From Microbacterium sp. C5A9 (GTDB taxonomy: Bacteria > Actinomycetota > Actinomycetes > Actinomycetales > Microbacteriaceae): a stretch of 64,000 nucleotides of DNA. A model generated the notes under the pieces. The model was not told the origin of the DNA, made no database searches, and saw only the letters and a program-made list of their open reading frames with translations. The stretch lies in NCBI RefSeq assembly GCF_022627955.1, contig NZ_JABXGD010000008.1:62001-126000 (forward strand), given 5' to 3'. The translations under genes and the position numbers were made by a program. This document shows, piece after piece, positions 1 through 64,000 of this stretch; position 1 is the stretch's first letter; each line of letters begins with the position of its first letter.

Positions 1-257
1 CTCTCGTAGTCGAACCAGCCGACCCAGCCGCCGCGCAGAGGGGGACCCATCGGGTCCGCCGACGGGTCCGCGATGTCGAGCCGGATGTCATCGGGAGCGG
101 CGGCGATCTCGCCCGTACCGATGTAGCTCCAGCCGTCCGTCGCGTCTGCTCCGGCATCCAGCCAGAAGAGGTCCTCGACGTCGGCCTCCAGGGCGACGAA
201 GAGGGCGTCGGGGTCGACCGCGTGGGGCAGGACGCGAGCGGTCAGACGGTCGGGCAC
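1..257 (-). CDS. pabB: Aminodeoxychorismate synthase component I (PabB-like), 5' part only
   Basis: This is a minus-strand gene cut by the window edge; only the first 85 codons are present. From a GTG at 257 the product begins VPDRLTARVLPHAVDPD and runs to a GGWVGWFDYE motif at the edge, which matches the N-terminal domain of chorismate-binding PabB proteins (usually written GGxxGxxxYE). The family turns chorismate plus ammonia into aminodeoxychorismate for folate synthesis. Component I of anthranilate synthase has a similar N-terminus and cannot be excluded, because the catalytic domain lies outside. A TAGGCT hexamer on the minus strand sits 6 nt before the GTG, so the mRNA is probably leaderless. 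The gene diverges from the DedA gene. Confidence 0.7.
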   Translation of the reverse strand, partial: MPDRLTARVLPHAVDPDALFVALEADVEDLFWLDAGADATDGWSYIGTGEIAAAPDDIRLDIADPSADPMGPPLRGGWVGWFDYE

Positions 258-263
258 GTTCTC

Positions 264-269
264 AGCCTA
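264..269 (-). promoter_or_regulatory. -10 element for leaderless pabB
   Basis: TAGGCT on the minus strand, separated from the GTG start at 257 by exactly 6 nt. This puts the expected transcript start at the start codon. No Shine-Dalgarno is possible. Confidence 0.55.
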
Positions 270-286
270 GGCCTCCCCCGCTCCCG

Positions 287-292
287 TATTCT
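287..292 (+). promoter_or_regulatory. -10 element for leaderless dedA gene
   Basis: TATTCT, exactly 6 nt before the GTG at 299. An AAGGAG overlaps the start codon and is too close to act as a ribosome binding site, which also favours a leaderless transcript. Confidence 0.55.
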
Positions 293-298
293 CAAGGA

Positions 299-976
299 GT
301 GGATGACCTGCTGCTGTGGCTGTTCGACCTGATCCAGTCGATCGACCCGGTCACGCGCACACTCATCGCCGGAGTGGCGGTGATGCTCGAGACGAGCATC
401 CTCATCGGTCTCGTGGTTCCCGGCGACACGATCGTCATCATCGCCTCCATGGGGGTCTCCGGGCTCGTCGAGGCGATCGCGATGGTGATCGCCGTGGTCA
501 TCGGCGCTCTGATCGGCGAGAGCATCGGCTTCTGGCTCGGGCGCTGGGTCGGGCCGCACATCCGCCAGTCGTGGATCGGTCGTCGTGTGGGTGAGGCGAA
601 CTGGGTACGGGCGGAGAACTACCTCGCCCGTCGGGGCGGCATCGCGATCTTCCTCTCGCGCTTCCTGCCTGTGCTGCATTCTCTGGTGCCGCTCACCGTC
701 GGCATGAGCCACTACTCGTATCGCCGCTTCATCGCCTGGACGACGCCGGCGTGCCTGCTCTGGGCCACCGCGTATGTCAGCATCACCTCGCTCGCCGCGG
801 GCAGCTTCCGTGAGCTCGTCGACCGGGTCCACTTCGCCGGCTACGTCTTCGTCGGCATCATCGCCCTGTTCCTCGTGCTCGCCTTCGTGGGCAAGAAGGT
901 CCTCGCCCGCCGCGAAGCCCGCCACCTCGAGGCCGGGGACGCCGACACGCAGAGCAGCGCGGACGTGAAAGACTGA
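299..976 (+). CDS. DedA family membrane protein
   Basis: A 225-residue integral membrane protein of the DedA/VTT family, whose better-known members flip or recycle undecaprenyl phosphate and other lipid phosphates. Visible features: a short amphipathic N-terminus, E31 followed by PGD at 41-43 in the first re-entrant/TM block, a second TM block at about 56-85, the family FxxRFxP motif as FLSRFLP at 118-124, then VPLTVGM and two C-terminal TM helices (about 150-205). The usual PxxR reads PVLH here, so His127 replaces the arginine. The tail is short and charged. It is first in a plus-strand run with the APP1-type gene 4 nt downstream, which suggests co-transcription and a shared lipid-phosphate theme (inference). 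Confidence 0.9.
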   Translation: MDDLLLWLFDLIQSIDPVTRTLIAGVAVMLETSILIGLVVPGDTIVIIASMGVSGLVEAIAMVIAVVIGALIGESIGFWLGRWVGPHIRQSWIGRRVGEANWVRAENYLARRGGIAIFLSRFLPVLHSLVPLTVGMSHYSYRRFIAWTTPACLLWATAYVSITSLAAGSFRELVDRVHFAGYVFVGIIALFLVLAFVGKKVLARREARHLEAGDADTQSSADVKD

Positions 977-980
977 AGCA

Positions 981-2006
981 ATGGCTTCCGCACCCCCGGC
1001 GCCCCGGATCCACTGGTTCGCGCGTCTCGAACACCGCTTCCACGTGTGGCGAGAGGGACGAGCGCGCCGTAAAGGTCGCACGGCGACCATCCTCCCGTTC
1101 CCCGGATACGGCGGTCCCGGCTGGGTGCGCGTGGTCGGACGCGTGCTGATCGTCCCGCCACAGCGACGGACGAAGGACGGCGAACCCGCGAGTGTGCGGG
1201 GCTGGCGAAGCTTCGTCGGCATCCCGGTGAGCTTCGCGAAGGTCACGGTGCAGATCGGCGACGCGGTGCACCACGTCATCGCCGACCGCGGCGGCGTGAT
1301 CGATTCCGTGGTCGAGTCGACGCTCGAGCCCGGATGGCAGACCTTCACGTTCTCGGTCGAGGGACAGGAGCCCGTCGAGACCACGGCCTTCGTCGTCTCG
1401 GAGTCCACCCGGTTCGGCATCGTGTCCGACGTCGACGACACCGTGATGGTCACCGCTCTCCCCCGCCCGTTCATCGCCGCGTGGAACTCCTTCGTCGTCG
1501 ACGAGCATGCCCGCCTCCCCGTGCCCGGCATGGCCGTCCTGCTCGACCAGGTGCTGCGTGAGCATCCCGGCGCCCCCATGATCTACCTGTCGACGGGTGC
1601 CTGGAATGTGGCTCCCACACTGACGCGATTCCTCGGGCGCCACCTGTTCCCCGCCGGATCCATGCTCCTCACCGACTGGGGCCCGACGCATGACCGGTGG
1701 TTCCGCAGCGGCCGCGAGCACAAGCTCACCAACCTGCGCCGTCTGGCGGTCGAGTTCCCCGACATGAAGTGGCTGCTCATCGGCGATGACGGGCAGCACG
1801 ATGAGTCGATCTACTCCCAGTTCATGGACGAGCATCCCGACTCCGTCGCCGGTGTCGCCATCCGCCGCCTCCTGCCTGCCGAGGCGGTGCTGGCCGGTGG
1901 TCGTGCCGGACGCGAGCCGCACTCCGAGGACGTCGCCCCCTGGGTGAGCGCCGAAGACGGTGCCGGCCTGCGCGACCTGCTCGGCGAAGCCGGCATCCTG
2001 CGCTGA
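981..2006 (+). CDS. APP1-type phosphatase domain protein (DUF2183)
   Basis: A 341-residue protein of the APP1 catalytic-domain family (HAD-like; yeast APP1 is a Mg-dependent phosphatidate phosphatase). The nucleophile motif DxDxT is DVDDT at 150-154, inside FGIVSDVDDTVM. STGAWN at about 204 and the C-terminal LLIGDDGQHDE at about 263-273 fit HAD motifs II and IV. The N-terminal 140 residues form a basic segment followed by a beta-rich domain, as in bacterial members. No signal peptide or TM helix is evident, so it is probably cytosolic or membrane-associated. It starts 4 nt after dedA stops and is followed after 1 nt by the next gene, so the three are likely an operon. The natural substrate in bacteria is not established. 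Confidence 0.85.
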   Translation: MASAPPAPRIHWFARLEHRFHVWREGRARRKGRTATILPFPGYGGPGWVRVVGRVLIVPPQRRTKDGEPASVRGWRSFVGIPVSFAKVTVQIGDAVHHVIADRGGVIDSVVESTLEPGWQTFTFSVEGQEPVETTAFVVSESTRFGIVSDVDDTVMVTALPRPFIAAWNSFVVDEHARLPVPGMAVLLDQVLREHPGAPMIYLSTGAWNVAPTLTRFLGRHLFPAGSMLLTDWGPTHDRWFRSGREHKLTNLRRLAVEFPDMKWLLIGDDGQHDESIYSQFMDEHPDSVAGVAIRRLLPAEAVLAGGRAGREPHSEDVAPWVSAEDGAGLRDLLGEAGILR

Positions 2007-2007
2007 G

Positions 2008-2877
2008 ATGATCCTCTCCCGCTCCGAGTGGCAGAGTCGCGAGTCCGCTCACCAGGAGCGGGCGGACGCGCTCACCGCCGCGCATCGTGAGAGAGCGGCG
2101 CGCGGGCAGAAGCATCCGGTCTGGGATTTCCTCTTCACCTATTACTCCTACAAGCCGCCGCAACTGCGACGGTGGCACCCCGGAGCAGGCGTCGAACTCG
2201 CAGACGCCTCCGACCGTGCGAGCTGGCGCTGGTACTCGCCGGGCGCGACTCCCGACGGGATGGTGCCCGATGCGGCCGCCTTCGCGCGCGAGAAGCCCGA
2301 TCTCGCGGCGCTGGTCGAGCGGATGCTCCGGCGCACCGCTTCTCGCCCCGGGCAGTTCGGATGCTTCGGACTGCACGAATGGGCCATGGTCTACCGCGCG
2401 GACGCGCATCGCCACCCCGTGCCTCTGCGACTCGGCCAGTCGGCGACCGACGCGGTCGTCGAGAGCCACGAGCTGCGCTGCACGCACTTCGATGCGTTCC
2501 GGTTCTTCACCCCTGAGGCCGTCCCCCGCAACCGCGCGCCGTTGAGCCGCGACGATCAGCCGCTCTTCGAGCAGCCCGGCTGCCTGCACGCCGGGATGGA
2601 CCTGTACAAGTGGGCGCTGAAGCTGGGGCCGCTCGTGCCGGGTGAGCTTCTGCTCGATGCCTTCGAGCACGCACGCGACATCCGGCTGCTCGACATGCAG
2701 GCGGCCCCCTACGACCTGGCGGACTGGGGCATCGTCCCCGTGCCCATCGAGACCGCAGAGGGCAAGGCCGAGTACGTCCGCCGCCAACGGGTGTTCGCCG
2801 ACCGAGGGGCACACCTCCGCTCAGCGCTGCTGGATGCGTGGCACGAAGCAGACCTGCGGGTCACCGCCGACGCCTGA
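2008..2877 (+). CDS. Conserved actinobacterial protein, often labelled 3-methyladenine DNA glycosylase
   Basis: A 289-residue protein starting at ATG 2008, one base after the APP1 gene stops. It carries the segment HPVWDFLFTYY at about 35-45 followed by LRRWHPG, which I recognise from an actinobacterial family that databases often name 3-methyladenine DNA glycosylase. I see no helix-hairpin-helix with GPD or other classical glycosylase signature, so that label should be treated as unproven. The middle contains GQFGCFGLHEWAMVY and a C-terminal block DLADWGIVPVPIETAEGKAEY, both rich in aromatic and acidic residues. It looks cytosolic. The tight spacing suggests co-expression with the DedA and APP1 genes. 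Confidence 0.6.
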   Translation: MILSRSEWQSRESAHQERADALTAAHRERAARGQKHPVWDFLFTYYSYKPPQLRRWHPGAGVELADASDRASWRWYSPGATPDGMVPDAAAFAREKPDLAALVERMLRRTASRPGQFGCFGLHEWAMVYRADAHRHPVPLRLGQSATDAVVESHELRCTHFDAFRFFTPEAVPRNRAPLSRDDQPLFEQPGCLHAGMDLYKWALKLGPLVPGELLLDAFEHARDIRLLDMQAAPYDLADWGIVPVPIETAEGKAEYVRRQRVFADRGAHLRSALLDAWHEADLRVTADA

Positions 2878-2936
2878 CCGCCCGGCATCCCCTCAGCGTT
2901 CCGAGGCGTTCCGCCCGAGCCGACCGCCCGGCACCG

Positions 2937-4172
2937 TCACGGCCCCGCGTCGACCGGTGCGCACTCGGTGCACAGGATCCAGTCGGCGGCCGAGGCGCTG
3001 GACGTCAGCCGCAGCGTCATGACCCGCGTCGCGGCATCGGCGAGTCGGTCTGCGGGCAGCGCGCCGGACTCGACGGCGGCGGCGACACCGCTGGCGATCT
3101 GGCCCGCCGTCTGATCGGTCGAACCGGCGATCATGAGCACGAGGTCGGTGCCCGCGTCGAGAGCGGCGATCGCGTTGGCCACCGGATCCGCATACTCGGG
3201 GATGCCGGAGGACTGGAGCATCCCGAGGTCGTCGCTGACGATGACTCCGTCGAAGCCGAGCTCTTCACGCGCGATCTCATGCCACCGCGGCGACAGCGAT
3301 GCCGGCGCGGGATCGATCGACGTGTAGGCGAGGTGTCCGAACATGAGCACCGAGGCCCCCGCATCGATGCCCTGCGCGAAGGGGATCGCATCGGATGCTC
3401 GCCACTCGTCGAGAGTCTCGGCAGTGGTGGGGATCGCATGGTGCGAGTCTCCGGGTGCTGCGCCGTGTCCAGGGAAGTGCTTGAGGGTGGAAGCGAGGAA
3501 CCGCTCCTGCGCGACCGTGGCAGCGACGACGCGATCGGCCGCGGATCGCGGGTCGACACCCAGCGCTCGGCCGAAGATGAAAGACGACGGGTCGGCGGTG
3601 ACGTCGGCGACGGTCCCGAAGTTGACGCTGATGCCCGCCTGCGCGACGAGGGACCCGCGCGCGGAGAACGCCGCCGTCGCTTGTTCGACCGGGAGCGACT
3701 TCAGCGTCGTCGATGCGGCGAAGTCGTCGCCACCGAGTCGCGAGACGATACCGCCCTCCTGGTCGATCGCGATGAGCGGCGGGAGGTCGGGATCGGGTGC
3801 GAGAGCGGTGGTGATGGCCCTCAGTTCGGCGTCGGTCGCCGGGATGTTGCCGCCCATGAGGATGAATCCGCCCAGCCCCTGAGCCATGTAGGAGTTCAGG
3901 GCTGCGAGGTCCGTGGTGGGGATGTGCCCCATCACGACGCTGGCGGCCTGCTCGGCCGTCGTCATGGCGGCCACCATCTCGGCGGCGCGCTCTTCGGGCC
4001 CCTGCGCCGGGCTCTCCGCGGACTCGAAAAACATGCCCGGACGCGCCCCGCCATCGCCCGCGCGGACTGCGGCGTCGCTCCCCGCAGCGCCGATTGCGCT
4101 CGCAGGAGCCGTCAGCGTGGCGACGGCGACGAGTGCACCCGCCACGGCGGCCCGGACACCGCGCCGCGACAT
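2937..4172 (-). CDS. Glycoside hydrolase family 3, NagZ-like beta-N-acetylhexosaminidase
   Basis: A 411-residue exported GH3 N-terminal-domain protein. Residues 1-28 form a signal peptide (MSRRGVRAAVAG then a hydrophobic run and an ASA-type site). GH3 motifs follow: FILMGGNI near 100, AIDQEGG near 135, KHFPGHG near 230 with the downstream DSHH that supplies the NagZ general-acid histidine, and VIVSDDLGM near 310 with the nucleophile Asp. This is the one-domain NagZ type, which removes GlcNAc from peptidoglycan fragments; a signal peptide is common in Gram-positive members. The upstream oxidoreductase gene ends 5 nt before this start, so the two are probably co-transcribed. Confidence 0.88.
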   Translation of the reverse strand: MSRRGVRAAVAGALVAVATLTAPASAIGAAGSDAAVRAGDGGARPGMFFESAESPAQGPEERAAEMVAAMTTAEQAASVVMGHIPTTDLAALNSYMAQGLGGFILMGGNIPATDAELRAITTALAPDPDLPPLIAIDQEGGIVSRLGGDDFAASTTLKSLPVEQATAAFSARGSLVAQAGISVNFGTVADVTADPSSFIFGRALGVDPRSAADRVVAATVAQERFLASTLKHFPGHGAAPGDSHHAIPTTAETLDEWRASDAIPFAQGIDAGASVLMFGHLAYTSIDPAPASLSPRWHEIAREELGFDGVIVSDDLGMLQSSGIPEYADPVANAIAALDAGTDLVLMIAGSTDQTAGQIASGVAAAVESGALPADRLADAATRVMTLRLTSSASAADWILCTECAPVDAGP

Positions 4173-4177
4173 GGCCC

Positions 4178-4834
4178 TCAGGCTCGGAACACGTCGGCGA
4201 TCGGCGTCGAGTCGTCGTCGCCTCCGTTGCCGAAGCGGATCGTTCGGCCGAAGGTCGTGGGGTTGCCGAGTGCTTCGGCGATCACCGCTGCGACATCGGC
4301 GCGCGACACCTCACCCTTGCCCTCGGGGTCGAGGAGGATGCGCCCCGTCGGCTCGTCGAAGGTGAGCGTGCCGGGGCCGAGGATGGTGCCGTCGAGTTCG
4401 GTGCCGCGCAGGTGCTCGTCGGCCGCCCACTTGGCGTCGGCGTACGGGAAGAAGTCGGAATCCTCCGGCACACCGTGGTCGGCCTTCGAGCCGATCCACG
4501 AGACCATGACGTAGCGCTTCACGTCGGCCTCGGACGCAGCGTCCATCGTGCGGATCGCTGCATCGCGGTCGACCGCATACGTGCGCTCCGCCGAGCCGCC
4601 ACCCGCTCCTGCGGACCAGACCACGGCATCGTGCCCACGGATGATCTCGGCGAGCTCGCCCGTTCCGAGCTTCTCGATGTCTGCGACCAGCGCGTGCGCG
4701 CCGCCCTGCTCGACCTCGGCGACATGATCGGGATTGCGGATCACCGCCGTGACCTCGTCGCCTCGAGCGACCAGGATCGGAGCGAGCAACAGGGCGATGC
4801 GGCCGTGGCCGCCGAAGACGATGATGCGCGACAT
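4178..4834 (-). CDS. NAD(P)-binding oxidoreductase, atypical SDR (NmrA/YhfK-like)
   Basis: A 218-residue Rossmann-fold protein starting MSRIIVFGGHGRIA at ATG 4834. The dinucleotide motif GGHGRIA lies at 8-14, VIRNPDH at about 35 marks the end of strand 2, and DAVVWSAGAG and YVMVSWIGSK follow as in SDR_a5-type NAD(P)H-binding proteins that lack a classical YxxxK. An upstream in-frame extension is possible, but a TAGGGT hexamer 7 nt before ATG 4834 and an adjacent GGAGG support the shorter form. It precedes the NagZ-like gene by 5 nt. The substrate is unknown. Confidence 0.8.
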   Translation of the reverse strand: MSRIIVFGGHGRIALLLAPILVARGDEVTAVIRNPDHVAEVEQGGAHALVADIEKLGTGELAEIIRGHDAVVWSAGAGGGSAERTYAVDRDAAIRTMDAASEADVKRYVMVSWIGSKADHGVPEDSDFFPYADAKWAADEHLRGTELDGTILGPGTLTFDEPTGRILLDPEGKGEVSRADVAAVIAEALGNPTTFGRTIRFGNGGDDDSTPIADVFRA

Positions 4835-4841
4835 GTCCTCC

Positions 4842-4847
4842 ACCCTA
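4842..4847 (-). promoter_or_regulatory. -10 element before the SDR-nagZ pair
   Basis: TAGGGT on the minus strand, 7 nt before the ATG at 4834. Transcription would begin at or within a base of the start codon. Confidence 0.4.
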
Positions 4848-4892
4848 CGCGCCCTGACCGACAGCGGCTCCGCGCAGGTCGACACGGTCTGC

Positions 4893-5420
4893 TCAGCGCG
4901 GCCCCTGCGAACTGTCGATCACGAACGCCTGCGGGTGGTCGGGCAGGTAGCGCACGACGACCGGCTCGCCCGAGGGCAGATAGGTGTCGCGGTCCGGGTA
5001 GACGGCCGGGGTGAAGAAGTTGCTCTCGATCGTGTACTCGACGCCGCTCGAGGTCGTGAAGGTCACCCAGTCGCCATCCACCGTTCCTGTCGTGGGCTGG
5101 CCGTGCTCGTGGATGTACGCGCGGGTGACGGGCACACCCGTGAGGCTCAGGATGCCGATCACCAGATTCCCGAGCATGATGACGGCGAGGATCCTGAACA
5201 CGATGCGGCGAACGGTGCCCCAGACCTGCCCGCGCGTCGCATCGTCGCGATGCAGGAGCCCCTCCCGTTCTCGGATGCGGCGCAGCGATACGCCCGGCGT
5301 GCTGCGCGACGCCGACATGGCGAACAGGCCGAGGAGGGAGAAGCCCGCGATGAACACCATCACGTATCCGCGAGAGGCGGGGAAGTTCACGAGCCAGATC
5401 AGGGTGTCGAGGATGTTCAT
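4893..5420 (-). CDS. DUF3592-like two-TM membrane protein
   Basis: A 175-residue protein from ATG 5420. It has a TM helix at about 20-38 (YVMVFIAGFSLLGLFAMSA), a basic loop, and a second helix at about 70-92 (IVFRILAVIMLGNLVIGIL). A C-terminal beta domain follows with TGTVDGDWVTFTTSSGVEY and a GEPVVVRYLPDHP motif, the pattern seen in DUF3592-type domains (inference). The start overlaps the stop of the upstream membrane gene in an ATGA, so translation is coupled. A longer reading frame exists upstream but only out-of-frame within that gene. Function unknown. Confidence 0.75.
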   Translation of the reverse strand: MNILDTLIWLVNFPASRGYVMVFIAGFSLLGLFAMSASRSTPGVSLRRIREREGLLHRDDATRGQVWGTVRRIVFRILAVIMLGNLVIGILSLTGVPVTRAYIHEHGQPTTGTVDGDWVTFTTSSGVEYTIESNFFTPAVYPDRDTYLPSGEPVVVRYLPDHPQAFVIDSSQGPR

Positions 5421-6208
5421 CGGTCCCGCTCCTTCTCGATCGTCACGGCCACGGTCTGCGGATCCTCCCGGCGGTAGAAGGCCCAGATCGGCGCCCCCAC
5501 CTGGAAACGCGAGATCGCCTCGGGGTAGGCGAACACCGACGTCTCCGCCTCCCACGTCGACGCCCCTTCCGGGGCCATGAGCACCCGGAGCGCGAGCTCG
5601 CTCTGTCCTTCGAGCCGTCTGCCGGTGGGGCGCACCTCGAGGACGGATGCCGGCACCTGGATGCCGGTCGTCCGCGCCTTCACGAGACGCGGGGCGATGA
5701 GACCCCGATCGATGCGCCATTGCAGCATGGCCTCGTGCACGGTCGGGTCGGTCACATCCGCGAGCTCGACCGTGTCGTGATCGGTGACACCGTACCGCAC
5801 GGGAACGGGCTGGCCGACCTGGAGTCCGGCCAGGTCAGCGGTGTCCAACAGCATCCTGAGTTGCCCGATGAAGTCGTCTCCGGCGGCGGGGGTGACCCGG
5901 ATGAACAGGTCGTACTGCGGCATGTCGTTGACCGTCAGGCCGGTGCGGGAGATCTCGACGATGTGTCCCGCCGCGACGAGCGAGTCGCCGCGCACCTTCC
6001 GCCGACGTCCGAAGCCCGACATCGTTCCGCCGAACGTGAGGATCAGGCCCCAGGCGACGCCGATCATGATCGGAGCCCCCAGAGTGTCCTCACCGCCGAA
6101 CGGCAGGATCGACTCGCGCTGATCGACGCCGAAGAGCCCTTCGCCCGTCCAGATCAGCAGCCATGCGGACAGCAGCAGCCAGACGATCAGGATCACCACA
6201 CGCAGCAT
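5417..6208 (-). CDS. Membrane protein with two repeated beta-type soluble domains
   Basis: A 263-residue protein starting MLRVVILIVWLLLSAWLLI. It has two N-terminal TM helices (about 3-20 and 45-62), then a soluble region with two similar halves: one ends GLQVGQPVPVRYGVTDHDTV and the other RFQVGAPIWAFYRREDPQTV. Both halves resemble the GEPVxVRYxPxDP end of the downstream DUF3592-like protein, so the pair may share one domain type (inference). The gene overlaps the next by 4 nt. A TACGCT hexamer 6 nt before the ATG points to a leaderless mRNA. Function unknown. Confidence 0.75.
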   Translation of the reverse strand: MLRVVILIVWLLLSAWLLIWTGEGLFGVDQRESILPFGGEDTLGAPIMIGVAWGLILTFGGTMSGFGRRRKVRGDSLVAAGHIVEISRTGLTVNDMPQYDLFIRVTPAAGDDFIGQLRMLLDTADLAGLQVGQPVPVRYGVTDHDTVELADVTDPTVHEAMLQWRIDRGLIAPRLVKARTTGIQVPASVLEVRPTGRRLEGQSELALRVLMAPEGASTWEAETSVFAYPEAISRFQVGAPIWAFYRREDPQTVAVTIEKERDR

Positions 6209-6214
6209 GCCCTC

Positions 6215-6220
6215 AGCGTA
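6215..6220 (-). promoter_or_regulatory. -10 element for leaderless membrane-protein pair
   Basis: TACGCT on the minus strand, exactly 6 nt before the ATG at 6208. Confidence 0.5.
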
Positions 6221-6318
6221 GCGGCCGGCGTCGGGGCCGCGTCGGACGAGGCGCCCTGGCCGGCCCGGCAGCGAATCCGGGTGGTGGACCGGATCGGGGC
6301 TCCGAGCGGAGCATCTGC

Positions 6319-7383
6319 TCAGACCGTGCGGAGCGCCGCCGACCTCAGCGCCGCCTGCACGCCCTTCGCTGCCGAGCGGCCGGCCCGATTCGCGCCGATG
6401 GTGCTCGCAGAGGGGCCGTAGCCCACCAGTTGGATGCGATGGTCCTTCACGGCCGTGGTTCCTCGGCCGGCACGATCGAGCTGGATCCCTCCCGACTCGC
6501 TCCTCAGGTGCAGCGGTGCCAGGTGCGCGATCGCCGGTCGGAACCCTGTCGCCCAGAGGATGACGTCGACCCGCTCGAAGGAGCCGTCCGCCCAGCGCAC
6601 GCCGTCGGGTTCGATGCGCGCGAACATCGGACGCCGAGCGTCATAGGCGCCGAGCCGTTCGGCCTCGCGCTCCTGGTCCCGCAGCATGAGACCCGTGACG
6701 CTCACCACGCTCTCCGGGGGGAGCCCGCGGGCGACCCGCTGCTCGACGAGCGCGACCGCCGCGGCACCGGCCTCGGGCGTGAAGTCGTCAGTACGCCAGA
6801 TCGGCGACCGCCGCGTGGCCCACAGCGTGTCGGTGATCGGTGCGAGCGCCCCGAGGAACTGTACTGCCGAGGCACCTCCCCCGACGACGAGCACGCGCGA
6901 CCCGACGAAGTGCTCAGGACCCGGATAGTCGACCGTATGCAGCTGCTCGCCGAGGAACGTCTCCATGCCCGGGTAGTGAGGCAGGAAGGGATGCGTCCAC
7001 GTCCCGGTCGCGTTGACGAGTGTGCGCGCACGCCACTGCCGCTCTCCCGCGGTCACGACCAGCACGCCCTCGTCGTCCTCGACCCGTTCGACCATCACCG
7101 GGCGGACGACCGGCAGCCGATGGCGACGCTCGTAGGCCGCGAAGTACTCGGGCACCGCCTGGTTCGCGCGTCGGCTGTCGAGGGGCGGCGGGGCGTCTCC
7201 CGGAAGCTCCGCGACGCCATGGACGTCGCGCATCGTCAGCGCATCCCAGCGATGCCGCCACGCCCCACCCGGCTCGGTGTCGCCGTCGAGCACGACATGC
7301 GAGATGCCGAGACGCGTCAGGTGGAAGGACGCCGACAGTCCGGCCTGCCCTGCACCGATCACGATGCTGTCGAGGAGGTTCAC
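6319..7383 (-). CDS. FAD-dependent monooxygenase/oxidoreductase of the FMO family
   Basis: A roughly 354-residue flavoprotein. The FAD-binding GxGxxG is GAGQAG at 10-15 from the GTG at 7383, the acceptor residues follow in VVLDGDTEPGGAWRHRW, and the NADP-type second Rossmann motif is VLVVGGGASAVQF near 170. ATGFRP near 300 is the typical ATG motif of flavin monooxygenases. A longer version from a GTG at 7422 is possible; I chose 7383 because the family motif then sits about 10 residues in. Similar proteins oxidise small nucleophiles or act on ketones, and the substrate cannot be told here. No partner gene is obvious. Confidence 0.82.
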   Translation of the reverse strand: MNLLDSIVIGAGQAGLSASFHLTRLGISHVVLDGDTEPGGAWRHRWDALTMRDVHGVAELPGDAPPPLDSRRANQAVPEYFAAYERRHRLPVVRPVMVERVEDDEGVLVVTAGERQWRARTLVNATGTWTHPFLPHYPGMETFLGEQLHTVDYPGPEHFVGSRVLVVGGGASAVQFLGALAPITDTLWATRRSPIWRTDDFTPEAGAAAVALVEQRVARGLPPESVVSVTGLMLRDQEREAERLGAYDARRPMFARIEPDGVRWADGSFERVDVILWATGFRPAIAHLAPLHLRSESGGIQLDRAGRGTTAVKDHRIQLVGYGPSASTIGANRAGRSAAKGVQAALRSAALRTV

Positions 7384-7446
7384 GAGAGGGTAAACAGGAA
7401 CGACGGCACCGTTGTTCCGCACATCACGGCGCGAGCTCCGGAGGCC

Positions 7447-7887
7447 TCAGAGCGCGATCTGGTAGTGCGTGTACCCGGTGTGGGTGGCGACACGGTCGTA
7501 CAGCGCACGGGCGGTCTCGTTGCCCTCCTGCGTCAGCCAGTACACCTTCGCGCATCCCCGTGCGGCCGCCCACTCACGGACGTGTGAGATCAGCGACCGT
7601 CCTGCGCCCGCTCCCCGTGACTCGGGATCGACGAAGAGGTCCTCGAGGTAGCAGTACTCGCCGCGACTCCAGGTCGCCGGGTGCGTGAGCCAGTGCACGA
7701 TGCCCAGCGCACGACCATCGTCATCCCGAGCGATGGCCCCGTGCAGCTCCTCGTCCATCACGATCCGGGAGAAGGTCTCCGCGGTGACCTCGCCATCGAT
7801 CTCGGCACCGTAGAACGTGAGATAGCCGGACCACAGGCCGGACCACTCGTCGAAGTCGTTCTCGGTGATGGGGCTGATCATCGTCAT
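7447..7887 (-). CDS. GNAT family N-acetyltransferase
   Basis: A 146-residue single-domain GNAT protein starting MTMISPITENDFDEW. Motif A, which binds acetyl-CoA, is LEDLFVDPESRGAGAGRSLI at about 85-104 with the RGxGxG loop. Motif B is VYWLTQEGNETARALYDRVA near 120, the pattern common in actinobacterial GNATs that acetylate small amines or protein N-termini. The acceptor is unknown. A TAGTGT hexamer lies exactly 6 nt before the ATG, so the transcript is probably leaderless. Confidence 0.88.
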   Translation of the reverse strand: MTMISPITENDFDEWSGLWSGYLTFYGAEIDGEVTAETFSRIVMDEELHGAIARDDDGRALGIVHWLTHPATWSRGEYCYLEDLFVDPESRGAGAGRSLISHVREWAAARGCAKVYWLTQEGNETARALYDRVATHTGYTHYQIAL

Positions 7888-7893
7888 GCCCCC

Positions 7894-7899
7894 ACACTA
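7894..7899 (-). promoter_or_regulatory. -10 element for leaderless GNAT gene
   Basis: TAGTGT on the minus strand, exactly 6 nt before the ATG at 7887. Confidence 0.5.
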
Positions 7900-8006
7900 T
7901 TCATCCGTCCACGGCGACGCGCCCGGGAGACGAGCCCCGATTGGTGTTGCGCTCGATCCGTGTAGTACTCTGTTCAAGTTGCTTCGGGAGTTCACGAAGC
8001 GATTCT

Positions 8007-8079
8007 GGGCCTGTGGCGCAGCTGGTAGCGCACCTGCATGGCATGCAGGGGGTCAGGGGTTCGAGTCCCCTCAGGTCCA
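8007..8079 (+). tRNA. tRNA-Ala(GGC)
   Basis: A 73-nt cloverleaf with acceptor GGGCCTG pairing CAGGTCC (one G-U), a D arm with GCGCAGCTGGTAGCGC, anticodon stem CCTGC/GCAGG with loop ATGGCAT (anticodon GGC at 8040-8042), and a T arm with GGTTCGAGTCC. Discriminator is A. CCA is not encoded. A TACTCT at 7966-7971 is a likely -10 element. Confidence 0.97.
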
Positions 8080-8084
8080 CAACG

Positions 8085-8112
8085 AAACCCGCGAGAGATC
8101 GCGGGTTTTCTT
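8085..8112 (+). terminator. Rho-independent terminator after tRNA-Ala
   Basis: Perfect 10-bp stem (8085-8094 with 8099-8108) with a GAGA tetraloop, running into a T-rich TTTTCTTG. It follows the tRNA by 5 nt. Confidence 0.9.
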
Positions 8113-8273
8113 GTATCCGGCCCGAGCGTGCGCCGACAGTGCTCCGCGCAGACCGGCCCTCCCCCGCAGCGCCCTCCGCGCGAGAGCCCGCTGCCACATG
8201 CGGTGGGTCCAGGACACCGGACGCCAGGGGCTTGCGATCCCCCCGAGAGCCGGATAGAAAGACCAAGGCCACG

Positions 8274-8291
8274 GACCGTCACCTGACGGTC
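8274..8291. repeat. 8-bp inverted repeat before the AI-2E transporter gene
   Basis: GACCGTCA and TGACGGTC separated by CC, ending about 10 nt before the AGGAGG ribosome binding site. It could be an operator or an mRNA hairpin; nothing distinguishes these by eye. Confidence 0.4.
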
Positions 8292-8312
8292 TCCGACTGC
8301 AGGAGGACGCTA

Positions 8313-9446
8313 GTGCTGGGACTGTTCCGACGACCGGAGACGACATCGACGGGGATCGCCCCGCAGAGCGAACCCGGCCTCTGGTCGCGAGGGCTCGGTC
8401 TCGCTGCGACCCGCAGCCTGCAGACACTCGCCGTGCTCGCGTTGGTGGCCGTGGGCGTGCTGGTCATCACCCAGCTGTCCCTCGTGTTCATCCCTGTCAC
8501 GATCGCGCTGATCCTCGCCTCCGCCATCCACCCCCTCGTCGCGTTCATGCGCCGACGGGGCGTGCCGTCGATCCTCGCGACCTGGATCGCCCTGATCGGC
8601 ATCCTCGCGATCCTGGGCGGCGTCGTCTGGGTCATCGTGCTGACCGTGCGCTCGCAGTGGGACGACCTCGTCGAGTCGGCGACGGACGGCATCGCGCAGG
8701 TGACGGCCTGGCTCGACACCCTCCCCTTCGACATCGCGGCGATCGACCTCGACGATCTGTGGGCCAGCGCCGGGGAGTTCCTCACCAGCGCCTCGTTCGG
8801 GCGTGGCGCTCTCGCGGGCGTGTCGGCGACGGCGAGCTTCTTCACCGGACTCGCCCTGATGATCGTCGTCCTGTTCTTCTTCCTCAAGGACGGCCCGCGC
8901 ATCTGGGAGTTCCTGCTGCGCCCGTTCACCGGTGCGAGCTACGAGCGTGCTCGTCGCATCGGCGACAAGACGGTCGACGTGTTCGGCGGCTACATCCGCG
9001 GAACCTCGATCGTGGCCGCTGCGGATGCGGTCGGCATCGGCGTCAGCCTGGCGATCCTCCAGATCCCCCTGGCTCTTCCCCTCGCGGTCATCGTCTTCCT
9101 GACGGCGTTCATCCCGCTCGTCGGTGCGACGGCGGCCGGCATCCTCGCCGCCCTCGTCGCGCTCGTGACCCACGGTCCCCTCGCCGCCCTGATCGTGGTC
9201 GGCATCGTCGTGCTCGTCAATCAGCTCGAGGGCAACTTCCTGCAGCCGGTCGTCATGGCCCGATCGCTCAAGCTGCACGCGCTCGTCATCCTGCTCGCGT
9301 TGACCACCGGCACCATCCTCGGCGGGATCGTCGGTGCGGTGCTGTCGGTGCCGATCGCCGCAGTGGCATGGGGCATCATCACCGTCTGGGACGGCCCGCA
9401 CACCGCGGCGCGCCCCTTCCGCAAGAAGCGGTCCGAGACCGTGTGA
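8313..9446 (+). CDS. AI-2E family transporter (TqsA/PerM-like permease)
   Basis: A 377-residue polytopic membrane protein. GTG 8313 is chosen because AGGAGG lies at 8301-8306; the reading frame extends upstream through the tRNA and is not coding there. The protein has a short cytosolic N-terminus, two helices at about 35-85 with FIPVTIALILASAIHPLVAFMRRRG, a third near 90-112, an extracytoplasmic amphipathic region (about 115-165), and then at least four helices. The conserved C-terminal GNFLQPVVMARSLKLHALVILLA segment is diagnostic of the family. Members export autoinducer-2 or act as Na/H-type or peptide exporters; the substrate here is unknown. Confidence 0.9.
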   Translation: MLGLFRRPETTSTGIAPQSEPGLWSRGLGLAATRSLQTLAVLALVAVGVLVITQLSLVFIPVTIALILASAIHPLVAFMRRRGVPSILATWIALIGILAILGGVVWVIVLTVRSQWDDLVESATDGIAQVTAWLDTLPFDIAAIDLDDLWASAGEFLTSASFGRGALAGVSATASFFTGLALMIVVLFFFLKDGPRIWEFLLRPFTGASYERARRIGDKTVDVFGGYIRGTSIVAAADAVGIGVSLAILQIPLALPLAVIVFLTAFIPLVGATAAGILAALVALVTHGPLAALIVVGIVVLVNQLEGNFLQPVVMARSLKLHALVILLALTTGTILGGIVGAVLSVPIAAVAWGIITVWDGPHTAARPFRKKRSETV

Positions 9447-9534
9447 GACGAGCGGTGGCCGTGCGAACGGCCGCCGCTCGATACTCCTCGCGCGCGCTCC
9501 GGTCAAGCATCTGCCGACGGTGACTCCGCCTTCT

Positions 9535-9540
9535 TATCCT
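9535..9540 (+). promoter_or_regulatory. -10 element for the small acidic protein gene
   Basis: TATCCT, giving an expected start near 9547 and a 24-nt leader with an AGAGGAG ribosome binding site. Confidence 0.4.
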
Positions 9541-9570
9541 GGGGCGACATCGACAGAAGAGGAGACGACG

Positions 9571-9756
9571 ATGTCCACACCCATTCCCCCGCTGGTCCCG
9601 CTGCCCGACGACGGTGACCCGAACGACAGCGTCCCCCGTCAGGAGGTCGACGGAGAACGCGTGCTCGACGAGGACGCCAACCCCGACGAGATCGACAGCG
9701 CCGCCGCCGACCGTCTCGCCGCCGAGAGCGGCGGCGCGGACGACACCGACGCCTGA
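9571..9756 (+). CDS. Small acidic protein, 61 residues
   Basis: A 61-residue protein starting MSTPIPPLVPLPDDGDPNDS and rich in Asp, Glu, Ala and Pro. It has no cysteine, no hydrophobic helix and few basic residues, so it is probably disordered and cytosolic. A good ribosome binding site (AGAGGAG), a likely -10 at 9535 and a strong terminator directly after the stop mark it as a real monocistronic gene. I do not recognise a family. Confidence 0.7.
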   Translation: MSTPIPPLVPLPDDGDPNDSVPRQEVDGERVLDEDANPDEIDSAAADRLAAESGGADDTDA

Positions 9757-9763
9757 ACGACGA

Positions 9764-9791
9764 CGCGGCAGGCTCCGAGGAGCCTGCCGCG
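9764..9791. terminator. Bidirectional terminator between convergent genes
   Basis: 12-bp perfect GC-rich stem (9764-9775 with 9780-9791) with a 4-nt loop, between the stops of the acidic-protein gene (plus) and the 94-residue gene (minus). Confidence 0.8.
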
Positions 9792-9796
9792 TATGG

Positions 9797-10081
9797 TCAC
9801 GTCGCCAGTAAAGGCGGCAGATGCGGGATGACGATGGGCCGCGTCGCGCGGCTCGGATCCTGCACCCGTGCGACCTCTGCGAGCACCTCGAAGGCATTCG
9901 CGTAGCGCACCGCGAGGGGCAGATCACGAAGCCACACCACCTCGACCTCTGTCTCCGCGTATTCGTAGACGCATGCGACCACGTGGCGAGGATCATCCGC
10001 CGCGTAGCGCAGGTCGTTGATCACCCACTCAGACGGCGTGATTCGATTGAGCACGTATCTGGGCTCTGGATCTCCGGACAT
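9797..10081 (-). CDS. Hypothetical protein, 94 residues
   Basis: A 94-residue soluble protein from ATG 10081, with GGAGG seven bases upstream. It begins MSGDPEPRYVLNRITPSEW and has two Val-rich beta-like stretches (HVVACVYEY, EVEVVWLRDLPL) followed by a helix AVRYANAFEVLAEVARV. It may be a small alpha/beta domain. No signal peptide, metal site or known motif is visible. It ends against a shared terminator. Confidence 0.65.
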   Translation of the reverse strand: MSGDPEPRYVLNRITPSEWVINDLRYAADDPRHVVACVYEYAETEVEVVWLRDLPLAVRYANAFEVLAEVARVQDPSRATRPIVIPHLPPLLAT

Positions 10082-10184
10082 TCGATGACCTCCACGACTC
10101 TCTCCCCCAAGATGAATCCTGGGCGAGAGGAGCGGATGCCGGTAGGGCCTTGACAGGTGGATGCAGTCAGGCAGTGCCGGGGCG

Positions 10185-10874
10185 TCAGCCGGTCGGCCGG
10201 ACCGTGAGATCCGTCAGAGCCGCGTCATCGGGCAGGTCGAGCGCGGTGAGGATCGTCGTCGCGACCGAGTCGGGCGCGATGAACCGGGAGGGGTCGTATT
10301 CGCGACCCTCCTGATGATGGACCCGTTCCTGCATCGGCGTCGCCGTGCGCCCGGGATAGATCGACGTGACCCGCACCCCGTGCTCAGCTTCTTCGGCGCG
10401 CAGCGAATCGGCCAGAGCCTTCAGGCCGTGCTTCGAGGCGGCGTAGGCCGACCAGTCCGCGTGCGCGTGCAGCCCTGCGCCCGAGTTCACGAACACGACA
10501 CGCCCCTTCGACATCCGCAGGAGCGGAAGAAGGAGCCGGGTGAGCTCGGCGGGACCGACGAGGTTCACAGCGAGCTGTCGCTCCCACAGCGTCGCCGGAA
10601 GGTCGGCGACCGGACCGAGGTCGACGACGCCCGCCGCATGCACGAGGGAGTCGATGCGCTCGGGCAGAGCCTGCTTCGACAGCGCCCACGACAGACGGCC
10701 GGGCTGCGCCAGGTCGCCGACGATCGTGGAGGCGCCGGGGAACGACGACGCGATCTCCCGTGCACGCCCCGCGTCGCGCGCGAGGAGGACGATCTGATCA
10801 CCGCGATCGAGCAGACGGCGGGCGAGAGCCGCACCGATGCCGGAGCCGGCTCCGGTGATCAGATGGACCGCCAC
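10185..10874 (-). CDS. Short-chain dehydrogenase/reductase
   Basis: A 229-residue classical SDR from GTG 10874. It has the TGxxxGIG cofactor motif TGAGSGIG at 7-14, an NAG-like HAAG near 85, a catalytic Ser in FVNSGAG near 137, and YAASK near 150 as the YxxxK pair. The tail TSIYPGRTATPM is typical of classical SDRs. Upstream in-frame sequence belongs to rsfS and is not used, since this GTG begins 1 nt after the rsfS stop. It is last in the nadD-rsfS operon. Substrate unknown. Confidence 0.88.
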   Translation of the reverse strand: MAVHLITGAGSGIGAALARRLLDRGDQIVLLARDAGRAREIASSFPGASTIVGDLAQPGRLSWALSKQALPERIDSLVHAAGVVDLGPVADLPATLWERQLAVNLVGPAELTRLLLPLLRMSKGRVVFVNSGAGLHAHADWSAYAASKHGLKALADSLRAEEAEHGVRVTSIYPGRTATPMQERVHHQEGREYDPSRFIAPDSVATTILTALDLPDDAALTDLTVRPTG

Positions 10875-10875
10875 G

Positions 10876-11274
10876 TCAGACGCGATCCGAGGCAGCGGGA
10901 TCCGCGGCAGCGGGATCTGCGACCTCGAAGGGAACGACGGGGCAGTCCTTCCAGAGGCGCTCGAGGCCGTAGTAGACCCGCTCCTCCTGGTGGAAGACGT
11001 GCACGATGAGGTCGCCGAAGTCGAGCAGCACCCATCGTGCCTCGGCGCGGCCCTCGCGACGGACGCGCTTGTGCCCGGACTCGATGAGCTTGTCCTCGAT
11101 CTCATCGGCGATCGCGGCGACGTTGCGCTCGCTGTTTCCGGTGACGAGCAGGAAGATGTCGACGAGCGGAAGAGGCTCCGACACGTTCAGGGCGACGAGG
11201 TCTTCACCGCCCTTCGAGACGGCTGCGTCGGCTGCGAGCTGCAGCATCTCTACGGCGGTATCAGGTGACTGCAT
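10876..11274 (-). CDS. rsfS: Ribosome silencing factor RsfS
   Basis: A 132-residue protein of the RsfS/Iojap family, which binds L14 on the 50S subunit and blocks subunit joining in slow growth. Characteristic segments: DLVALNVSEPLPLVDIFLLVTGNSERNVAAIADEI (split here across about 25-60), EARWVLLDFGDLIVHVFHQEERVYYGLERLW at about 79-109. A short acidic Ala/Asp tail follows. It lies directly downstream of the acidic membrane-protein gene (5 nt gap) and in the classical neighbourhood of nadD. Confidence 0.95.
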   Translation of the reverse strand: MQSPDTAVEMLQLAADAAVSKGGEDLVALNVSEPLPLVDIFLLVTGNSERNVAAIADEIEDKLIESGHKRVRREGRAEARWVLLDFGDLIVHVFHQEERVYYGLERLWKDCPVVPFEVADPAAADPAASDRV

Positions 11275-11279
11275 CAGAT

Positions 11280-12401
11280 TCAGAACACATTTCCGGTGAA
11301 GGCCACGATCAGGGCGACGCCCAGCGCGAGCGCGAGACCACCCGCCACGATCGCGAGGATGAGCATGAGTTTGTTGCCCTTTTCGGGGGCCGGCGGACGG
11401 ATGACCTCACCGGCGGGCTTGATGGTGCTGACCGCAGCGCTCGCTGCGATCGGCGTCGGCGAGGATGCGGGCGGAAGTTCTCCATCGATGAGGACGGCAT
11501 CCACCTCCTTGCCGTCGGTCGTTCCGTGAGCGTGACCCTGCGAGCCGAGACCCTTGGGCAGCTCGTATGAGCCCGTGACGAGGATCTCGCCTGTCGACGC
11601 GACAGGCCCCGAGAGCGAGCCGTCGCCGGGTGCGGGGTTGAAGATCAGCGTGTTGCCGCCGCGGTGCTGCGATCCGGCGGAGTCCCCCACGGTGAGCAGT
11701 TCGTCGAACGACGGGGTGAACGGCTTGGCGGGCTCGGCCTCGTCGCGCAGCACACCCTGACCGAAGGTCGAGCTGACGGTGGGGCGTTCCTCTTCGGCCT
11801 CGGCGTCGGACGCCTCGTCGGTGTCGGAATCCGCACGGTCGCCGGACGGCTCGTCGGAGTCGGATCCGTCTTCCTCAGCCGAACCGGGGATCAGCACGAC
11901 GTCCGATGCGTCGTCGACCCGAGCGGAGGCGCTCACCGGGGTGGCCGTGATGTCCTCGTCGTCGAGATCGTCGGCGAGGTCGTCGTCGGCGGGTGCGTCG
12001 TCGGCGGGCTCGCGGTCAGCGGGCGCATCGTCACCCGGCTCGTCATCGGCAGGTGCGTCGTCGCCGGCCGGAGCCTCTTCCGAGATCGCAGCGTCCGCGT
12101 CGGTGGGTGCGTCTGCCGGCGACTCGGAATCCGAACCGGATCGTGACCGCTCGAGTTCGCGCACCTGGCGACGGGTCAGCCTGACGCCGCCTGCGAGGTC
12201 GGCTTCGACGGGGGCCGGCGCGGCCGGGGGCGCGGTCTCTTCCGGCTCCGCGGCCGGCGGAACCGGCGGCGCGGGCGGGGCAGACGCTGCGGCAGCGGCG
12301 GCTTCCTCGGGCGTGATCACGGGCGTGGAACCGGTCAGCCGGATCTCACGCAGCTGCTTTCGCGTCAGCGGACCCTGCCCATGCTGATCCGATGTACTCA
12401 T
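11280..12401 (-). CDS. Acidic, largely disordered protein with C-terminal membrane helix
   Basis: A 373-residue protein. It contains two copies of a short motif, LTRKQLREI at about 12-20 and LTRRQVREL at about 76-84. Between and after these is a long low-complexity region of Ala, Asp, Glu and Pro with DDAPAD-type repeats (about 85-215). A more ordered segment follows ([10 protein letters not shown] to GELPPASS), and the protein ends in one TM helix ([24 protein letters not shown], about 345-368). The topology suggests a tail-anchored cytosolic protein. Its start overlaps the nadD stop by 4 nt. Function unknown; its place between nadD and rsfS hints at coregulation only. Confidence 0.8.
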
Positions 12402-13000
12402 GCATTGCTCCGATACAGATGATGCTTCGCGATGTATTGAACGACTCCGTCGGGAACGAGGTACCAGACCGGCTCATCTTCGCGGACCCGTGCTCGGCAC
12501 GCCGTCGACGAGATGGAGAGCGCAGGCACCTCGAGCTGGCTGACGTTGTCGCTCGGGAGGCCGTCTGTGCTCAGGATGTGACCTGGACGTGAGACCGCGA
12601 CGAAGTGGGCCAACTCCCACAACTCATCATGGTCCCTCCAACTGAGAATTTGCGCCACGGCGTCCGCTCCCGTGATGAAGAACAGCTCTGCGTCGGGTCG
12701 CGCCTTCTTGAGATCGCGCAGAGTGTCGATCGTGTAGGTCGGACCCTCGCGATCCACATCCACCCGGCTGACCGTGAACTGCGGGTTGGACGCCGTGGCG
12801 ATGACCGTCATCAGATAGCGGTGCTCGCTCGGCGTCACCTCGGCCTTCTGCCACGGCCGACCTGTCGGGACGAAGACGACCTCGTCGAGGTCGAAGGAGT
12901 GCGCGACCTCGCTCGCCGCGACCAGATGCCCGTGGTGGATGGGGTCGAAGGTGCCGCCCATCACACCGATGCGCGCCGGACGCGAGGTCGTGTCGTTCAT
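12398..13000 (-). CDS. nadD: Nicotinate-nucleotide adenylyltransferase
   Basis: A 200-residue NadD, which makes deamido-NAD from NaMN and ATP. The nucleotidyltransferase signature [12 protein letters not shown] is at 15-26 (GxFDPxHxGH), PTGRPWQK near 45 belongs to the NaMN pocket, and ISSTACR near 170 is the C-terminal (S/T)xxxxR motif. Length is normal. It follows the small 74-residue membrane protein by 6 nt and overlaps the next gene in an ATGA. Confidence 0.97.
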
Positions 13001-13006
13001 AGGGGC

Positions 13007-13231
13007 CTAGTGGCCGTGTCCTGCCTCGTGGCCGTCCTTGCCGTGCTGCGCGGCCCACGCCTCGGCCTTCGCCGAGTGACGGTTGGCGACGTTCTTGTAC
13101 GACAGCGTCACCAGACCGAGGAACGCGAACAGGATGATGGCGATCACCCCGAAGATCAGCGTCTCTGCCTGGACATTGCCGTGGTGTTCGGTCTCGGCGG
13201 CGACCATCGCGATCTGTGCGACGAGGTTCAT
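13007..13231 (-). CDS. Small one-TM membrane protein, 74 residues
   Basis: A 74-residue protein starting MNLVAQIAMVAAE at ATG 13231. It has one TM helix (LIFGVIAIILFAFLGLVTL, about 25-43) and a His-rich C-terminus (HGKDGHEAGHGH). Earlier in-frame ATG/GTG codons overlap proA and are unlikely. A TAGACT hexamer at 13287-13292 gives a leader of about 49 nt. It precedes nadD by 6 nt and appears to head the nadD-rsfS operon. Function unknown; the His tail could bind metal (speculative). Confidence 0.75.
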   Translation of the reverse strand: MNLVAQIAMVAAETEHHGNVQAETLIFGVIAIILFAFLGLVTLSYKNVANRHSAKAEAWAAQHGKDGHEAGHGH

Positions 13232-13286
13232 CCTGACTCCGTTTCGTGGCTGGCGGGCGGGCGCGCGTGACGCCGCAGCGCCACCT

Positions 13287-13292
13287 AGTCTA
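13287..13292 (-). promoter_or_regulatory. -10 element for the nadD-rsfS operon
   Basis: TAGACT on the minus strand, just after the proA stop (13297). Expected start is near 13280. Confidence 0.4.
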
Positions 13293-13296
13293 GCCC

Positions 13297-14550
13297 TCAG
13301 CCGCGGGTCTGCCCCGCCCCACGCGCCAGCCACTTGGTGCTGGTCAGCTCGGAAAGCCCCATCGGCCCGCGCGTGTGCAGCTTCTGAGTCGAGATGCCGA
13401 CCTCGGCGCCGAAGCCGAACTCGGCGCCGTCGGTGAAGCGCGTGGAGGCGTTCGCCATCACGACGGCCGAGTCCACCTCGGCGAGGAAGCGCTCCACGTT
13501 GCTCGAATCCGTCGTGATGATCGACTCCGTGTGCCCGGTGCTGTAGCGGCGGATGTGGTCGAGCGCGTCGTCGAGGGAATCGACGACCTTCATCGCGATG
13601 TCGAGGCTGAGGTACTCGGTGGCCCAGTCCTCCTCTGTCGCGGGGATCACGTTCGAGACGAGCCCTGCGACGATGTCGTCGCCGTGGATCGCGACGCCTT
13701 CGCTCTGCAGCGCGCTCGCGACCAGAGGAATGAGCCGCGGTGCAGCCTGGCGCAGCACGAGCACGGTCTCGACCGCGTTGCAGACGCTGGGGCGCTGGAC
13801 CTTGGCGTTGACGACGATGTCACGAGCCCAGTCCTCGGGAGCACTCTCGTCGAGGACGATGTGCACGTTGCCCGCTCCGGTCTCGATCACGGGAACGGTG
13901 GATTCGGTGACGACCGTCTCGATGAGGCCGGCGCTGCCGCGCGGCACGAGCACATCGATGAAGCCGCGTCCGTGCATGAGCGCCTTCGCTCCGTCGCGAC
14001 CGAAGTCATCCACGGTCTGGATGGCCTCCGCGGTGACGCCCGCGCCATCGAGCGCGCGACGCATCACCTCGACCAGCACGGTGTTCGACTCCTTCGCCGC
14101 GCTGCCACCGCGGAGGACGACCGCATTGCCGGATCGCAGGGCGAGAGCGGCGATGTCGACCGTCACGTTCGGGCGGGCTTCATAGATCGCGCCGACCACG
14201 CCGAAAGGCACTCTGATCTGCTCGAGCGCCACGCCGTTCGGCATCCGGTGACCGCCGACGACCCGCCCCACGGGATCGGCCAGTGCCGCCACCTGGCGAA
14301 CAGCCGACGCGAGAGCAGCGACGCGCTTCTCGTCGAGCCGCAGCCGATCGATCAGAGATTCGCCGATCCCGTCGGCTCGTCCCCGATCGATGTCGCGACC
14401 GTTGGCCTCGATGATCGACGCGGCGTTCTGCTCCAGAGCCACCGCGATGGCCTCGAGCGCGCGTTCCTTATCGTCGCTCGTGAGTGCGGCGGTGGCGCGG
14501 GACGCCTCTTTCGCGCGCTCCAGGCGCACCTGCGGAGTCTGGTCGGTCAT
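13297..14550 (-). CDS. proA: Glutamate-5-semialdehyde (gamma-glutamyl phosphate) reductase
   Basis: A 417-residue ProA, the second step of proline synthesis. It shows EARPNVTVDIAALALRSGNAVVLRGG at about 126-151, the catalytic Cys in VQRPSVCNAVET near 257, and the C-terminal GAEFGFGAEVGISTQKLHTRGP signature, complete for the family. It follows proB by 9 nt. A TAGACT hexamer, whose TAG is the proB stop codon, lies exactly 6 nt before the ATG and could start a separate leaderless mRNA. Confidence 0.97.
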   Translation of the reverse strand: MTDQTPQVRLERAKEASRATAALTSDDKERALEAIAVALEQNAASIIEANGRDIDRGRADGIGESLIDRLRLDEKRVAALASAVRQVAALADPVGRVVGGHRMPNGVALEQIRVPFGVVGAIYEARPNVTVDIAALALRSGNAVVLRGGSAAKESNTVLVEVMRRALDGAGVTAEAIQTVDDFGRDGAKALMHGRGFIDVLVPRGSAGLIETVVTESTVPVIETGAGNVHIVLDESAPEDWARDIVVNAKVQRPSVCNAVETVLVLRQAAPRLIPLVASALQSEGVAIHGDDIVAGLVSNVIPATEEDWATEYLSLDIAMKVVDSLDDALDHIRRYSTGHTESIITTDSSNVERFLAEVDSAVVMANASTRFTDGAEFGFGAEVGISTQKLHTRGPMGLSELTSTKWLARGAGQTRG

Positions 14551-14559
14551 CCGCCCAGT

Positions 14560-16919
<2,360 letters not shown>

Positions 16920-16927
<8 letters not shown>

Positions 16928-16947
16928 GGGCCGAAGCCCGCCCCGAA
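16920..16947 (-). terminator. Terminator of rplU-rpmA with UUCG loop
   Basis: 12-bp stem (16920-16931 with 16936-16947, one mismatch) closed by a stable TTCG tetraloop on the minus strand, 25 nt past the rpmA stop. Only a short TTT follows. Confidence 0.7.
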
Positions 16948-16972
16948 TCGGATGTCTACTGTCGTGCTGTGA

Positions 16973-17230
16973 TCACTCAGCAGCGGCGACGATGTTGACG
17001 ACCTTGCGGCCGCCCTTCGCGCCGAACTGGACCGCACCGGCGGCCAGAGCGAACAGCGTGTCGTCGCCCCCACGGCCGACGTTCACGCCGGGGTGGAAGT
17101 GCGTGCCGCGCTGGCGGACGATGATCTCGCCGGCGAGAACCTGCTGTCCTCCGAAGCGCTTGACGCCAAGTCGCTGAGCGTTGGAGTCACGACCGTTACG
17201 GGTGGAGCTTGCGCCCTTTTTGTGTGCCAT
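16973..17230 (-). CDS. rpmA: 50S ribosomal protein L27
   Basis: An 85-residue L27 starting [43 protein letters not shown] and [11 protein letters not shown] are all standard. The N-terminus begins directly with the mature AHKKG, so no Firmicutes-type cleaved leader is present. It follows rplU by 18 nt. Confidence 0.98.
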
Positions 17231-17248
17231 GTCCTGGTCTCCTCGGTC

Positions 17249-17557
17249 TTACTTGATGCCGGTGATCTTGACGCGCGTGAGCTCCTGGCGGTGGCCCTGA
17301 CGCTTCTTGTAGCCGGTCTTGTTCTTGTACTTCTGGATGATGATCTTCGGGCCGCGGAGGTTGCCGATGACCTCTGCCGTGACCTTGACCTTCGCCAGCG
17401 AGTCAGCGTCGGTGGTCACCGTGGCGCCGTCGACGAGCAGCACTGCGGCCAGCTCGATCTTCTCGCCCTGGGCAGCCTTGACACGGTCGAGCTGAACGAT
17501 CGTGCCGACCTCGACCTTCTCCTGCCGCCCACCGGCGCGCACTACTGCGTAAACCAC
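17249..17557 (-). CDS. rplU: 50S ribosomal protein L21
   Basis: A 102-residue L21 from a GTG at 17557, reading [18 protein letters not shown], with the C-terminal [23 protein letters not shown]. This start gives the normal family length; further in-frame sequence upstream is leader RNA. A well-spaced promoter lies at 17702-17730, leaving a leader of about 138 nt. Confidence 0.97.
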
Positions 17558-17695
17558 TTCATACCTGTTTCGTTGGGGAGCTCGGGGCTCCGAGAATCTC
17601 ACGGGAAGACTGTTGCTTGCATGCGTCGCGGGCGACGGGTGCGGCTGCAAGACTCTCCGCTCCGACCGTCCAGGACGACGCGGCATGCGCACCAA
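17558..17695 (-). promoter_or_regulatory. rplU 5' leader
   Basis: About 138 nt of transcribed leader between the expected start near 17695 and the rplU GTG. Its length is unusual for this genome, and other bacteria autoregulate L21 through leader RNA. I cannot match a known consensus by eye. Confidence 0.35.
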
Positions 17696-17701
17696 GGGAC
17701 T

Positions 17702-17730
17702 ACTTTACCGGATGCAGGACACTGTGGCAA
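17702..17730 (-). promoter_or_regulatory. Promoter of rplU-rpmA
   Basis: On the minus strand: TTGCCA at -35, 17-nt spacer, TAAAGT at -10. This is the best sigma-70-type match in the window. Confidence 0.8.
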
Positions 17731-17756
17731 AACGTACCGCCTGGTGTGTCCGGCCA

Positions 17757-17762
17757 TAGGCT
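17757..17762 (+). promoter_or_regulatory. -10 element for leaderless DUF4031 gene
   Basis: TAGGCT, exactly 6 nt before ATG 17769. Confidence 0.5.
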
Positions 17763-17768
17763 GTCGTG

Positions 17769-18035
17769 ATGACCGTTCTCGTGGATGACGCCCGCTGGCC
17801 CGCACACGGGCGACTCTGGGCTCATCTCGTGAGCGACGACAACCTGGACGAGCTGCACGCCTTCGCGAGATCGCACGACGTGCCTGCGCGCGCCTTCGAC
17901 CTCGACCACTACGACGTCCCGGAAGAGCTCGTCCCCCGGCTCATCGCCGCCGGCGCGCATCACGTCGACGGCAAGGAGCTGGTCCGGAGGCTCATCGCCT
18001 CAGGACTGCGTATCCCCGCCCGAGACCGGCGCTGA
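17769..18035 (+). CDS. DUF4031 domain protein
   Basis: An 88-residue cytosolic protein starting MTVLVDDARWPAHGRLWAHL, with a conserved HDVPARAFDLDHYDVPEE block at about 38-55. This matches the small DUF4031 family common in Actinobacteria; function unknown. The ATG is preferred over the GTG one codon earlier because TAGGCT lies 6 nt before it. Its last 36 bases overlap the 3' end of the RNase E/G gene on the other strand. Confidence 0.82.
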   Translation: MTVLVDDARWPAHGRLWAHLVSDDNLDELHAFARSHDVPARAFDLDHYDVPEELVPRLIAAGAHHVDGKELVRRLIASGLRIPARDRR

Positions 18036-20516
18036 CGGCTCGGAGTTCACGGAGACCGGAGTTCCCGTGAGGGCGGCCGTCGAGACGCGACGACGACCGC
18101 GCCCCTGACCGGGTGCCTTCGGCTCCGGCAGAGCGTCGAGGACCGAATCGAGGAGAGCTTCCGCGGGCGACTTCGGGGATTTGCGGTCGGCCCCGCGCTT
18201 CTTGCGAGGCTTCTTGGGACGCTCCTGGGCGACCGGAGCCTCCGCAGGCTGGTCCGACGAGACGGACTCGGACACCGCATCCTCGGCGCTCGGAGCCCGC
18301 GTCGACGCGGCGATCTGCGCGAGTGCGGACTTCGCACCCTCGGGGATGCTGTGTGTCGTCACGGACGCCGGCGCCTGGTTCTGGGCCTGGTTGTTGTTCC
18401 CGCCGCGCTGGCGCCGGTTCGACGAGGAGTTCCCGTTCCCATTGCCGTTGCTGCTGGTTCGGTGCTTCACGACGGGATCGTGATGCACGATGACTCCGCG
18501 CCCGGCACACACCTCGCACGCCTCGCTGAAGGTCTCGAGCAGTCCGAGGCCCAGCTTCTTGCGGGTCATCTGCACGAGGCCGAGCGAGGTGACCTCGGCG
18601 ACCTGGTGCTTCGTGCGGTCGCGGCTCAGGCACTCGATCAGACGACGCAGCACGAGATCGCGGTTGGACTCGAGCACCATGTCGATGAAGTCGACGACGA
18701 TGATGCCGCCGATGTCGCGCAGGCGCAGCTGGCGGACGATCTCCTCAGCCGCCTCGAGGTTGTTCTTGGTGACCGTCTCCTCGAGGTTTCCCCCCGAGCC
18801 GACGAACTTGCCGGTGTTGACGTCGACGACCGTCATGGCCTCGGTGCGGTCGATCACGAGCGAGCCGCCCGAGGGAAGCCAGACCTTGCGGTCGAGAGCC
18901 TTCTCGATCTGCTCAGTGATGCGGAACGCGTCGAACGGGTCGGCGTCGTCCTCGTAGGACTCGACGCGCTCGAGGAGGTCGGGGGCGACGCTCTCGAGGT
19001 AGGCGCGGATCGTGCGCTGCGACTCCTCGCCCTGGATGAGCATCTTGGTGAAGTCCTCGTTGAAGACGTCGCGGACGATCTTGACGAGGAGGTCGGGCTC
19101 GGCGTGCAGGAGCGCGGGAGCCTGCTGGTTCTCGACCTGCGTGCGGATGTGCTCCCACTGGGTCGTGAGACGCTGCACGTCGCGCGTCAGCTGATCTTCC
19201 GTCGCGCCCTCGGCAGCGGTGCGGACGATCACGCCGGACGACTCCGGGAGGACCTCCTTGAGGATCCGCTTCAGGCGCGCACGCTCGTTGTCGGGGAGCT
19301 TGCGGCTGATGCCGTTCATCGATCCGCCGGGCACGTACACGAGGTAGCGGCCGGGAAGCGAGATCTGGCTCGTCAGGCGCGCACCCTTGTGACCCACCGG
19401 GTCCTTCGTGACCTGCACGAGGACGCGGTCGCCCGCCTTGAGCGCGAGCTCGATGCGGCGCGGCTGGTTGCCGGTCTCGACACCGTCCCAGTCGACCTCG
19501 CCCGAGTACAGCACGGCATTGCGTCCGCGCCCGATGTCGACGAACGCCGCCTCCATGCTCGGCAGCACGTTCTGCACGCGACCGAGGTAGACGTTGCCGA
19601 TCAGCGACGCGTCCTGGTTGCGCGCGACGTAGTGCTCCACGAGCACGCCGTCCTCGAGGACACCGATCTGCGTGCGGCCGTTCTTGGAGCGCACGACCAT
19701 CTTGCGGTCGACGGACTCGCGACGAGCGAGGAACTCCGCCTCGGTCACGACCGGACGGCGACGCCCCGCATCGCGTCCGTCACGACGACGCTGCTTCTTG
19801 GCCTCGAGTCGGGTCGACCCCTTGATCGCCTTCGGCTCGGTGATGTACTCGACGACGCGCTGACGCGGCTGGCGGGGCTCATCGCGCTGCTCGCGCTGGT
19901 CTCCCTCGTCGGATCCGCCGCGACGGCGACGGCCCCGACGACCCGATGCCGGCTCGTCCTGCTCGCGCTCGGCGATGCGGTCGAACACGCGCTCGCGACC
20001 CGGGAGGGCAGGGAGAGGGACGATCTCGGGGGCGTAGAAATGCAGCTGCGTCGAGACCTGAGACACGAAGACCTCGGGCAGCAGACCCAGCGACACCGCG
20101 GTCAGCGGCTCGGGAGCGGACGGCACCTCGGGCTTCGGCTTCTCGGCCACGGCCTTCTTGGCGGCGGGAGCATCCTCGGCGGCAGGAGCATCCTCGGCGG
20201 CAGGAGCTTCCTCGGCGGCAGAGGCGTCCTCGGCAGCAGGAGCTTCCTCGGCAGCAGGAGCTTCCTCGGCGGCAGGGGCGTCCTCGGCGGCAGGAGCATC
20301 CTCGACGGCGGGAGCGTCCTCGGCGGCAGAGGCGTCCTCGGCGGCCGGGGCGTCCTCGGCGGCCGCGGCATCCTCTGCTGCGGGCGCGTCTTCAGCGGGC
20401 GAACCCTCGACGGCCTCCGGCTCCTGCGGAGCCTCGGTCGTCACCTCTGCGGGCGCGTCAGCATCCGCAGGGAAGTCGAGGGTAGGGGCGTCGTAGTCAT
20501 TGTTCTCATCGGCCAT
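18000..20516 (-). CDS. rne: Ribonuclease E/G family endoribonuclease
   Basis: An 838-residue RNase E/G, starting MADENNDYDAPTLDF. The N-terminal 130 residues are a low-complexity repeat of the AAEDAP/AAEEAP type. The catalytic core follows: S1-like NVYLGRVQNVLPSMEAAFVDIGRGRNAVLY, the 5' sensor region, DNase-like motifs with GGIIVVDFIDM (catalytic Asp), and the Zn-link CEVCAGRG. The C-terminal tail has SSNGNGNGNSSSNRR, an Arg/Lys-rich RPKKPRKKRGADRK element and ends in polar sequence. This N-extension plus C-extension form is typical of actinobacterial RNase E, which processes rRNA and degrades mRNA. A long leader (about 171 nt) precedes it. Confidence 0.95.
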   Translation of the reverse strand: MADENNDYDAPTLDFPADADAPAEVTTEAPQEPEAVEGSPAEDAPAAEDAAAAEDAPAAEDASAAEDAPAVEDAPAAEDAPAAEEAPAAEEAPAAEDASAAEEAPAAEDAPAAEDAPAAKKAVAEKPKPEVPSAPEPLTAVSLGLLPEVFVSQVSTQLHFYAPEIVPLPALPGRERVFDRIAEREQDEPASGRRGRRRRGGSDEGDQREQRDEPRQPRQRVVEYITEPKAIKGSTRLEAKKQRRRDGRDAGRRRPVVTEAEFLARRESVDRKMVVRSKNGRTQIGVLEDGVLVEHYVARNQDASLIGNVYLGRVQNVLPSMEAAFVDIGRGRNAVLYSGEVDWDGVETGNQPRRIELALKAGDRVLVQVTKDPVGHKGARLTSQISLPGRYLVYVPGGSMNGISRKLPDNERARLKRILKEVLPESSGVIVRTAAEGATEDQLTRDVQRLTTQWEHIRTQVENQQAPALLHAEPDLLVKIVRDVFNEDFTKMLIQGEESQRTIRAYLESVAPDLLERVESYEDDADPFDAFRITEQIEKALDRKVWLPSGGSLVIDRTEAMTVVDVNTGKFVGSGGNLEETVTKNNLEAAEEIVRQLRLRDIGGIIVVDFIDMVLESNRDLVLRRLIECLSRDRTKHQVAEVTSLGLVQMTRKKLGLGLLETFSEACEVCAGRGVIVHHDPVVKHRTSSNGNGNGNSSSNRRQRGGNNNQAQNQAPASVTTHSIPEGAKSALAQIAASTRAPSAEDAVSESVSSDQPAEAPVAQERPKKPRKKRGADRKSPKSPAEALLDSVLDALPEPKAPGQGRGRRRVSTAALTGTPVSVNSEPSAPVSGGDTQS
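20160..20400. repeat. Degenerate 15-18 bp coding repeat in rne
   Basis: Many adjacent copies of a GC-rich unit (GGCGGCAGGAGCATCCTC and variants on the plus strand), encoding A-A-E-D-A-P or A-A-E-E-A-P. The pattern is coding low complexity, prone to length change. Confidence 0.85.
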
Positions 20517-20688
20517 CTCTGGCTTACTCCTCGCGCGGTGCACCTGGTGCTCCGCGAATTCTCATGCGGCATCCGTGGATGCTGCGAACTCACTCGGTGT
20601 GCGTCCGGCTCATGGCTCTGGTCGCGTGGGGCATACGGCCCCGAAGTCTGCGTCGATGCCGGCCTCGACGGGGTCGAGCGATGCATCA
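20517..20688 (-). promoter_or_regulatory. Long 5' leader of rne
   Basis: A GATAAT -10 (minus, 20695-20700) predicts a start near 20688 and a leader of about 171 nt. It contains a GCATCC-GT-GGATGC hairpin (20569-20582). RNase E autoregulates through its leader in E. coli; the same here is inference. Confidence 0.4.
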
Positions 20689-20787
20689 CAGGCCATTATC
20701 GCACCAACTGGCCCGGTTCACGGCATCCTGCTGTTCTCCGCGTCGTTTTCCCCGGCGCTCTCTCGCCCGATCCATAGCGATCGCTGG

Positions 20788-20793
20788 GATAAT
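20788..20793 (+). promoter_or_regulatory. -10 element for leaderless VKOR gene
   Basis: GATAAT, exactly 6 nt before ATG 20800. Confidence 0.55.
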
Positions 20794-20799
20794 CCACAT

Positions 20800-21417
20800 A
20801 TGAGCGAGCAGCGCACCCGCCCCGTCGTCTACGCCGTCTGGCTGATCATCGCGAGCGTGGTCGGGTGGTTCGCCGCCTTCCAGCTGACGATCGACAAGTT
20901 CATCCAGCTCGAGAACCCCGATGCCGAACTCAGCTGCAACGTCAGCGTGATGATCCAGTGCGGCAAGAACCTGGGGTCCTGGCAGGGCGAGATCTTCGGC
21001 TTCCCCAATCCCCTGATCGGACTCACGCTCTGGACGGCACCGCTCGTCGTCGGCGTCGCGATCCTGGCAGGGGCCCGATTCCCGCGCTGGTTCTGGGGTC
21101 TGTTCGGCGCGGGCGTCACGTTCGCCTTCGGCCTCGTGTGCTGGCTCATCTGGCAGAGCCTGTACGCGCCCAACCTCGGCGTGCTGTGCCCGTGGTGCAT
21201 GCTCACCTGGGCCGTGACCATCCCCACGTTCTTCTCCACGATGGTGCACCTGATGCGCAACGGCACGTTCTCACGCAGCCCGAAGGTCAGGAAGGCGGGC
21301 GCCTCGCTGATGGCCTGGGTGCCGCTGGCCACGATCCTCGCCTACGCACTCGTCATCCTGCTCGCGCAGCTGCGCGGCCTCGACCTGCTCGGCGAGGTCG
21401 TCGGGATGATCTTCTGA
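20800..21417 (+). CDS. Vitamin K epoxide reductase (VKOR) family protein
   Basis: A 205-residue membrane protein. TM helices lie at about 10-28, 75-95, 102-122, 130-150 and 178-195. The CxxC active site is CPWC in LGVLCPWCMLTWAV at about 128-131, and the loop cysteine pair is in SCNVSVMIQCG (about 46-55). VKOR homologues reoxidise a DsbA-like thiol oxidase with quinone during disulfide formation outside the membrane. No thioredoxin domain is fused, so a separate DsbA-like partner is expected elsewhere. ATG 20800 gives a leaderless start after GATAAT. Confidence 0.93.
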   Translation: MSEQRTRPVVYAVWLIIASVVGWFAAFQLTIDKFIQLENPDAELSCNVSVMIQCGKNLGSWQGEIFGFPNPLIGLTLWTAPLVVGVAILAGARFPRWFWGLFGAGVTFAFGLVCWLIWQSLYAPNLGVLCPWCMLTWAVTIPTFFSTMVHLMRNGTFSRSPKVRKAGASLMAWVPLATILAYALVILLAQLRGLDLLGEVVGMIF

Positions 21418-21431
21418 TCGCACTGCCGACC

Positions 21432-21477
21432 GACGACGAAGCCCGCCCCACGCGAGAGTGGAGCGGGCTTCGTCGTC
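21432..21477. terminator. Bidirectional terminator between VKOR and ndk
   Basis: 15-bp perfect stem (21432-21446 with 21463-21477) with a further CCAC/GTGG extension inside, between convergent stops at 21417 and 21505. Confidence 0.9.
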
Positions 21478-21504
21478 TGCGCGGCGTCCGCCGCGCACTG
21501 CAGG

Positions 21505-21921
21505 TCAGTCGAACCAGATCGCGAGTTCGCGCTCGGCCGACTCGACGCTGTCGGAGCCGTGCACGAGGTTCTGCTGCACCTTGAGACCCCAGTCGCGGCC
21601 GAAGTCACCGCGGATCGTCCCGGGTGCGGCGGTCGTCGGGTCGGTGGTGCCTGCGAGCGAGCGGAAGCCCTCGATCACACGGTTGCCCGCGAGGCGGATC
21701 GCCACGGACGGACCCGAGAGCATGAACTCGATGAGCGGCTCGTAGAACGGCTTGCCCTCGTGCTCGGCGTAGTGGGCGGCGAGGAGGTCACGGTCGGGCT
21801 CGACCAGGCGGATGTCGACGAGCGCATAGCCCTTCGACTCGATGCGCGCCAGGATCGCTCCGGTGAGGCCGCGAGCGACACCATCGGGCTTGACGAGGAC
21901 GAGGGTTTCTTCGGTGGCCAT
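21505..21921 (-). CDS. ndk: Nucleoside diphosphate kinase
   Basis: A 138-residue NDK starting MATEETLVLVKPDGVARG. The active-site His is in NLVHGSDS near 116, and HYAEHEGKPFYEPL, SGPSVAIRL and TTAAPGTIRGDFG are all present. It balances NTP pools. It follows the DUF4233 gene by 1 nt and ends the ileS-folC-DUF4233-ndk operon. Confidence 0.98.
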   Translation of the reverse strand: MATEETLVLVKPDGVARGLTGAILARIESKGYALVDIRLVEPDRDLLAAHYAEHEGKPFYEPLIEFMLSGPSVAIRLAGNRVIEGFRSLAGTTDPTTAAPGTIRGDFGRDWGLKVQQNLVHGSDSVESAERELAIWFD

Positions 21922-21922
21922 G

Positions 21923-22336
21923 TCATTCACTCTCTGTCTGAGTCTCGGTCGCGGGCGCGGCAGGACGTCGTGCGTCCAATCGAGCCCCCATGATCGTCGC
22001 ATACCCCCACATGCCACCGAAAATCACGACGACCAGCAGGATCGCCGGGACGAGGATCGCGGACAGGGCGATGATCACCTGGAGCACCCACCCCGCGGTG
22101 ATCGCCCAGGGCTTCGTGATCATCCCGGCGACGGCGATGCAGGCGAGCCCGACGACGCCACCGCCCACGATCCCCCACCACGGCGGGATGCCCGCGGGCA
22201 GGGCCTTCAGACCGAAGACCGTGAGCCCGGCGAGGAACACCACGATCGATTCGAAGCCGAGCACGATCGGGGCGAGCTTCTGCACGAGCGTGCGCGGCGG
22301 ACGAGGGGCCCGTGCCGGGACCGAGTCCGCGCTCAC
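21923..22336 (-). CDS. DUF4233 domain membrane protein
   Basis: A 137-residue protein from GTG 22336, which overlaps the folC stop (GTGA). It has four hydrophobic helices: VLGFESIVVFLAGLTVFGL, WWGIVGGGVVGLACIAVAG, WAITAGWVLQVIIALSAIL and AILLVVVIFGGMWGYATI. This small family typically sits between folC and ndk in Actinobacteria; role unknown. Confidence 0.85.
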   Translation of the reverse strand: MSADSVPARAPRPPRTLVQKLAPIVLGFESIVVFLAGLTVFGLKALPAGIPPWWGIVGGGVVGLACIAVAGMITKPWAITAGWVLQVIIALSAILVPAILLVVVIFGGMWGYATIMGARLDARRPAAPATETQTESE

Positions 22337-23685
22337 GCGCGCCACCCCGACTTCCAGTCCTCGTCCTCCGCGAGCGCGATCGCCTCTCCGGCGAGCACGA
22401 CCGAACCGGCGATCACGACCGCGCGACGATCCGTCGACGCCGCCCACTCGCGTGCCGCATCGGCGGCATCCGCGAGCGTCGCGTGCACGGTCGCCCGATG
22501 GCCCAGCGCCTCGACGAGGTCGGCGATGACGTCCGCATCGCTGGCGCGGTCCGATTCCGGCGCGGTCGCGAACACGTGCGCGGCCGCGGGAGCGAGCTTC
22601 GCGACGATGCCGGCCGCGTCCTTGTCGGCGAGCACGCCGAGCACGACGCCCCACTCGTCGAAGTCGAAGCTGTCGTCCATCGCCTGCGCGAGCGCGGCGG
22701 CGCCGTGCGGGTTGTGCGCGGCGTCGACGATCACCGTGGGCGAGATCCCGAGCAGCTGAAGGCGTCCCGGCGATGTCGCGCCCTGCAGCCCCTCGGAGAT
22801 GATGTCGTCGGCGATGCGCTGCTCTCCCCCGCCGATGAGCGACTCGACCGCGGCCACGGCCAGCGCGGCGTTGTGACCCTGGTGCGCACCGTACTGCGGC
22901 AGGTACTCCTCGAGATACTCGCCCGCGAGACCGCGGATCGAGAGGAGCTGTCCCCCGACGGCGAGCTTCTGCACGGTCAGCCCGAACTCGTCGCCCTCGA
23001 AGGCGATGGTCGCGTTCTTCTCCGCGGCCGCTCTCCGGAGCACCTCGGCGGCCTCGGCGGGCTGCTGCGCCGAGACGACGGCCGCACCCTCCTTGATGAT
23101 CCCGGACTTGACCTTCGCGATCTCGGCGATCGTGCCGCCGAGACGGTCGGCGTGATCGATGTCGATGGGTGCGAAGACCGCGACGTCACCGTCGGCGGTG
23201 TTCGTCGAATCCCACTCGCCCCCCATCCCGACCTCGAGCACGAGCACGTCGACGGGCGCATCGGCGACCGCGACGAAGGCCAGGACCGTGAGCAGCTCGA
23301 AGAACGTGAGCGGCTCCTCGCCCGAGGCCTCGAGCTCGGCGTCGACGATCTCGACGAAGGGCTCGATCTCGTCCCAGGCGTCGGCGACGGCCGCATCATC
23401 GATCGGCTCGCCGTCGATCATGATCCGCTCGGTGAATCGCTCGAGATGCGGGCTCGTGAACAGGCCCGTGCGCAGTCCGTGCGCGCGCAGCAGGCTCTCG
23501 ATCATGCGCGCGGTCGACGTCTTGCCGTTCGTTCCCGTGATGTGGACGACCCGATACGTCCGCTGCGGGTCGTCGAGGAAGGCGAGGATGCGGGCCGTGC
23601 GCTCCTTGCGCGGCTGCACCCATCGCTCGCCCGCTCGACTCAGCAGCGTGGAGTAGACGGCATCCGCCCGGTCGCGAGCGCTCAT
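22333..23685 (-). CDS. folC: Folylpolyglutamate synthase/dihydrofolate synthase
   Basis: A 450-residue Mur-ligase-type enzyme adding glutamate to folates. The P-loop is [14 protein letters not shown] at about 48-61, [13 protein letters not shown] near 74-86 binds folate, [13 protein letters not shown] is near 155-167, IDHADRLG near 180, and [12 protein letters not shown] near 323-334. Length is normal. Start overlaps the ileS stop in an ATGA. Confidence 0.96.
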
Positions 23686-26600
23686 GACGACGCTCCTTCC
23701 TTCGCGGCGTCCCGCACGACGGCGGTGGCGTCGATCGTGACGATGATCGGTCCCTTCGACGAGCCGAGCGCGCGGGCTCCGGAGCGGAAGACTCCGTCGC
23801 CGGGGCTCGAGACGTCGTCGACCACCGCGTCCAGTCCCTCCGTCGGCTGCGCGGCGAACGCGATCGCCAGGGTCTCCCGCGAGATCAGATCGGCGTGCGC
23901 CGTCAGGGCCGCCGCGTCTTCCGGGGTCGCGTTCAGTGCCAGCACGATGCGGTCGCTGACGTCGAGGCCGGCGTTCTTGCGGGCCTCCTGCACCACGCGG
24001 ATCGCGTCGCGAGCGAGCCCCTCTGCCTCGAGCTCGGGGGTCGTCTGCGTGTCGAGCAGCACGAATCCGCCCGAGGGGACGATCGCGAGCGCCTCGCCGT
24101 CGGGCCGACCGGTCGTCTCGAGTGCCAGCTCGTACTCGGTGGGTTCGAGCGCGATGCCGCCGGCCGTCACGATCCCGTCGGACTCCGACCAGTCACCCGC
24201 CTTCGCGGCCTTGATCACGGTCTGCACGTTCTTGCCCAGACGAGGACCGGCGGCCCGGGCGTTCACACTCAGCCGATGGCTGATGCCGTACTCCCCCGCC
24301 GTCGTCTCGGACTGCTGCACGAGCTCTACGGACTTGACGTTGAGCTCCTCGCGCAGGATGTCCTCGAACTGGCCGAGCGTCGACGCGAGCGGCGAGACGA
24401 CCGTGAGACGGGCGAGCGGCAGACGCACGCGGAGCTTCTCCTTCTTGCGCAGGGCATTGCCGACGCTCGAGAGCTCGCGCACCGCATCCATCGCATCGCG
24501 GATCTCGTCGGCCGCAGGGAACGCGGAGTCGTCCGGCCAGTCCTGCAGGTGCACACTGCGTCCACCGGTGAGTCCCTGCCAGACCCGCTCGCTGATGAGC
24601 GGCACCAGCGGGGCGGCGACGCGGGTCAGCGTCTCGAGGACCGTGTAGAGCGTGTCGAACGCCTCCGTGCTCGAGCCCTCCCAGAACCGATCGCGCGACC
24701 GGCGGATGTACCAGTTGGTGAGCACCTCGGCGAAGTCGCGCAGACGAGCGGATGCCGTCGTGGAGTCGAGGCCCTCGAGGTCGGCACGGACCTCGCGGAC
24801 GAGGTCTCCGAGACGCGCCAGGATGTAGCGGTCGAGCACGTCGGTGGAGTCCGTGCGCCACGTCGCCTCGTAGCCACCGGCCTTCGCCGCGTTCGCATAC
24901 GTCGCGAAGAAGTACCAGGAGTTCCACAGCGGAAGCAGGAACTCGCGCACGCCCGAGCGGATGCCCTCTTCGGTCACCGCCAGGTTGCCGCCGCGGAGCA
25001 CCGAGCTCGACATGAGGAACCAGCGCATCGCGTCGGAGCCGTCGCGGTCGAGCACCTCGGAGACGTCGGGATAGTTGCGCAGCGACTTCGACATCTTGTA
25101 GCCGTCGTTGCCGAGGACGATGCCGTGGCAGCTCACACCGGTGAACGCCGGGCGGTCGAACAGCGCGGTCGACAGCACGTGCATGACGTAGAACCAGCCG
25201 CGCGTCTGCCCGATGTACTCGACGATGAAGTCGGCGGGGGCATGCGTGTCGAACCACTCCTGGTTCTCGAACGGGTAGTGCACCTGCGCATACGGCATCG
25301 ATCCCGAGTCGAACCACACGTCGAAGACGTCCTCGATGCGGCGCATCGTGCTCGCGCCGGTCGGGTCGTCGGGGTTCGGACGCGTGAGGTCGTCGATGTA
25401 CGGACGGTGCAGGTCGATCTCGCCCTCGGGGTTGCGCGGCAGCGTGCCGAAGTCGCGCTCCAGGTCTTCGAGCGAGCCGTAGGCGTCGACCCGCGGGTAC
25501 TCGGGGTCGTCGCTCTTCCAGATCGGGATCGGCGAGCCCCAGTAGCGGTTGCGGCTGATCGACCAGTCGCGCGCGCCCTCGAGCCACTTGCCGAACTGGC
25601 CGTGCTTGACGTTCTCGGGCACCCACGTGATCTGCTCGTTGTTCGCGAGCAGATCGTCCTTGATGTCCGTGACGCGGATGAACCAGCTCGACACGGCCTT
25701 GTAGATCAGGGGGTTCCGGCAGCGCCAGCAGTGCGGGTACGAGTGCACGTAGCTCTGCTCGCGCAGCAGGCGACCCTCGCCCCGCAGCAGGCGGATGAGC
25801 GGGGTGTTCGCATCCATCCAGAGCTGGCCGGCGACGTCGGTGACGTTCGGGAGGAACTTGCCGCCGTCGTCGAGCGACAGGATCGTGGGGATGCCGGCGG
25901 CACCGGCCACCCGCTGGTCGTCCTCACCGTAGGCCGGCGCCTGGTGGACGATGCCGGTGCCGTCGCTGATGGTGACGTAGTCGTCGACCAGGATGCGCCA
26001 GGCGTTCTCGGTGCCGTACGTCTCGGTGTCGGCGTAGTAGTCGAAGAGCCGGTCGTAGGTGACGTCCTGCAGTTCCGCGCCCCGGACCGTCGCGTCCACC
26101 GCGGCGAGCGCGTCGTCGAGGCTCTCGTAGCCGAGTTCCTTGACATAGCCGCCGAGCAGTTCGCGGGCCAGGAGGTAGCGGTGCGCGGACGCTTCGATCG
26201 CGGCATCCGTCGATCCTTCGGCGGCGTGCACGTCGGCAGCGCCTCCGGGTCCGGCGGGGAGCACGACGTACTCGATGTCCGGCCCCACGGCGAGCGCGAG
26301 GTTGGTGGGGAGGGTCCAGGGCGTGGTCGTCCAGGCCAGCGCTCGCACGGCGGTGAGCCCGAGGGCTTCGGCCTTGGCGCCCGTCAGCGGGAACGTGACG
26401 GTGACCGACGGGTCCTGCCGGTTCTGGTACACGTCGTCGTCCATGCGCAGCTCGTGCGCCGACAGCGGGGTCTCGTCGCGCCAGCAGTACGGCAGCACCC
26501 GGTATCCCTCGTAGGCGAGGCCCTTGTCGTACAGGGTCTTGAACGCCCAGAGCACGCTCTCCATGTACCCGAGGTCGAGCGTCTTGTAGCCGCGCTCGAA

Positions 26601-27068
26601 GTCGACCCAGCGGGCCTGACGCGTGACGTAGTCCTGCCACTCATGTGTGTACTTGAGCACCGAGTCCTTCGCCTTCGCGTTGAAGACGTCGATGCCCATC
26701 TCCTCGATCTGGCTCTTCTCGGTGATGCCGAGCTGCTTCATGGCCTCGAGCTCGGCAGGCAGACCGTGCGTGTCCCAGCCGAAGACGCGGTCGACCTTCT
26801 TGCCGATCATGGTCTGGAAGCGCGGGAAGACATCCTTCGCGTAGCCCGTGAGCAGGTGCCCGTAATGCGGGAGGCCGTTGGCGAACGGCGGGCCGTCGTA
26901 GAAGACCCATTCGTCGTCGCCTTCGCGCTGCTCGATGGAGGCGCGGAAGGTCTGGTCGGTCTCCCAGAAGTCGAGCACCTCCCGCTCGATCTCGGGGAAC
27001 CGGGGGCTCGGGGCGACGGAGGCAGCCTGGTCGGCGGCGGGGCCGAAGGAGGAACGCGGGTAGGTCAT
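23682..27068 (-). CDS. ileS: Isoleucyl-tRNA synthetase
   Basis: A 1128-residue class I synthetase of the long (eukaryote-like, IleS2) type. The HIGH motif is HYGH in [15 protein letters not shown] near 69-72, WDTHGLP near 96, and KMSKS in [12 protein letters not shown] near 660. The CP1 editing domain (about 200-420) is complete. The long type is often linked with mupirocin tolerance in other bacteria; not shown here. ATG 27068 is the start because the T-box leader ends directly before it. First gene of an operon with folC, DUF4233 and ndk. Confidence 0.97.
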
Positions 27069-27070
27069 GT

Positions 27071-27288
27071 CGTCTCGCAGGAGTCGTGGCGGATGCTGCT
27101 GCGAGGACGATCCGTCCGGATCGTCTCCGGGGAACCGCGGTACCACCTCGCGTGCCGCGCCTCACGGCGGGGCCACTCTCACTGCGGCTGTGACGGGCCT
27201 GCCCCGCTCGGTTCTACTGAGTCCACCCCGTGCGGGGCCGACCGTTCTTCCGAGAGCTCCCCGGCGATGTCCGGATCACAGCTCGTGG
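27071..27288 (-). promoter_or_regulatory. T-box riboswitch of ileS, translational type
   Basis: The T-box motif GGTGGTACCGCGG is at 27135-27147 on the minus strand. Upstream, AGTAGAACCGAGCGGG (27203-27218) matches the conserved stem II/III region of actinobacterial T-boxes, and GGAAGAACGG lies nearer the 5' end. Stem I is very short (GAGCT/AGCTC), with AUC (Ile) triplets present. Downstream is a GACGATCC-GTCC-GGATCGTC hairpin (27106-27125), and CTCGCAG/CTGCGAG (27074-27080 with 27099-27105) can hide the region just before the ATG. No T-run terminator is present, so control is probably by start-site access. Uncharged tRNA-Ile would raise expression. Confidence 0.9.
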
Positions 27289-27293
27289 GTTCC

Positions 27294-27299
27294 ATTGTA
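27294..27299 (-). promoter_or_regulatory. -10 element for ileS leader
   Basis: TACAAT on the minus strand; the transcript would start near 27287, at the first base of the T-box RNA. Confidence 0.6.
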
Positions 27300-27360
27300 C
27301 GCGCGGTGACGCGCGGGCGCCTCCCCGCCGGCGAGGCGACTGCCTGTCCGCCCCACCCCC

Positions 27361-27366
27361 TACCCT
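27361..27366 (+). promoter_or_regulatory. -10 element for leaderless solenoid-protein gene
   Basis: TACCCT, exactly 6 nt before ATG 27373. Confidence 0.5.
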
Positions 27367-27372
27367 CGAAGC

Positions 27373-28023
27373 ATGGCCCGCTCCCCCGAGTCCCCTGCGG
27401 CTCCCCGTGTCTCTCCCCCCGACCTTCCGCGTGAGTTCGAGTCCGCGACCGCACGGCGCGGTGCCGACCTCCTCGCGGCACGACTCGACCTCGAGGTCGC
27501 GGCGGATCTCTCCCACGCCTCTCTCGAGCAGTGCACCATCACGGCCGATGCCGACAGCGTCGATCTGACAGGGGCCACGCTCATCGACGTCGATATGACG
27601 GGTGTCCGCATCGCCTCGCTGCGGATGCGGGATGCCGGGGTGCGTCGCGTCCGCATCAGCGGCGGCCGCATCGGGACGCTCGATCTCAGCAGTGCGCGCA
27701 TCGACGAGCTGGAGCTCCGCGATGTGCGGATCGACTATCTGAACCTCGGCGCCGTGCGTGCCGCGGACATCGAGATCACCGCGTGCAGCATCCGGACGAT
27801 CGACATGCCCCAGGCCGAGCTCACCCGGGTCCGCTTCACCGAGACCCGCACCGATGAGGTCGACTCCCGGGGCATGCGCGCCACGCATGTCGACCTGCGC
27901 GGGCTCGACGCGTCGGCGTTCCTCGATGCGAACAGCCTCCGCGGCACGACCCTGAGCAGCTTCCAGGTGCAGGGGCTCGCCTCCGTGCTCGCCGCCGGGA
28001 TCGGCATCCAGGTCACGGACTGA
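27373..28023 (+). CDS. Pentapeptide-repeat-like beta-solenoid protein
   Basis: A 216-residue soluble protein. From about residue 50 it shows a periodic pattern in which hydrophobic residues recur every 5 (for example LTGATLIDVDMTGVRIASL, MRDAGVRRVRISGG, IGTLDLSSARIDELEL). This fits a right-handed quadrilateral beta-helix, though the repeat is degenerate compared with A(D/N)LXX. Such proteins have varied roles; gyrase-mimicking Qnr/MfpA members are one. No evidence of that role is seen. It diverges from ileS, and its 3' end overlaps the ABC ATPase gene by 11 bp on the other strand. Confidence 0.7.
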   Translation: MARSPESPAAPRVSPPDLPREFESATARRGADLLAARLDLEVAADLSHASLEQCTITADADSVDLTGATLIDVDMTGVRIASLRMRDAGVRRVRISGGRIGTLDLSSARIDELELRDVRIDYLNLGAVRAADIEITACSIRTIDMPQAELTRVRFTETRTDEVDSRGMRATHVDLRGLDASAFLDANSLRGTTLSSFQVQGLASVLAAGIGIQVTD

Positions 28024-29521
28024 GCGGGCCGTTGGCCTCCAGCAGCTCCTGCGTGAACGGATGCTGCGGCGAGGCGAAGACATCCGCGACCGCGCCCTGC
28101 TCGACGATGACGCCGTCCTGCATCACCAGCACGTCGTCGGCGACGGCACCGACGACGTCGAGGTCGTGGGACACGAAGACCATGGTCAGCTGACGCTCGC
28201 GCTGCAGCCGCAGCAGGAGCTGCAGCACGCGCTCCCGCACCGAGGGATCCAGAGCCGACACGGGTTCGTCCAGCACCAGCACCTCGGGCTCGGCGGCCAG
28301 GGCCCGAGCGATCGCCGCACGCTGACGCTGCCCGCCCGAGAGGGCGATGGGTCGGCGTCTCGCGAGCGCGGGGTCGAGGTCGACTTCCGCGAGCAGTTCC
28401 GAGACGCGCGCCGCCCTGTGCCGCCGGGGCACCCCGCCCGCGGCGAGCGCCTCCCTCAGCGACCGACCGATGGTCCATCGGGGGTCGAACGCGCCGAGCG
28501 GGTTCTGGTGCACGAGCTGCACCCTGTGCTCCCCGATCCAGCGGAGCCCTCCGTCGTCCGGCTGCTCGACGCCGACGATCATCCGGGCGAGGGTCGTCTT
28601 GCCCGAGCCGGATTCGCCGACGATGCCGAGGGTGCGTCCCTCGGGCACGGCGAACGACGCTTCTCTCACCGCCGTGCTCCCGCCGAACGTCTTGCTCGCG
28701 CCCGTGACGACGAGCACGGGAGAGGCATCGCCGTCCGGGGTCGTACGCGGCTCGTGCATCGTCGCGGCGATCAGCTGCCGGGTGTAGTCGTGCTGCGGCG
28801 ACTCGAGCACGTCGGCCACCGCCCCGGACTCGACCACCACACCGCCCCGCATGACCAGCACCCGATCGGCGACCCGACGCACGGCCGCGAAGTCGTGGCT
28901 GATGAAGACGACGGCGGTCCCGGCATCGGCGATCTCGCGGAGCAGCCCCAGTATCCGAGCCTGCACCGTCGCGTCGAGCGCCGTGGTCGGCTCATCCGCG
29001 ATGAGGACGGCCGGCTCGGCGGCGATGGCAGACGCGATGAGGGCCCGCTGACGGAGTCCGCCGGACAGCTCGTGCGGGTACTGCCGGGCTCTGCGGTCGG
29101 CATCCGGCATCCAGACGCGATGCAGCAGCTCCTGCACCCTCTCGCGCAGCGCCGCTCGCCCCGACACGAGGCCGTGGAGGCGCAGCGGCTCGGCGATCTC
29201 CGAGCCCACCCGCTGCAGGGGATCGAGCGACACGAGAGCATCCTGCGAGACGAGGGCGATGGCGGCACCACGCAGCGCGCGCCACCGCCGTTCCCCGAAC
29301 CGTGCGACGTCCGTTCCGTCGACGACGAGCCGATCGAACCTCACGCGGGCGTCTGCGGACGTCAGCCCCAGCAGCGCACGGGCGGTGAGAGACTTCCCCG
29401 CCCCGGACTCGCCCACGATGGCGACGCACTCGCCGGGCGACACCGTCATCGAGACCCCGTCGACCACCGGCGCACCGCCGAAGTCGATGCGCAGCCCCTC
29501 CAGGTCCAGCGCCGCGGTCAT
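28013..29521 (-). CDS. Fused peptide ABC transporter ATPase (DppD-DppF type)
   Basis: A 502-residue protein with two complete nucleotide-binding domains. Domain 1: Walker A GESGAGKS near 37-44, signature LSGGLRQRA near 150, Walker B VLIADEPTTALD near 170. Domain 2: Walker A GESGSGKTT near 302-310, signature LSGGQRQRA near 405, Walker B VLVLDEPVSALD near 427. Both have the switch His (FISHD, FVSHD). Usually these are two genes; here they are one chain. ATG 29521 overlaps the permease stop. It powers the dipeptide/oligopeptide/nickel-type importer encoded just upstream. Confidence 0.95.
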   Translation of the reverse strand: MTAALDLEGLRIDFGGAPVVDGVSMTVSPGECVAIVGESGAGKSLTARALLGLTSADARVRFDRLVVDGTDVARFGERRWRALRGAAIALVSQDALVSLDPLQRVGSEIAEPLRLHGLVSGRAALRERVQELLHRVWMPDADRRARQYPHELSGGLRQRALIASAIAAEPAVLIADEPTTALDATVQARILGLLREIADAGTAVVFISHDFAAVRRVADRVLVMRGGVVVESGAVADVLESPQHDYTRQLIAATMHEPRTTPDGDASPVLVVTGASKTFGGSTAVREASFAVPEGRTLGIVGESGSGKTTLARMIVGVEQPDDGGLRWIGEHRVQLVHQNPLGAFDPRWTIGRSLREALAAGGVPRRHRAARVSELLAEVDLDPALARRRPIALSGGQRQRAAIARALAAEPEVLVLDEPVSALDPSVRERVLQLLLRLQRERQLTMVFVSHDLDVVGAVADDVLVMQDGVIVEQGAVADVFASPQHPFTQELLEANGPLSP

Positions 29522-30330
29522 GACGTCCGCCCTTCGGCCCTGGCGCGCAGCACCCTGCCGACGATCGTCGCGGAGATCACCGTGAGGGTGATCGCGATGC
29601 CGGGGAAGACGGCGACCCACCAGGCCTGACCGAGCACGTTGCGTCCTCCGGCGAGCATGAGGCCCCACTCAGGGGTCGGCTCCGACGGGCCGAGTCCGAG
29701 GAAGCTGAGACCGGCCGCGGCGAGGATGCTCGATCCGATGCCGATCGTCGCGAGGACGCTGAGGGAGCCGAGCACGGCGGGCACCACATGCCGGACGAAG
29801 GCGGGAACGGGACGCACGCCGAGGATGCGCGCCGCTTCGACATGCTCCGCACTGCGCATCGTGCGCGTCTGCACTCGGGCGAGGCGGATGTACACGGGCA
29901 CGGCCGCGAGTGTCACGGCGATCGCGATGTTGACCGGTCCCGGCCCGAGCACCGCCACGACGACGAGCGCGACGAGGAACTCGGGGAATGCCATCAGCAC
30001 GTCATTCACTCGCATGAGCGCCGCGTCGACTCCGCGGGGCGCGAGTCCCGCGAGGGCTCCGACGAGAAGCCCGACCACGAGCGCGATGCCTGTGGCGAGG
30101 AGGCCGATGCCGACCGAGCGCCCGGCCCCGTGAACCACCCGGGAGTAGACGTCACGGCCGCTCTGGTCGGTGCCGAAGAGGTGTTCGGCGCTGGGCGGCT
30201 GCAGCGACGCACGCACATCGGTCTGCAGCGGGTCGTGCGTGGCGAGGACTCCGGGGAAGGCCGCGGCGAAGGCGAGCACCAACAGCACGGCGACCGCGCA
30301 CCAGAGCAGCACGACCTGAGCGCGCCTCAT
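29518..30330 (-). CDS. ABC transporter permease (DppC type)
   Basis: A 270-residue permease from ATG 30330, overlapping the dppB-like stop by 4 nt. It starts with one TM helix (VVLLWCAVAVLLVLAFAAAFPG), contains HLFGTDQSGRDVYSRVVHGAGRS near 50-72, which is standard for DppC/OppC, and the EAA-type loop EAARILGVRPVPAFVRHVVPAV near 160-180. About six helices in all. The substrate class cannot be specified beyond peptide/nickel-type. Confidence 0.92.
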   Translation of the reverse strand: MRRAQVVLLWCAVAVLLVLAFAAAFPGVLATHDPLQTDVRASLQPPSAEHLFGTDQSGRDVYSRVVHGAGRSVGIGLLATGIALVVGLLVGALAGLAPRGVDAALMRVNDVLMAFPEFLVALVVVAVLGPGPVNIAIAVTLAAVPVYIRLARVQTRTMRSAEHVEAARILGVRPVPAFVRHVVPAVLGSLSVLATIGIGSSILAAAGLSFLGLGPSEPTPEWGLMLAGGRNVLGQAWWVAVFPGIAITLTVISATIVGRVLRARAEGRTS

Positions 30331-31268
30331 CGCCCACCTCCGCGTTCGGCCCGCAGACGGGGATCGATGAGCGGATGCAGCAGCTCGATCACGAGGTTCA
30401 CGGCCACGAAGACGAGGGCGCTGAGCAGGATGATGCCGGTGATCACGGGAAGATCGCGGTTGGTGATGGCCGCGAGGGTCACGCGGCCGAGACCTGCACG
30501 GGCGAACACCGTCTCGACGAGCACGGCTCCTCCGAGCACCGATCCGGTCAGATAGGCCGCCAGGGTCACCGCATTGGCGGCTCCGTGGCGCAGGCCGTGG
30601 CGCAGCGTGAACCACGAGGGACCCGCTCCTCGTGCACGCACGGTCTCGGCGAACGGCATCCGCTCGGCCTGCACGAGACCGTCGCGCAGCACCTGACTGA
30701 GCAGCGCCGCCACCGGCAGCGCCAGGGTGATCGCCGGCAGCACGATCGTCGCCGGGTTCCGGGCGCCCGACACGGGGAACCACCCGAGACCGAAGGCGAA
30801 GACGCTCAGCAGGATCAGCCCGATCCAGAACACCGGCGACGACAGGATGACGAGTTCGACGCCCGCGGCGACAGCGCGCCCGACCCGACCGCGTACGAGC
30901 AGAGCGACGGCCAGTGCGAGCAGCACGGCGATCACGAGGGCCAGCGCGGACAACTGCAGCGTCGCGCCGAGCTGGCGGCCGATGACCTCGGTCACGGGCA
31001 TGCGCAGCTGGTACGACTCGCCCAGGTCTCCCCGCGCGAGCTGCCCGATGAACGCGACGTACTGCTCGAGGGGCGGACGATCGAGACCGAGTTCGGCGCG
31101 GATGCCGTCCTTGACGGCCTCGCTGACCTGCGCCTGCGGTCCGAGCATCACCGACACCGGGTCGCCGGGGACCACGCGGAACGCGAGGAACACCAGGGTC
31201 GCCGCGCCCCAGAGCACGATCACGACGGATGCCGCGAGGCCGGCGATGCGGATGAGCGCTGCCTTCAC
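30327..31268 (-). CDS. ABC transporter permease (DppB type)
   Basis: A 313-residue permease. N-terminal TM helix at 8-28, then VVPGDPVSVMLG near 33-44, the GDLGESYQLRMPVTEVIGRQLGATLQL family segment near 80-105, and the EAA loop TVRARGAGPSWFTLRHGLRHGAAN near 200-223. Six TM helices are expected. It lies downstream of the substrate-binding protein gene after about 100 nt with a hairpin. Confidence 0.93.
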   Translation of the reverse strand: MKAALIRIAGLAASVVIVLWGAATLVFLAFRVVPGDPVSVMLGPQAQVSEAVKDGIRAELGLDRPPLEQYVAFIGQLARGDLGESYQLRMPVTEVIGRQLGATLQLSALALVIAVLLALAVALLVRGRVGRAVAAGVELVILSSPVFWIGLILLSVFAFGLGWFPVSGARNPATIVLPAITLALPVAALLSQVLRDGLVQAERMPFAETVRARGAGPSWFTLRHGLRHGAANAVTLAAYLTGSVLGGAVLVETVFARAGLGRVTLAAITNRDLPVITGIILLSALVFVAVNLVIELLHPLIDPRLRAERGGGR

Positions 31269-31293
31269 CGTTCGCGCCCTCTCGAGAGTTCCT

Positions 31294-31318
31294 GAGCGCC
31301 CTGCGGCCCGCGGCGCTC
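31294..31318 (-). other. Intercistronic hairpin in the ABC operon
   Basis: GAGCGCC/GGCGCTC stem (31294-31300 with 31312-31318), no T-run, between the binding-protein and permease genes. It could protect the upstream mRNA or lower downstream expression, as is common in ABC operons. Confidence 0.45.
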
Positions 31319-31371
31319 GCTCACGAACGATACCGCAGCGATGGACCGGAGGGCGCTCGACGACGCAGGCG

Positions 31372-32982
31372 TCAGCCGACGCTCACGTCGTAGAACAGCG
31401 GGCGCCCGTACAGGTCGTAGTCGAGACCGCTGACGCGCTCGCCCACCGCGGTGATGGCCGACGGGCTGTAGAGCGGCACGATGGCCGTGTACTCGGCATT
31501 CCACTCCTGCAGCTGCGTGTAGATCGCGTTGCGCTGGTCCTGATCGCTCGACGCGACGGCCTGGTCGAGCAGGGTGTCGATCTCGGGGTCCGTGACCTGC
31601 GAGGCGTTCTGGAATCCATCGGTGTGCAGGTGCGCGCGCAGGAAGTCCGGGTCGACGCCGGAGAATCCCCAGTCGGTGAGATCGAACGTCTTCGGGCCGT
31701 ACTGCTCGTTGTACGCGCCGGGCTCGAGGACCTCGCGGACGACCTCGAAGCCGATCCCCGTGAGGTCGGACTGGATCGCGTTGGCGAGAGCCGCCCTGTC
31801 ATCGGGGACCGGCGTCCAGGCGATCCACCGGGCGGACAGACGCTGCCCGTCCTTCATGCGGATGCCGTCGGTGTCGCGCTCGGTCCACCCGGCGTCGTCG
31901 AGCAGCGCGTTCGCCGCGCTCTGATCGAACGCCCAGGTGCCCTCGAGAGACGCGTCGTATCCGGGCGTGGTCGATCCGAGCACGCTCCACGCACGGGGGA
32001 ACTGGTCGAAGAAGATCTCCTCGACCGCCGCATCGATGTCGATCCCGCGCGCGAACGCCTGGCGCACCTTCTCATCGGCGAAGACGCCGTTCTTCTCGTT
32101 GAGGTACAGCGAGTAGGGCAGTCCCGGGTACTCGATCGAGTCGACCGTGATGCCGTCGCCGAGGTCACCCGCGAGGTTCGGCGGGATGTTGCTCGCGAGA
32201 TCCGCCTCGCCGCTCTGCACGACGCCCGTGCGCACGGACGCCTCCGGCTGGATCTCGACGCGCAGGGTCTCGACCGTCGGCGCCTCCTCGCCGTGCGGGC
32301 CCCAGGCGTAGTCGTCGTTGCGCGTGTAGACGAGTTCCTGATCCGGCGTGTACTCGGTCAGCTCGTACGGACCGGTGCCGACCGTGACCCCGGGACCCCC
32401 GGCCTTCAGCTGGTCGGCGGAATCGGCGAGGACCGCCGGCGAGTAGAAGCCGAGCTGCGGAGTGCTCGCCGCCTGGAGGAACGGCGCATAGGGCTGGGTG
32501 AAGCTGACCTTCACCGTGTGGTCGTCGACCACCTCGGTGCCCTCGTAGAAGTCCGCGCCCAGCATGGACGCCGCCTGCGCCGACTCCGTCTCGGGGTCGA
32601 CGATGCGATCGAAGTTCGCCTTGACCGCTTCGGCGTCGAACGGCTCGCCGTCGGTGAAGGTGACGTCGTCACGCAGCGTGAACGTGTACTCGGTGCTGTC
32701 GTCCGAGACCTTCCAGTCCTTCGCGAGCCACGGCACGAACGAGCCGTCGTCCTCCTGGAACACCAGGGAGTCGAGCACCGCTCGCTGCACCATCCCCGAG
32801 ACGTCCAGCTGGCTGACCTGCGGGTCCATGTGGCCGGCCGACAGGTTCGCACCCTCGATCGACCAGACGAGCTCGCCGCCCTCGGACTCGGATGACGGTG
32901 CGGCGCAGGAGCTGAGAAGGAGTGCGCTCACGGCGACGGTGGCGCCGAGCGGGATCGCGCGGCGCAGGAAGGAGATGGGCAT
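31372..32982 (-). CDS. Peptide ABC transporter substrate-binding lipoprotein (SBP family 5)
   Basis: A 536-residue lipoprotein starting MPISFLRRAIPLG at ATG 32982. The lipobox is LLLSSC with Cys26 as the anchored residue. SBP_bac_5 features follow: AKDWKVSDDSTEYTFTLRDDVTFTDGEPF near 95-125, the FAQPYAPFL-like FTQPYAPFLQA near 160, and a C-terminal region ending LYGRPLFYDVSVG. It delivers peptides or a similar ligand to the two permeases. First gene of a four-gene operon. Confidence 0.94.
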   Translation of the reverse strand: MPISFLRRAIPLGATVAVSALLLSSCAAPSSESEGGELVWSIEGANLSAGHMDPQVSQLDVSGMVQRAVLDSLVFQEDDGSFVPWLAKDWKVSDDSTEYTFTLRDDVTFTDGEPFDAEAVKANFDRIVDPETESAQAASMLGADFYEGTEVVDDHTVKVSFTQPYAPFLQAASTPQLGFYSPAVLADSADQLKAGGPGVTVGTGPYELTEYTPDQELVYTRNDDYAWGPHGEEAPTVETLRVEIQPEASVRTGVVQSGEADLASNIPPNLAGDLGDGITVDSIEYPGLPYSLYLNEKNGVFADEKVRQAFARGIDIDAAVEEIFFDQFPRAWSVLGSTTPGYDASLEGTWAFDQSAANALLDDAGWTERDTDGIRMKDGQRLSARWIAWTPVPDDRAALANAIQSDLTGIGFEVVREVLEPGAYNEQYGPKTFDLTDWGFSGVDPDFLRAHLHTDGFQNASQVTDPEIDTLLDQAVASSDQDQRNAIYTQLQEWNAEYTAIVPLYSPSAITAVGERVSGLDYDLYGRPLFYDVSVG

Positions 32983-33030
32983 GCTGTTCCTCGGGAGGGA
33001 ATGCGGGAGACGACGCGGATGCATCAGTTC

Positions 33031-33050
33031 TTGGACTCGATCCAATTCTA
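33031..33050 (-). promoter_or_regulatory. Promoter of the ABC operon with adjoining inverted repeat
   Basis: TAGAAT (-10, minus, 33045-33050) is directly followed by TTGGA-TCGAG-TCCAA (33031-33045), whose arms span the expected transcript start near 33038. This arrangement would suit a repressor site; no regulator gene is adjacent. Confidence 0.4.
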
Positions 33051-33115
33051 GATCCCCGCGGACGCACCGGCGCTCGCTCGGGACACGGCGGAACTCCACA
33101 TCCGTGGGACGCGAT

Positions 33116-33121
33116 TAGACT
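33116..33121 (+). promoter_or_regulatory. -10 element for valS
   Basis: TAGACT, giving a leader of about 60 nt with a GAGGAGACC ribosome binding site. I find no T-box in this leader. Confidence 0.45.
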
Positions 33122-33186
33122 GTGGGGCACAACCCACACTCAGGCACGCTCACACAGTGCCGCATACATCGCTCGAGGAGACCTCC

Positions 33187-35781
33187 ATGTCCGTGATTCC
33201 CGACAAGCCCGTGCTCGAAGGCCTCGAAGCGAAGTGGGGAGAGACGTGGTCCGAGCAGGGGACCTACCTGTTCGATCGTCTCCGCGCCGCGCAGTCCGGC
33301 CGTGAGGGTGTCTACTCGATCGACACTCCTCCGCCGACGGCATCCGGCAGCCTGCACATCGGTCACGTGTTCTCGTACACGCACACCGACGTCAAGGCGC
33401 GATTCGAGCGCATGCGCGGCAAGACCGTCTTCTACCCGATGGGCTGGGACGACAACGGTCTGCCCACCGAGCGCCGCGTCCAGAACTACTACGGCGTGCG
33501 CTGCGACCCGACGCTTCCCTACCAGGACGACTTCACGCCGCCGTTCGAGGGCGGCGACAACAAGTCCAGCCGCGCCGCCGACCAGGTGCCGATCAGCCGT
33601 CGCAACTTCATCGAGCTGTGCGAGCGCCTCACGATCGAAGACGAGAAGCAGTTCGAGGCTCTCTTCCGCCAGCTCGGCCTCAGCGTCGACTGGACGCAGA
33701 CGTATCGCACGATCTCCGACGACACGATCCGGCAGAGCCAGCTGGCTTTCCTGCGCAACCTCGAGCGCGGCGAGGCCTGCCAGTCCCTCGCGCCGACCCT
33801 GTGGGACATCGACTTCCGCTCCGCCATCGCGCAGGCCGAACTCGAGGACCGCGACCAGCAGGCCGCGTACCACACCATCGACTTCCCGTTCGCGGACGGC
33901 TCGGGCTCGATCACGATCGAGACGACGCGTCCCGAACTGCTGCCGGCCTGCATCGCGATCGTGACGCACCCCGAGGGGCCGCACAAGGATCTGATCGGCA
34001 CGAAGGTGCGCACGCCGTTCTTCGGCGCCGAGATCGAGATCCACGGCCACCACCTCGCCCAGCCCGACAAGGGCACGGGCGCCGCCATGGTCTGCACCTT
34101 CGGCGACGTGACCGACATCATCTGGTGGCGCGAGCTGCGCACCGCCGCCGGGGCGGATCTCCCGAACATGACCACGATCGGCCTCGACGGCCGTTTCCTG
34201 CCGTCCGCGCCCTCGATCGTCGCGAACGCCGAGGCCATCGAGTGGTACGAGACGGAGCTCGCAGGCAAGACCGTGTTCTCCGCCCGCAAGGCGATCGTCG
34301 AGAAGCTGCAGGAGACCGGCGACATGACCGCGGTCGGCAAGCCTTTCAACCACGCGGTGAAGTTCTTCGAGAAGGGCGACCGTCCGCTCGAGATCGTGTC
34401 GACGCGGCAGTGGTACATCCGCAACGGCGCCCGCGATGCGAAGCTCCGTGACGAGCTGCTCGCACACGGCACCGAGCTCGCGTGGCATCCGGAGTTCATG
34501 CGCGTGCGCTACGAGAACTGGGTCGGCGGGCTCACCGGAGACTGGCTGGTGTCGCGCCAGCGCTTCTTCGGCGTGCCGATCCCGCTCTGGTACGGACTCG
34601 ACGAGAACGGCGACCGCGACTACGACCGCGTGCTCGCCCCCGACCACGCGTCGCTCCCCATCGACCCGACCACCGACGTTCCGGCGGGATACACCGAAGA
34701 CCAGCGGGGTGCAGCCGGCGGCTTCGAAGCCGAGGCGGACATCCTCGACACCTGGGCGACCTCGTCGCTGACGCCTCAGCTCGCCGGCGGATGGCAGCGC
34801 GATGAGGAGCTGTGGCAGCTCACGGCTCCGTTCGACCTGCGTCCGCAGGGTCAGGACATCATCCGCACCTGGCTCTTCTCGACCATGCTGCGCTCGACTC
34901 TCGAAGACGGCCGCTCACCGTGGCGGAATGCCGCGATCTCCGGCTTCATCGTCGACCCCGACCGCAAGAAGATGTCGAAGTCGAAGGGCAACGTCGTGAC
35001 CCCGGCCGACATCCTCGAGACCCACGGGTCGGATGCGGTCCGCTACTGGGCCGCGTCCAGCCGTCTGGGCATGGACGCTGCCTTCGACCCGCAGAACCCG
35101 ACGCAGGTCAAGATCGGCCGCCGCCTCGCGATCAAGGTGCTCAACGCGGCGAAGTTCGTGCTGTCGTTCCCGGTGCCCGAGGGCGCACAGGTCACCCACG
35201 CGCTCGACGCATCGATGCTGACGGCCCTCGACGCCGTGATCGTCGAGGCCACCAGGGCGTTCGAGAACTACGACCAGGCGAAGGCACTCGAAGTCACCGA
35301 GGCGTTCTTCTGGACGTTCTGCGACGACTACCTCGAGCTCGTGAAGGAGCGCGCGTACAACCAGAACGACACCGGTCAGGCGTCCGCGGCCCTCGCGCTG
35401 CGCCTGGCACTGTCGACACTGCTGCGTCTGCTCGCCCCGATCATCTCGTTCGCGACCGAGGAGGTGTGGTCGTGGTTCGAAGAGGGCTCCGTGCACACCG
35501 CCTCGTGGCCCGAGCCCCTCGGCATCGAGGGCGACACGGCGGTGCTGTCGGCGGCGAGCGAGGCGCTGATCGGCATCCGTCGCGCCAAGACCGAGGCGAA
35601 GGCCTCCCAGAAGACGCCGGTCTCGCGTGCGGCCATCGCCGCTCCGGCGGCCAAGCTCGAGTCGCTGCGAGCCGCGGCCGACGACCTCCGTGCCGTGGGC
35701 CGCATCGCCGAGCTCGAGTTCACGGAGGCCGAGGAGTTCGCCGTCACCGCGATCGAGCTCGCCCCGGTCGAGGGCGCCTGA
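33187..35781 (+). CDS. valS: Valyl-tRNA synthetase
   Basis: An 864-residue class I synthetase starting MSVIPDKPVLEGLEAKW. HIGH is in SGSLHIGHVFSYTH at about 55-60, GWDDNGLP near 84, and KMSKS in DRKKMSKSKGNV near 597-603. The anticodon-binding domain covers about 680-800 and the C-terminus lacks the long coiled coil of E. coli ValS, as in one bacterial subclass. Stop overlaps the next start (TGATG). Confidence 0.97.
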   Translation: MSVIPDKPVLEGLEAKWGETWSEQGTYLFDRLRAAQSGREGVYSIDTPPPTASGSLHIGHVFSYTHTDVKARFERMRGKTVFYPMGWDDNGLPTERRVQNYYGVRCDPTLPYQDDFTPPFEGGDNKSSRAADQVPISRRNFIELCERLTIEDEKQFEALFRQLGLSVDWTQTYRTISDDTIRQSQLAFLRNLERGEACQSLAPTLWDIDFRSAIAQAELEDRDQQAAYHTIDFPFADGSGSITIETTRPELLPACIAIVTHPEGPHKDLIGTKVRTPFFGAEIEIHGHHLAQPDKGTGAAMVCTFGDVTDIIWWRELRTAAGADLPNMTTIGLDGRFLPSAPSIVANAEAIEWYETELAGKTVFSARKAIVEKLQETGDMTAVGKPFNHAVKFFEKGDRPLEIVSTRQWYIRNGARDAKLRDELLAHGTELAWHPEFMRVRYENWVGGLTGDWLVSRQRFFGVPIPLWYGLDENGDRDYDRVLAPDHASLPIDPTTDVPAGYTEDQRGAAGGFEAEADILDTWATSSLTPQLAGGWQRDEELWQLTAPFDLRPQGQDIIRTWLFSTMLRSTLEDGRSPWRNAAISGFIVDPDRKKMSKSKGNVVTPADILETHGSDAVRYWAASSRLGMDAAFDPQNPTQVKIGRRLAIKVLNAAKFVLSFPVPEGAQVTHALDASMLTALDAVIVEATRAFENYDQAKALEVTEAFFWTFCDDYLELVKERAYNQNDTGQASAALALRLALSTLLRLLAPIISFATEEVWSWFEEGSVHTASWPEPLGIEGDTAVLSAASEALIGIRRAKTEAKASQKTPVSRAAIAAPAAKLESLRAAADDLRAVGRIAELEFTEAEEFAVTAIELAPVEGA

Positions 35782-35996
35782 TGCAGCTGGGCACGCGCTG
35801 GGCCGCCGGCGCCGAGCCGCCGGCATCCGTGCCGGCGCTTCTGCGACCGGCGATCGCCGAGGTCGAGTCGCGCGGCCTCGTCGGCCACTGGACGCTCACG
35901 TGGCTCGAAGGCCGCGCGATCGCCGAGCTCGATGCGGGCTGGGAGGTCGTGCAGACCTCGACCGGTGACGTGATCGCCCGCCCGTTCCAGGACTGA
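35781..35996 (+). CDS. Hypothetical protein, 71 residues, coupled to valS
   Basis: A 71-residue soluble protein whose ATG overlaps the valS stop by one base. It begins MQLGTRWAAGAEPPASVPALL and contains WTLTWLEGRAIAELDAG, then EVVQTSTGDVIARPFQD. It looks like a single small alpha/beta domain. I do not recognise it. A strong hairpin terminator follows 24 nt after the stop. Confidence 0.75.
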   Translation: MQLGTRWAAGAEPPASVPALLRPAIAEVESRGLVGHWTLTWLEGRAIAELDAGWEVVQTSTGDVIARPFQD

Positions 35997-36020
35997 TCCG
36001 GTCCGCCGCAGTCCCTGACG

Positions 36021-36053
36021 AGACCCTCCGCTGCCCTCGGCGACGGAGGGTCT
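36021..36053 (+). terminator. Terminator after the valS unit
   Basis: 10-bp perfect stem (36021-36030 with 36044-36053), loop of 13 nt. Confidence 0.75.
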
Positions 36054-36077
36054 CGGTCGTCCGGCGACGCCGGTGAT

Positions 36078-36083
36078 TAGGCT
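36078..36083 (+). promoter_or_regulatory. -10 element for leaderless M3 peptidase gene
   Basis: TAGGCT, exactly 6 nt before ATG 36090. Confidence 0.5.
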
Positions 36084-36089
36084 CGAGCC

Positions 36090-38141
36090 ATGACCGACGC
36101 CTCGAACCCGCTGCTCCAGCCGTCAGAACTGCCCTACGGGCTCCCCGACTACAGCGCGATCAGACCCGATCACTATCTGCCCGCCTTCCGGACGGCATTC
36201 GACGAGCACCTCCGCGAGATCGCACGCATCACGATGGTGCGTTCCATGCCGACGTTCGAGAACACGATCGAGGCGATCGAACGGTCGGGAGAGATGCTCG
36301 ATCGCGTGGCCCACGCGTTCTACACGGTGAGTTCGGCCGATGCGACGCCCGAGATCCAAGCGGTCGACGAGCAGCTCGCGCCCCTGATGGCCGCCCACAC
36401 CGACGCCATCGCTCTCGACGCGGCACTGTACTGGCGAGTGCAGCAGGTGCATGCGCAGCTCGCGGACCTCGACCTCGACGACGAGCAGCGATACCTCGTC
36501 GAACGCCACCACCGGGAGATGACCCACGCGGGCGCCGGCCTCGATGACGACGCCAAGCGCCGTCTCACCGCACTCAATCAGCAGCTGTCGACCCTCAGCA
36601 CCGCGTTCGAACGCAATCTCCTGAACGACACGAACGACCTCGCGGTCGTGTTCGACTCCGCTGACGAACTCGCCGGGCTCAGCTCGGGCGAGCTCTCGGC
36701 CGCATCCCGCTCCGCCGCAGAACGCGGTCTCGACGGGAAGTTCCTCGTCTCGCTGCCGCTGTTCACCGGCCACCCCTCCCTCGCACAGCTGCGGGACCGC
36801 GAGTCACGGCGGCGCATCATGGATGCATCGCGCGCGCGGGCGTCGCGGGACAACGCGAACGACAACGGCCCGGTGCTGCGCGAGATCGCGCGGCTCCGCG
36901 CCGAGCGCGCAGCGATCCTCGGCTACGACTCGCACGCGGCCTACGTCACGGCAGACGAGACGGCGAGGACTCCCGAGGCTGTCGAACGGATGCTGCGCGA
37001 GCTCGCCGCACCGTCGGCACGCAACGCGCGCGCCGAGAGAGACGCACTGCGGGCCATCGTCGACGAGACGGAGGACACGCCGTTCACGGTCGAGGCCCAC
37101 GACTGGGCGTTCTACACCGAGAAGGTGCGCACCGCCCGGTATTCGATCGACACCGGGGCGCTGCGCCCCTGGTTCGAGGCCGAGCGGGTCCTGCAGGACG
37201 GCGTGTTCTTCGCCGCCACGCAGCTCTACGGCGTGACCTTCACCGAACGCGCCGACCTCACCGCCTACCACCCTGGTGCGCGCGTCTTCGAGGTGCACGA
37301 CGCCGACGGGACGGCGGTCGGTCTGTACGTGCTCGATCTGTACACCCGCGATTCGAAGCGCGGCGGCGCCTGGATGAATCCGCTCGTCAGCCAGTCGCGC
37401 CTGCGTGGCACGCTGCCCGTGGTCGTCAACAACCTCAACGTCGCGCTCCCCGGCGACGGGGAGCCGACGCTGCTGACGCTCGACGAGGTCACCACCCTGT
37501 TCCATGAGTTCGGTCACGCCCTGCACGGTCTGTTCGCCGTGGTGACGTATCCGCACTTCTCCGGCACCAACGTGTTCCGCGACTTCGTCGAGTTCCCCAG
37601 TCAGGTCAACGAGATGTGGATCCTCTGGCCCGAGGTGCTGGACAACTACGCCCGCCACCACGAGACGGGCGAGCCGCTCGACGCCGCGATCGTCGAGCGG
37701 CTCCGCGCGACGGAGACCTTCAACCAGGGTCACGACACGAGCGAGTACCTCGCTGCGGCCTGGCTCGATCAGGCGTGGCACCGCGGAGGACCCGACGCCG
37801 CGATCGACGATGTCGCGGCCTTCGAAGCCGCGGCGCTCGCCGACATCGGCCTGGACGACCCCGCCGTGCCGACACGCTACTCTTCGACCTACTTCGCACA
37901 CGTGTTCTCCGGCGGGTACAGCGCGGGTTACTACTCCTACATCTGGAGCGAGGTGCTCGACGCCGACACCGTCGACTGGTTCCGGGAGAACGGCGGCCTC
38001 ACACGCGAGAACGGCGACCGGTTCCGTGCACGCCTGCTGGGAGTCGGCGGGTCGAAGGACCCGCTCGACGCCTACCGTGACTTCCGCGGGCGCGATGCCG
38101 AGATCGCTCCCCTGCTGAAGAGGCGCGGGCTCGACCGGTGA
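36090..38141 (+). CDS. dcp: M3 family peptidyl-dipeptidase (Dcp-like)
   Basis: A 683-residue zinc metallopeptidase. The HExxH site is HEFGH at 472-476 in TLFHEFGHALHGLF, with the third ligand Glu in VEFPSQVNEMW near 497-507, and substrate-binding Tyr residues in the C-terminal GGYSAGYYSYIWSEVL near 610-625. The length and C-terminus match Dcp, which cleaves dipeptides from peptide C-termini; oligopeptidase A is the alternative. No signal peptide, so cytosolic. The peptide importer lies 3 kb away and could feed it, but no direct link is shown. Confidence 0.93.
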   Translation: MTDASNPLLQPSELPYGLPDYSAIRPDHYLPAFRTAFDEHLREIARITMVRSMPTFENTIEAIERSGEMLDRVAHAFYTVSSADATPEIQAVDEQLAPLMAAHTDAIALDAALYWRVQQVHAQLADLDLDDEQRYLVERHHREMTHAGAGLDDDAKRRLTALNQQLSTLSTAFERNLLNDTNDLAVVFDSADELAGLSSGELSAASRSAAERGLDGKFLVSLPLFTGHPSLAQLRDRESRRRIMDASRARASRDNANDNGPVLREIARLRAERAAILGYDSHAAYVTADETARTPEAVERMLRELAAPSARNARAERDALRAIVDETEDTPFTVEAHDWAFYTEKVRTARYSIDTGALRPWFEAERVLQDGVFFAATQLYGVTFTERADLTAYHPGARVFEVHDADGTAVGLYVLDLYTRDSKRGGAWMNPLVSQSRLRGTLPVVVNNLNVALPGDGEPTLLTLDEVTTLFHEFGHALHGLFAVVTYPHFSGTNVFRDFVEFPSQVNEMWILWPEVLDNYARHHETGEPLDAAIVERLRATETFNQGHDTSEYLAAAWLDQAWHRGGPDAAIDDVAAFEAAALADIGLDDPAVPTRYSSTYFAHVFSGGYSAGYYSYIWSEVLDADTVDWFRENGGLTRENGDRFRARLLGVGGSKDPLDAYRDFRGRDAEIAPLLKRRGLDR

Positions 38142-38148
38142 GCGGTCA

Positions 38149-40764
38149 CTAGTCGCCGGAGAGCGGTGCCGGGACGCTGAGGGCGTGGAGTCCGTGCCCC
38201 AGAATCCTCGTCTCGCCACCGGGAAGCTCGAGGTCGCCGACCGCACCGACAGGCACGCGGATGGTGAGATCGAGCTCTCCGTCTCGCCGCACCCAGTCGA
38301 TCGACGCCTCGCCGTAGGGCGTTCGGTGCGTCGCACCGGCCGAGGTGAACGAGCCCCCGGGCCTCGGTGCGAAGCGGATCCTCCGGTAGCCCGGTTCGCC
38401 GGGCGCGAGACCCGCCACCCGTCGATGCATCCAGTCTGCGACCGCGCCCAGGGCGTAGTGGTTGAACGAGGTCATGTCGCCGGGATTCACCGTGCCGTCC
38501 GGCAGCATCGAGTCCCACCGCTCCCAGATGGTGGTCGCACCCATGGCGACGGTGTAGAGCCACGACGGGTTCTCGTCGGCCTCCAGCAGTCGGTAGGCCG
38601 CGGCGTCGTGACCGCCCAGCGACAGCGCATCCGAGATGACGTTCGTGCCCGCGAATCCGGTCGCGACGCGCCCGTCGTTCTCCTGCACGAGTTCAGCGAG
38701 CCGACGCGTCCCCGCCTTCGCGGCAGCGTCGTCGGGCCACAGGTCGAACACGGTGATGAGGGCGAGCGCGGTCTGCGTCACCACGACCGGGCTCCCGTCC
38801 GCATCGAGGAAGCGGGCTCGGAACGCTGCGGCCGCGCGGACGGCCAGATCGTCGAGACGGTCGACCTCCCGCTCCTCGCCGAGCACCCGGCCGATCGCGG
38901 TGAGCCGCCGCAGGCTGTGGACCAGGTAGGCGCTGGCCACGAGCGACGACGGAGTCACGGCCTGCATCGGGCTCTCCGGAGGCGCGGACGGATCGAGCCA
39001 GTCCCCGAGCTGGAAGCCGCCGTCGACGATCAGCGAGTCACCGGCGCCCGCGAGGGACTCGGCGATCCACGCCAACCCGCTTCTCCACTGACGTCGCAGC
39101 ACGGCCGTGTCGCCGGTCCGCTCATGAAGCGTGTCCGGCGCGAGTACCGCGACGTCGCTCCACACCGCCATCGGCGACGCCGGGAAGCTGCTCCACGGCT
39201 CGAGGGCGACGAACGGCACCCAGAGCGGCACGGTGCCGAGGTCGTCCTGTTCGTCCGCGAGATCCTGCAACCAGGACCCCAGCATCCCCGTCACGTCGTA
39301 GAGGAACGCCGCGGTAGGGGCGAACACCTGCAGGTCACCCGTCCATCCGAGTCGCTCATCGCGCTGCGGGCAGTCGGTGGGGATGCTGACGAAGTTGGAC
39401 CGCAGGCTCCAGACCGCGTTCTCGTGCAGACGATTCACTGCGGCGTGCGACGACCGGAACCACCCCGTGCGCTCCATGTCGGTGTGCAGCACCCGCGAGA
39501 CGACATCGCCATCGGCGATCTCGCCCGGCCACCCGCTGATCTCCACGTAGCGGAACCCGTGGATCGTTCCTCGCGGCTCCCACTCCATCGAGGTGTCGGA
39601 GAGCACGACGCGATCCTCGGCACGGGCATGGCGCAGCGTCCTGGTGTAGATGTCGCCGTCCTGCAGCACCTCCGCATGGCGGATGACGATCTCCGTTCCG
39701 CGCGAGGCGGGCAGGCGCAGCCGCAGGCGCCCGGAGTGATTCTGACCGAAGTCCAGAAGCACCCGGCCCTCCTCGCGAATCTCGGTGCGCACGGGCGGGA
39801 GCTCGGCCGTGCAGCGCACCGGCGGTGCCTCCGCACCGACGAGCACACTCGTGTCCGCGGAGGATACCGAGACGGGCGTCCAGTCCTCATCCGTCCACCC
39901 CGGCGTCGACCACGACGGGTCGTGGCGGGTCAGATCCACGCTCTCCCCCGCATACAGGCCGCTCGAGAGCACAGGGCCGAAGCCCGCCTGCCAGGTCGCG
40001 TCCGATCCATGGATGTGGAAGGTGCCGTCGTCGAACAGAACCTCGAGCTGCACGAAGGCCGAGAGGTCGTCACCGTAGACGTCCCAGCGTCCGCCTTCGA
40101 AGCCGAGGTGCCCGCGCCACCAGCCATCCGACAGCCAGACGCCGATCGCGTTGTCCCCGGGAACGAGCATGTCCGTCACATCGAACGTCGCCACGGGCAG
40201 CCTGTGCCGGTAGCTCGTCCACCCCGGCGTGAGCTCCTCGTCTCCGACGCGCACGCCGTTGATCTCCGCTTCGGCGAGGCCATGGGCGGTCAACCGCAAC
40301 CGGGCCCACGCCACGCCGCCCTCGAGGTGCAGATCGGTGCGCACTCGCGACGGGCGACGCTCCTCGGGCGCGGATGTCTCCGGCCACGATCCGCCGATGA
40401 ACTCCGCCTGCCAGTCCGCGGCATCGAAGAGCCCTGCCTCGACCCAGCCGGCCTCGCTCCAGGGACTCCACTCCGTACCGTCGGACACGGCGACCCTCAC
40501 GGCGACCCGCTCGCGCGACGAGAGGGGGCTGTCGGGCCAGGGGACCAGGATCTGCGCGGACTCCGTCCGCTCGAACACGCTCGTCGTGGTCTCGCCACCC
40601 GGAACGCTGCGAGTGAGCTCGAGTCGATACGCCCGCTGCGCGTATCCCCGCGGGGCATCCGACAGCGTCCAGCTGATCCTCGGAGCGCGGTGCACGATGC
40701 CCAGGCGTCCGTCGGCGTGGTGCTCGAGAGTCGGACGCTGCGGTGCGGGAACGGAAGTGATCAT
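38149..40764 (-). CDS. Alpha-L-rhamnosidase, GH78
   Basis: An 871-residue GH78 enzyme without signal peptide, hence cytosolic. N-terminal Fn3-like domain (about 1-130), Bac_rhamnosid_N (about 135-290), concanavalin-like CBM67-type region, and an (alpha/alpha)6 catalytic domain with STDCPQRDE-type IPTDCPQRDERLGWTGDLQVF near 448-468 (acidic catalytic pair) and TSFNHYALGAVADWMHRRVAG near 765-785. The family releases rhamnose from plant glycosides. It is second in a unit with the MFS transporter (17 nt gap). Confidence 0.93.
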   Translation of the reverse strand: MITSVPAPQRPTLEHHADGRLGIVHRAPRISWTLSDAPRGYAQRAYRLELTRSVPGGETTTSVFERTESAQILVPWPDSPLSSRERVAVRVAVSDGTEWSPWSEAGWVEAGLFDAADWQAEFIGGSWPETSAPEERRPSRVRTDLHLEGGVAWARLRLTAHGLAEAEINGVRVGDEELTPGWTSYRHRLPVATFDVTDMLVPGDNAIGVWLSDGWWRGHLGFEGGRWDVYGDDLSAFVQLEVLFDDGTFHIHGSDATWQAGFGPVLSSGLYAGESVDLTRHDPSWSTPGWTDEDWTPVSVSSADTSVLVGAEAPPVRCTAELPPVRTEIREEGRVLLDFGQNHSGRLRLRLPASRGTEIVIRHAEVLQDGDIYTRTLRHARAEDRVVLSDTSMEWEPRGTIHGFRYVEISGWPGEIADGDVVSRVLHTDMERTGWFRSSHAAVNRLHENAVWSLRSNFVSIPTDCPQRDERLGWTGDLQVFAPTAAFLYDVTGMLGSWLQDLADEQDDLGTVPLWVPFVALEPWSSFPASPMAVWSDVAVLAPDTLHERTGDTAVLRRQWRSGLAWIAESLAGAGDSLIVDGGFQLGDWLDPSAPPESPMQAVTPSSLVASAYLVHSLRRLTAIGRVLGEEREVDRLDDLAVRAAAAFRARFLDADGSPVVVTQTALALITVFDLWPDDAAAKAGTRRLAELVQENDGRVATGFAGTNVISDALSLGGHDAAAYRLLEADENPSWLYTVAMGATTIWERWDSMLPDGTVNPGDMTSFNHYALGAVADWMHRRVAGLAPGEPGYRRIRFAPRPGGSFTSAGATHRTPYGEASIDWVRRDGELDLTIRVPVGAVGDLELPGGETRILGHGLHALSVPAPLSGD

Positions 40765-40781
40765 GTCGAGTCGCCCGCCGC

Positions 40782-42068
40782 TCAGGAGACGCCGGCCGTG
40801 GCGGACTCGGCGGCTTCAGCGCTCTCGACGGTGCGTGCGCGCGGCAGCCGCGGAATCCACAGCAGGCCGATCAGACCCGCGACCACCGTCGTCACGATCA
40901 GCAGGACGAACATCGAACTGGCGCCCGCGGTGATGATCATCGGGGTGAACAGGGCGACGACGGCCGCGACGACACGGGTGGCCGCGATGGCGATCCCCTG
41001 TGCGGTGCTGCGGTGGAGGGTCGGGAACAGCTCCTGAGCCCAGACCTTGAACATCGGCTCACCGGCGATCGCTCCGCCGAGAGCGTAGAACACGCCCATC
41101 GCGACGAGCGTGGAGACGGAGACCCCGGCGAGGACGGGGATGAGGAACCCGATGACAGACAGCGCGAGCCCGATGACGAATCCGAGCATGCGGTACTTCG
41201 TGTCGACGAGGCGCATGAGCGTGAGATTCCCGATGAGGGACACGCCGATACCGATGAGCCCGAAGAGGTTCGCGGTGGAGACATCGGTTCCCGCCGCGTT
41301 GACGTACAGGTATGCCGAGAACTGCCCGTTCGTGTTCGCGGGGATGTTCGCGATCGCGTAGAAGAGCGTCAGCGCGACGAGCGGCACGAGGAACCCCGAA
41401 GCCAACAGCGCCTTCGCGCCACCCGACGATGCCGCCGACGCCTCTGCGCCTGTTGCGGTGACGATCGTGCCGGTACGCGCGCGCTGCCATTCTCCGGACT
41501 CGGGAAGACCGGCGCGCGCGACGATGGTGAGGAGTGCGATCGCGGCGAGGATGCCGTACAGGATGCGCGCACCGGTGCCGCCCATGCCGCCCACCAGGAC
41601 GCCGATGAAGACCACGGCGAGGACTCCGGCCATCCAGAGGATGTGGGAGAAGGCGACCATCTTGCCCTTGCTGCCTTCCGGAGCACTCTCGGCGATCATC
41701 GCCATCGAGGCCGGCAGGTCGGCGCCGGCGGCGAGGCCGACCAGCAGCATGCCGAGGTAGAGCGCGCCTGTGGCCGGTGCGAGCGCGAGTACCAGCGCAC
41801 CGATCGCGAACATCGCCACCGTGACCGTGAACACGCGGCGACGCCCGAAGCGATCGCTGAGGAATCCACCGGCCAGGGCGCCGACGGCGATCGTGAAGGT
41901 GAGGATCGCGGACAACTGCCCGAAGACGTCCGCCCCGAAGCCGAACTCCTGCTGGAAGAGCAGCAGACCTGTGCCCGTGCCGGCGATCGCCGCCGCGTCG
42001 AGGAACGATGCCATGCCGGCGACGATGGCGATCCACCAGGCGCGGCCTTTGGTCAGCGATGTGTTCAC
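40782..42068 (-). CDS. MFS transporter, sugar-porter-like
   Basis: A 428-residue 12-helix transporter from GTG 42068, with AAAGGAGAA upstream. GGFLSDRFGRRRVF near 65-78 is the MFS loop 2-3 motif (GxxxDRxGRR). WIAIVAGMASFLDAAAIAGTG at the start and the central polar loop near 210 fit the metabolite/H symporter group (sugar-porter-like). It probably imports a rhamnoside for the GH78 enzyme (context inference). Confidence 0.92.
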   Translation of the reverse strand: MNTSLTKGRAWWIAIVAGMASFLDAAAIAGTGTGLLLFQQEFGFGADVFGQLSAILTFTIAVGALAGGFLSDRFGRRRVFTVTVAMFAIGALVLALAPATGALYLGMLLVGLAAGADLPASMAMIAESAPEGSKGKMVAFSHILWMAGVLAVVFIGVLVGGMGGTGARILYGILAAIALLTIVARAGLPESGEWQRARTGTIVTATGAEASAASSGGAKALLASGFLVPLVALTLFYAIANIPANTNGQFSAYLYVNAAGTDVSTANLFGLIGIGVSLIGNLTLMRLVDTKYRMLGFVIGLALSVIGFLIPVLAGVSVSTLVAMGVFYALGGAIAGEPMFKVWAQELFPTLHRSTAQGIAIAATRVVAAVVALFTPMIITAGASSMFVLLIVTTVVAGLIGLLWIPRLPRARTVESAEAAESATAGVS

Positions 42069-42101
42069 GATTCTCCTTTGAAGCCGCAAGCAAGACTGCG
42101 G

Positions 42102-42113
42102 TGAAACGATTCA
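42102..42113. promoter_or_regulatory. LacI-type operator at the MFS-GH78 promoter
   Basis: TGAAACGATTCA, a near-palindrome matching the LacI-family pattern TGAAnCGnTTCA. It covers about +3 to +14 of the predicted transcript, so binding would block transcription. Confidence 0.6.
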
Positions 42114-42122
42114 AGCACTCCG

Positions 42123-42151
42123 ACTGTAACAGCAGGAGTCACGAATCCCAA
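42123..42151 (-). promoter_or_regulatory. Promoter of MFS-GH78 operon
   Basis: On the minus strand: TTGGGA (-35, 42146-42151), 17-nt spacer, TACAGT (-10, 42123-42128). Expected start near 42116. Confidence 0.6.
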
Positions 42152-42207
42152 AGTCCCTCAGGTTTTGAGCTCGCGTCGCGCGCGCGCCCGAGCGCTCGCT
42201 GCCGGGA

Positions 42208-42227
42208 GCGCCGCCGCGCGGCGGCGC
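42208..42227 (-). terminator. GC-rich palindrome downstream of clpX
   Basis: 20-bp perfect palindrome of G and C only, about 130 nt after the clpX stop and before the MFS promoter. No T-run, so a terminator role is tentative. Apart from it and the MFS promoter, I see nothing in 42069-42356. Confidence 0.4.
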
Positions 42228-42356
42228 GACCCGCGGGGGTCTACGGCGCGATCTCGCGACAGCACGAACCCCGGCATCGGTCGGCGCGCAGCCGCATCCA
42301 CCGGTCGGCGACGACGATGTCGGAGCCGAACACCCGCCAGGGAATGGGCAGCGAGC

Positions 42357-43625
<1,269 letters not shown>

Positions 43626-43662
43626 GCGCGTCCTCCTAGGGGGATCCAGAGATCGTCTACTG

Positions 43663-43668
43663 AGCCTA
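43663..43668 (-). promoter_or_regulatory. -10 element for clpX
   Basis: TAGGCT on the minus strand; expected start near 43656, leader of about 31 nt. Confidence 0.5.
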
Positions 43669-43714
43669 ACCGCTGCATCCGACACCGGGACGCATTGGCG
43701 CGGCGCGCGCATCT

Positions 43715-43732
43715 CGAGTCGATATCGACTCG
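43715..43732. promoter_or_regulatory. 18-bp perfect palindrome upstream of clpX
   Basis: CGAGTCGATATCGACTCG, about 50-70 bp upstream of the predicted clpX -10 and just past the cassette terminator. Position would suit an activator. No match known to me. Confidence 0.5.
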
Positions 43733-43738
43733 CAGACG

Positions 43739-43775
43739 GACAGGCCCGCCCACGCGAGGCGTGGGCGGGCCTGTC
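43739..43775 (-). terminator. Terminator at end of the deoC cassette
   Basis: 17-bp perfect stem (43739-43755 with 43759-43775) with a 3-nt loop, 12 nt after the half-ALDH stop. Confidence 0.9.
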
Positions 43776-43787
43776 GAGAACGTGCTG

Positions 43788-44657
43788 TCAGACCATGCTC
43801 TTGGTGTGCCACACGGTCTTGATCTCGGTGAAGGCGGCGATCCGCTCGGGCGATGCCGTCACCTCACCGGGGGTCAGGACGCGCTTCAGTGTCTCGGCGG
43901 CGGCGATCTGCATGTCGACCCAGTCCAGGGCCCCCGCTCCGGCGAGGTCGAGCGCGTTCACGTCCTGGTGCGACGCGAGCCACGGCGCCATCTCGGCGGG
44001 CGATCCGGTGAGGACGTTGACCACTCCCCCGGGCACGTCGCTGGTCGCGAGCACCTCGGCGAGACTGATGGCCGACAGCGGATGACGCTCGCTCGCGATC
44101 ACGACGACGGTGTTCCCGGCGACGAGCGCGGGCGCCACCACGGAGACGAGGCCGAGCAGAGCGGAGTCCTGCGGCGCGACGATCGCGACGACTCCGGTCG
44201 GCTCCGGCACCGAGATGTTGAAGTACGGCCCGGAGACCGGGTTCGCGTTCCCCGCGACCTGCGCGTACTTGTCGCACCACCCGGCGTACCAGACCCAGAG
44301 GTCGATCGCGTCATCCACCTGAGTCGCGGCAGCGGTTGCCGACACGCCCTCCTGCGCGGAGATCTCGTCGATGAACTGCGCGCGGCGCCCCTCGAGGACC
44401 TCGGCGATGCGGTACAGCACCTGGCCGCGGTTGTAGGCGGTCGCTCCCGACCAGCCCTTCACCGCCGCGCGGGCCGCCACGACCGCATCCCGCGCATCCT
44501 TGCGGGACGCCTGCGCGGCGTTCGCGAGGAACGCGCCCTTGGCCGAGAGCACCTCGTACGTACGCCCCGATTCGCTGCGCGGAAAGGCGCCGCCGATCGC
44601 GAGCTTGTAGGTCTTCGGAACACTGAGTCGGTCATTGGCACTGTGTCGCTTGCTCAT
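43788..44657 (-). CDS. Half-length aldehyde dehydrogenase-like protein without catalytic residues
   Basis: A 289-residue protein from ATG 44657, overlapping the upstream ALDH stop by 4 nt. It aligns by eye with the NAD-binding half of ALDH: RKDARDAVVAARAAVKGWS, NRGQVLYRIAEVLEGRRAQF, EPTGVVAIVAPQDSALLGLVSVVAPALVAGNTVVVIASE. The Lys of KPAE is replaced (IASE). It ends without the LELGGK Glu region and without the GQxC Cys domain, although an intact dehydrogenase needs both. The stop is followed by a clean terminator, so this is an intended end, not a cut. It could be a regulatory or scaffolding partner of the full ALDH. Confidence 0.85.
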   Translation of the reverse strand: MSKRHSANDRLSVPKTYKLAIGGAFPRSESGRTYEVLSAKGAFLANAAQASRKDARDAVVAARAAVKGWSGATAYNRGQVLYRIAEVLEGRRAQFIDEISAQEGVSATAAATQVDDAIDLWVWYAGWCDKYAQVAGNANPVSGPYFNISVPEPTGVVAIVAPQDSALLGLVSVVAPALVAGNTVVVIASERHPLSAISLAEVLATSDVPGGVVNVLTGSPAEMAPWLASHQDVNALDLAGAGALDWVDMQIAAAETLKRVLTPGEVTASPERIAAFTEIKTVWHTKSMV

Positions 44658-46096
44658 GCTGATGCCCCCTTCAGGTAGGCGGTGAGACCCTGGCGTCCGC
44701 CTTCGCGGCCGTATCCGGACTCCTTGTATCCGCCGAACGGGCTCGACGGGTCGAATCGGTTGAACGTGTTGGCCCACACGACGCCGGCGCGGAGGCGATC
44801 GGCCACCGCGAGGATGCGCGATCCCTTGTCCGACCAGATGCCGGCGGAGAGACCGTATGGCGTGTTGTTGGCCTTGGCGATCGCCTCGGCGGGCGTGCGG
44901 AACGTCAGGACCGAGAGAACGGGTCCGAAGACCTCATCGCGGGCGATGCGATGGGAGGCCTCGACACCGGTGAAGATCGTCGGAGCGAACCAGAATCCCT
45001 TCTCGGGGATCGCGCAGTCCGCCGTCCAGCGCTCCGCGCCCTCGGCCTCGCCGATGTCGCTGAGCTCGCGGATGCGGGCCAGCTGCGCGGCCGAGTTGAT
45101 CGCACCGATGTCGGTGTTCTTGTCGAGCGGGTCGCCGAGACGCAGTGTCGACAGGCGGCTCTTGAGTCGGTCGATGACCTCGTCGTGGATCGACTCCTGC
45201 ACGAGCAGCCGACTGCCGGCGCAGCACACGTGACCCTGATTGAAGAAGATGCCGTTCACGATGCCCTCGATCGCCTGATCGATGGGCGCGTCGTCGAACA
45301 CGATGTTCGCGGCCTTGCCGCCGAGTTCGAGCGTGAGCTTCTTCCTGGTGCCGGCGACCGCGCGGGCGATGTCGCGTCCGACGCCGGTCGACCCGGTGAA
45401 GGCCACCTTGTCGACGTCCGGATGCCGCACGAGCGCGGCACCGGTCGAACCGGCTCCGGTCACGATGTTGACCACACCTGCCGGAAGGTCGGCCTGCTGC
45501 AGGATCTCCGCGAAGATCAGCGCCGTCAGCGGCGTGGTCTCGGCGGGCTTGAGCACGACGGTGTTGCCGGCGGCCAGCGCGGGAGCGAGCTTCCACGCGA
45601 GCATGAGCAGCGGGAAGTTCCACGGGATCACCTGACCCGCCACGCCGAGCGCGCGCGGGTTCGCGCCGAGCCCGGCGTAGTCGAGCTTGTCGGCCCAGCC
45701 GGCGTAGTAGAAGAACCAGGACGCGACCAGCGGCACGTCGACGTCTCGGCTCTCCTTGATCGGCTTGCCGTTGTCGAGGCTCTCGGCGACCGCGAGCTCA
45801 CGGGCGCGCTCCTGCACGAGGCGGGCGATGCGGAAGAGGTACTTGCCCCGATCGCGGCCGCTCATCGTCGACCAGGTCTTGTCGTAGGCGCGGCGCGCAG
45901 CGGCGACGGCACGGTCGACGTCCTCGTCACTCGCCGAGGCGATCTCGGCGATGCGCGTCTCGTCGGCAGGCGAGATGGTGGTGAAGCTCGCACCCGAGCC
46001 GTCGACGAACTCGCCGTCGATGAACAGGCCGTAGCTGTCCTTGAGGTTCAGGACGGCCTTCGACTCCGGTGCCGGAGCGTATTCCAGGAATGACAT
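44654..46096 (-). CDS. NAD-dependent aldehyde dehydrogenase
   Basis: A 480-residue ALDH from ATG 46096. PWNFPLLMLAWKLAPALAAGNTVVLKPAE near 160-188 binds cofactor (Lys in KPAE), FTGSTGVG near 235-242, catalytic Glu in LELGGK near 258-263, catalytic Cys in NQGHVCCAGSR near 293-297, and EVFGPVLSV near 390. Given deoC 11 nt upstream, acetaldehyde released by DERA is a plausible substrate (inference). Confidence 0.95.
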   Translation of the reverse strand: MSFLEYAPAPESKAVLNLKDSYGLFIDGEFVDGSGASFTTISPADETRIAEIASASDEDVDRAVAAARRAYDKTWSTMSGRDRGKYLFRIARLVQERARELAVAESLDNGKPIKESRDVDVPLVASWFFYYAGWADKLDYAGLGANPRALGVAGQVIPWNFPLLMLAWKLAPALAAGNTVVLKPAETTPLTALIFAEILQQADLPAGVVNIVTGAGSTGAALVRHPDVDKVAFTGSTGVGRDIARAVAGTRKKLTLELGGKAANIVFDDAPIDQAIEGIVNGIFFNQGHVCCAGSRLLVQESIHDEVIDRLKSRLSTLRLGDPLDKNTDIGAINSAAQLARIRELSDIGEAEGAERWTADCAIPEKGFWFAPTIFTGVEASHRIARDEVFGPVLSVLTFRTPAEAIAKANNTPYGLSAGIWSDKGSRILAVADRLRAGVVWANTFNRFDPSSPFGGYKESGYGREGGRQGLTAYLKGASA

Positions 46097-46107
46097 GTAC
46101 GGGGCTC

Positions 46108-47109
46108 CTAGTCGATCGTGACGTAGTCGGGGCCGGAGTAGTGGCCGGTGGTGAGCTTCTGACGCTGCAGCAGCACGTCGTTCAGGAGGCTCGACGCGCC
46201 GAAGCGGAAGAGGTGCGGCTGGAGCCACTCCTCGCCCACCGTCTCGGCGACCGTGACGAGGTACTTCACGGCATCCTTCGACGAGCGGATGCCGCCGGCC
46301 GGCTTCACGCCGATGCGCTGCCCCGTGCCACGGTGCCAGTCGCGCACCGTCTCGAGCATGAGCAGGGTGGTCGGCAGCGTCGCCGCCGGCTGCACCTTGC
46401 CCGTCGAGGTCTTGATGAAGTCGCCGCCGGCGAGGATGCCGAGCCACGAGGCACGCTTGATGTTGTCGTATGTGTTCAGCTCGCCGGTCTCGAGGATGAC
46501 CTTGAGCGAGGCGTAGGAGCCGTCGGCTCGGCGGCAGGCTTCCTTGACCTGGGCGATCTGATCGAAGACCAGGCCATAGCGTCCGGAGAGGAAGGCACCT
46601 CGGTCGATCACCATGTCGATCTCGTCGGCACCGGCGGCCACGGCCTCGGCGGTGTCGGCGAGCTTGATCGCCAGAGACGAGCGCCCGCTCGGGAACGCGG
46701 TCGCCACCGCGGCGACGGAGATGAGCCCGTCATCGGGATCGCCGTGCAGGCCGCCGAGCGCCTCGACCGCATCGCCGACCATGTCGCCGTAGACGCAGAC
46801 GGCGGCGACCTTCGGGGTCGACGGGTCGGCGGCATCGGGGTTCTTCGCCTTCGCGACGAGAGACCGCACCTTGCCCGGCGTATCCGAGCCCTCGAGCGTC
46901 GTGAGGTCGATCAGCCTGATGATCGTGTCGAGGGCCCAGGCCTTCGACGTCGTCTTGATCGATCGCGTGCCGAGGCCGGCAGCACGCTGCTCGAGCCCGA
47001 CGGCGTCGACTCCGGGAAGGCCATGCAGGAAGCGGCGGAGTGTGGCGTCGTCCGGCTCACCGCCGAGGACCTCCACCGCCGATCTGCGGCTGAGTTCTTG
47101 GGTCGTCAT
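46108..47109 (-). CDS. deoC: Deoxyribose-phosphate aldolase
   Basis: A 333-residue DERA, longer than the E. coli-type (259) because of an N-terminal extension, as in animal and many actinobacterial forms. IDLTTLEGSDT near 77-87, FPSGRS near 155, the Schiff-base Lys in FIKTSTGK near 258, and the second Lys in GVKPAGGIR near 288. It splits deoxyribose-5-phosphate into acetaldehyde and glyceraldehyde-3-phosphate. Start overlaps the sorC stop by 4 nt. Confidence 0.95.
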   Translation of the reverse strand: MTTQELSRRSAVEVLGGEPDDATLRRFLHGLPGVDAVGLEQRAAGLGTRSIKTTSKAWALDTIIRLIDLTTLEGSDTPGKVRSLVAKAKNPDAADPSTPKVAAVCVYGDMVGDAVEALGGLHGDPDDGLISVAAVATAFPSGRSSLAIKLADTAEAVAAGADEIDMVIDRGAFLSGRYGLVFDQIAQVKEACRRADGSYASLKVILETGELNTYDNIKRASWLGILAGGDFIKTSTGKVQPAATLPTTLLMLETVRDWHRGTGQRIGVKPAGGIRSSKDAVKYLVTVAETVGEEWLQPHLFRFGASSLLNDVLLQRQKLTTGHYSGPDYVTID

Positions 47110-48041
47110 CGTTCCTCCAACAATGCTCGTGCTGTGTTCTCATCTGTCACCAGGACGCTGCACAGGCCGCTTGTCACGACTGTACGCGCGATGTCATGTT
47201 TGGCGTCACCGGCGGTGACGAAGACCGCTCGGCTCGCTCCGCGAAGGCGGCCGAGGTCGACGCCGACCGTGCGCGCGTCGAGCTGCGGGTCGACGATGTT
47301 GCCGTCCGCGTCGATGTATCGACCGAGCACGTCGCCCACGGCTCCGCGCCGCGACAGCTCCTCGACATCGGATGCCGACAGGTAGCCGTTCTCGACGTGG
47401 GCCGAGCTCGCGTCGCACGGGCCCGCCGTGAACAGGAACGCCTGCGCCTCCGCGGCCTCTTCGAGCACGGCCGCGACGGTGCGGTCGGCCTCGATGGCCT
47501 GCTTGGTCTCGACGCGTTCGAGGATGGCGGGGCTGGGCAGCAGCGAGACCTGACCCGAGGCCCGCTGTGCGATCGTGACGGCGAGTCCGGCTGCGCCGCC
47601 CGACCTGCGATTGAGGCTCACTCCCCCGTTGAGCTGCACGACGGTGACTCCGGTCGCCCACCCGTCGGGGAGCGCCTCGGCGACGGCGCGCAGCGTGCGA
47701 CCCCAGCTCACCCCGAGCGTGCGCGGCACCGGCCGCATGGCCGTGAGGTAGTCGGCGGCCGCCTGTGCGACGCGCTCGAGTGTTCCGTCGTCACCCTCGG
47801 GGGCGGGAACGACCACCGCGGCCGAGAGACCGTGTCGATCGACGAGTTCGCGCTCGAGTCCCAGCCGACGCGCACGCGGGTGGATGATCTCGATCCTGAC
47901 GATGCCGCGCTCGCGCGCCTGGATGAGCAGGCGCCCGACCTTCCAACGGGAGAGGCCCAGGAGCGCTCCGATCTCGTCCTGCGTCTTCTCCTCGTCGTAG
48001 TACAACTCGGCGACGCGGACCATCGTCAGCTCGTCATCCAC
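47106..48041 (-). CDS. SorC/DeoR-type sugar-binding transcriptional regulator
   Basis: A 311-residue regulator from GTG 48041, with GAGGAGGA upstream. The N-terminal helix-turn-helix is KTQDEIGALLGLSRWKVGRLLIQARERG at about 19-46. The SorC effector domain follows, with LGVSWGRTLRAVAEAL near 110-125, and VVQLNGGVS near 135. Phosphorylated sugars are usual inducers; deoxyribose-5-phosphate would fit here. It is the first gene in the deoC cassette and probably controls it. Confidence 0.92.
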   Translation of the reverse strand: MDDELTMVRVAELYYDEEKTQDEIGALLGLSRWKVGRLLIQARERGIVRIEIIHPRARRLGLERELVDRHGLSAAVVVPAPEGDDGTLERVAQAAADYLTAMRPVPRTLGVSWGRTLRAVAEALPDGWATGVTVVQLNGGVSLNRRSGGAAGLAVTIAQRASGQVSLLPSPAILERVETKQAIEADRTVAAVLEEAAEAQAFLFTAGPCDASSAHVENGYLSASDVEELSRRGAVGDVLGRYIDADGNIVDPQLDARTVGVDLGRLRGASRAVFVTAGDAKHDIARTVVTSGLCSVLVTDENTARALLEER

Positions 48042-48094
48042 AGCATCCTCCTCGTTCTCCAGAGTACGCGCGCAACGGATTTCGCGCATCCGCG

Positions 48095-48114
48095 TGCTCA
48101 TATGAGCAATAGTA
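48095..48114 (-). promoter_or_regulatory. Promoter and candidate operator of the sorC-deoC cassette
   Basis: TACTAT (-10, minus, 48109-48114), directly followed by the 14-bp perfect palindrome TGCTCATATGAGCA (48095-48108), which covers the expected transcript start. A SorC-type autoregulatory site is the simplest reading. Confidence 0.6.
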
Positions 48115-48147
48115 CGAGGTGATCCGCACATCTGCCGGAATGACGAA

Positions 48148-48175
48148 AGGACGCCGGCCCGGGGGCCGACGTCCT
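48148..48175 (-). terminator. Terminator after clpP2
   Basis: 12-bp stem with one C-A mismatch (48148-48160 with 48163-48175), 15 nt after the clpP2 stop; separates clpP1P2 from the sorC cassette. Confidence 0.75.
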
Positions 48176-48190
48176 CTCAGATCCGAATGG

Positions 48191-48832
48191 TCACATGCGC
48201 TTGCGCGAGGTGAGCACCTGGTCGACGATGCCGTAGTCCAGCGCCTCGGCGGCGGACAGGATCTTGTCGCGGTCGATGTCGCGGTTGACCTGCTCCACGG
48301 GCTTGCCCGTGTGACGGGCCATCGCCTCCTCGAGCCAGGTGCGCATGCGGAGGATCTCCGCCGCCTGGATCTCGATGTCGGATGCCTGACCGTGTCCGGC
48401 CTCGCCCATCGCCGGCTGGTGCATGAGCACGCGGGCGTTGGGCAGAGCGAGACGCTTGCCGGGGTGCCCGGCAGCGAGCAGCACGGATGCGGCGGATGCC
48501 GCCTGGCCGAGCACGACGGTCTGGATCTGCGGCGCGACGTACTGCATCGTGTCGTAGATGGCCGTCATGGCGGTGAACGAACCACCGGGCGAGTTGATGT
48601 ACATGGTGATGTCGCGCTCGGAGTCCTGGCTCTCGAGAACGAGCAGCTGGGCCATGACGTCGTCGGCCGACGCGTCGTCGACCTGCACGCCGAGGAAGAT
48701 CACTCGATCCTCGAACAGCTTGTTGTAGGGGTCCTGACGCTTGAAGCCGTACGCGGTGCGCTCCTCGAACTGAGGGAGCACGTAGCGGCTGGAGGGCAGG
48801 TTGCCGGCAGAGCGGAAGGTGGGTGCGTACAT
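48191..48832 (-). CDS. clpP2: ATP-dependent Clp protease proteolytic subunit, ClpP2
   Basis: A 213-residue ClpP. INSPGGSFTAMTAIYDTMQ near 74-92, catalytic Ser in LGQAASAASVLLAAG near 105-119, catalytic His in VLMHQPAMG near 131, and Asp near 178. The long N-terminus (SSRYVLPQFEERTAYGFKRQDPYN) marks the ClpP2-like partner in actinobacterial ClpP1P2. It follows clpP1 by 20 nt. Confidence 0.97.
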   Translation of the reverse strand: MYAPTFRSAGNLPSSRYVLPQFEERTAYGFKRQDPYNKLFEDRVIFLGVQVDDASADDVMAQLLVLESQDSERDITMYINSPGGSFTAMTAIYDTMQYVAPQIQTVVLGQAASAASVLLAAGHPGKRLALPNARVLMHQPAMGEAGHGQASDIEIQAAEILRMRTWLEEAMARHTGKPVEQVNRDIDRDKILSAAEALDYGIVDQVLTSRKRM

Positions 48833-48852
48833 GAGAGTCCTTTCGCTTTCCG

Positions 48853-49452
48853 TTACTTGGTGTTGTCCTGGTCGGTTCCGCCGCCGCCGACGACGTCGGT
48901 GGCCGAGTCGCGGATGTGGTCGACGAAGCCGTACTCGAGAGCCTCGTCGGCGGTGAACCAGCGGTCGCGGTCACCGTCGGCGTTGATCTGCTCGACGGAC
49001 TTGCCGGTCTGCGAGGCGGTGATCTCGGCGAGACGGTTCTTCATCGAGGTGATGAGCTGCGCCTGCGTCTGGATGTCGCTCGAGGTGCCGCCGAATCCGC
49101 CGTGGGGCTGGTGCAGCAGAACGCGGGCGTTCGGGGTGATGTAGCGCTTGCCCTTGGTGCCGGCGGTCAGCAGCAGCTGGCCCATCGATGCCGCCATGCC
49201 GATGCCGACGGTGACGATGTCGTTCGGGACGAACTGCATCGTGTCGTAGATCGCCATGCCCGCGGTGATCGATCCACCGGGCGAGTTGATGTAGAGGTAG
49301 ATGTCCTTCTCGGAGTCCTCTGCGGCGAGAAGGAGGATCTTCGCGCAGATCTCGTTGGCGTTCTCGTCGCGCACCTCCGATCCCAGCCAGATGATGCGGT
49401 CCTTCAACAGCCTGTCGAAGACGCTCGTAGCGAGGAGGGGTTCTGCAGCCAT
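48853..49452 (-). CDS. clpP1: ATP-dependent Clp protease proteolytic subunit, ClpP1
   Basis: A 199-residue Clp[20 protein letters not shown] near 56-74, catalytic Ser in [13 protein letters not shown] near 85-97, His in VLLHQPHGG near 113, and a Gly-rich tail. The ClpP1P2 mixed tetradecamer is the active form in Actinobacteria. A TAGATT hexamer about 30 nt upstream may be the promoter. Confidence 0.97.
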
Positions 49453-49533
49453 GTCAGCTCCTGATTCCGTGTTTCAGTGATTCGAATCTACCGGCGACAA
49501 CGCGGCGCCCAGGCCGTGTTCGCCGTCGGCATA

Positions 49534-50043
49534 TCAGCCGTCGAGTTCCGCGATCTCGTGGGCGTACGCGGTCATGGAGCGGTGGTACCGCGGCAGATGC
49601 GGCACCAGGGCCAGCAGCGCGACCGAGAGTCCCTGCGCCGGCTTCCCCGAGCTCGCGAGGATCAGCGCGTGCACGGTCGCGAGCGCGTCCCGATACGGGC
49701 CGTCGGCCGAGCGCTCCTGCTCTGCGCGGATCACCGCGAGCGCCTCGTCGTACTCACCGAGGTTGCGCAGCGAGCTGGCCAGCTGGATCACGCACTGCGG
49801 ACGGTGCTCGTCGTCGAGGCCCAGCGAGAGAGCGCGCCGGTACAACTCGACGGCCTCGGCCGGCAGGCCGGCGGAGTCCCGCGCCCCACCCCTCTCGAAC
49901 TCCGCGCGGGCGTCGTCCTCACCGCGCTCGGCGGCAAGAGCATCGATGCGGGCGATCGTCGACTCCCCGACCTCCTCGCCGGATGCATCGGCCCACACCT
50001 CGTCGATGCGGTCGTCCCAGGTCATGTTCGTGTCGTCACTCAT
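49534..50043 (-). CDS. Tetratricopeptide-repeat protein
   Basis: A 169-residue soluble protein starting MSDDTNMTWDDRIDEVWAD at ATG 50043. It has at least two TPR-like units: GLPAEAVELYRRALSLGLD and NLGEYDEALAVIRAEQER, with CVIQLASSLRN between. Similar TPR proteins are widespread and bind partners. It sits between tig and clpP1 with its own terminator upstream (tig's), so it is not necessarily co-regulated. Specific role unknown. Confidence 0.82.
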   Translation of the reverse strand: MSDDTNMTWDDRIDEVWADASGEEVGESTIARIDALAAERGEDDARAEFERGGARDSAGLPAEAVELYRRALSLGLDDEHRPQCVIQLASSLRNLGEYDEALAVIRAEQERSADGPYRDALATVHALILASSGKPAQGLSVALLALVPHLPRYHRSMTAYAHEIAELDG

Positions 50044-50065
50044 GTCGTTCCCTCCTCCACGAGAA

Positions 50066-50093
50066 AGGGGCGGATGCCTCAGCATCCGCCCCT
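50066..50093 (-). terminator. Terminator of tig
   Basis: 12-bp perfect stem (50066-50077 with 50082-50093) and CTCA loop, 20 nt after the tig stop. Confidence 0.85.
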
Positions 50094-50113
50094 CTCATCG
50101 AGATCGTGTTCGA

Positions 50114-51631
50114 TCACTCAGCCTTGTCGGCCGCCTTCTTGGCCGGCGCCTTCTTGGCAGCGGGCTTCTTGGCCGGAGCCTCAGCGTCGTCGGCCTTCTT
50201 CGCGGGAGCCTTCTTCGCAGCGGGCTTCTTCGCAGCGGGCTTCTCGTCGCCCTCGGCGTCGTCGGCCTTCTTCGCAGCGGCCTTCTTGGCGGGAGCCTTC
50301 TTGGCCGGCTTCTCCTCGGCAGGAGCCTCGGTCTCAGCGGCCTCAGCCTCGTCATCGGTCACGACGAAGTCGGACAGATCGACGGCCTTGCCGTTGGTGT
50401 CGACGACCTTGACCTTGCCGAGCGCGATCGCGAGCGCCTTGTTGCGGGCGACCTCGCCGACGAGCGCGGGCAGCTGGTTCGACGACTGCAGCGCCTCGAC
50501 GAACTCCTGCGGCGCCATGCCGTACTGCGACGCGGACTGGATGAGGTACTGCGAGAGCTCCTCCTGCGAGACCTGCACGTCGGCCTGCTCGGCGATCGTG
50601 TCGAGCAGGACCTGCGTGCGGAACTGCTTCTCGCTGGCCTCGGTGACCTCGGCGCGGTGCACGTCGTCCTCGAGGCGGTTCTCGCCCTCGAGGTGGTTGT
50701 GCACCTCGTCCTCGATGAGCTGCGGCGGGACGGGGATCTCGATCTGCTCGAGCAGCGTCTCGACGAGCTTGTCGCGAGCGGCGGAGCCCTGCGTGAAGAC
50801 GCCCTGCTGGGCGACGCGCTCGGCGAGGCTCTCGCGGAGCTCTGCGATCGTGTCGAACTCGCTGGCGATCTGCGCGAAGTCGTCGTCGGCCTCGGGAAGC
50901 TCGCGCTCCTTGACGGCCTTGACGCTCACGGAGACCTCGGCCTCGGAGCCGGCGTGGTCGCCGCCCACGAGTGCCGAGCGGAAGGTGGTGTCCTCACCGG
51001 CGGTGAGCGACTCGATCGCATCGTCGATGCCCTCGAGCAGCTCGCCGGAGCCGACCTCGTACGAGACGCCCTCGGCGCGGTCGATCTCGGCGCCGTCGAT
51101 CGTGGCGACGAGGTCGAGCTCGACGAAGTCACCCTTCGCCGCGGGGCGGTCGACGGGGACGAGCGTGCCGAACCGGGCACGGAGCTTCTCGATCTCCTCG
51201 TCGAGGGCGGCGTCGTCAGCCTCGACGGCGTCGACAGTCAGGGTGATGCCGTCGTACGCGGGGATCTCGATCTCGGGGCGGACGTCCACCTCGATGTCGA
51301 CCAGGAGGTCTCCCGAGAAGTCCTTCTCGTTCGGCCACTGGGTGATCTCGGCGGCCGGACGGCCGACGATGCGCAGCTTGTGCTCGGCACTCGCCTCGCG
51401 GAAGAACTTGTCGAGGCCCTCGTTGACCGCGTGCTCGATGACCGCTCCGCGGCCGATGCGCTGGTCGATGATCGGAGCCGGGACCTTGCCCTTGCGGAAG
51501 CCGGGGATCTGGACGTCCTGAGCGATGTGCTCATAGGCGTGCGAGATGCTGGGCTTGAGGTCGTCGGGGGTGACCGTGATGCTGAGCTTGACCCGGGTCG
51601 GGGTGAGCTTCTCGACGGTGCTGTTCGCCAT
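50114..51631 (-). CDS. tig: Trigger factor chaperone with Lys/Ala-rich tail
   Basis: A 505-residue trigger factor from ATG 51631. Ribosome-binding motif in the N-domain: GFRKGKVP near 44-51. The PPIase domain (about 160-245) has [11 protein letters not shown] and the C-domain spans about 250-430. The last 85 residues are a [10 protein letters not shown] tail (histone-H1-like, strongly basic), which E. coli lacks. It assists folding of nascent chains. Upstream lies tRNA-Pro. Confidence 0.96.
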
Positions 51632-51693
51632 GCTGGTGTGTTCTCCTTGTGGTTTCCGCGCTGAATCGCGGCTGTCAGGCCGTTCGAGCCGTG

Positions 51694-51767
51694 TCGGGGC
51701 GACAGGAGTTGAACCTGCGACCTCCCGCTCCCAAAGCGGGCGCTCTACCAAACTGAGCTACGCCCCG
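51694..51767 (-). tRNA. tRNA-Pro(TGG)
   Basis: A 74-nt cloverleaf on the minus strand: acceptor CGGGGCG/CGCCCCG, D arm GTAGCTCAGTTTGGTAGAGC, anticodon stem CCCGC/GCGGG with loop TTTGGGA (anticodon TGG), T arm GGTTCAACTCC. Discriminator A. A hairpin (51770-51787, GAATCTGC/GCAGATTC) lies directly upstream in the precursor leader. Confidence 0.97.
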
Positions 51768-51831
51768 GGGAATCTGCACGCAGATTCAGCCCCACCGAGT
51801 CTAACGGACATGAGCACGTCCGACAGTCCGC

Positions 51832-51837
51832 TATGAT
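51832..51837 (+). promoter_or_regulatory. -10 element for tRNA-Gly
   Basis: TATGAT about 42 nt upstream of the mature 5' end. Confidence 0.4.
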
Positions 51838-51878
51838 CGATGAGTCGGCACAGTTCCTCCGGGTTCACCGCCGACAAC

Positions 51879-51949
51879 GGGGCTGTAGCTTAGTGGTAAA
51901 GCCTCTGTCTTCCAAACAGATGATGCGAGTTCGATTCTCGTCAGCCCCT
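51879..51949 (+). tRNA. tRNA-Gly(TCC)
   Basis: A 71-nt cloverleaf: acceptor GGGGCTG/CAGCCCC, anticodon stem TCTGT/ACAGA with loop CTTCCAA (anticodon TCC), T arm AGTTCGATTCT. Discriminator T. CCA is encoded at 51950-51952, unlike tRNA-Ala above. Confidence 0.97.
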
Positions 51950-51956
51950 CCACTCG

Positions 51957-51987
51957 AGAAAGGCCCCCGCGATGCGGGGGCCTTTCT
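51957..51987 (+). terminator. Terminator after tRNA-Gly
   Basis: 14-bp perfect stem (51957-51970 with 51974-51987), loop GAT. The 3' arm is pyrimidine-rich. Confidence 0.92.
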
Positions 51988-52044
51988 GCTTTCCGGACCA
52001 CCCGTCTCGACGGATCTGCTGCTCGCCGTCCCGGCGGATCTGAC

Positions 52045-52050
52045 TAGAGT
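52045..52050 (+). promoter_or_regulatory. -10 element for the HExxH protein gene
   Basis: TAGAGT, giving a leader of about 27 nt with GGAGG upstream of ATG 52084. Confidence 0.4.
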
Positions 52051-52083
52051 CGTGATACGCAGGTTCCCCACGGAGGTCCCCGC

Positions 52084-53289
52084 ATGACTGCACCCGTCGA
52101 CGTGGTCCGAGCCGGAGCCGGCGGCCACACTCTCCCCGTGCGCTTCGCGAGCACGGGCGACGAGTCTCGGCGTCGTCGGCGTCCGCGCGCCGGGCTCATC
52201 CGAGGCGCGGTCGCCGTGCTCGTCGCGGCTGTCGCGATCGGAACGCTTCAGATCACCGCCAACCTCGCCTACGACGACGCGCGCGCCGGGTTCGATGACG
52301 CGCTGACCTCGACCGGGAGCACGCAGACGCTGGTGCAGGAGGAGGTCGACGCGCTCGCATCCGCCGTCGAGATCGCCGATCAGCTGGTGCAGACCGACAC
52401 GGGCGCGCTCGCGAGCCCCGCCGCCCGAGAGACACTCGCCAGCGAGGCCGCGGACGCCGGCGGGACGATCGCTCCCGCGACAGACCTCATCGATCGAGAT
52501 CTCCCTGTCGCGGAGACGAAGCCTCTCCCCTTCTGGCAGCTCTTCGCCGCGACGGGCGAGCTCACGGATCAGACTCGCGATCTCGACGAGCTGGCAGCCG
52601 ACCTCGACGGTGCGTCGCCCGCGATCACCGCGACGCAGACACGCCTCACCGAGGCGGGGATCGCACTTCTCTCCTCCGCCGCCGCGGCGGCTCCTGCTTT
52701 CGAAGCAGCGCACCCGTCCGCGAGGAACGACGCGGTGATCGCGCTGAGAGACGCCGCAGCGGTATCCTCCCGTACGACGGTCCTGGACGAGTCGGCCGTC
52801 GGCTCCCTGGCGGCGATGCAGGACGCCGCGGTCCAGGTCGTGTCGACCGAGCAGCAGGAGCTCGCCGAGAAGGCGGGACCGCTGCAGGGCGCCCGCCTCG
52901 AGATCGAGGCCTTCGCGCGCTCGCTGGCACCCGGGGTGCTGCTGGAGTTCGACTGGAACCCGATCGTGAACGGCGCCGGATACAACGGCAGCATGGGCGG
53001 TCTCACCCGCTGGTGGTGGGACGACCCCGATCGCGCGACGATCGAACTGTCGAACTCGGTTGCAGAGCAGTGGCCGGCTGAGCGGAGCAGAGCGCTCGTC
53101 GCCCACGAGGTCGGCCACGCGATCAGCGTGAAGTGCGAGGACATGTACGACTCGTCGACGCAGGACAGCATCGAGAAGTGGGCGACCGCGTGGGCCATCA
53201 GCATGGGGTTCACCGACGATGCGAACGGCGTGTGGGCGTACGGATACCCGCCGCAGTCCTACATCGACGCCGCCTACGGCTGCCGGTGA
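52084..53289 (+). CDS. Membrane-anchored extracytoplasmic protein with HExxH zinc-peptidase-like motif
   Basis: A 401-residue protein. N-terminal cytosolic 35 basic residues, one TM helix at about 41-60 (AVAVLVAAVAIGTLQITAN), then a long Ala/Asp/Glu/Thr-rich helical region (about 65-285). The C-terminal domain contains FDWNPIVNGAGYN, GLTRWWWDDPDRATIEL, and HEVGH at 341-345 in VAHEVGHAIS, with Cys at about 350 (KCEDMY) and the last Cys near 400. HExxH with a downstream Asp/Glu is typical of zinc peptidases. I do not recognise a family. Flanked by tRNA-Gly and a terminator shared with rbpA. Confidence 0.7.
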   Translation: MTAPVDVVRAGAGGHTLPVRFASTGDESRRRRRPRAGLIRGAVAVLVAAVAIGTLQITANLAYDDARAGFDDALTSTGSTQTLVQEEVDALASAVEIADQLVQTDTGALASPAARETLASEAADAGGTIAPATDLIDRDLPVAETKPLPFWQLFAATGELTDQTRDLDELAADLDGASPAITATQTRLTEAGIALLSSAAAAAPAFEAAHPSARNDAVIALRDAAAVSSRTTVLDESAVGSLAAMQDAAVQVVSTEQQELAEKAGPLQGARLEIEAFARSLAPGVLLEFDWNPIVNGAGYNGSMGGLTRWWWDDPDRATIELSNSVAEQWPAERSRALVAHEVGHAISVKCEDMYDSSTQDSIEKWATAWAISMGFTDDANGVWAYGYPPQSYIDAAYGCR

Positions 53290-53320
53290 CAGCGGCCGTG
53301 AGAACAGCGTGCTGGGCACG

Positions 53321-53357
53321 GAAGAGGCCGCCGCGAACGGATCGCGGCGGCCTCTTC
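53321..53357. terminator. Bidirectional terminator between the HExxH gene and rbpA
   Basis: 16-bp perfect stem (53321-53336 with 53342-53357), 5-nt loop, between convergent stops at 53289 and 53374. Confidence 0.9.
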
Positions 53358-53373
53358 GTCGTTCAGATCGAGG

Positions 53374-53727
53374 TCACTGACCCCGACGCTCGCGCAGCTG
53401 GGTGAGCGCGTCCTCGAGGAGCTGGACGGCTTCCTCGTCGGTACGACGCTCCTTCACATACGCGAGGTGGGTCTTGTACGGCTCGGTCTTGGCGAGTGCA
53501 GGAGGATTCTCCTTGTCGCGACCGGCCGGCAGCCCGGACTGCGGGTGATCGATGGTCTCGGGGATCTCCTCTTCGGGAAGACCCGCCGCGAAGTAGCGGA
53601 CCGTCTCGTTGCCGAGACCGTCCCAGTAGGACACCGCGATGCGGTCGGCGTGGTAGCCGTGGTCCTGCTCGCCCATGGGGCCGGAACCGACACGGGTCCC
53701 TCGGATCGCATTGCCGCCGGTAGCCAT
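53374..53727 (-). CDS. rbpA: RNA polymerase-binding protein RbpA
   Basis: A 117-residue actinobacterial RbpA, which stabilises sigma-A/B holoenzyme and open complexes. GNAIRGTRVGSGPMG at 4-18 is the N-terminal tail/core, YWDGLGNE near 34 and KTHLAYVKERRTDEEAVQLLEDAL at about 82-108 are the core and sigma-interacting regions. The usual CPxC-type cysteines are absent here (aromatic Y/F at those places), as in several lineages. Start overlaps the secG stop (TGATG). Confidence 0.95.
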   Translation of the reverse strand: MATGGNAIRGTRVGSGPMGEQDHGYHADRIAVSYWDGLGNETVRYFAAGLPEEEIPETIDHPQSGLPAGRDKENPPALAKTEPYKTHLAYVKERRTDEEAVQLLEDALTQLRERRGQ

Positions 53728-53975
53728 CAGATCACCTCGAACTTCGTGATGAGACCGAGCGCGACGATCGCCACGAACCACGCCAGGGCGAGGATGACCG
53801 TGAATCGATTGAGGTTGCGCTCTGCGAGGCCGGAGGATCCGACCGCCGATGTCATGCCTCCGCCGAACATGTCGGACAGGCCGCCACCGCGACCCTTGTG
53901 GAGCAGGATGAGGAGAGTCAGCAGGACGCTGGTGATACCCAGCACCACCTGCAGGACGAACTCGAGAATTTCCAC
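53727..53975 (-). CDS. secG: Preprotein translocase subunit SecG
   Basis: An 82-residue SecG with two TM helices (LEFVLQVVLGITSVLLTLLILLH in pieces near 4-26 and ILALAWFVAIVALGLI near 62-77) around the GGGLSDMFGGG loop, the family signature. It precedes rbpA by overlap and has its own promoter after the tpiA terminator. Confidence 0.95.
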   Translation of the reverse strand: MEILEFVLQVVLGITSVLLTLLILLHKGRGGGLSDMFGGGMTSAVGSSGLAERNLNRFTVILALAWFVAIVALGLITKFEVI

Positions 53976-54020
53976 GAGGAAGAGCCTTTCGCTGGGGCAG
54001 GATTGCCCCGGTAACGGTCA

Positions 54021-54026
54021 AGTATA
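54021..54026 (-). promoter_or_regulatory. -10 element for secG-rbpA
   Basis: TATACT on the minus strand, directly after the tpiA terminator stem; leader about 40 nt with a GGGGCA-ATCC-TGCCCC hairpin. Confidence 0.55.
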
Positions 54027-54030
54027 CGGT

Positions 54031-54054
54031 GCGGCGGGGCCGGAGCCCCGCCGC
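54031..54054 (-). terminator. Terminator of gap-pgk-tpiA
   Basis: 10-bp perfect GC stem (54031-54040 with 54045-54054), loop of 4, beginning 6 nt after the tpiA stop. Confidence 0.8.
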
Positions 54055-54060
54055 ACGCGC

Positions 54061-54852
54061 TCACACGCCGACGTGCTTCTCGAAGCGGATGATCGCCGCG
54101 AACTCGTCGACCACGAGGCTCGCGCCTCCGACGAGTGCACCGTCGACATCGGGCTCACGCATGAAGCTGGCGATGTTCGCCGACTTGACCGACCCGCCGT
54201 AGAGGACGCGGGTGCGCGCCGCCGCCTCGTCGCCGAGGACCTTCGCGATCACACCGCGCAGCGCGGCGCAGACGTCCTGCGCCTGCTGGGGCGTGGCGGC
54301 CTGACCCGAGCCGATGGCCCAGACGGGCTCGTACGCCACGACGATGTCGGCATCCTTCGACAGCCCCTGCAGGGCGGCCTCCAGCTGGCTCTCCGGCACG
54401 GCGCTGGCGCCGAACTTCTCGAGGTCCTCTGCGGTCTCGCCGACGCAGATGACCGGCGACAGACCGTGCTTCAGCGCGGCCTTCGTCTTGGCAGCGACGA
54501 CCTCATCCGACTCCGCGTGGTACTCACGACGCTCGGAGTGGCCGATGATGACGTACTTCGCGTCGAGCTTGGCGAGGAACGCACCCGACACCTCACCGGT
54601 GTAGGCACCGGAGTCGTGAGCCGAGATGTCCTGCGCACCCAGCGCGAACGGGATCTTGTCCGCGTCGATCAGCGTCTGCACGCTGCGGATGTCGGTGAAC
54701 GGCGGGAACACCGCGACCTCGACGGAGCCGTCCTCGTGCTTGGCGTCCTTCAGCGTCCAGTGCAGCTTCTGCACGAACGCGACCGCCTGCAGGTGGTCGA
54801 GGTTCATCTTCCAGTTTCCCGCGATCAGCGGGGTACGGGCGTTCATGCCCAT
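54061..54852 (-). CDS. tpiA: Triose-phosphate isomerase
   Basis: A 263-residue TIM. NWKMN at 13-17 supplies the active-site Lys/Asn, GHSERR near 102-107 gives the His, the [11 protein letters not shown] motif near 173-183 the Glu, and GGSVKSAN near 222-229 binds phosphate. Two ATGs are possible, 54852 and 54846; GGAGG fits the first better, while the second overlaps the pgk stop as ATGA. Either changes only two residues. Confidence 0.97.
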
Positions 54853-56057
54853 CCGAGCACCTCCAGGCCGGGTAGTTTCTTGCCCTCGAGGAACTCGAGG
54901 CTGGCGCCGCCACCGGTCGAGATGTGACCGAAGCGATCGTCGGCGAATCCGAGCTGACGCACCGCCGCGGCGGAGTCCCCGCCGCCGACGACGCTCAGGC
55001 CGTCGACCTCGGTGAGCGCCTGTGCGACGGTCTTGGTGCCGTGCGCGAACGCCGGGAACTCGAACACACCCATCGGGCCGTTCCAGAACACCGTCTTCGA
55101 TCCGCGGATGACCTCCGCGAACCGGGCCGCGGTCTCGGGGCCGATGTCGAGCCCGATGCCGGATGCGCCGAACGCGGTGCTCTCGATCGCGTCGGCGGAC
55201 GTGACCTCATGGTCGGCATCCGCCGAGAACGACGATGCCACCACGACATCGGTCGGGAGCACGAGCTCCACGCCGCGCTTCTCGGCTTCGGCGATGTAGC
55301 CGCGGACGGTCTCGAGCTGGTCCTCTTCGAGAAGGCTGGACGCCACGGCGTGACCCTGTGCCTTCAGGAAGGTGAACAGCATGCCGCCGCCGACGAGGAT
55401 GCGGTCGACGCGCGGGAGCAGGTGCGAGATCACACCGAGCTTGTCGCTCACCTTGGATCCGCCGAGGACGACCGCGTACGGACGCTCGGGGTTCTCGGTG
55501 AGACGGTCGAGCACGTCGAGCTCCGCGGCGATGAGCAGGCCCGCGGCGGACGGCAGCAGTTCGGCGAGGTCGTAGACGCTCGCCTGCTTGCGATGCACGA
55601 CGCCGAAGCCGTCGGAGACGAGCACGTCGCCGAGTTCTGCGAGCTGAGCCGCGAAGGCGCCGCGCTCGGCGTCATCCTTCGAGGTCTCCCCCGGGTTGAA
55701 CCGCAGGTTCTCGATGACGACGATGCCGCCGTCCTCCAGCGAAGCCACGGCCTCCTGAGCCGACTCGCCGACCGTGTCGCGAGCGAACGCGACCGGCTTG
55801 CCGAGCAGCTCCGACAGTCGCTGCGCGACCGGCTCGAGGCTGTACTGCGGGTCGGGCGCACCGTCGGGGCGTCCGAGGTGCGAGCACACGACGACGCGGG
55901 CGCCCGCGTTGATCAGTGCGTTGAGGGTCGGCAGCGAGGCGCGGACACGGCCATCGTCCGTGATGATCCCATCCCGCAGGGGGACGTTGAGATCACAACG
56001 GACGATGACGCGCTTGCCCTCGAGCGACCCCAGTGAATCCAGGGTGCGCAGAGTCAT
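54843..56057 (-). CDS. pgk: Phosphoglycerate kinase
   Basis: A 404-residue [12 protein letters not shown] near 19-27, [11 protein letters not shown] near 56-66, NLRFNPGE near 113, [11 protein letters not shown] near 200-210, NGPMGVFE near 325, and GGGDSAAAV near 355-363. Full length. It overlaps tpiA and follows gap by 10 nt. Confidence 0.98.
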
Positions 56058-56067
56058 GGGAGGTGTC

Positions 56068-57078
<1,011 letters not shown>

Positions 57079-57154
57079 TCAGGTCTCCCTGTTTCTCGTG
57101 CGCGGTGCGCAGCAAAAGTGCATACGCGATGCGCGGGGGTTTTTGGCTGAGATG

Positions 57155-57186
57155 GCGTCCCGACGAGACTGAGCCCGTCGGGACGC
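57155..57186 (-). terminator. Terminator of sodA
   Basis: 11-bp perfect stem (57155-57165 with 57176-57186), 10-nt loop, 7 nt past the sodA stop. Confidence 0.7.
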
Positions 57187-57193
57187 GACCCGA

Positions 57194-57820
57194 TTACGAC
57201 AGTACCAGCAGGCCGTTCGTCTTCTCGCGGGCGACCTCGAACCGCTGGGCGACGTTCTCCCAGTTGGCGATGTTCCAGGCGGCCTTGACGTAGTCGGCCT
57301 TGACGTTCAGGTAGTCGAGGTAGAAGGCGTGCTCCCACATGTCGAGCTGGAACAGCGGCACGGTTCCCTGAGCCGTGTTCGACTGCTGGTCGAACAGCTG
57401 CTGGATGATCAGTCGCTGACCGATCGAGTCCCAGCTGAGCACCGACCAGCCGGAGCCTTGGATGCCGAGCGCGTTGGCGGTGAAGTGCGCCTGGAACTTC
57501 TCGAACGAGCCGAAGAACTCGTCGATGGCGGCCTTGAGCTCGCCCTCGGGCTGTCCGCCGCCGGTCGGCGACAGGTTGGTCCAGAAGATGGAGTGGTTGA
57601 CGTGGCCGCCGAGGTTGAACGCGAGGTCCTTCTCGAGCTTGTTCACGTTGGCCAGGTTGCCGGTCTCACGAGCCTCGGCGAGCTGCTCGAGTGCCGTGTT
57701 CGCGCCCGCGACGTAGGTCGCGTGGTGCTTGTCGTGGTGCAGCTCCATGATCTTGCCGCTGATGTGCGGCTCCAGTGCTGCGAAGTCGTACGGGAGGTCG
57801 GGGAGCGTGTAGGTCGCCAT
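57194..57820 (-). CDS. sodA: Manganese/iron superoxide dismutase
   Basis: A 208-residue SOD from ATG 57820, MATYTLPDLPYDFAALEP. Metal ligands: His in MELHHDKHHATYV near 27, His in VNHSIFW near 79, and Asp/His in DMWEHAFYLDY near 165-169. GGHVNHS and GSGW support the Mn type, common in this group; Fe or cambialistic is possible. The leader is about 78 nt, starting after TAGGAT (minus, 57905-57910). Confidence 0.95.
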   Translation of the reverse strand: MATYTLPDLPYDFAALEPHISGKIMELHHDKHHATYVAGANTALEQLAEARETGNLANVNKLEKDLAFNLGGHVNHSIFWTNLSPTGGGQPEGELKAAIDEFFGSFEKFQAHFTANALGIQGSGWSVLSWDSIGQRLIIQQLFDQQSNTAQGTVPLFQLDMWEHAFYLDYLNVKADYVKAAWNIANWENVAQRFEVAREKTNGLLVLS

Positions 57821-57904
57821 ATCGCTTTCATCCAATCCGCGCCGCGCCGCGGCGCTTGCCGATCCTCCGCGCCACCGAAGTGCGGTGCGGAGCGGACTTA
57901 ACTC

Positions 57905-57910
57905 ATCCTA
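57905..57910 (-). promoter_or_regulatory. -10 element for sodA
   Basis: TAGGAT on the minus strand; expected start near 57898 and a 78-nt leader. Confidence 0.4.
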
Positions 57911-57956
57911 GTGACGACAACGCGTCGTCGACCCTGATCCTTCCCCGATATGACGA

Positions 57957-57990
57957 AGCGAGGCGACCCCTTGACAGGGATCGCCTCGCT
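57957..57990 (-). terminator. Terminator of whiA
   Basis: 14-bp stem including CCCC/AGGG with one mismatch (57957-57970 with about 57976-57990), 16 nt past the whiA stop. Confidence 0.8.
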
Positions 57991-58006
57991 GGTGTCTGCG
58001 GACGTC

Positions 58007-58984
58007 TCAGACGTCGAGTCCGGCGGGGACGGCGGCCTCCGTACCGGGGATGCCCTCCTGCTGCGCACGCTTGTCGGCCATCGCCAGAAGGCGACGGATG
58101 CGACCGGCCACTGCATCCTTGGTCATCGGCGGTTCGGCGTGGTGGCCGAGCTCGTCGAGGCTGGCGTCTCGGTGTGCGAGGCGCAGCTCGCCTGCGACCT
58201 TGAGGTGGTCGGGCACGTCGTCTGCGAGGATCTCGAGGGCGCGCTCGACGCGGGCGCACGCGGCGACCGCCGCCTGCGCGGAACGGCGCAGGTTGGCGTC
58301 GTCGAAGTTGACCAGGCGGTTCACACCGGCGCGCACCTCGCGACGCTGGCGCATCTCCTCCCAGGCGACAGCGGTCTTCTGCGCGCCCATCTCGCTGAGG
58401 ATCGTGCGGATCGCCTCGCCCTCGCGCACCACGACGCGCGGCATGCCGCGCACCTCACGGGCCTTGGCGGCGACGCCCAGACGATGCGCGGCACCCACGA
58501 GGGCCATCGCCGCCTCCGAGGATGGGCACGACACCTCGAGCATCGCGGAGCGGCCGGGCTCACTGAGGGTTCCGGCGGCGAGGAACGCACCTCGCCACAG
58601 TCCGGCGATCTCGGCGCGAGAGCCGGTCGTCAGGCGGTTGGGGAGGCCGCGCACCGGACGGCGACGCTGGTCGAGGAGCCCCGTCTGGCGCGCGAGGGTC
58701 TCGCCCGCGGCGATCACGCGGACCGCCCACCGCGCGCCGTCGTTCGCGGTGCTCGACTGCACCTGGGCGATCTCCGGGCGCACGCCGTAGATCTCAGCGA
58801 GGTCGCGGGCGACGCGCTGGGCGAGCACTTCTGCATCCACCTCGGCCTCGACGGCGACCCGGCCGGCGATCGAGTGCAACCCACCGGCGAACCGGAGGAT
58901 CGATGTGACCTCCGCGACGCGCACCGTGGGGGGTGCATTGCGGATGCTGACTAGCTCAGCCTTGACGTCGGTGGTTAGTGCCAC
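58007..58984 (-). CDS. whiA: DNA-binding protein WhiA
   Basis: A 325-residue WhiA from a GTG at 58984, with GAGGAG upstream. The N-terminal LAGLIDADG-like domain contains [19 protein letters not shown] near 118-136, and the C-terminal helix-turn-helix has [19 protein letters not shown] near 222-240 and [20 protein letters not shown] near 285-304. It works with WhiB as a sporulation activator in Streptomyces and affects division in other Gram-positives. Confidence 0.96.
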
Positions 58985-59052
58985 GACACTCCTCTACGCT
59001 CACGCGCCGGATCGCGACGCAAACCTCCAGCTTACTCGGATGGAGGCGGTTG

Positions 59053-59925
59053 CTACTCCCGGCCGAGGTCCCGATGCCGCACGTTGACGGCCACTCCGGG
59101 CACCGCTGCGAGGCGGCGCGCGAGCTCCTCGGTCATCGCGACCGAACGATGCTTGCCGCCGGTGCAGCCGATCGCCACCGTCGAATGACTCTTGTTCTCG
59201 CGCTGATATCCCTCGAGGACGGGCGTCAGAGCGGCGGCGTAGGCGTCGAGGAACTCGGCCGCGCCCTCGCGAGACAGCACGTAGTCGCGCACCGACTCGT
59301 CCTGACCGGTCAGCCCACGCAGCTCCTCGTTCCAGAACGGGTTGGGGAGGAATCTCATGTCCGCCACGAGATCCACATCGGTCGGGAGCCCGTACTTGAA
59401 GCCGAAGCTCATCAGCGTCACCCGATGACGCGCGGCGCCCTCTTCGGAGAACAGCTCCGACACCTGCGTGGCGAGCTGGTGGATGTTGAGCGACGACGTG
59501 TCGATCACGAGATCCGCCGCCTCGCGGATCGGTGCGAGCTTCGAACGCTCCGTGCGGATGCCGTCGAGAAGCGTGCCGTCTCCCTGGAGGGGCTGTGGTC
59601 GGCGGACGGCCTCGAAACGGCGCACGAGCACATCGTCCGACGCGTCGAGGAAGAGGATCCGGATCGACCCGCGCGAGCGCAGCGCACGAGTCACGCCGGG
59701 GAAGTCGTCGAAGAGATTGCGCCCTCGGACATCGACCACCGCGGCGATCTTCGGGAGCGACGTGCCGCCCATGTCGGTGAGGTCGAGGAGAGGACGGAGG
59801 ATCTGCGGCGGCAGGTTGTCGACGACGTACCACCCGAGGTCCTCGAGCGCGTTCGCGACCGTCGTGCGTCCTGCGCCCGACATGCCCGTGACGATGAGGA
59901 ACTCGCCTTTGTCCCCGTCAGCCAT
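59053..59925 (-). CDS. rapZ: RNase adapter protein RapZ (YvcJ family)
   Basis: A 290-residue nucleotide-binding protein. Walker [10 protein letters not shown] at 14-22, DNLPPQIL near 36, Walker B-like VVDVRG near 62, [22 protein letters not shown] near 91-112, and the C-terminal [17 protein letters not shown] near 254-270. In E. coli RapZ guides RNase E to GlmZ; the role in Actinobacteria is unknown. Promoter TAGGCT lies at 59954-59959. Confidence 0.95.
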
Positions 59926-59953
59926 GGTTGACTCCTTCTCCCCCGCTACGCCA

Positions 59954-59959
59954 AGCCTA
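59954..59959 (-). promoter_or_regulatory. -10 element for rapZ-whiA
   Basis: TAGGCT on the minus strand; leader of about 22 nt with AAGGAG. Confidence 0.5.
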
Positions 59960-59970
59960 GCGACTGCGCG

Positions 59971-61871
59971 CTACCGCGTGGACAGATGCGAGTGGATGTT
60001 CCGCGCGAGGACTGGACCGATCCCCTGAACCTCCTCGATCTCCGCCGGGGCGGCCGACTTGAGAGCCGTGACCGAGCCGAAGTGCTTGAGCAGGACCTTG
60101 ATGCGGGCGGCTCCGAGCCCCGGGACCTCGGCGAGGACCGTGGTGATGTCACCCTTGCGCCGCTTGCGCTGATGGGTGATGGCGAATCGGTGCGCCTCAT
60201 CACGCAGGCGCTGGAGGAGATAGAGGGATTCGCTGGTGCGCGGCAGGATCACGGGGAAGTCCTCCCCGGGCAGCCAGATCTCCTCGAGCCGCTTCGCGAT
60301 GCCGCAGACGGCGATCTCGGTGTGTCCCGCATCGCGGAGGGCCCGTGCGGCGGCCTCGACCTGCGGCTGACCGCCGTCGACGAGCAGCAGCTGGGGCGGG
60401 TAGGCGAAACGCGGCTTGCGCTTGACCTCGGCCACGACCCCCTCCGCGAGTGCGTCCTCGACCGCCTGCTCCTCGGGATCCTGCTCCTCGGGGCGGTCGA
60501 GATAGGCGAGACGACGCCGGAGAACCTGATACATCGAGTCCGTGTCGTCGGTGGTCTCCGCGATGTTGAACGAGCGGTACTGGTCTTTTCGCGGCAGCCC
60601 GTCTTCGAACACCACCATCGACGCGACGACGTTCGTGCCGCCGAGGTGCGAGATGTCGAAGCACTCGATGCGCAGGGGCGCCTCACTCATGCCGAGAGCA
60701 TCCTGCAGGTCGGTCAGAGCCTGGGTGCGCGCGACGTAGTCGCTCGTCCGACGGGTCTTGTAGCGGATCAGCGCCTGCTGCGCGTTGAGCGTGGCGGTGC
60801 GCATGAGATCGGCGCGCTGACCGCGCTGGGCGACCGCGATCTCGACCTTCTTGCCGCGTCGTTCACGCAACCAGACCTCGAGATCGGCAGCGTCGTCCGG
60901 CAGCGTCGGCACGATGATCCGCCGGGGCACATCCTGCGCATCGCCGTACGCTCGCTGGAGCACCTGATCGACGAGATCGGCCGAGGAGATGTCGATCTCC
61001 TTCTCGATCGTCATCGCACGGACTCCGCGCACGCGTCCGCCGCGGATCACGAAATGCTGCACGGCGGCGGCGAGCTCGTCCTCCGCGATCCCGAACAGAT
61101 CGGCATCCTCGTCGCTCGCCAGCACCAGCGCGCTCTTGCCGAGCACGGCCTCGATCGCGGAGAGCTTGTCGCGGTACTTGGCCGCCGCCTCGTAGTCCAT
61201 CGCCGCCGAGGCCGCGAGCATCCGTCGGGTCAGCTCTCGCGTGAACCGCTCATCGCCCCCGGCCATGAACGCGACGAAGTCGTCGACCATGGCGCGATGC
61301 TCCTCGATCGTCACGGTCATCGAGCAGGGGCCGCCGCACTTGCCGATCTGCCCGGGGAAGCAGGGCCGTCCCGTCTGCATCGCCCGCTTGTAGCTCGAGT
61401 CGCTGCACGTGCGGATGGGGAACGCCTTGACCATCAGGTCGATCGTCTCGTGCACCGCCCACACCTTGGGGTACGGGCCGAAGTACCGTGCGCCGGGGAT
61501 CTTGCGGTTCCTGGTCACGATCACCCTCGGCGCTTCGTCGCCGAGGGTGACGGCCATGAACGGATAGGACTTATCGTCCTTGTATCGCACGTTGAAGGGC
61601 GGATCGAACTCCTTGATCCACATGTACTCCAGCTGCAGGGAGTCGACGTCGGTCGGCACGACGGTCCACTCGACGGACGATGCCGTCGTCACCATCCGAC
61701 GGGTGCGCTCGTGCAGGGTGCGCAGCGGGGCGAAGTAGTTCGACAGACGCTGACGGAGGTTCTTCGCCTTGCCCACGTAGAGCACACGCCCGTCGGCGTC
61801 CCTGAACCGATACACGCCCGGGTTGGTCGGTATCTCACCCGCCCGCGGCTTGTACGGGAGCACGTCGGCCA

Positions 61872-61872
<1 letters not shown>
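59971..61872 (-). CDS. uvrC: Excinuclease ABC subunit C
   Basis: A 633-residue UvrC. GIY-YIG domain at about 13-92 (GVYRFRD and [13 protein letters not shown]), a four-Cys group near 155-180 ([28 protein letters not shown], in parts), the UVR motif near 210-245, an RNase H-like nuclease domain (about 380-545) with [12 protein letters not shown] and LLVDGG, and a C-terminal (HhH)2 (about 575-630). It makes both incisions in nucleotide excision repair. The start overlaps the uvrA stop (TGATG). Confidence 0.98.

Positions 61873-64000
<2,128 letters not shown>

Follow-up and report, generated by a model that had tools for sequence, protein, structure and literature searches.

Two adjacent genes in the window (64,000 nucleotides of Microbacterium sp. 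C5A9, contig NZ_JABXGD010000008.1, positions 62,001 to 126,000), here named aldh16A and aldh16B, very likely constitute a split form of the aldehyde dehydrogenase ALDH16, in which an active subunit, ALDH16A, would be bound by a non-catalytic subunit, ALDH16B, in an A2B2 particle resembling the ALDH tetramer, and which would oxidise acetaldehyde as part of a deoC operon. The two proteins are homologous to the two parts of ALDH16, and the genes are conserved, keep their order and occur together; the cofactor and catalytic residues are lost in ALDH16B and kept in ALDH16A. The role of ALDH16A is suggested by its residues and the place of its gene, and that of ALDH16B by homology and anatomy; from these we infer the physical AB complex, its A2B2 stoichiometry, the effect of ALDH16B on ALDH16A, and the substrate.

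Gene layout and residues of the two proteins

The genes and the hairpin that follows them are listed in Table 1. DeoC releases acetaldehyde from deoxyribose 5-phosphate; the order regulator-deoC-aldh16A-aldh16B would accordingly describe an operon for cleavage of this sugar phosphate, followed by oxidation of the acetaldehyde released. The immediate neighbours are the regulator, deoC, and a gene read by eye as clpX; no shell gene was noticed in this neighbourhood. The coupling of the short gene to a complete ALDH gene, claimed in an earlier note on this DNA, agrees with the ATGA overlap at the junction of the two genes. The strong terminator claimed in the same note was borne out in part: the hairpin after aldh16B is perfect, with a folding energy of -43.9 kcal/mol vs a shuffle mean of -24.2 (z -6.1), but it has no T run and the terminator scan contains no entry for it, and a strong terminator at this position is likely, not certain.

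Table 1. Positions in the window of the proposed split ALDH16 genes and associated features
Feature	Position	Strand	Description
aldh16B (name coined here)	43788-44657	-	289 aa, ATG start, intact ORF; non-catalytic ALDH subunit made up of the NAD-binding half and the C-terminal strand
aldh16A (name coined here)	44654-46096	-	complete ALDH, 480 aa from its ATG
ATGA overlap, aldh16A stop/aldh16B start	44654-44657	-	4 bases
deoC, deoxyribose-phosphate aldolase (acetaldehyde source)	46108-47109	-	
regulator-like gene, sugar-binding domain (Pfam Sugar-bind)	47106-48131	-	presumed operon start
hairpin, 17 bp, perfect	43775-43739	-	after aldh16B stop codon; presumed operon end

The match of ALDH16B to the Pfam Aldedh profile is limited to positions 7-232 of 461, and the part that bears Glu268 and Cys302 is therefore absent. 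As stated in the earlier note, the cofactor-binding Lys is lost as well, the KPAE motif being replaced by IASE in the window. The Lys192 column contains Lys in none of 164 ALDH16B proteins, in all 157 ALDH16A proteins, and in all 13 ordinary ALDHs compared from the window's genome (counts on ALDH16B exclude L198, L210, and L160 of genome G149, which has no closed frame within its stretch); with this column never occupied by Lys and the catalytic domain missing, ALDH16B is not catalytically competent. The FTGS motif was found in 0/163 ALDH16B proteins, and ALDH16A retains Lys, Cys, Glu268 and FTGS, each in 157/157. Both Cys and Glu are also present in 14/14 proteins in which the two parts are fused. 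In these natural fusions a complete ALDH precedes the short part, which gains no catalytic domain of its own; neither catalytic residues in the short protein nor, in relatives, a frameshift that restores a full ALDH, either of which would have spoken against the proposal of the earlier note, was encountered.

The final residues of ALDH16B, FTEIKTVWH, are similar to the C-terminal strand found in complete ALDHs, which indicates that the catalytic domain is missing from inside the protein and was not removed by an early stop. The description of a protein that ends before the catalytic residues is thus correct as to the absent Glu/Cys part, but the retained strand shows that there is no simple early end. 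The sequence T[VIALM]WH occurs within the last 40 residues of 164/164 ALDH16B proteins. The pattern for the C-terminal strand, which was chosen by eye after the sequences had been seen, is matched in 0/157 ALDH16A proteins vs 10 of the 13 ordinary ALDHs; the same loose pattern is matched at the ends of domain 1 in 7 of the 14 fused proteins, and strand loss is therefore no rule of the whole family. A complementary loss of the strand in ALDH16A is evident in the split form alone. An ordinary truncated ALDH was considered and rejected, since ALDH16B keeps the C-terminal strand and groups with ALDH16 C-terminal domains in the tree.

In an alignment of 41 ALDH16B proteins, in which some residues are invariant, the commonest residue has a mean share of 0.87 in residues 15-36, 0.86 in the hairpin (139-157) and 0.81 in the C-terminal strand (276-285), three segments that make subunit contacts in the general topology of ALDHs; around the former Lys loop the share is 0.65, and over the whole protein 0.69. 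Residues 121-130 (0.89) and 203-218 (0.90) are equally conserved, and conservation is thus not confined to the contact segments.

A predicted structure of ALDH16B is of moderate quality (pLDDT 74.6, with residues 1-48 and 138-145 below 50). Residues 13-289 of the model align with whole ALDH chains, for example residues 11-490 of 6x9l (262/485 residues aligned), a coverage that allows for a skipped catalytic domain; they also align with residues 493-765 of 6mvs. The structural comparison does not set ALDH16 apart: an ordinary ALDH ranks first (Z 29.5), and many others score level with 6mvu (29.1) and 6mvs (29.0).

Correspondence with ALDH16 and natural fusions

The best sequence match of ALDH16B in the PDB is residues 499-762 of 6mvr/6mvu (E 3.3e-56; next molecule 5.5e-32), with 37% identity to 6mvu over 236 aligned residues, and that of ALDH16A is residues 10-478 of 6mvr (E 2.5e-163, 547 bits; next molecule 1.6e-125, 423 bits). 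Taken in order, the two adjacent genes therefore correspond to both parts of a single ALDH16 chain. Among the best 25 NCBIfam models listed, none reached its cut-off for either ALDH16A or ALDH16B. The ALDH16 of Loktanella is described in PMC8160307 as an ALDH with a non-functional C-terminal Rossmann domain, two subunits of which mimic the usual tetramer. The proteins studied here share with the bacterial ALDH16 structures (6mvr, 6mvs, 6mvt, 6mvu) a working catalytic part together with another Rossmann domain that is non-functional and terminates in a K-T-[IV]-W strand; they differ in that the structures contain a single chain, whereas two genes are found here. The catalytic part is closest to ALDH16 and carries the catalytic Cys and Glu of bacterial members, and a second non-catalytic, Rossmann-type ALDH domain is present. 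Nevertheless, each part has its own gene both in the window and in 77/77 judgeable loci of our Actinomycetota survey, in none of which a fused A-B gene was detected; the pair is therefore a two-gene variant of ALDH16 and not a standard member. Human ALDH16A1 is described in reviews as the ALDH16 of humans, having an additional domain and protein-binding roles; by these descriptions its first part is catalytically dead, whereas ALDH16A keeps Lys, Glu and Cys.

Fused forms, which come from plasmid records only, were found in a sample of 17 records examined out of 156 with a match. Fourteen of these records contain a fused gene; all are from Proteobacteria, and each has deoC just upstream (two of them, L194 and L206, are both from S. 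meliloti). The remaining three are a split pair in Nonomuraea (L196), a locus cut at the start of its record (L198), and an ordinary ALDH (L210). The fused protein behind deoC in Nitratireductor aligns with 6mvr end to end (E 2.7e-293).

A tree was constructed from 77 NAD-binding halves, comprising 20 from ALDH16A, 20 from ALDH16B, 12 + 12 from the two halves of fused proteins, and 13 from ordinary ALDHs; the fused loci L206 and L208 and three other ALDH-like proteins of the window's genome (L223-L225) were omitted. ALDH16B and the C-terminal domains of the fused proteins form one group (100/100), within a topology in which ALDH16B, the fused C-terminal halves and the fused N-terminal halves each form their own group with a bootstrap of 100; the ALDH16A group is weak (63/76), the root is a midpoint root, and the ordinary ALDHs are all from a single genome. 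These 13 ordinary ALDHs share the common family in the NAD-binding half; they differ from ALDH16B in being separate in the tree and in retaining the catalytic domain and Lys192.

Distribution, linkage and selection

A sample of 396 genomes from the window's phylum, including the window's genome, was surveyed. The matches to the short gene fall into two clearly distinct classes: 84 genomes match at E <1e-74, and no further match follows until E 1.8e-33, the level at which ordinary ALDHs set in. The partner ALDH16A was detected at E <= 1e-190 in 78 genomes, and the short gene is present in 78/78 of them. Six genomes have ALDH16B alone; in five a contig end lies just upstream, and in G117 the partner scores lower. 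The pseudoenzyme partner proposed in the earlier note thus appears to be supported, as judged from sequence, both by this co-occurrence and by the natural fusions of Proteobacteria. In the 84 survey loci, aldh16A lies <=250 nt upstream of aldh16B in 73 and 0.6-2.1 kb away in four, and seven are cut by a contig end. The short form does recur beside deoC in other genomes: of the 77 survey loci that have aldh16A, 76 carry deoC in the same orientation, within 250 nt in 67 and farther in nine, and one locus is without deoC in the stretch examined. Among 80 loci from named genomes, which are by title mostly Microbacterium, Leifsonia, Cryobacterium, Agromyces and Cellulomonas, the two genes are separate and lie next to each other in 79, the last locus being cut, and deoC lies within 250 nt in 78; the closest named matches, with 92-94% identity, bear the name Microbacterium.

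The claim that the short gene is a maintained product and not a decay remnant is upheld by its occurrence in 84/396 genomes and by its selection: dN/dS is 0.056-0.095 in comparisons with ten relatives from Microbacterium, taken from among the 80 named loci. Neither relaxed selection nor frame breaks typical of a pseudogene were observed, one internal stop (G149) being present in 84 survey hits, and a pseudogene was rejected on the basis of the dN/dS values. It is hardly credible that the short gene is a decaying duplicate of an ALDH gene: the missing catalytic domain and the G149 stop would fit such a duplicate, but purifying selection in all ten comparisons and the invariant residues of the 41 aligned proteins argue against it.

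The exact 4-base overlap at the A-B junction is found in 101 of 157 pairs under a nearest-start rule, which favours short distances, so that this count is an upper view; the remaining junctions differ. A programmed frameshift at the overlap, producing a fused ALDH16 with ALDH16B alone as a minor product, would be compatible with the overlapping frames in the window and with the GGGGG run before the stop, but this variation of the junction, the four loci with the genes 0.6-2.1 kb apart, and the variable sequence and length of the ALDH16A ends make it very improbable.

ALDH16B could alternatively serve as a separate scaffold or regulator that forms no fixed complex with ALDH16A and, for example, ties ALDH16A to DeoC for acetaldehyde transfer. 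The same-strand linkage to deoC is consistent with such a role, as are the several best-conserved stretches of ALDH16B that lie away from the old cofactor site and the description of human ALDH16A1, in PMC10650815, as a protein-binding pseudoenzyme. The natural fusions, however, join the ALDH16B domain to the catalytic part and not to DeoC, and PMC8160307 describes the domain as belonging to the ALDH16 assembly. The distance correlation between ALDH16A and ALDH16B over 75 genomes, a descriptive value for which no significance is claimed, is 0.81, or 0.58 given deoC, and the partial correlations are 0.46 for A-deoC and 0.26 for B-deoC given A, the weakest of the three. Taken with this evidence, a free-standing scaffold has a slim chance of being correct, and a fixed partnership with ALDH16A is the reading that we prefer.

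Several minor features of these loci were noted. By eye, other genes lie inside at least two of the four wide A-B gaps; the ORFs between aldh16A and aldh16B in L113, L184 and L189 are, by eye, metallophosphatase-like, PIN-domain-like (on the other strand) and sigma-factor-like. Among 156 ALDH16A proteins with a GREG motif, 51 extend 29-82 residues from the motif (47 of them in named loci), and the extended tails (e.g., L039, L043, L053, L065 and L074) are often of Lys/Ala-rich low complexity. The record 'Planococcus sp. APC 4015' (L055) contains an aldh16B 80% identical to that of the window, and is perhaps a misnamed or contaminated assembly.

Proposed assembly, novelty and substrate

In the preferred reading, ALDH16A would be an active NAD-dependent aldehyde dehydrogenase that oxidises its aldehyde with NAD, and ALDH16B would be the C-terminal pseudo-domain of ALDH16 in the form of a separate subunit. 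ALDH16B may bind ALDH16A as one ALDH subunit binds its dimer mate, contributing an oligomerisation hairpin as well as the C-terminal strand missing from ALDH16A, with no active site of its own. Two AB pairs would then join in an A2B2 particle, with ALDH16B in place of the second ALDH subunit, and this particle probably mimics the ALDH tetramer. A more elaborate arrangement of live and dead subunits, in which ALDH16B is required by ALDH16A, supplies the lost strand and dimer face and in addition binds DeoC, with acetaldehyde passed on unreleased and output set by the amount of ALDH16B, seems to us rather unlikely.

The aldehyde-retaining shell raised as another option in the earlier note found no support, and a microcompartment shell protein was rejected, since the sole Pfam match of the short protein at E <= 0.001 is Aldedh. 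The expectation of that note that the partner would be new must be qualified: the domain is already known as the C-terminal domain of ALDH16, and it is its existence as a separate gene that appears to be new. No report of a split ALDH16 was found in the full-text literature searched, which lacked the primary structure paper (Liu and Tanner 2019). The question of what the additional domain does in ALDH16 extends to human ALDH16A1, which is described in reviews (e.g., PMC10650815) as a pseudoenzyme linked to gout. This domain is hard to remove cleanly from a single chain and has here been separated by nature; ALDH16A and ALDH16B can be expressed apart and mixed, which would show directly if folding, assembly, activity or partner binding depends on the dead domain.

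The linkage to deoC in both split and fused loci points to acetaldehyde from deoxyribose breakdown as a physiological substrate of bacterial ALDH16. Pairs of DeoC and ALDH are also found in microcompartment loci, where, according to PMC4207490, an ALDH beside a DeoC-type aldolase is similarly thought to use acetaldehyde; that ALDH, in contrast, possibly forms acetyl-CoA and lies inside a shell. Fused ALDH16 genes lie behind deoC in the proteobacterial loci L195 and L199-L204, several of which also contain RbsD/FucU, ribokinase, aldose epimerase or sugar ABC transporter genes, neighbours pointing to sugar uptake and breakdown.
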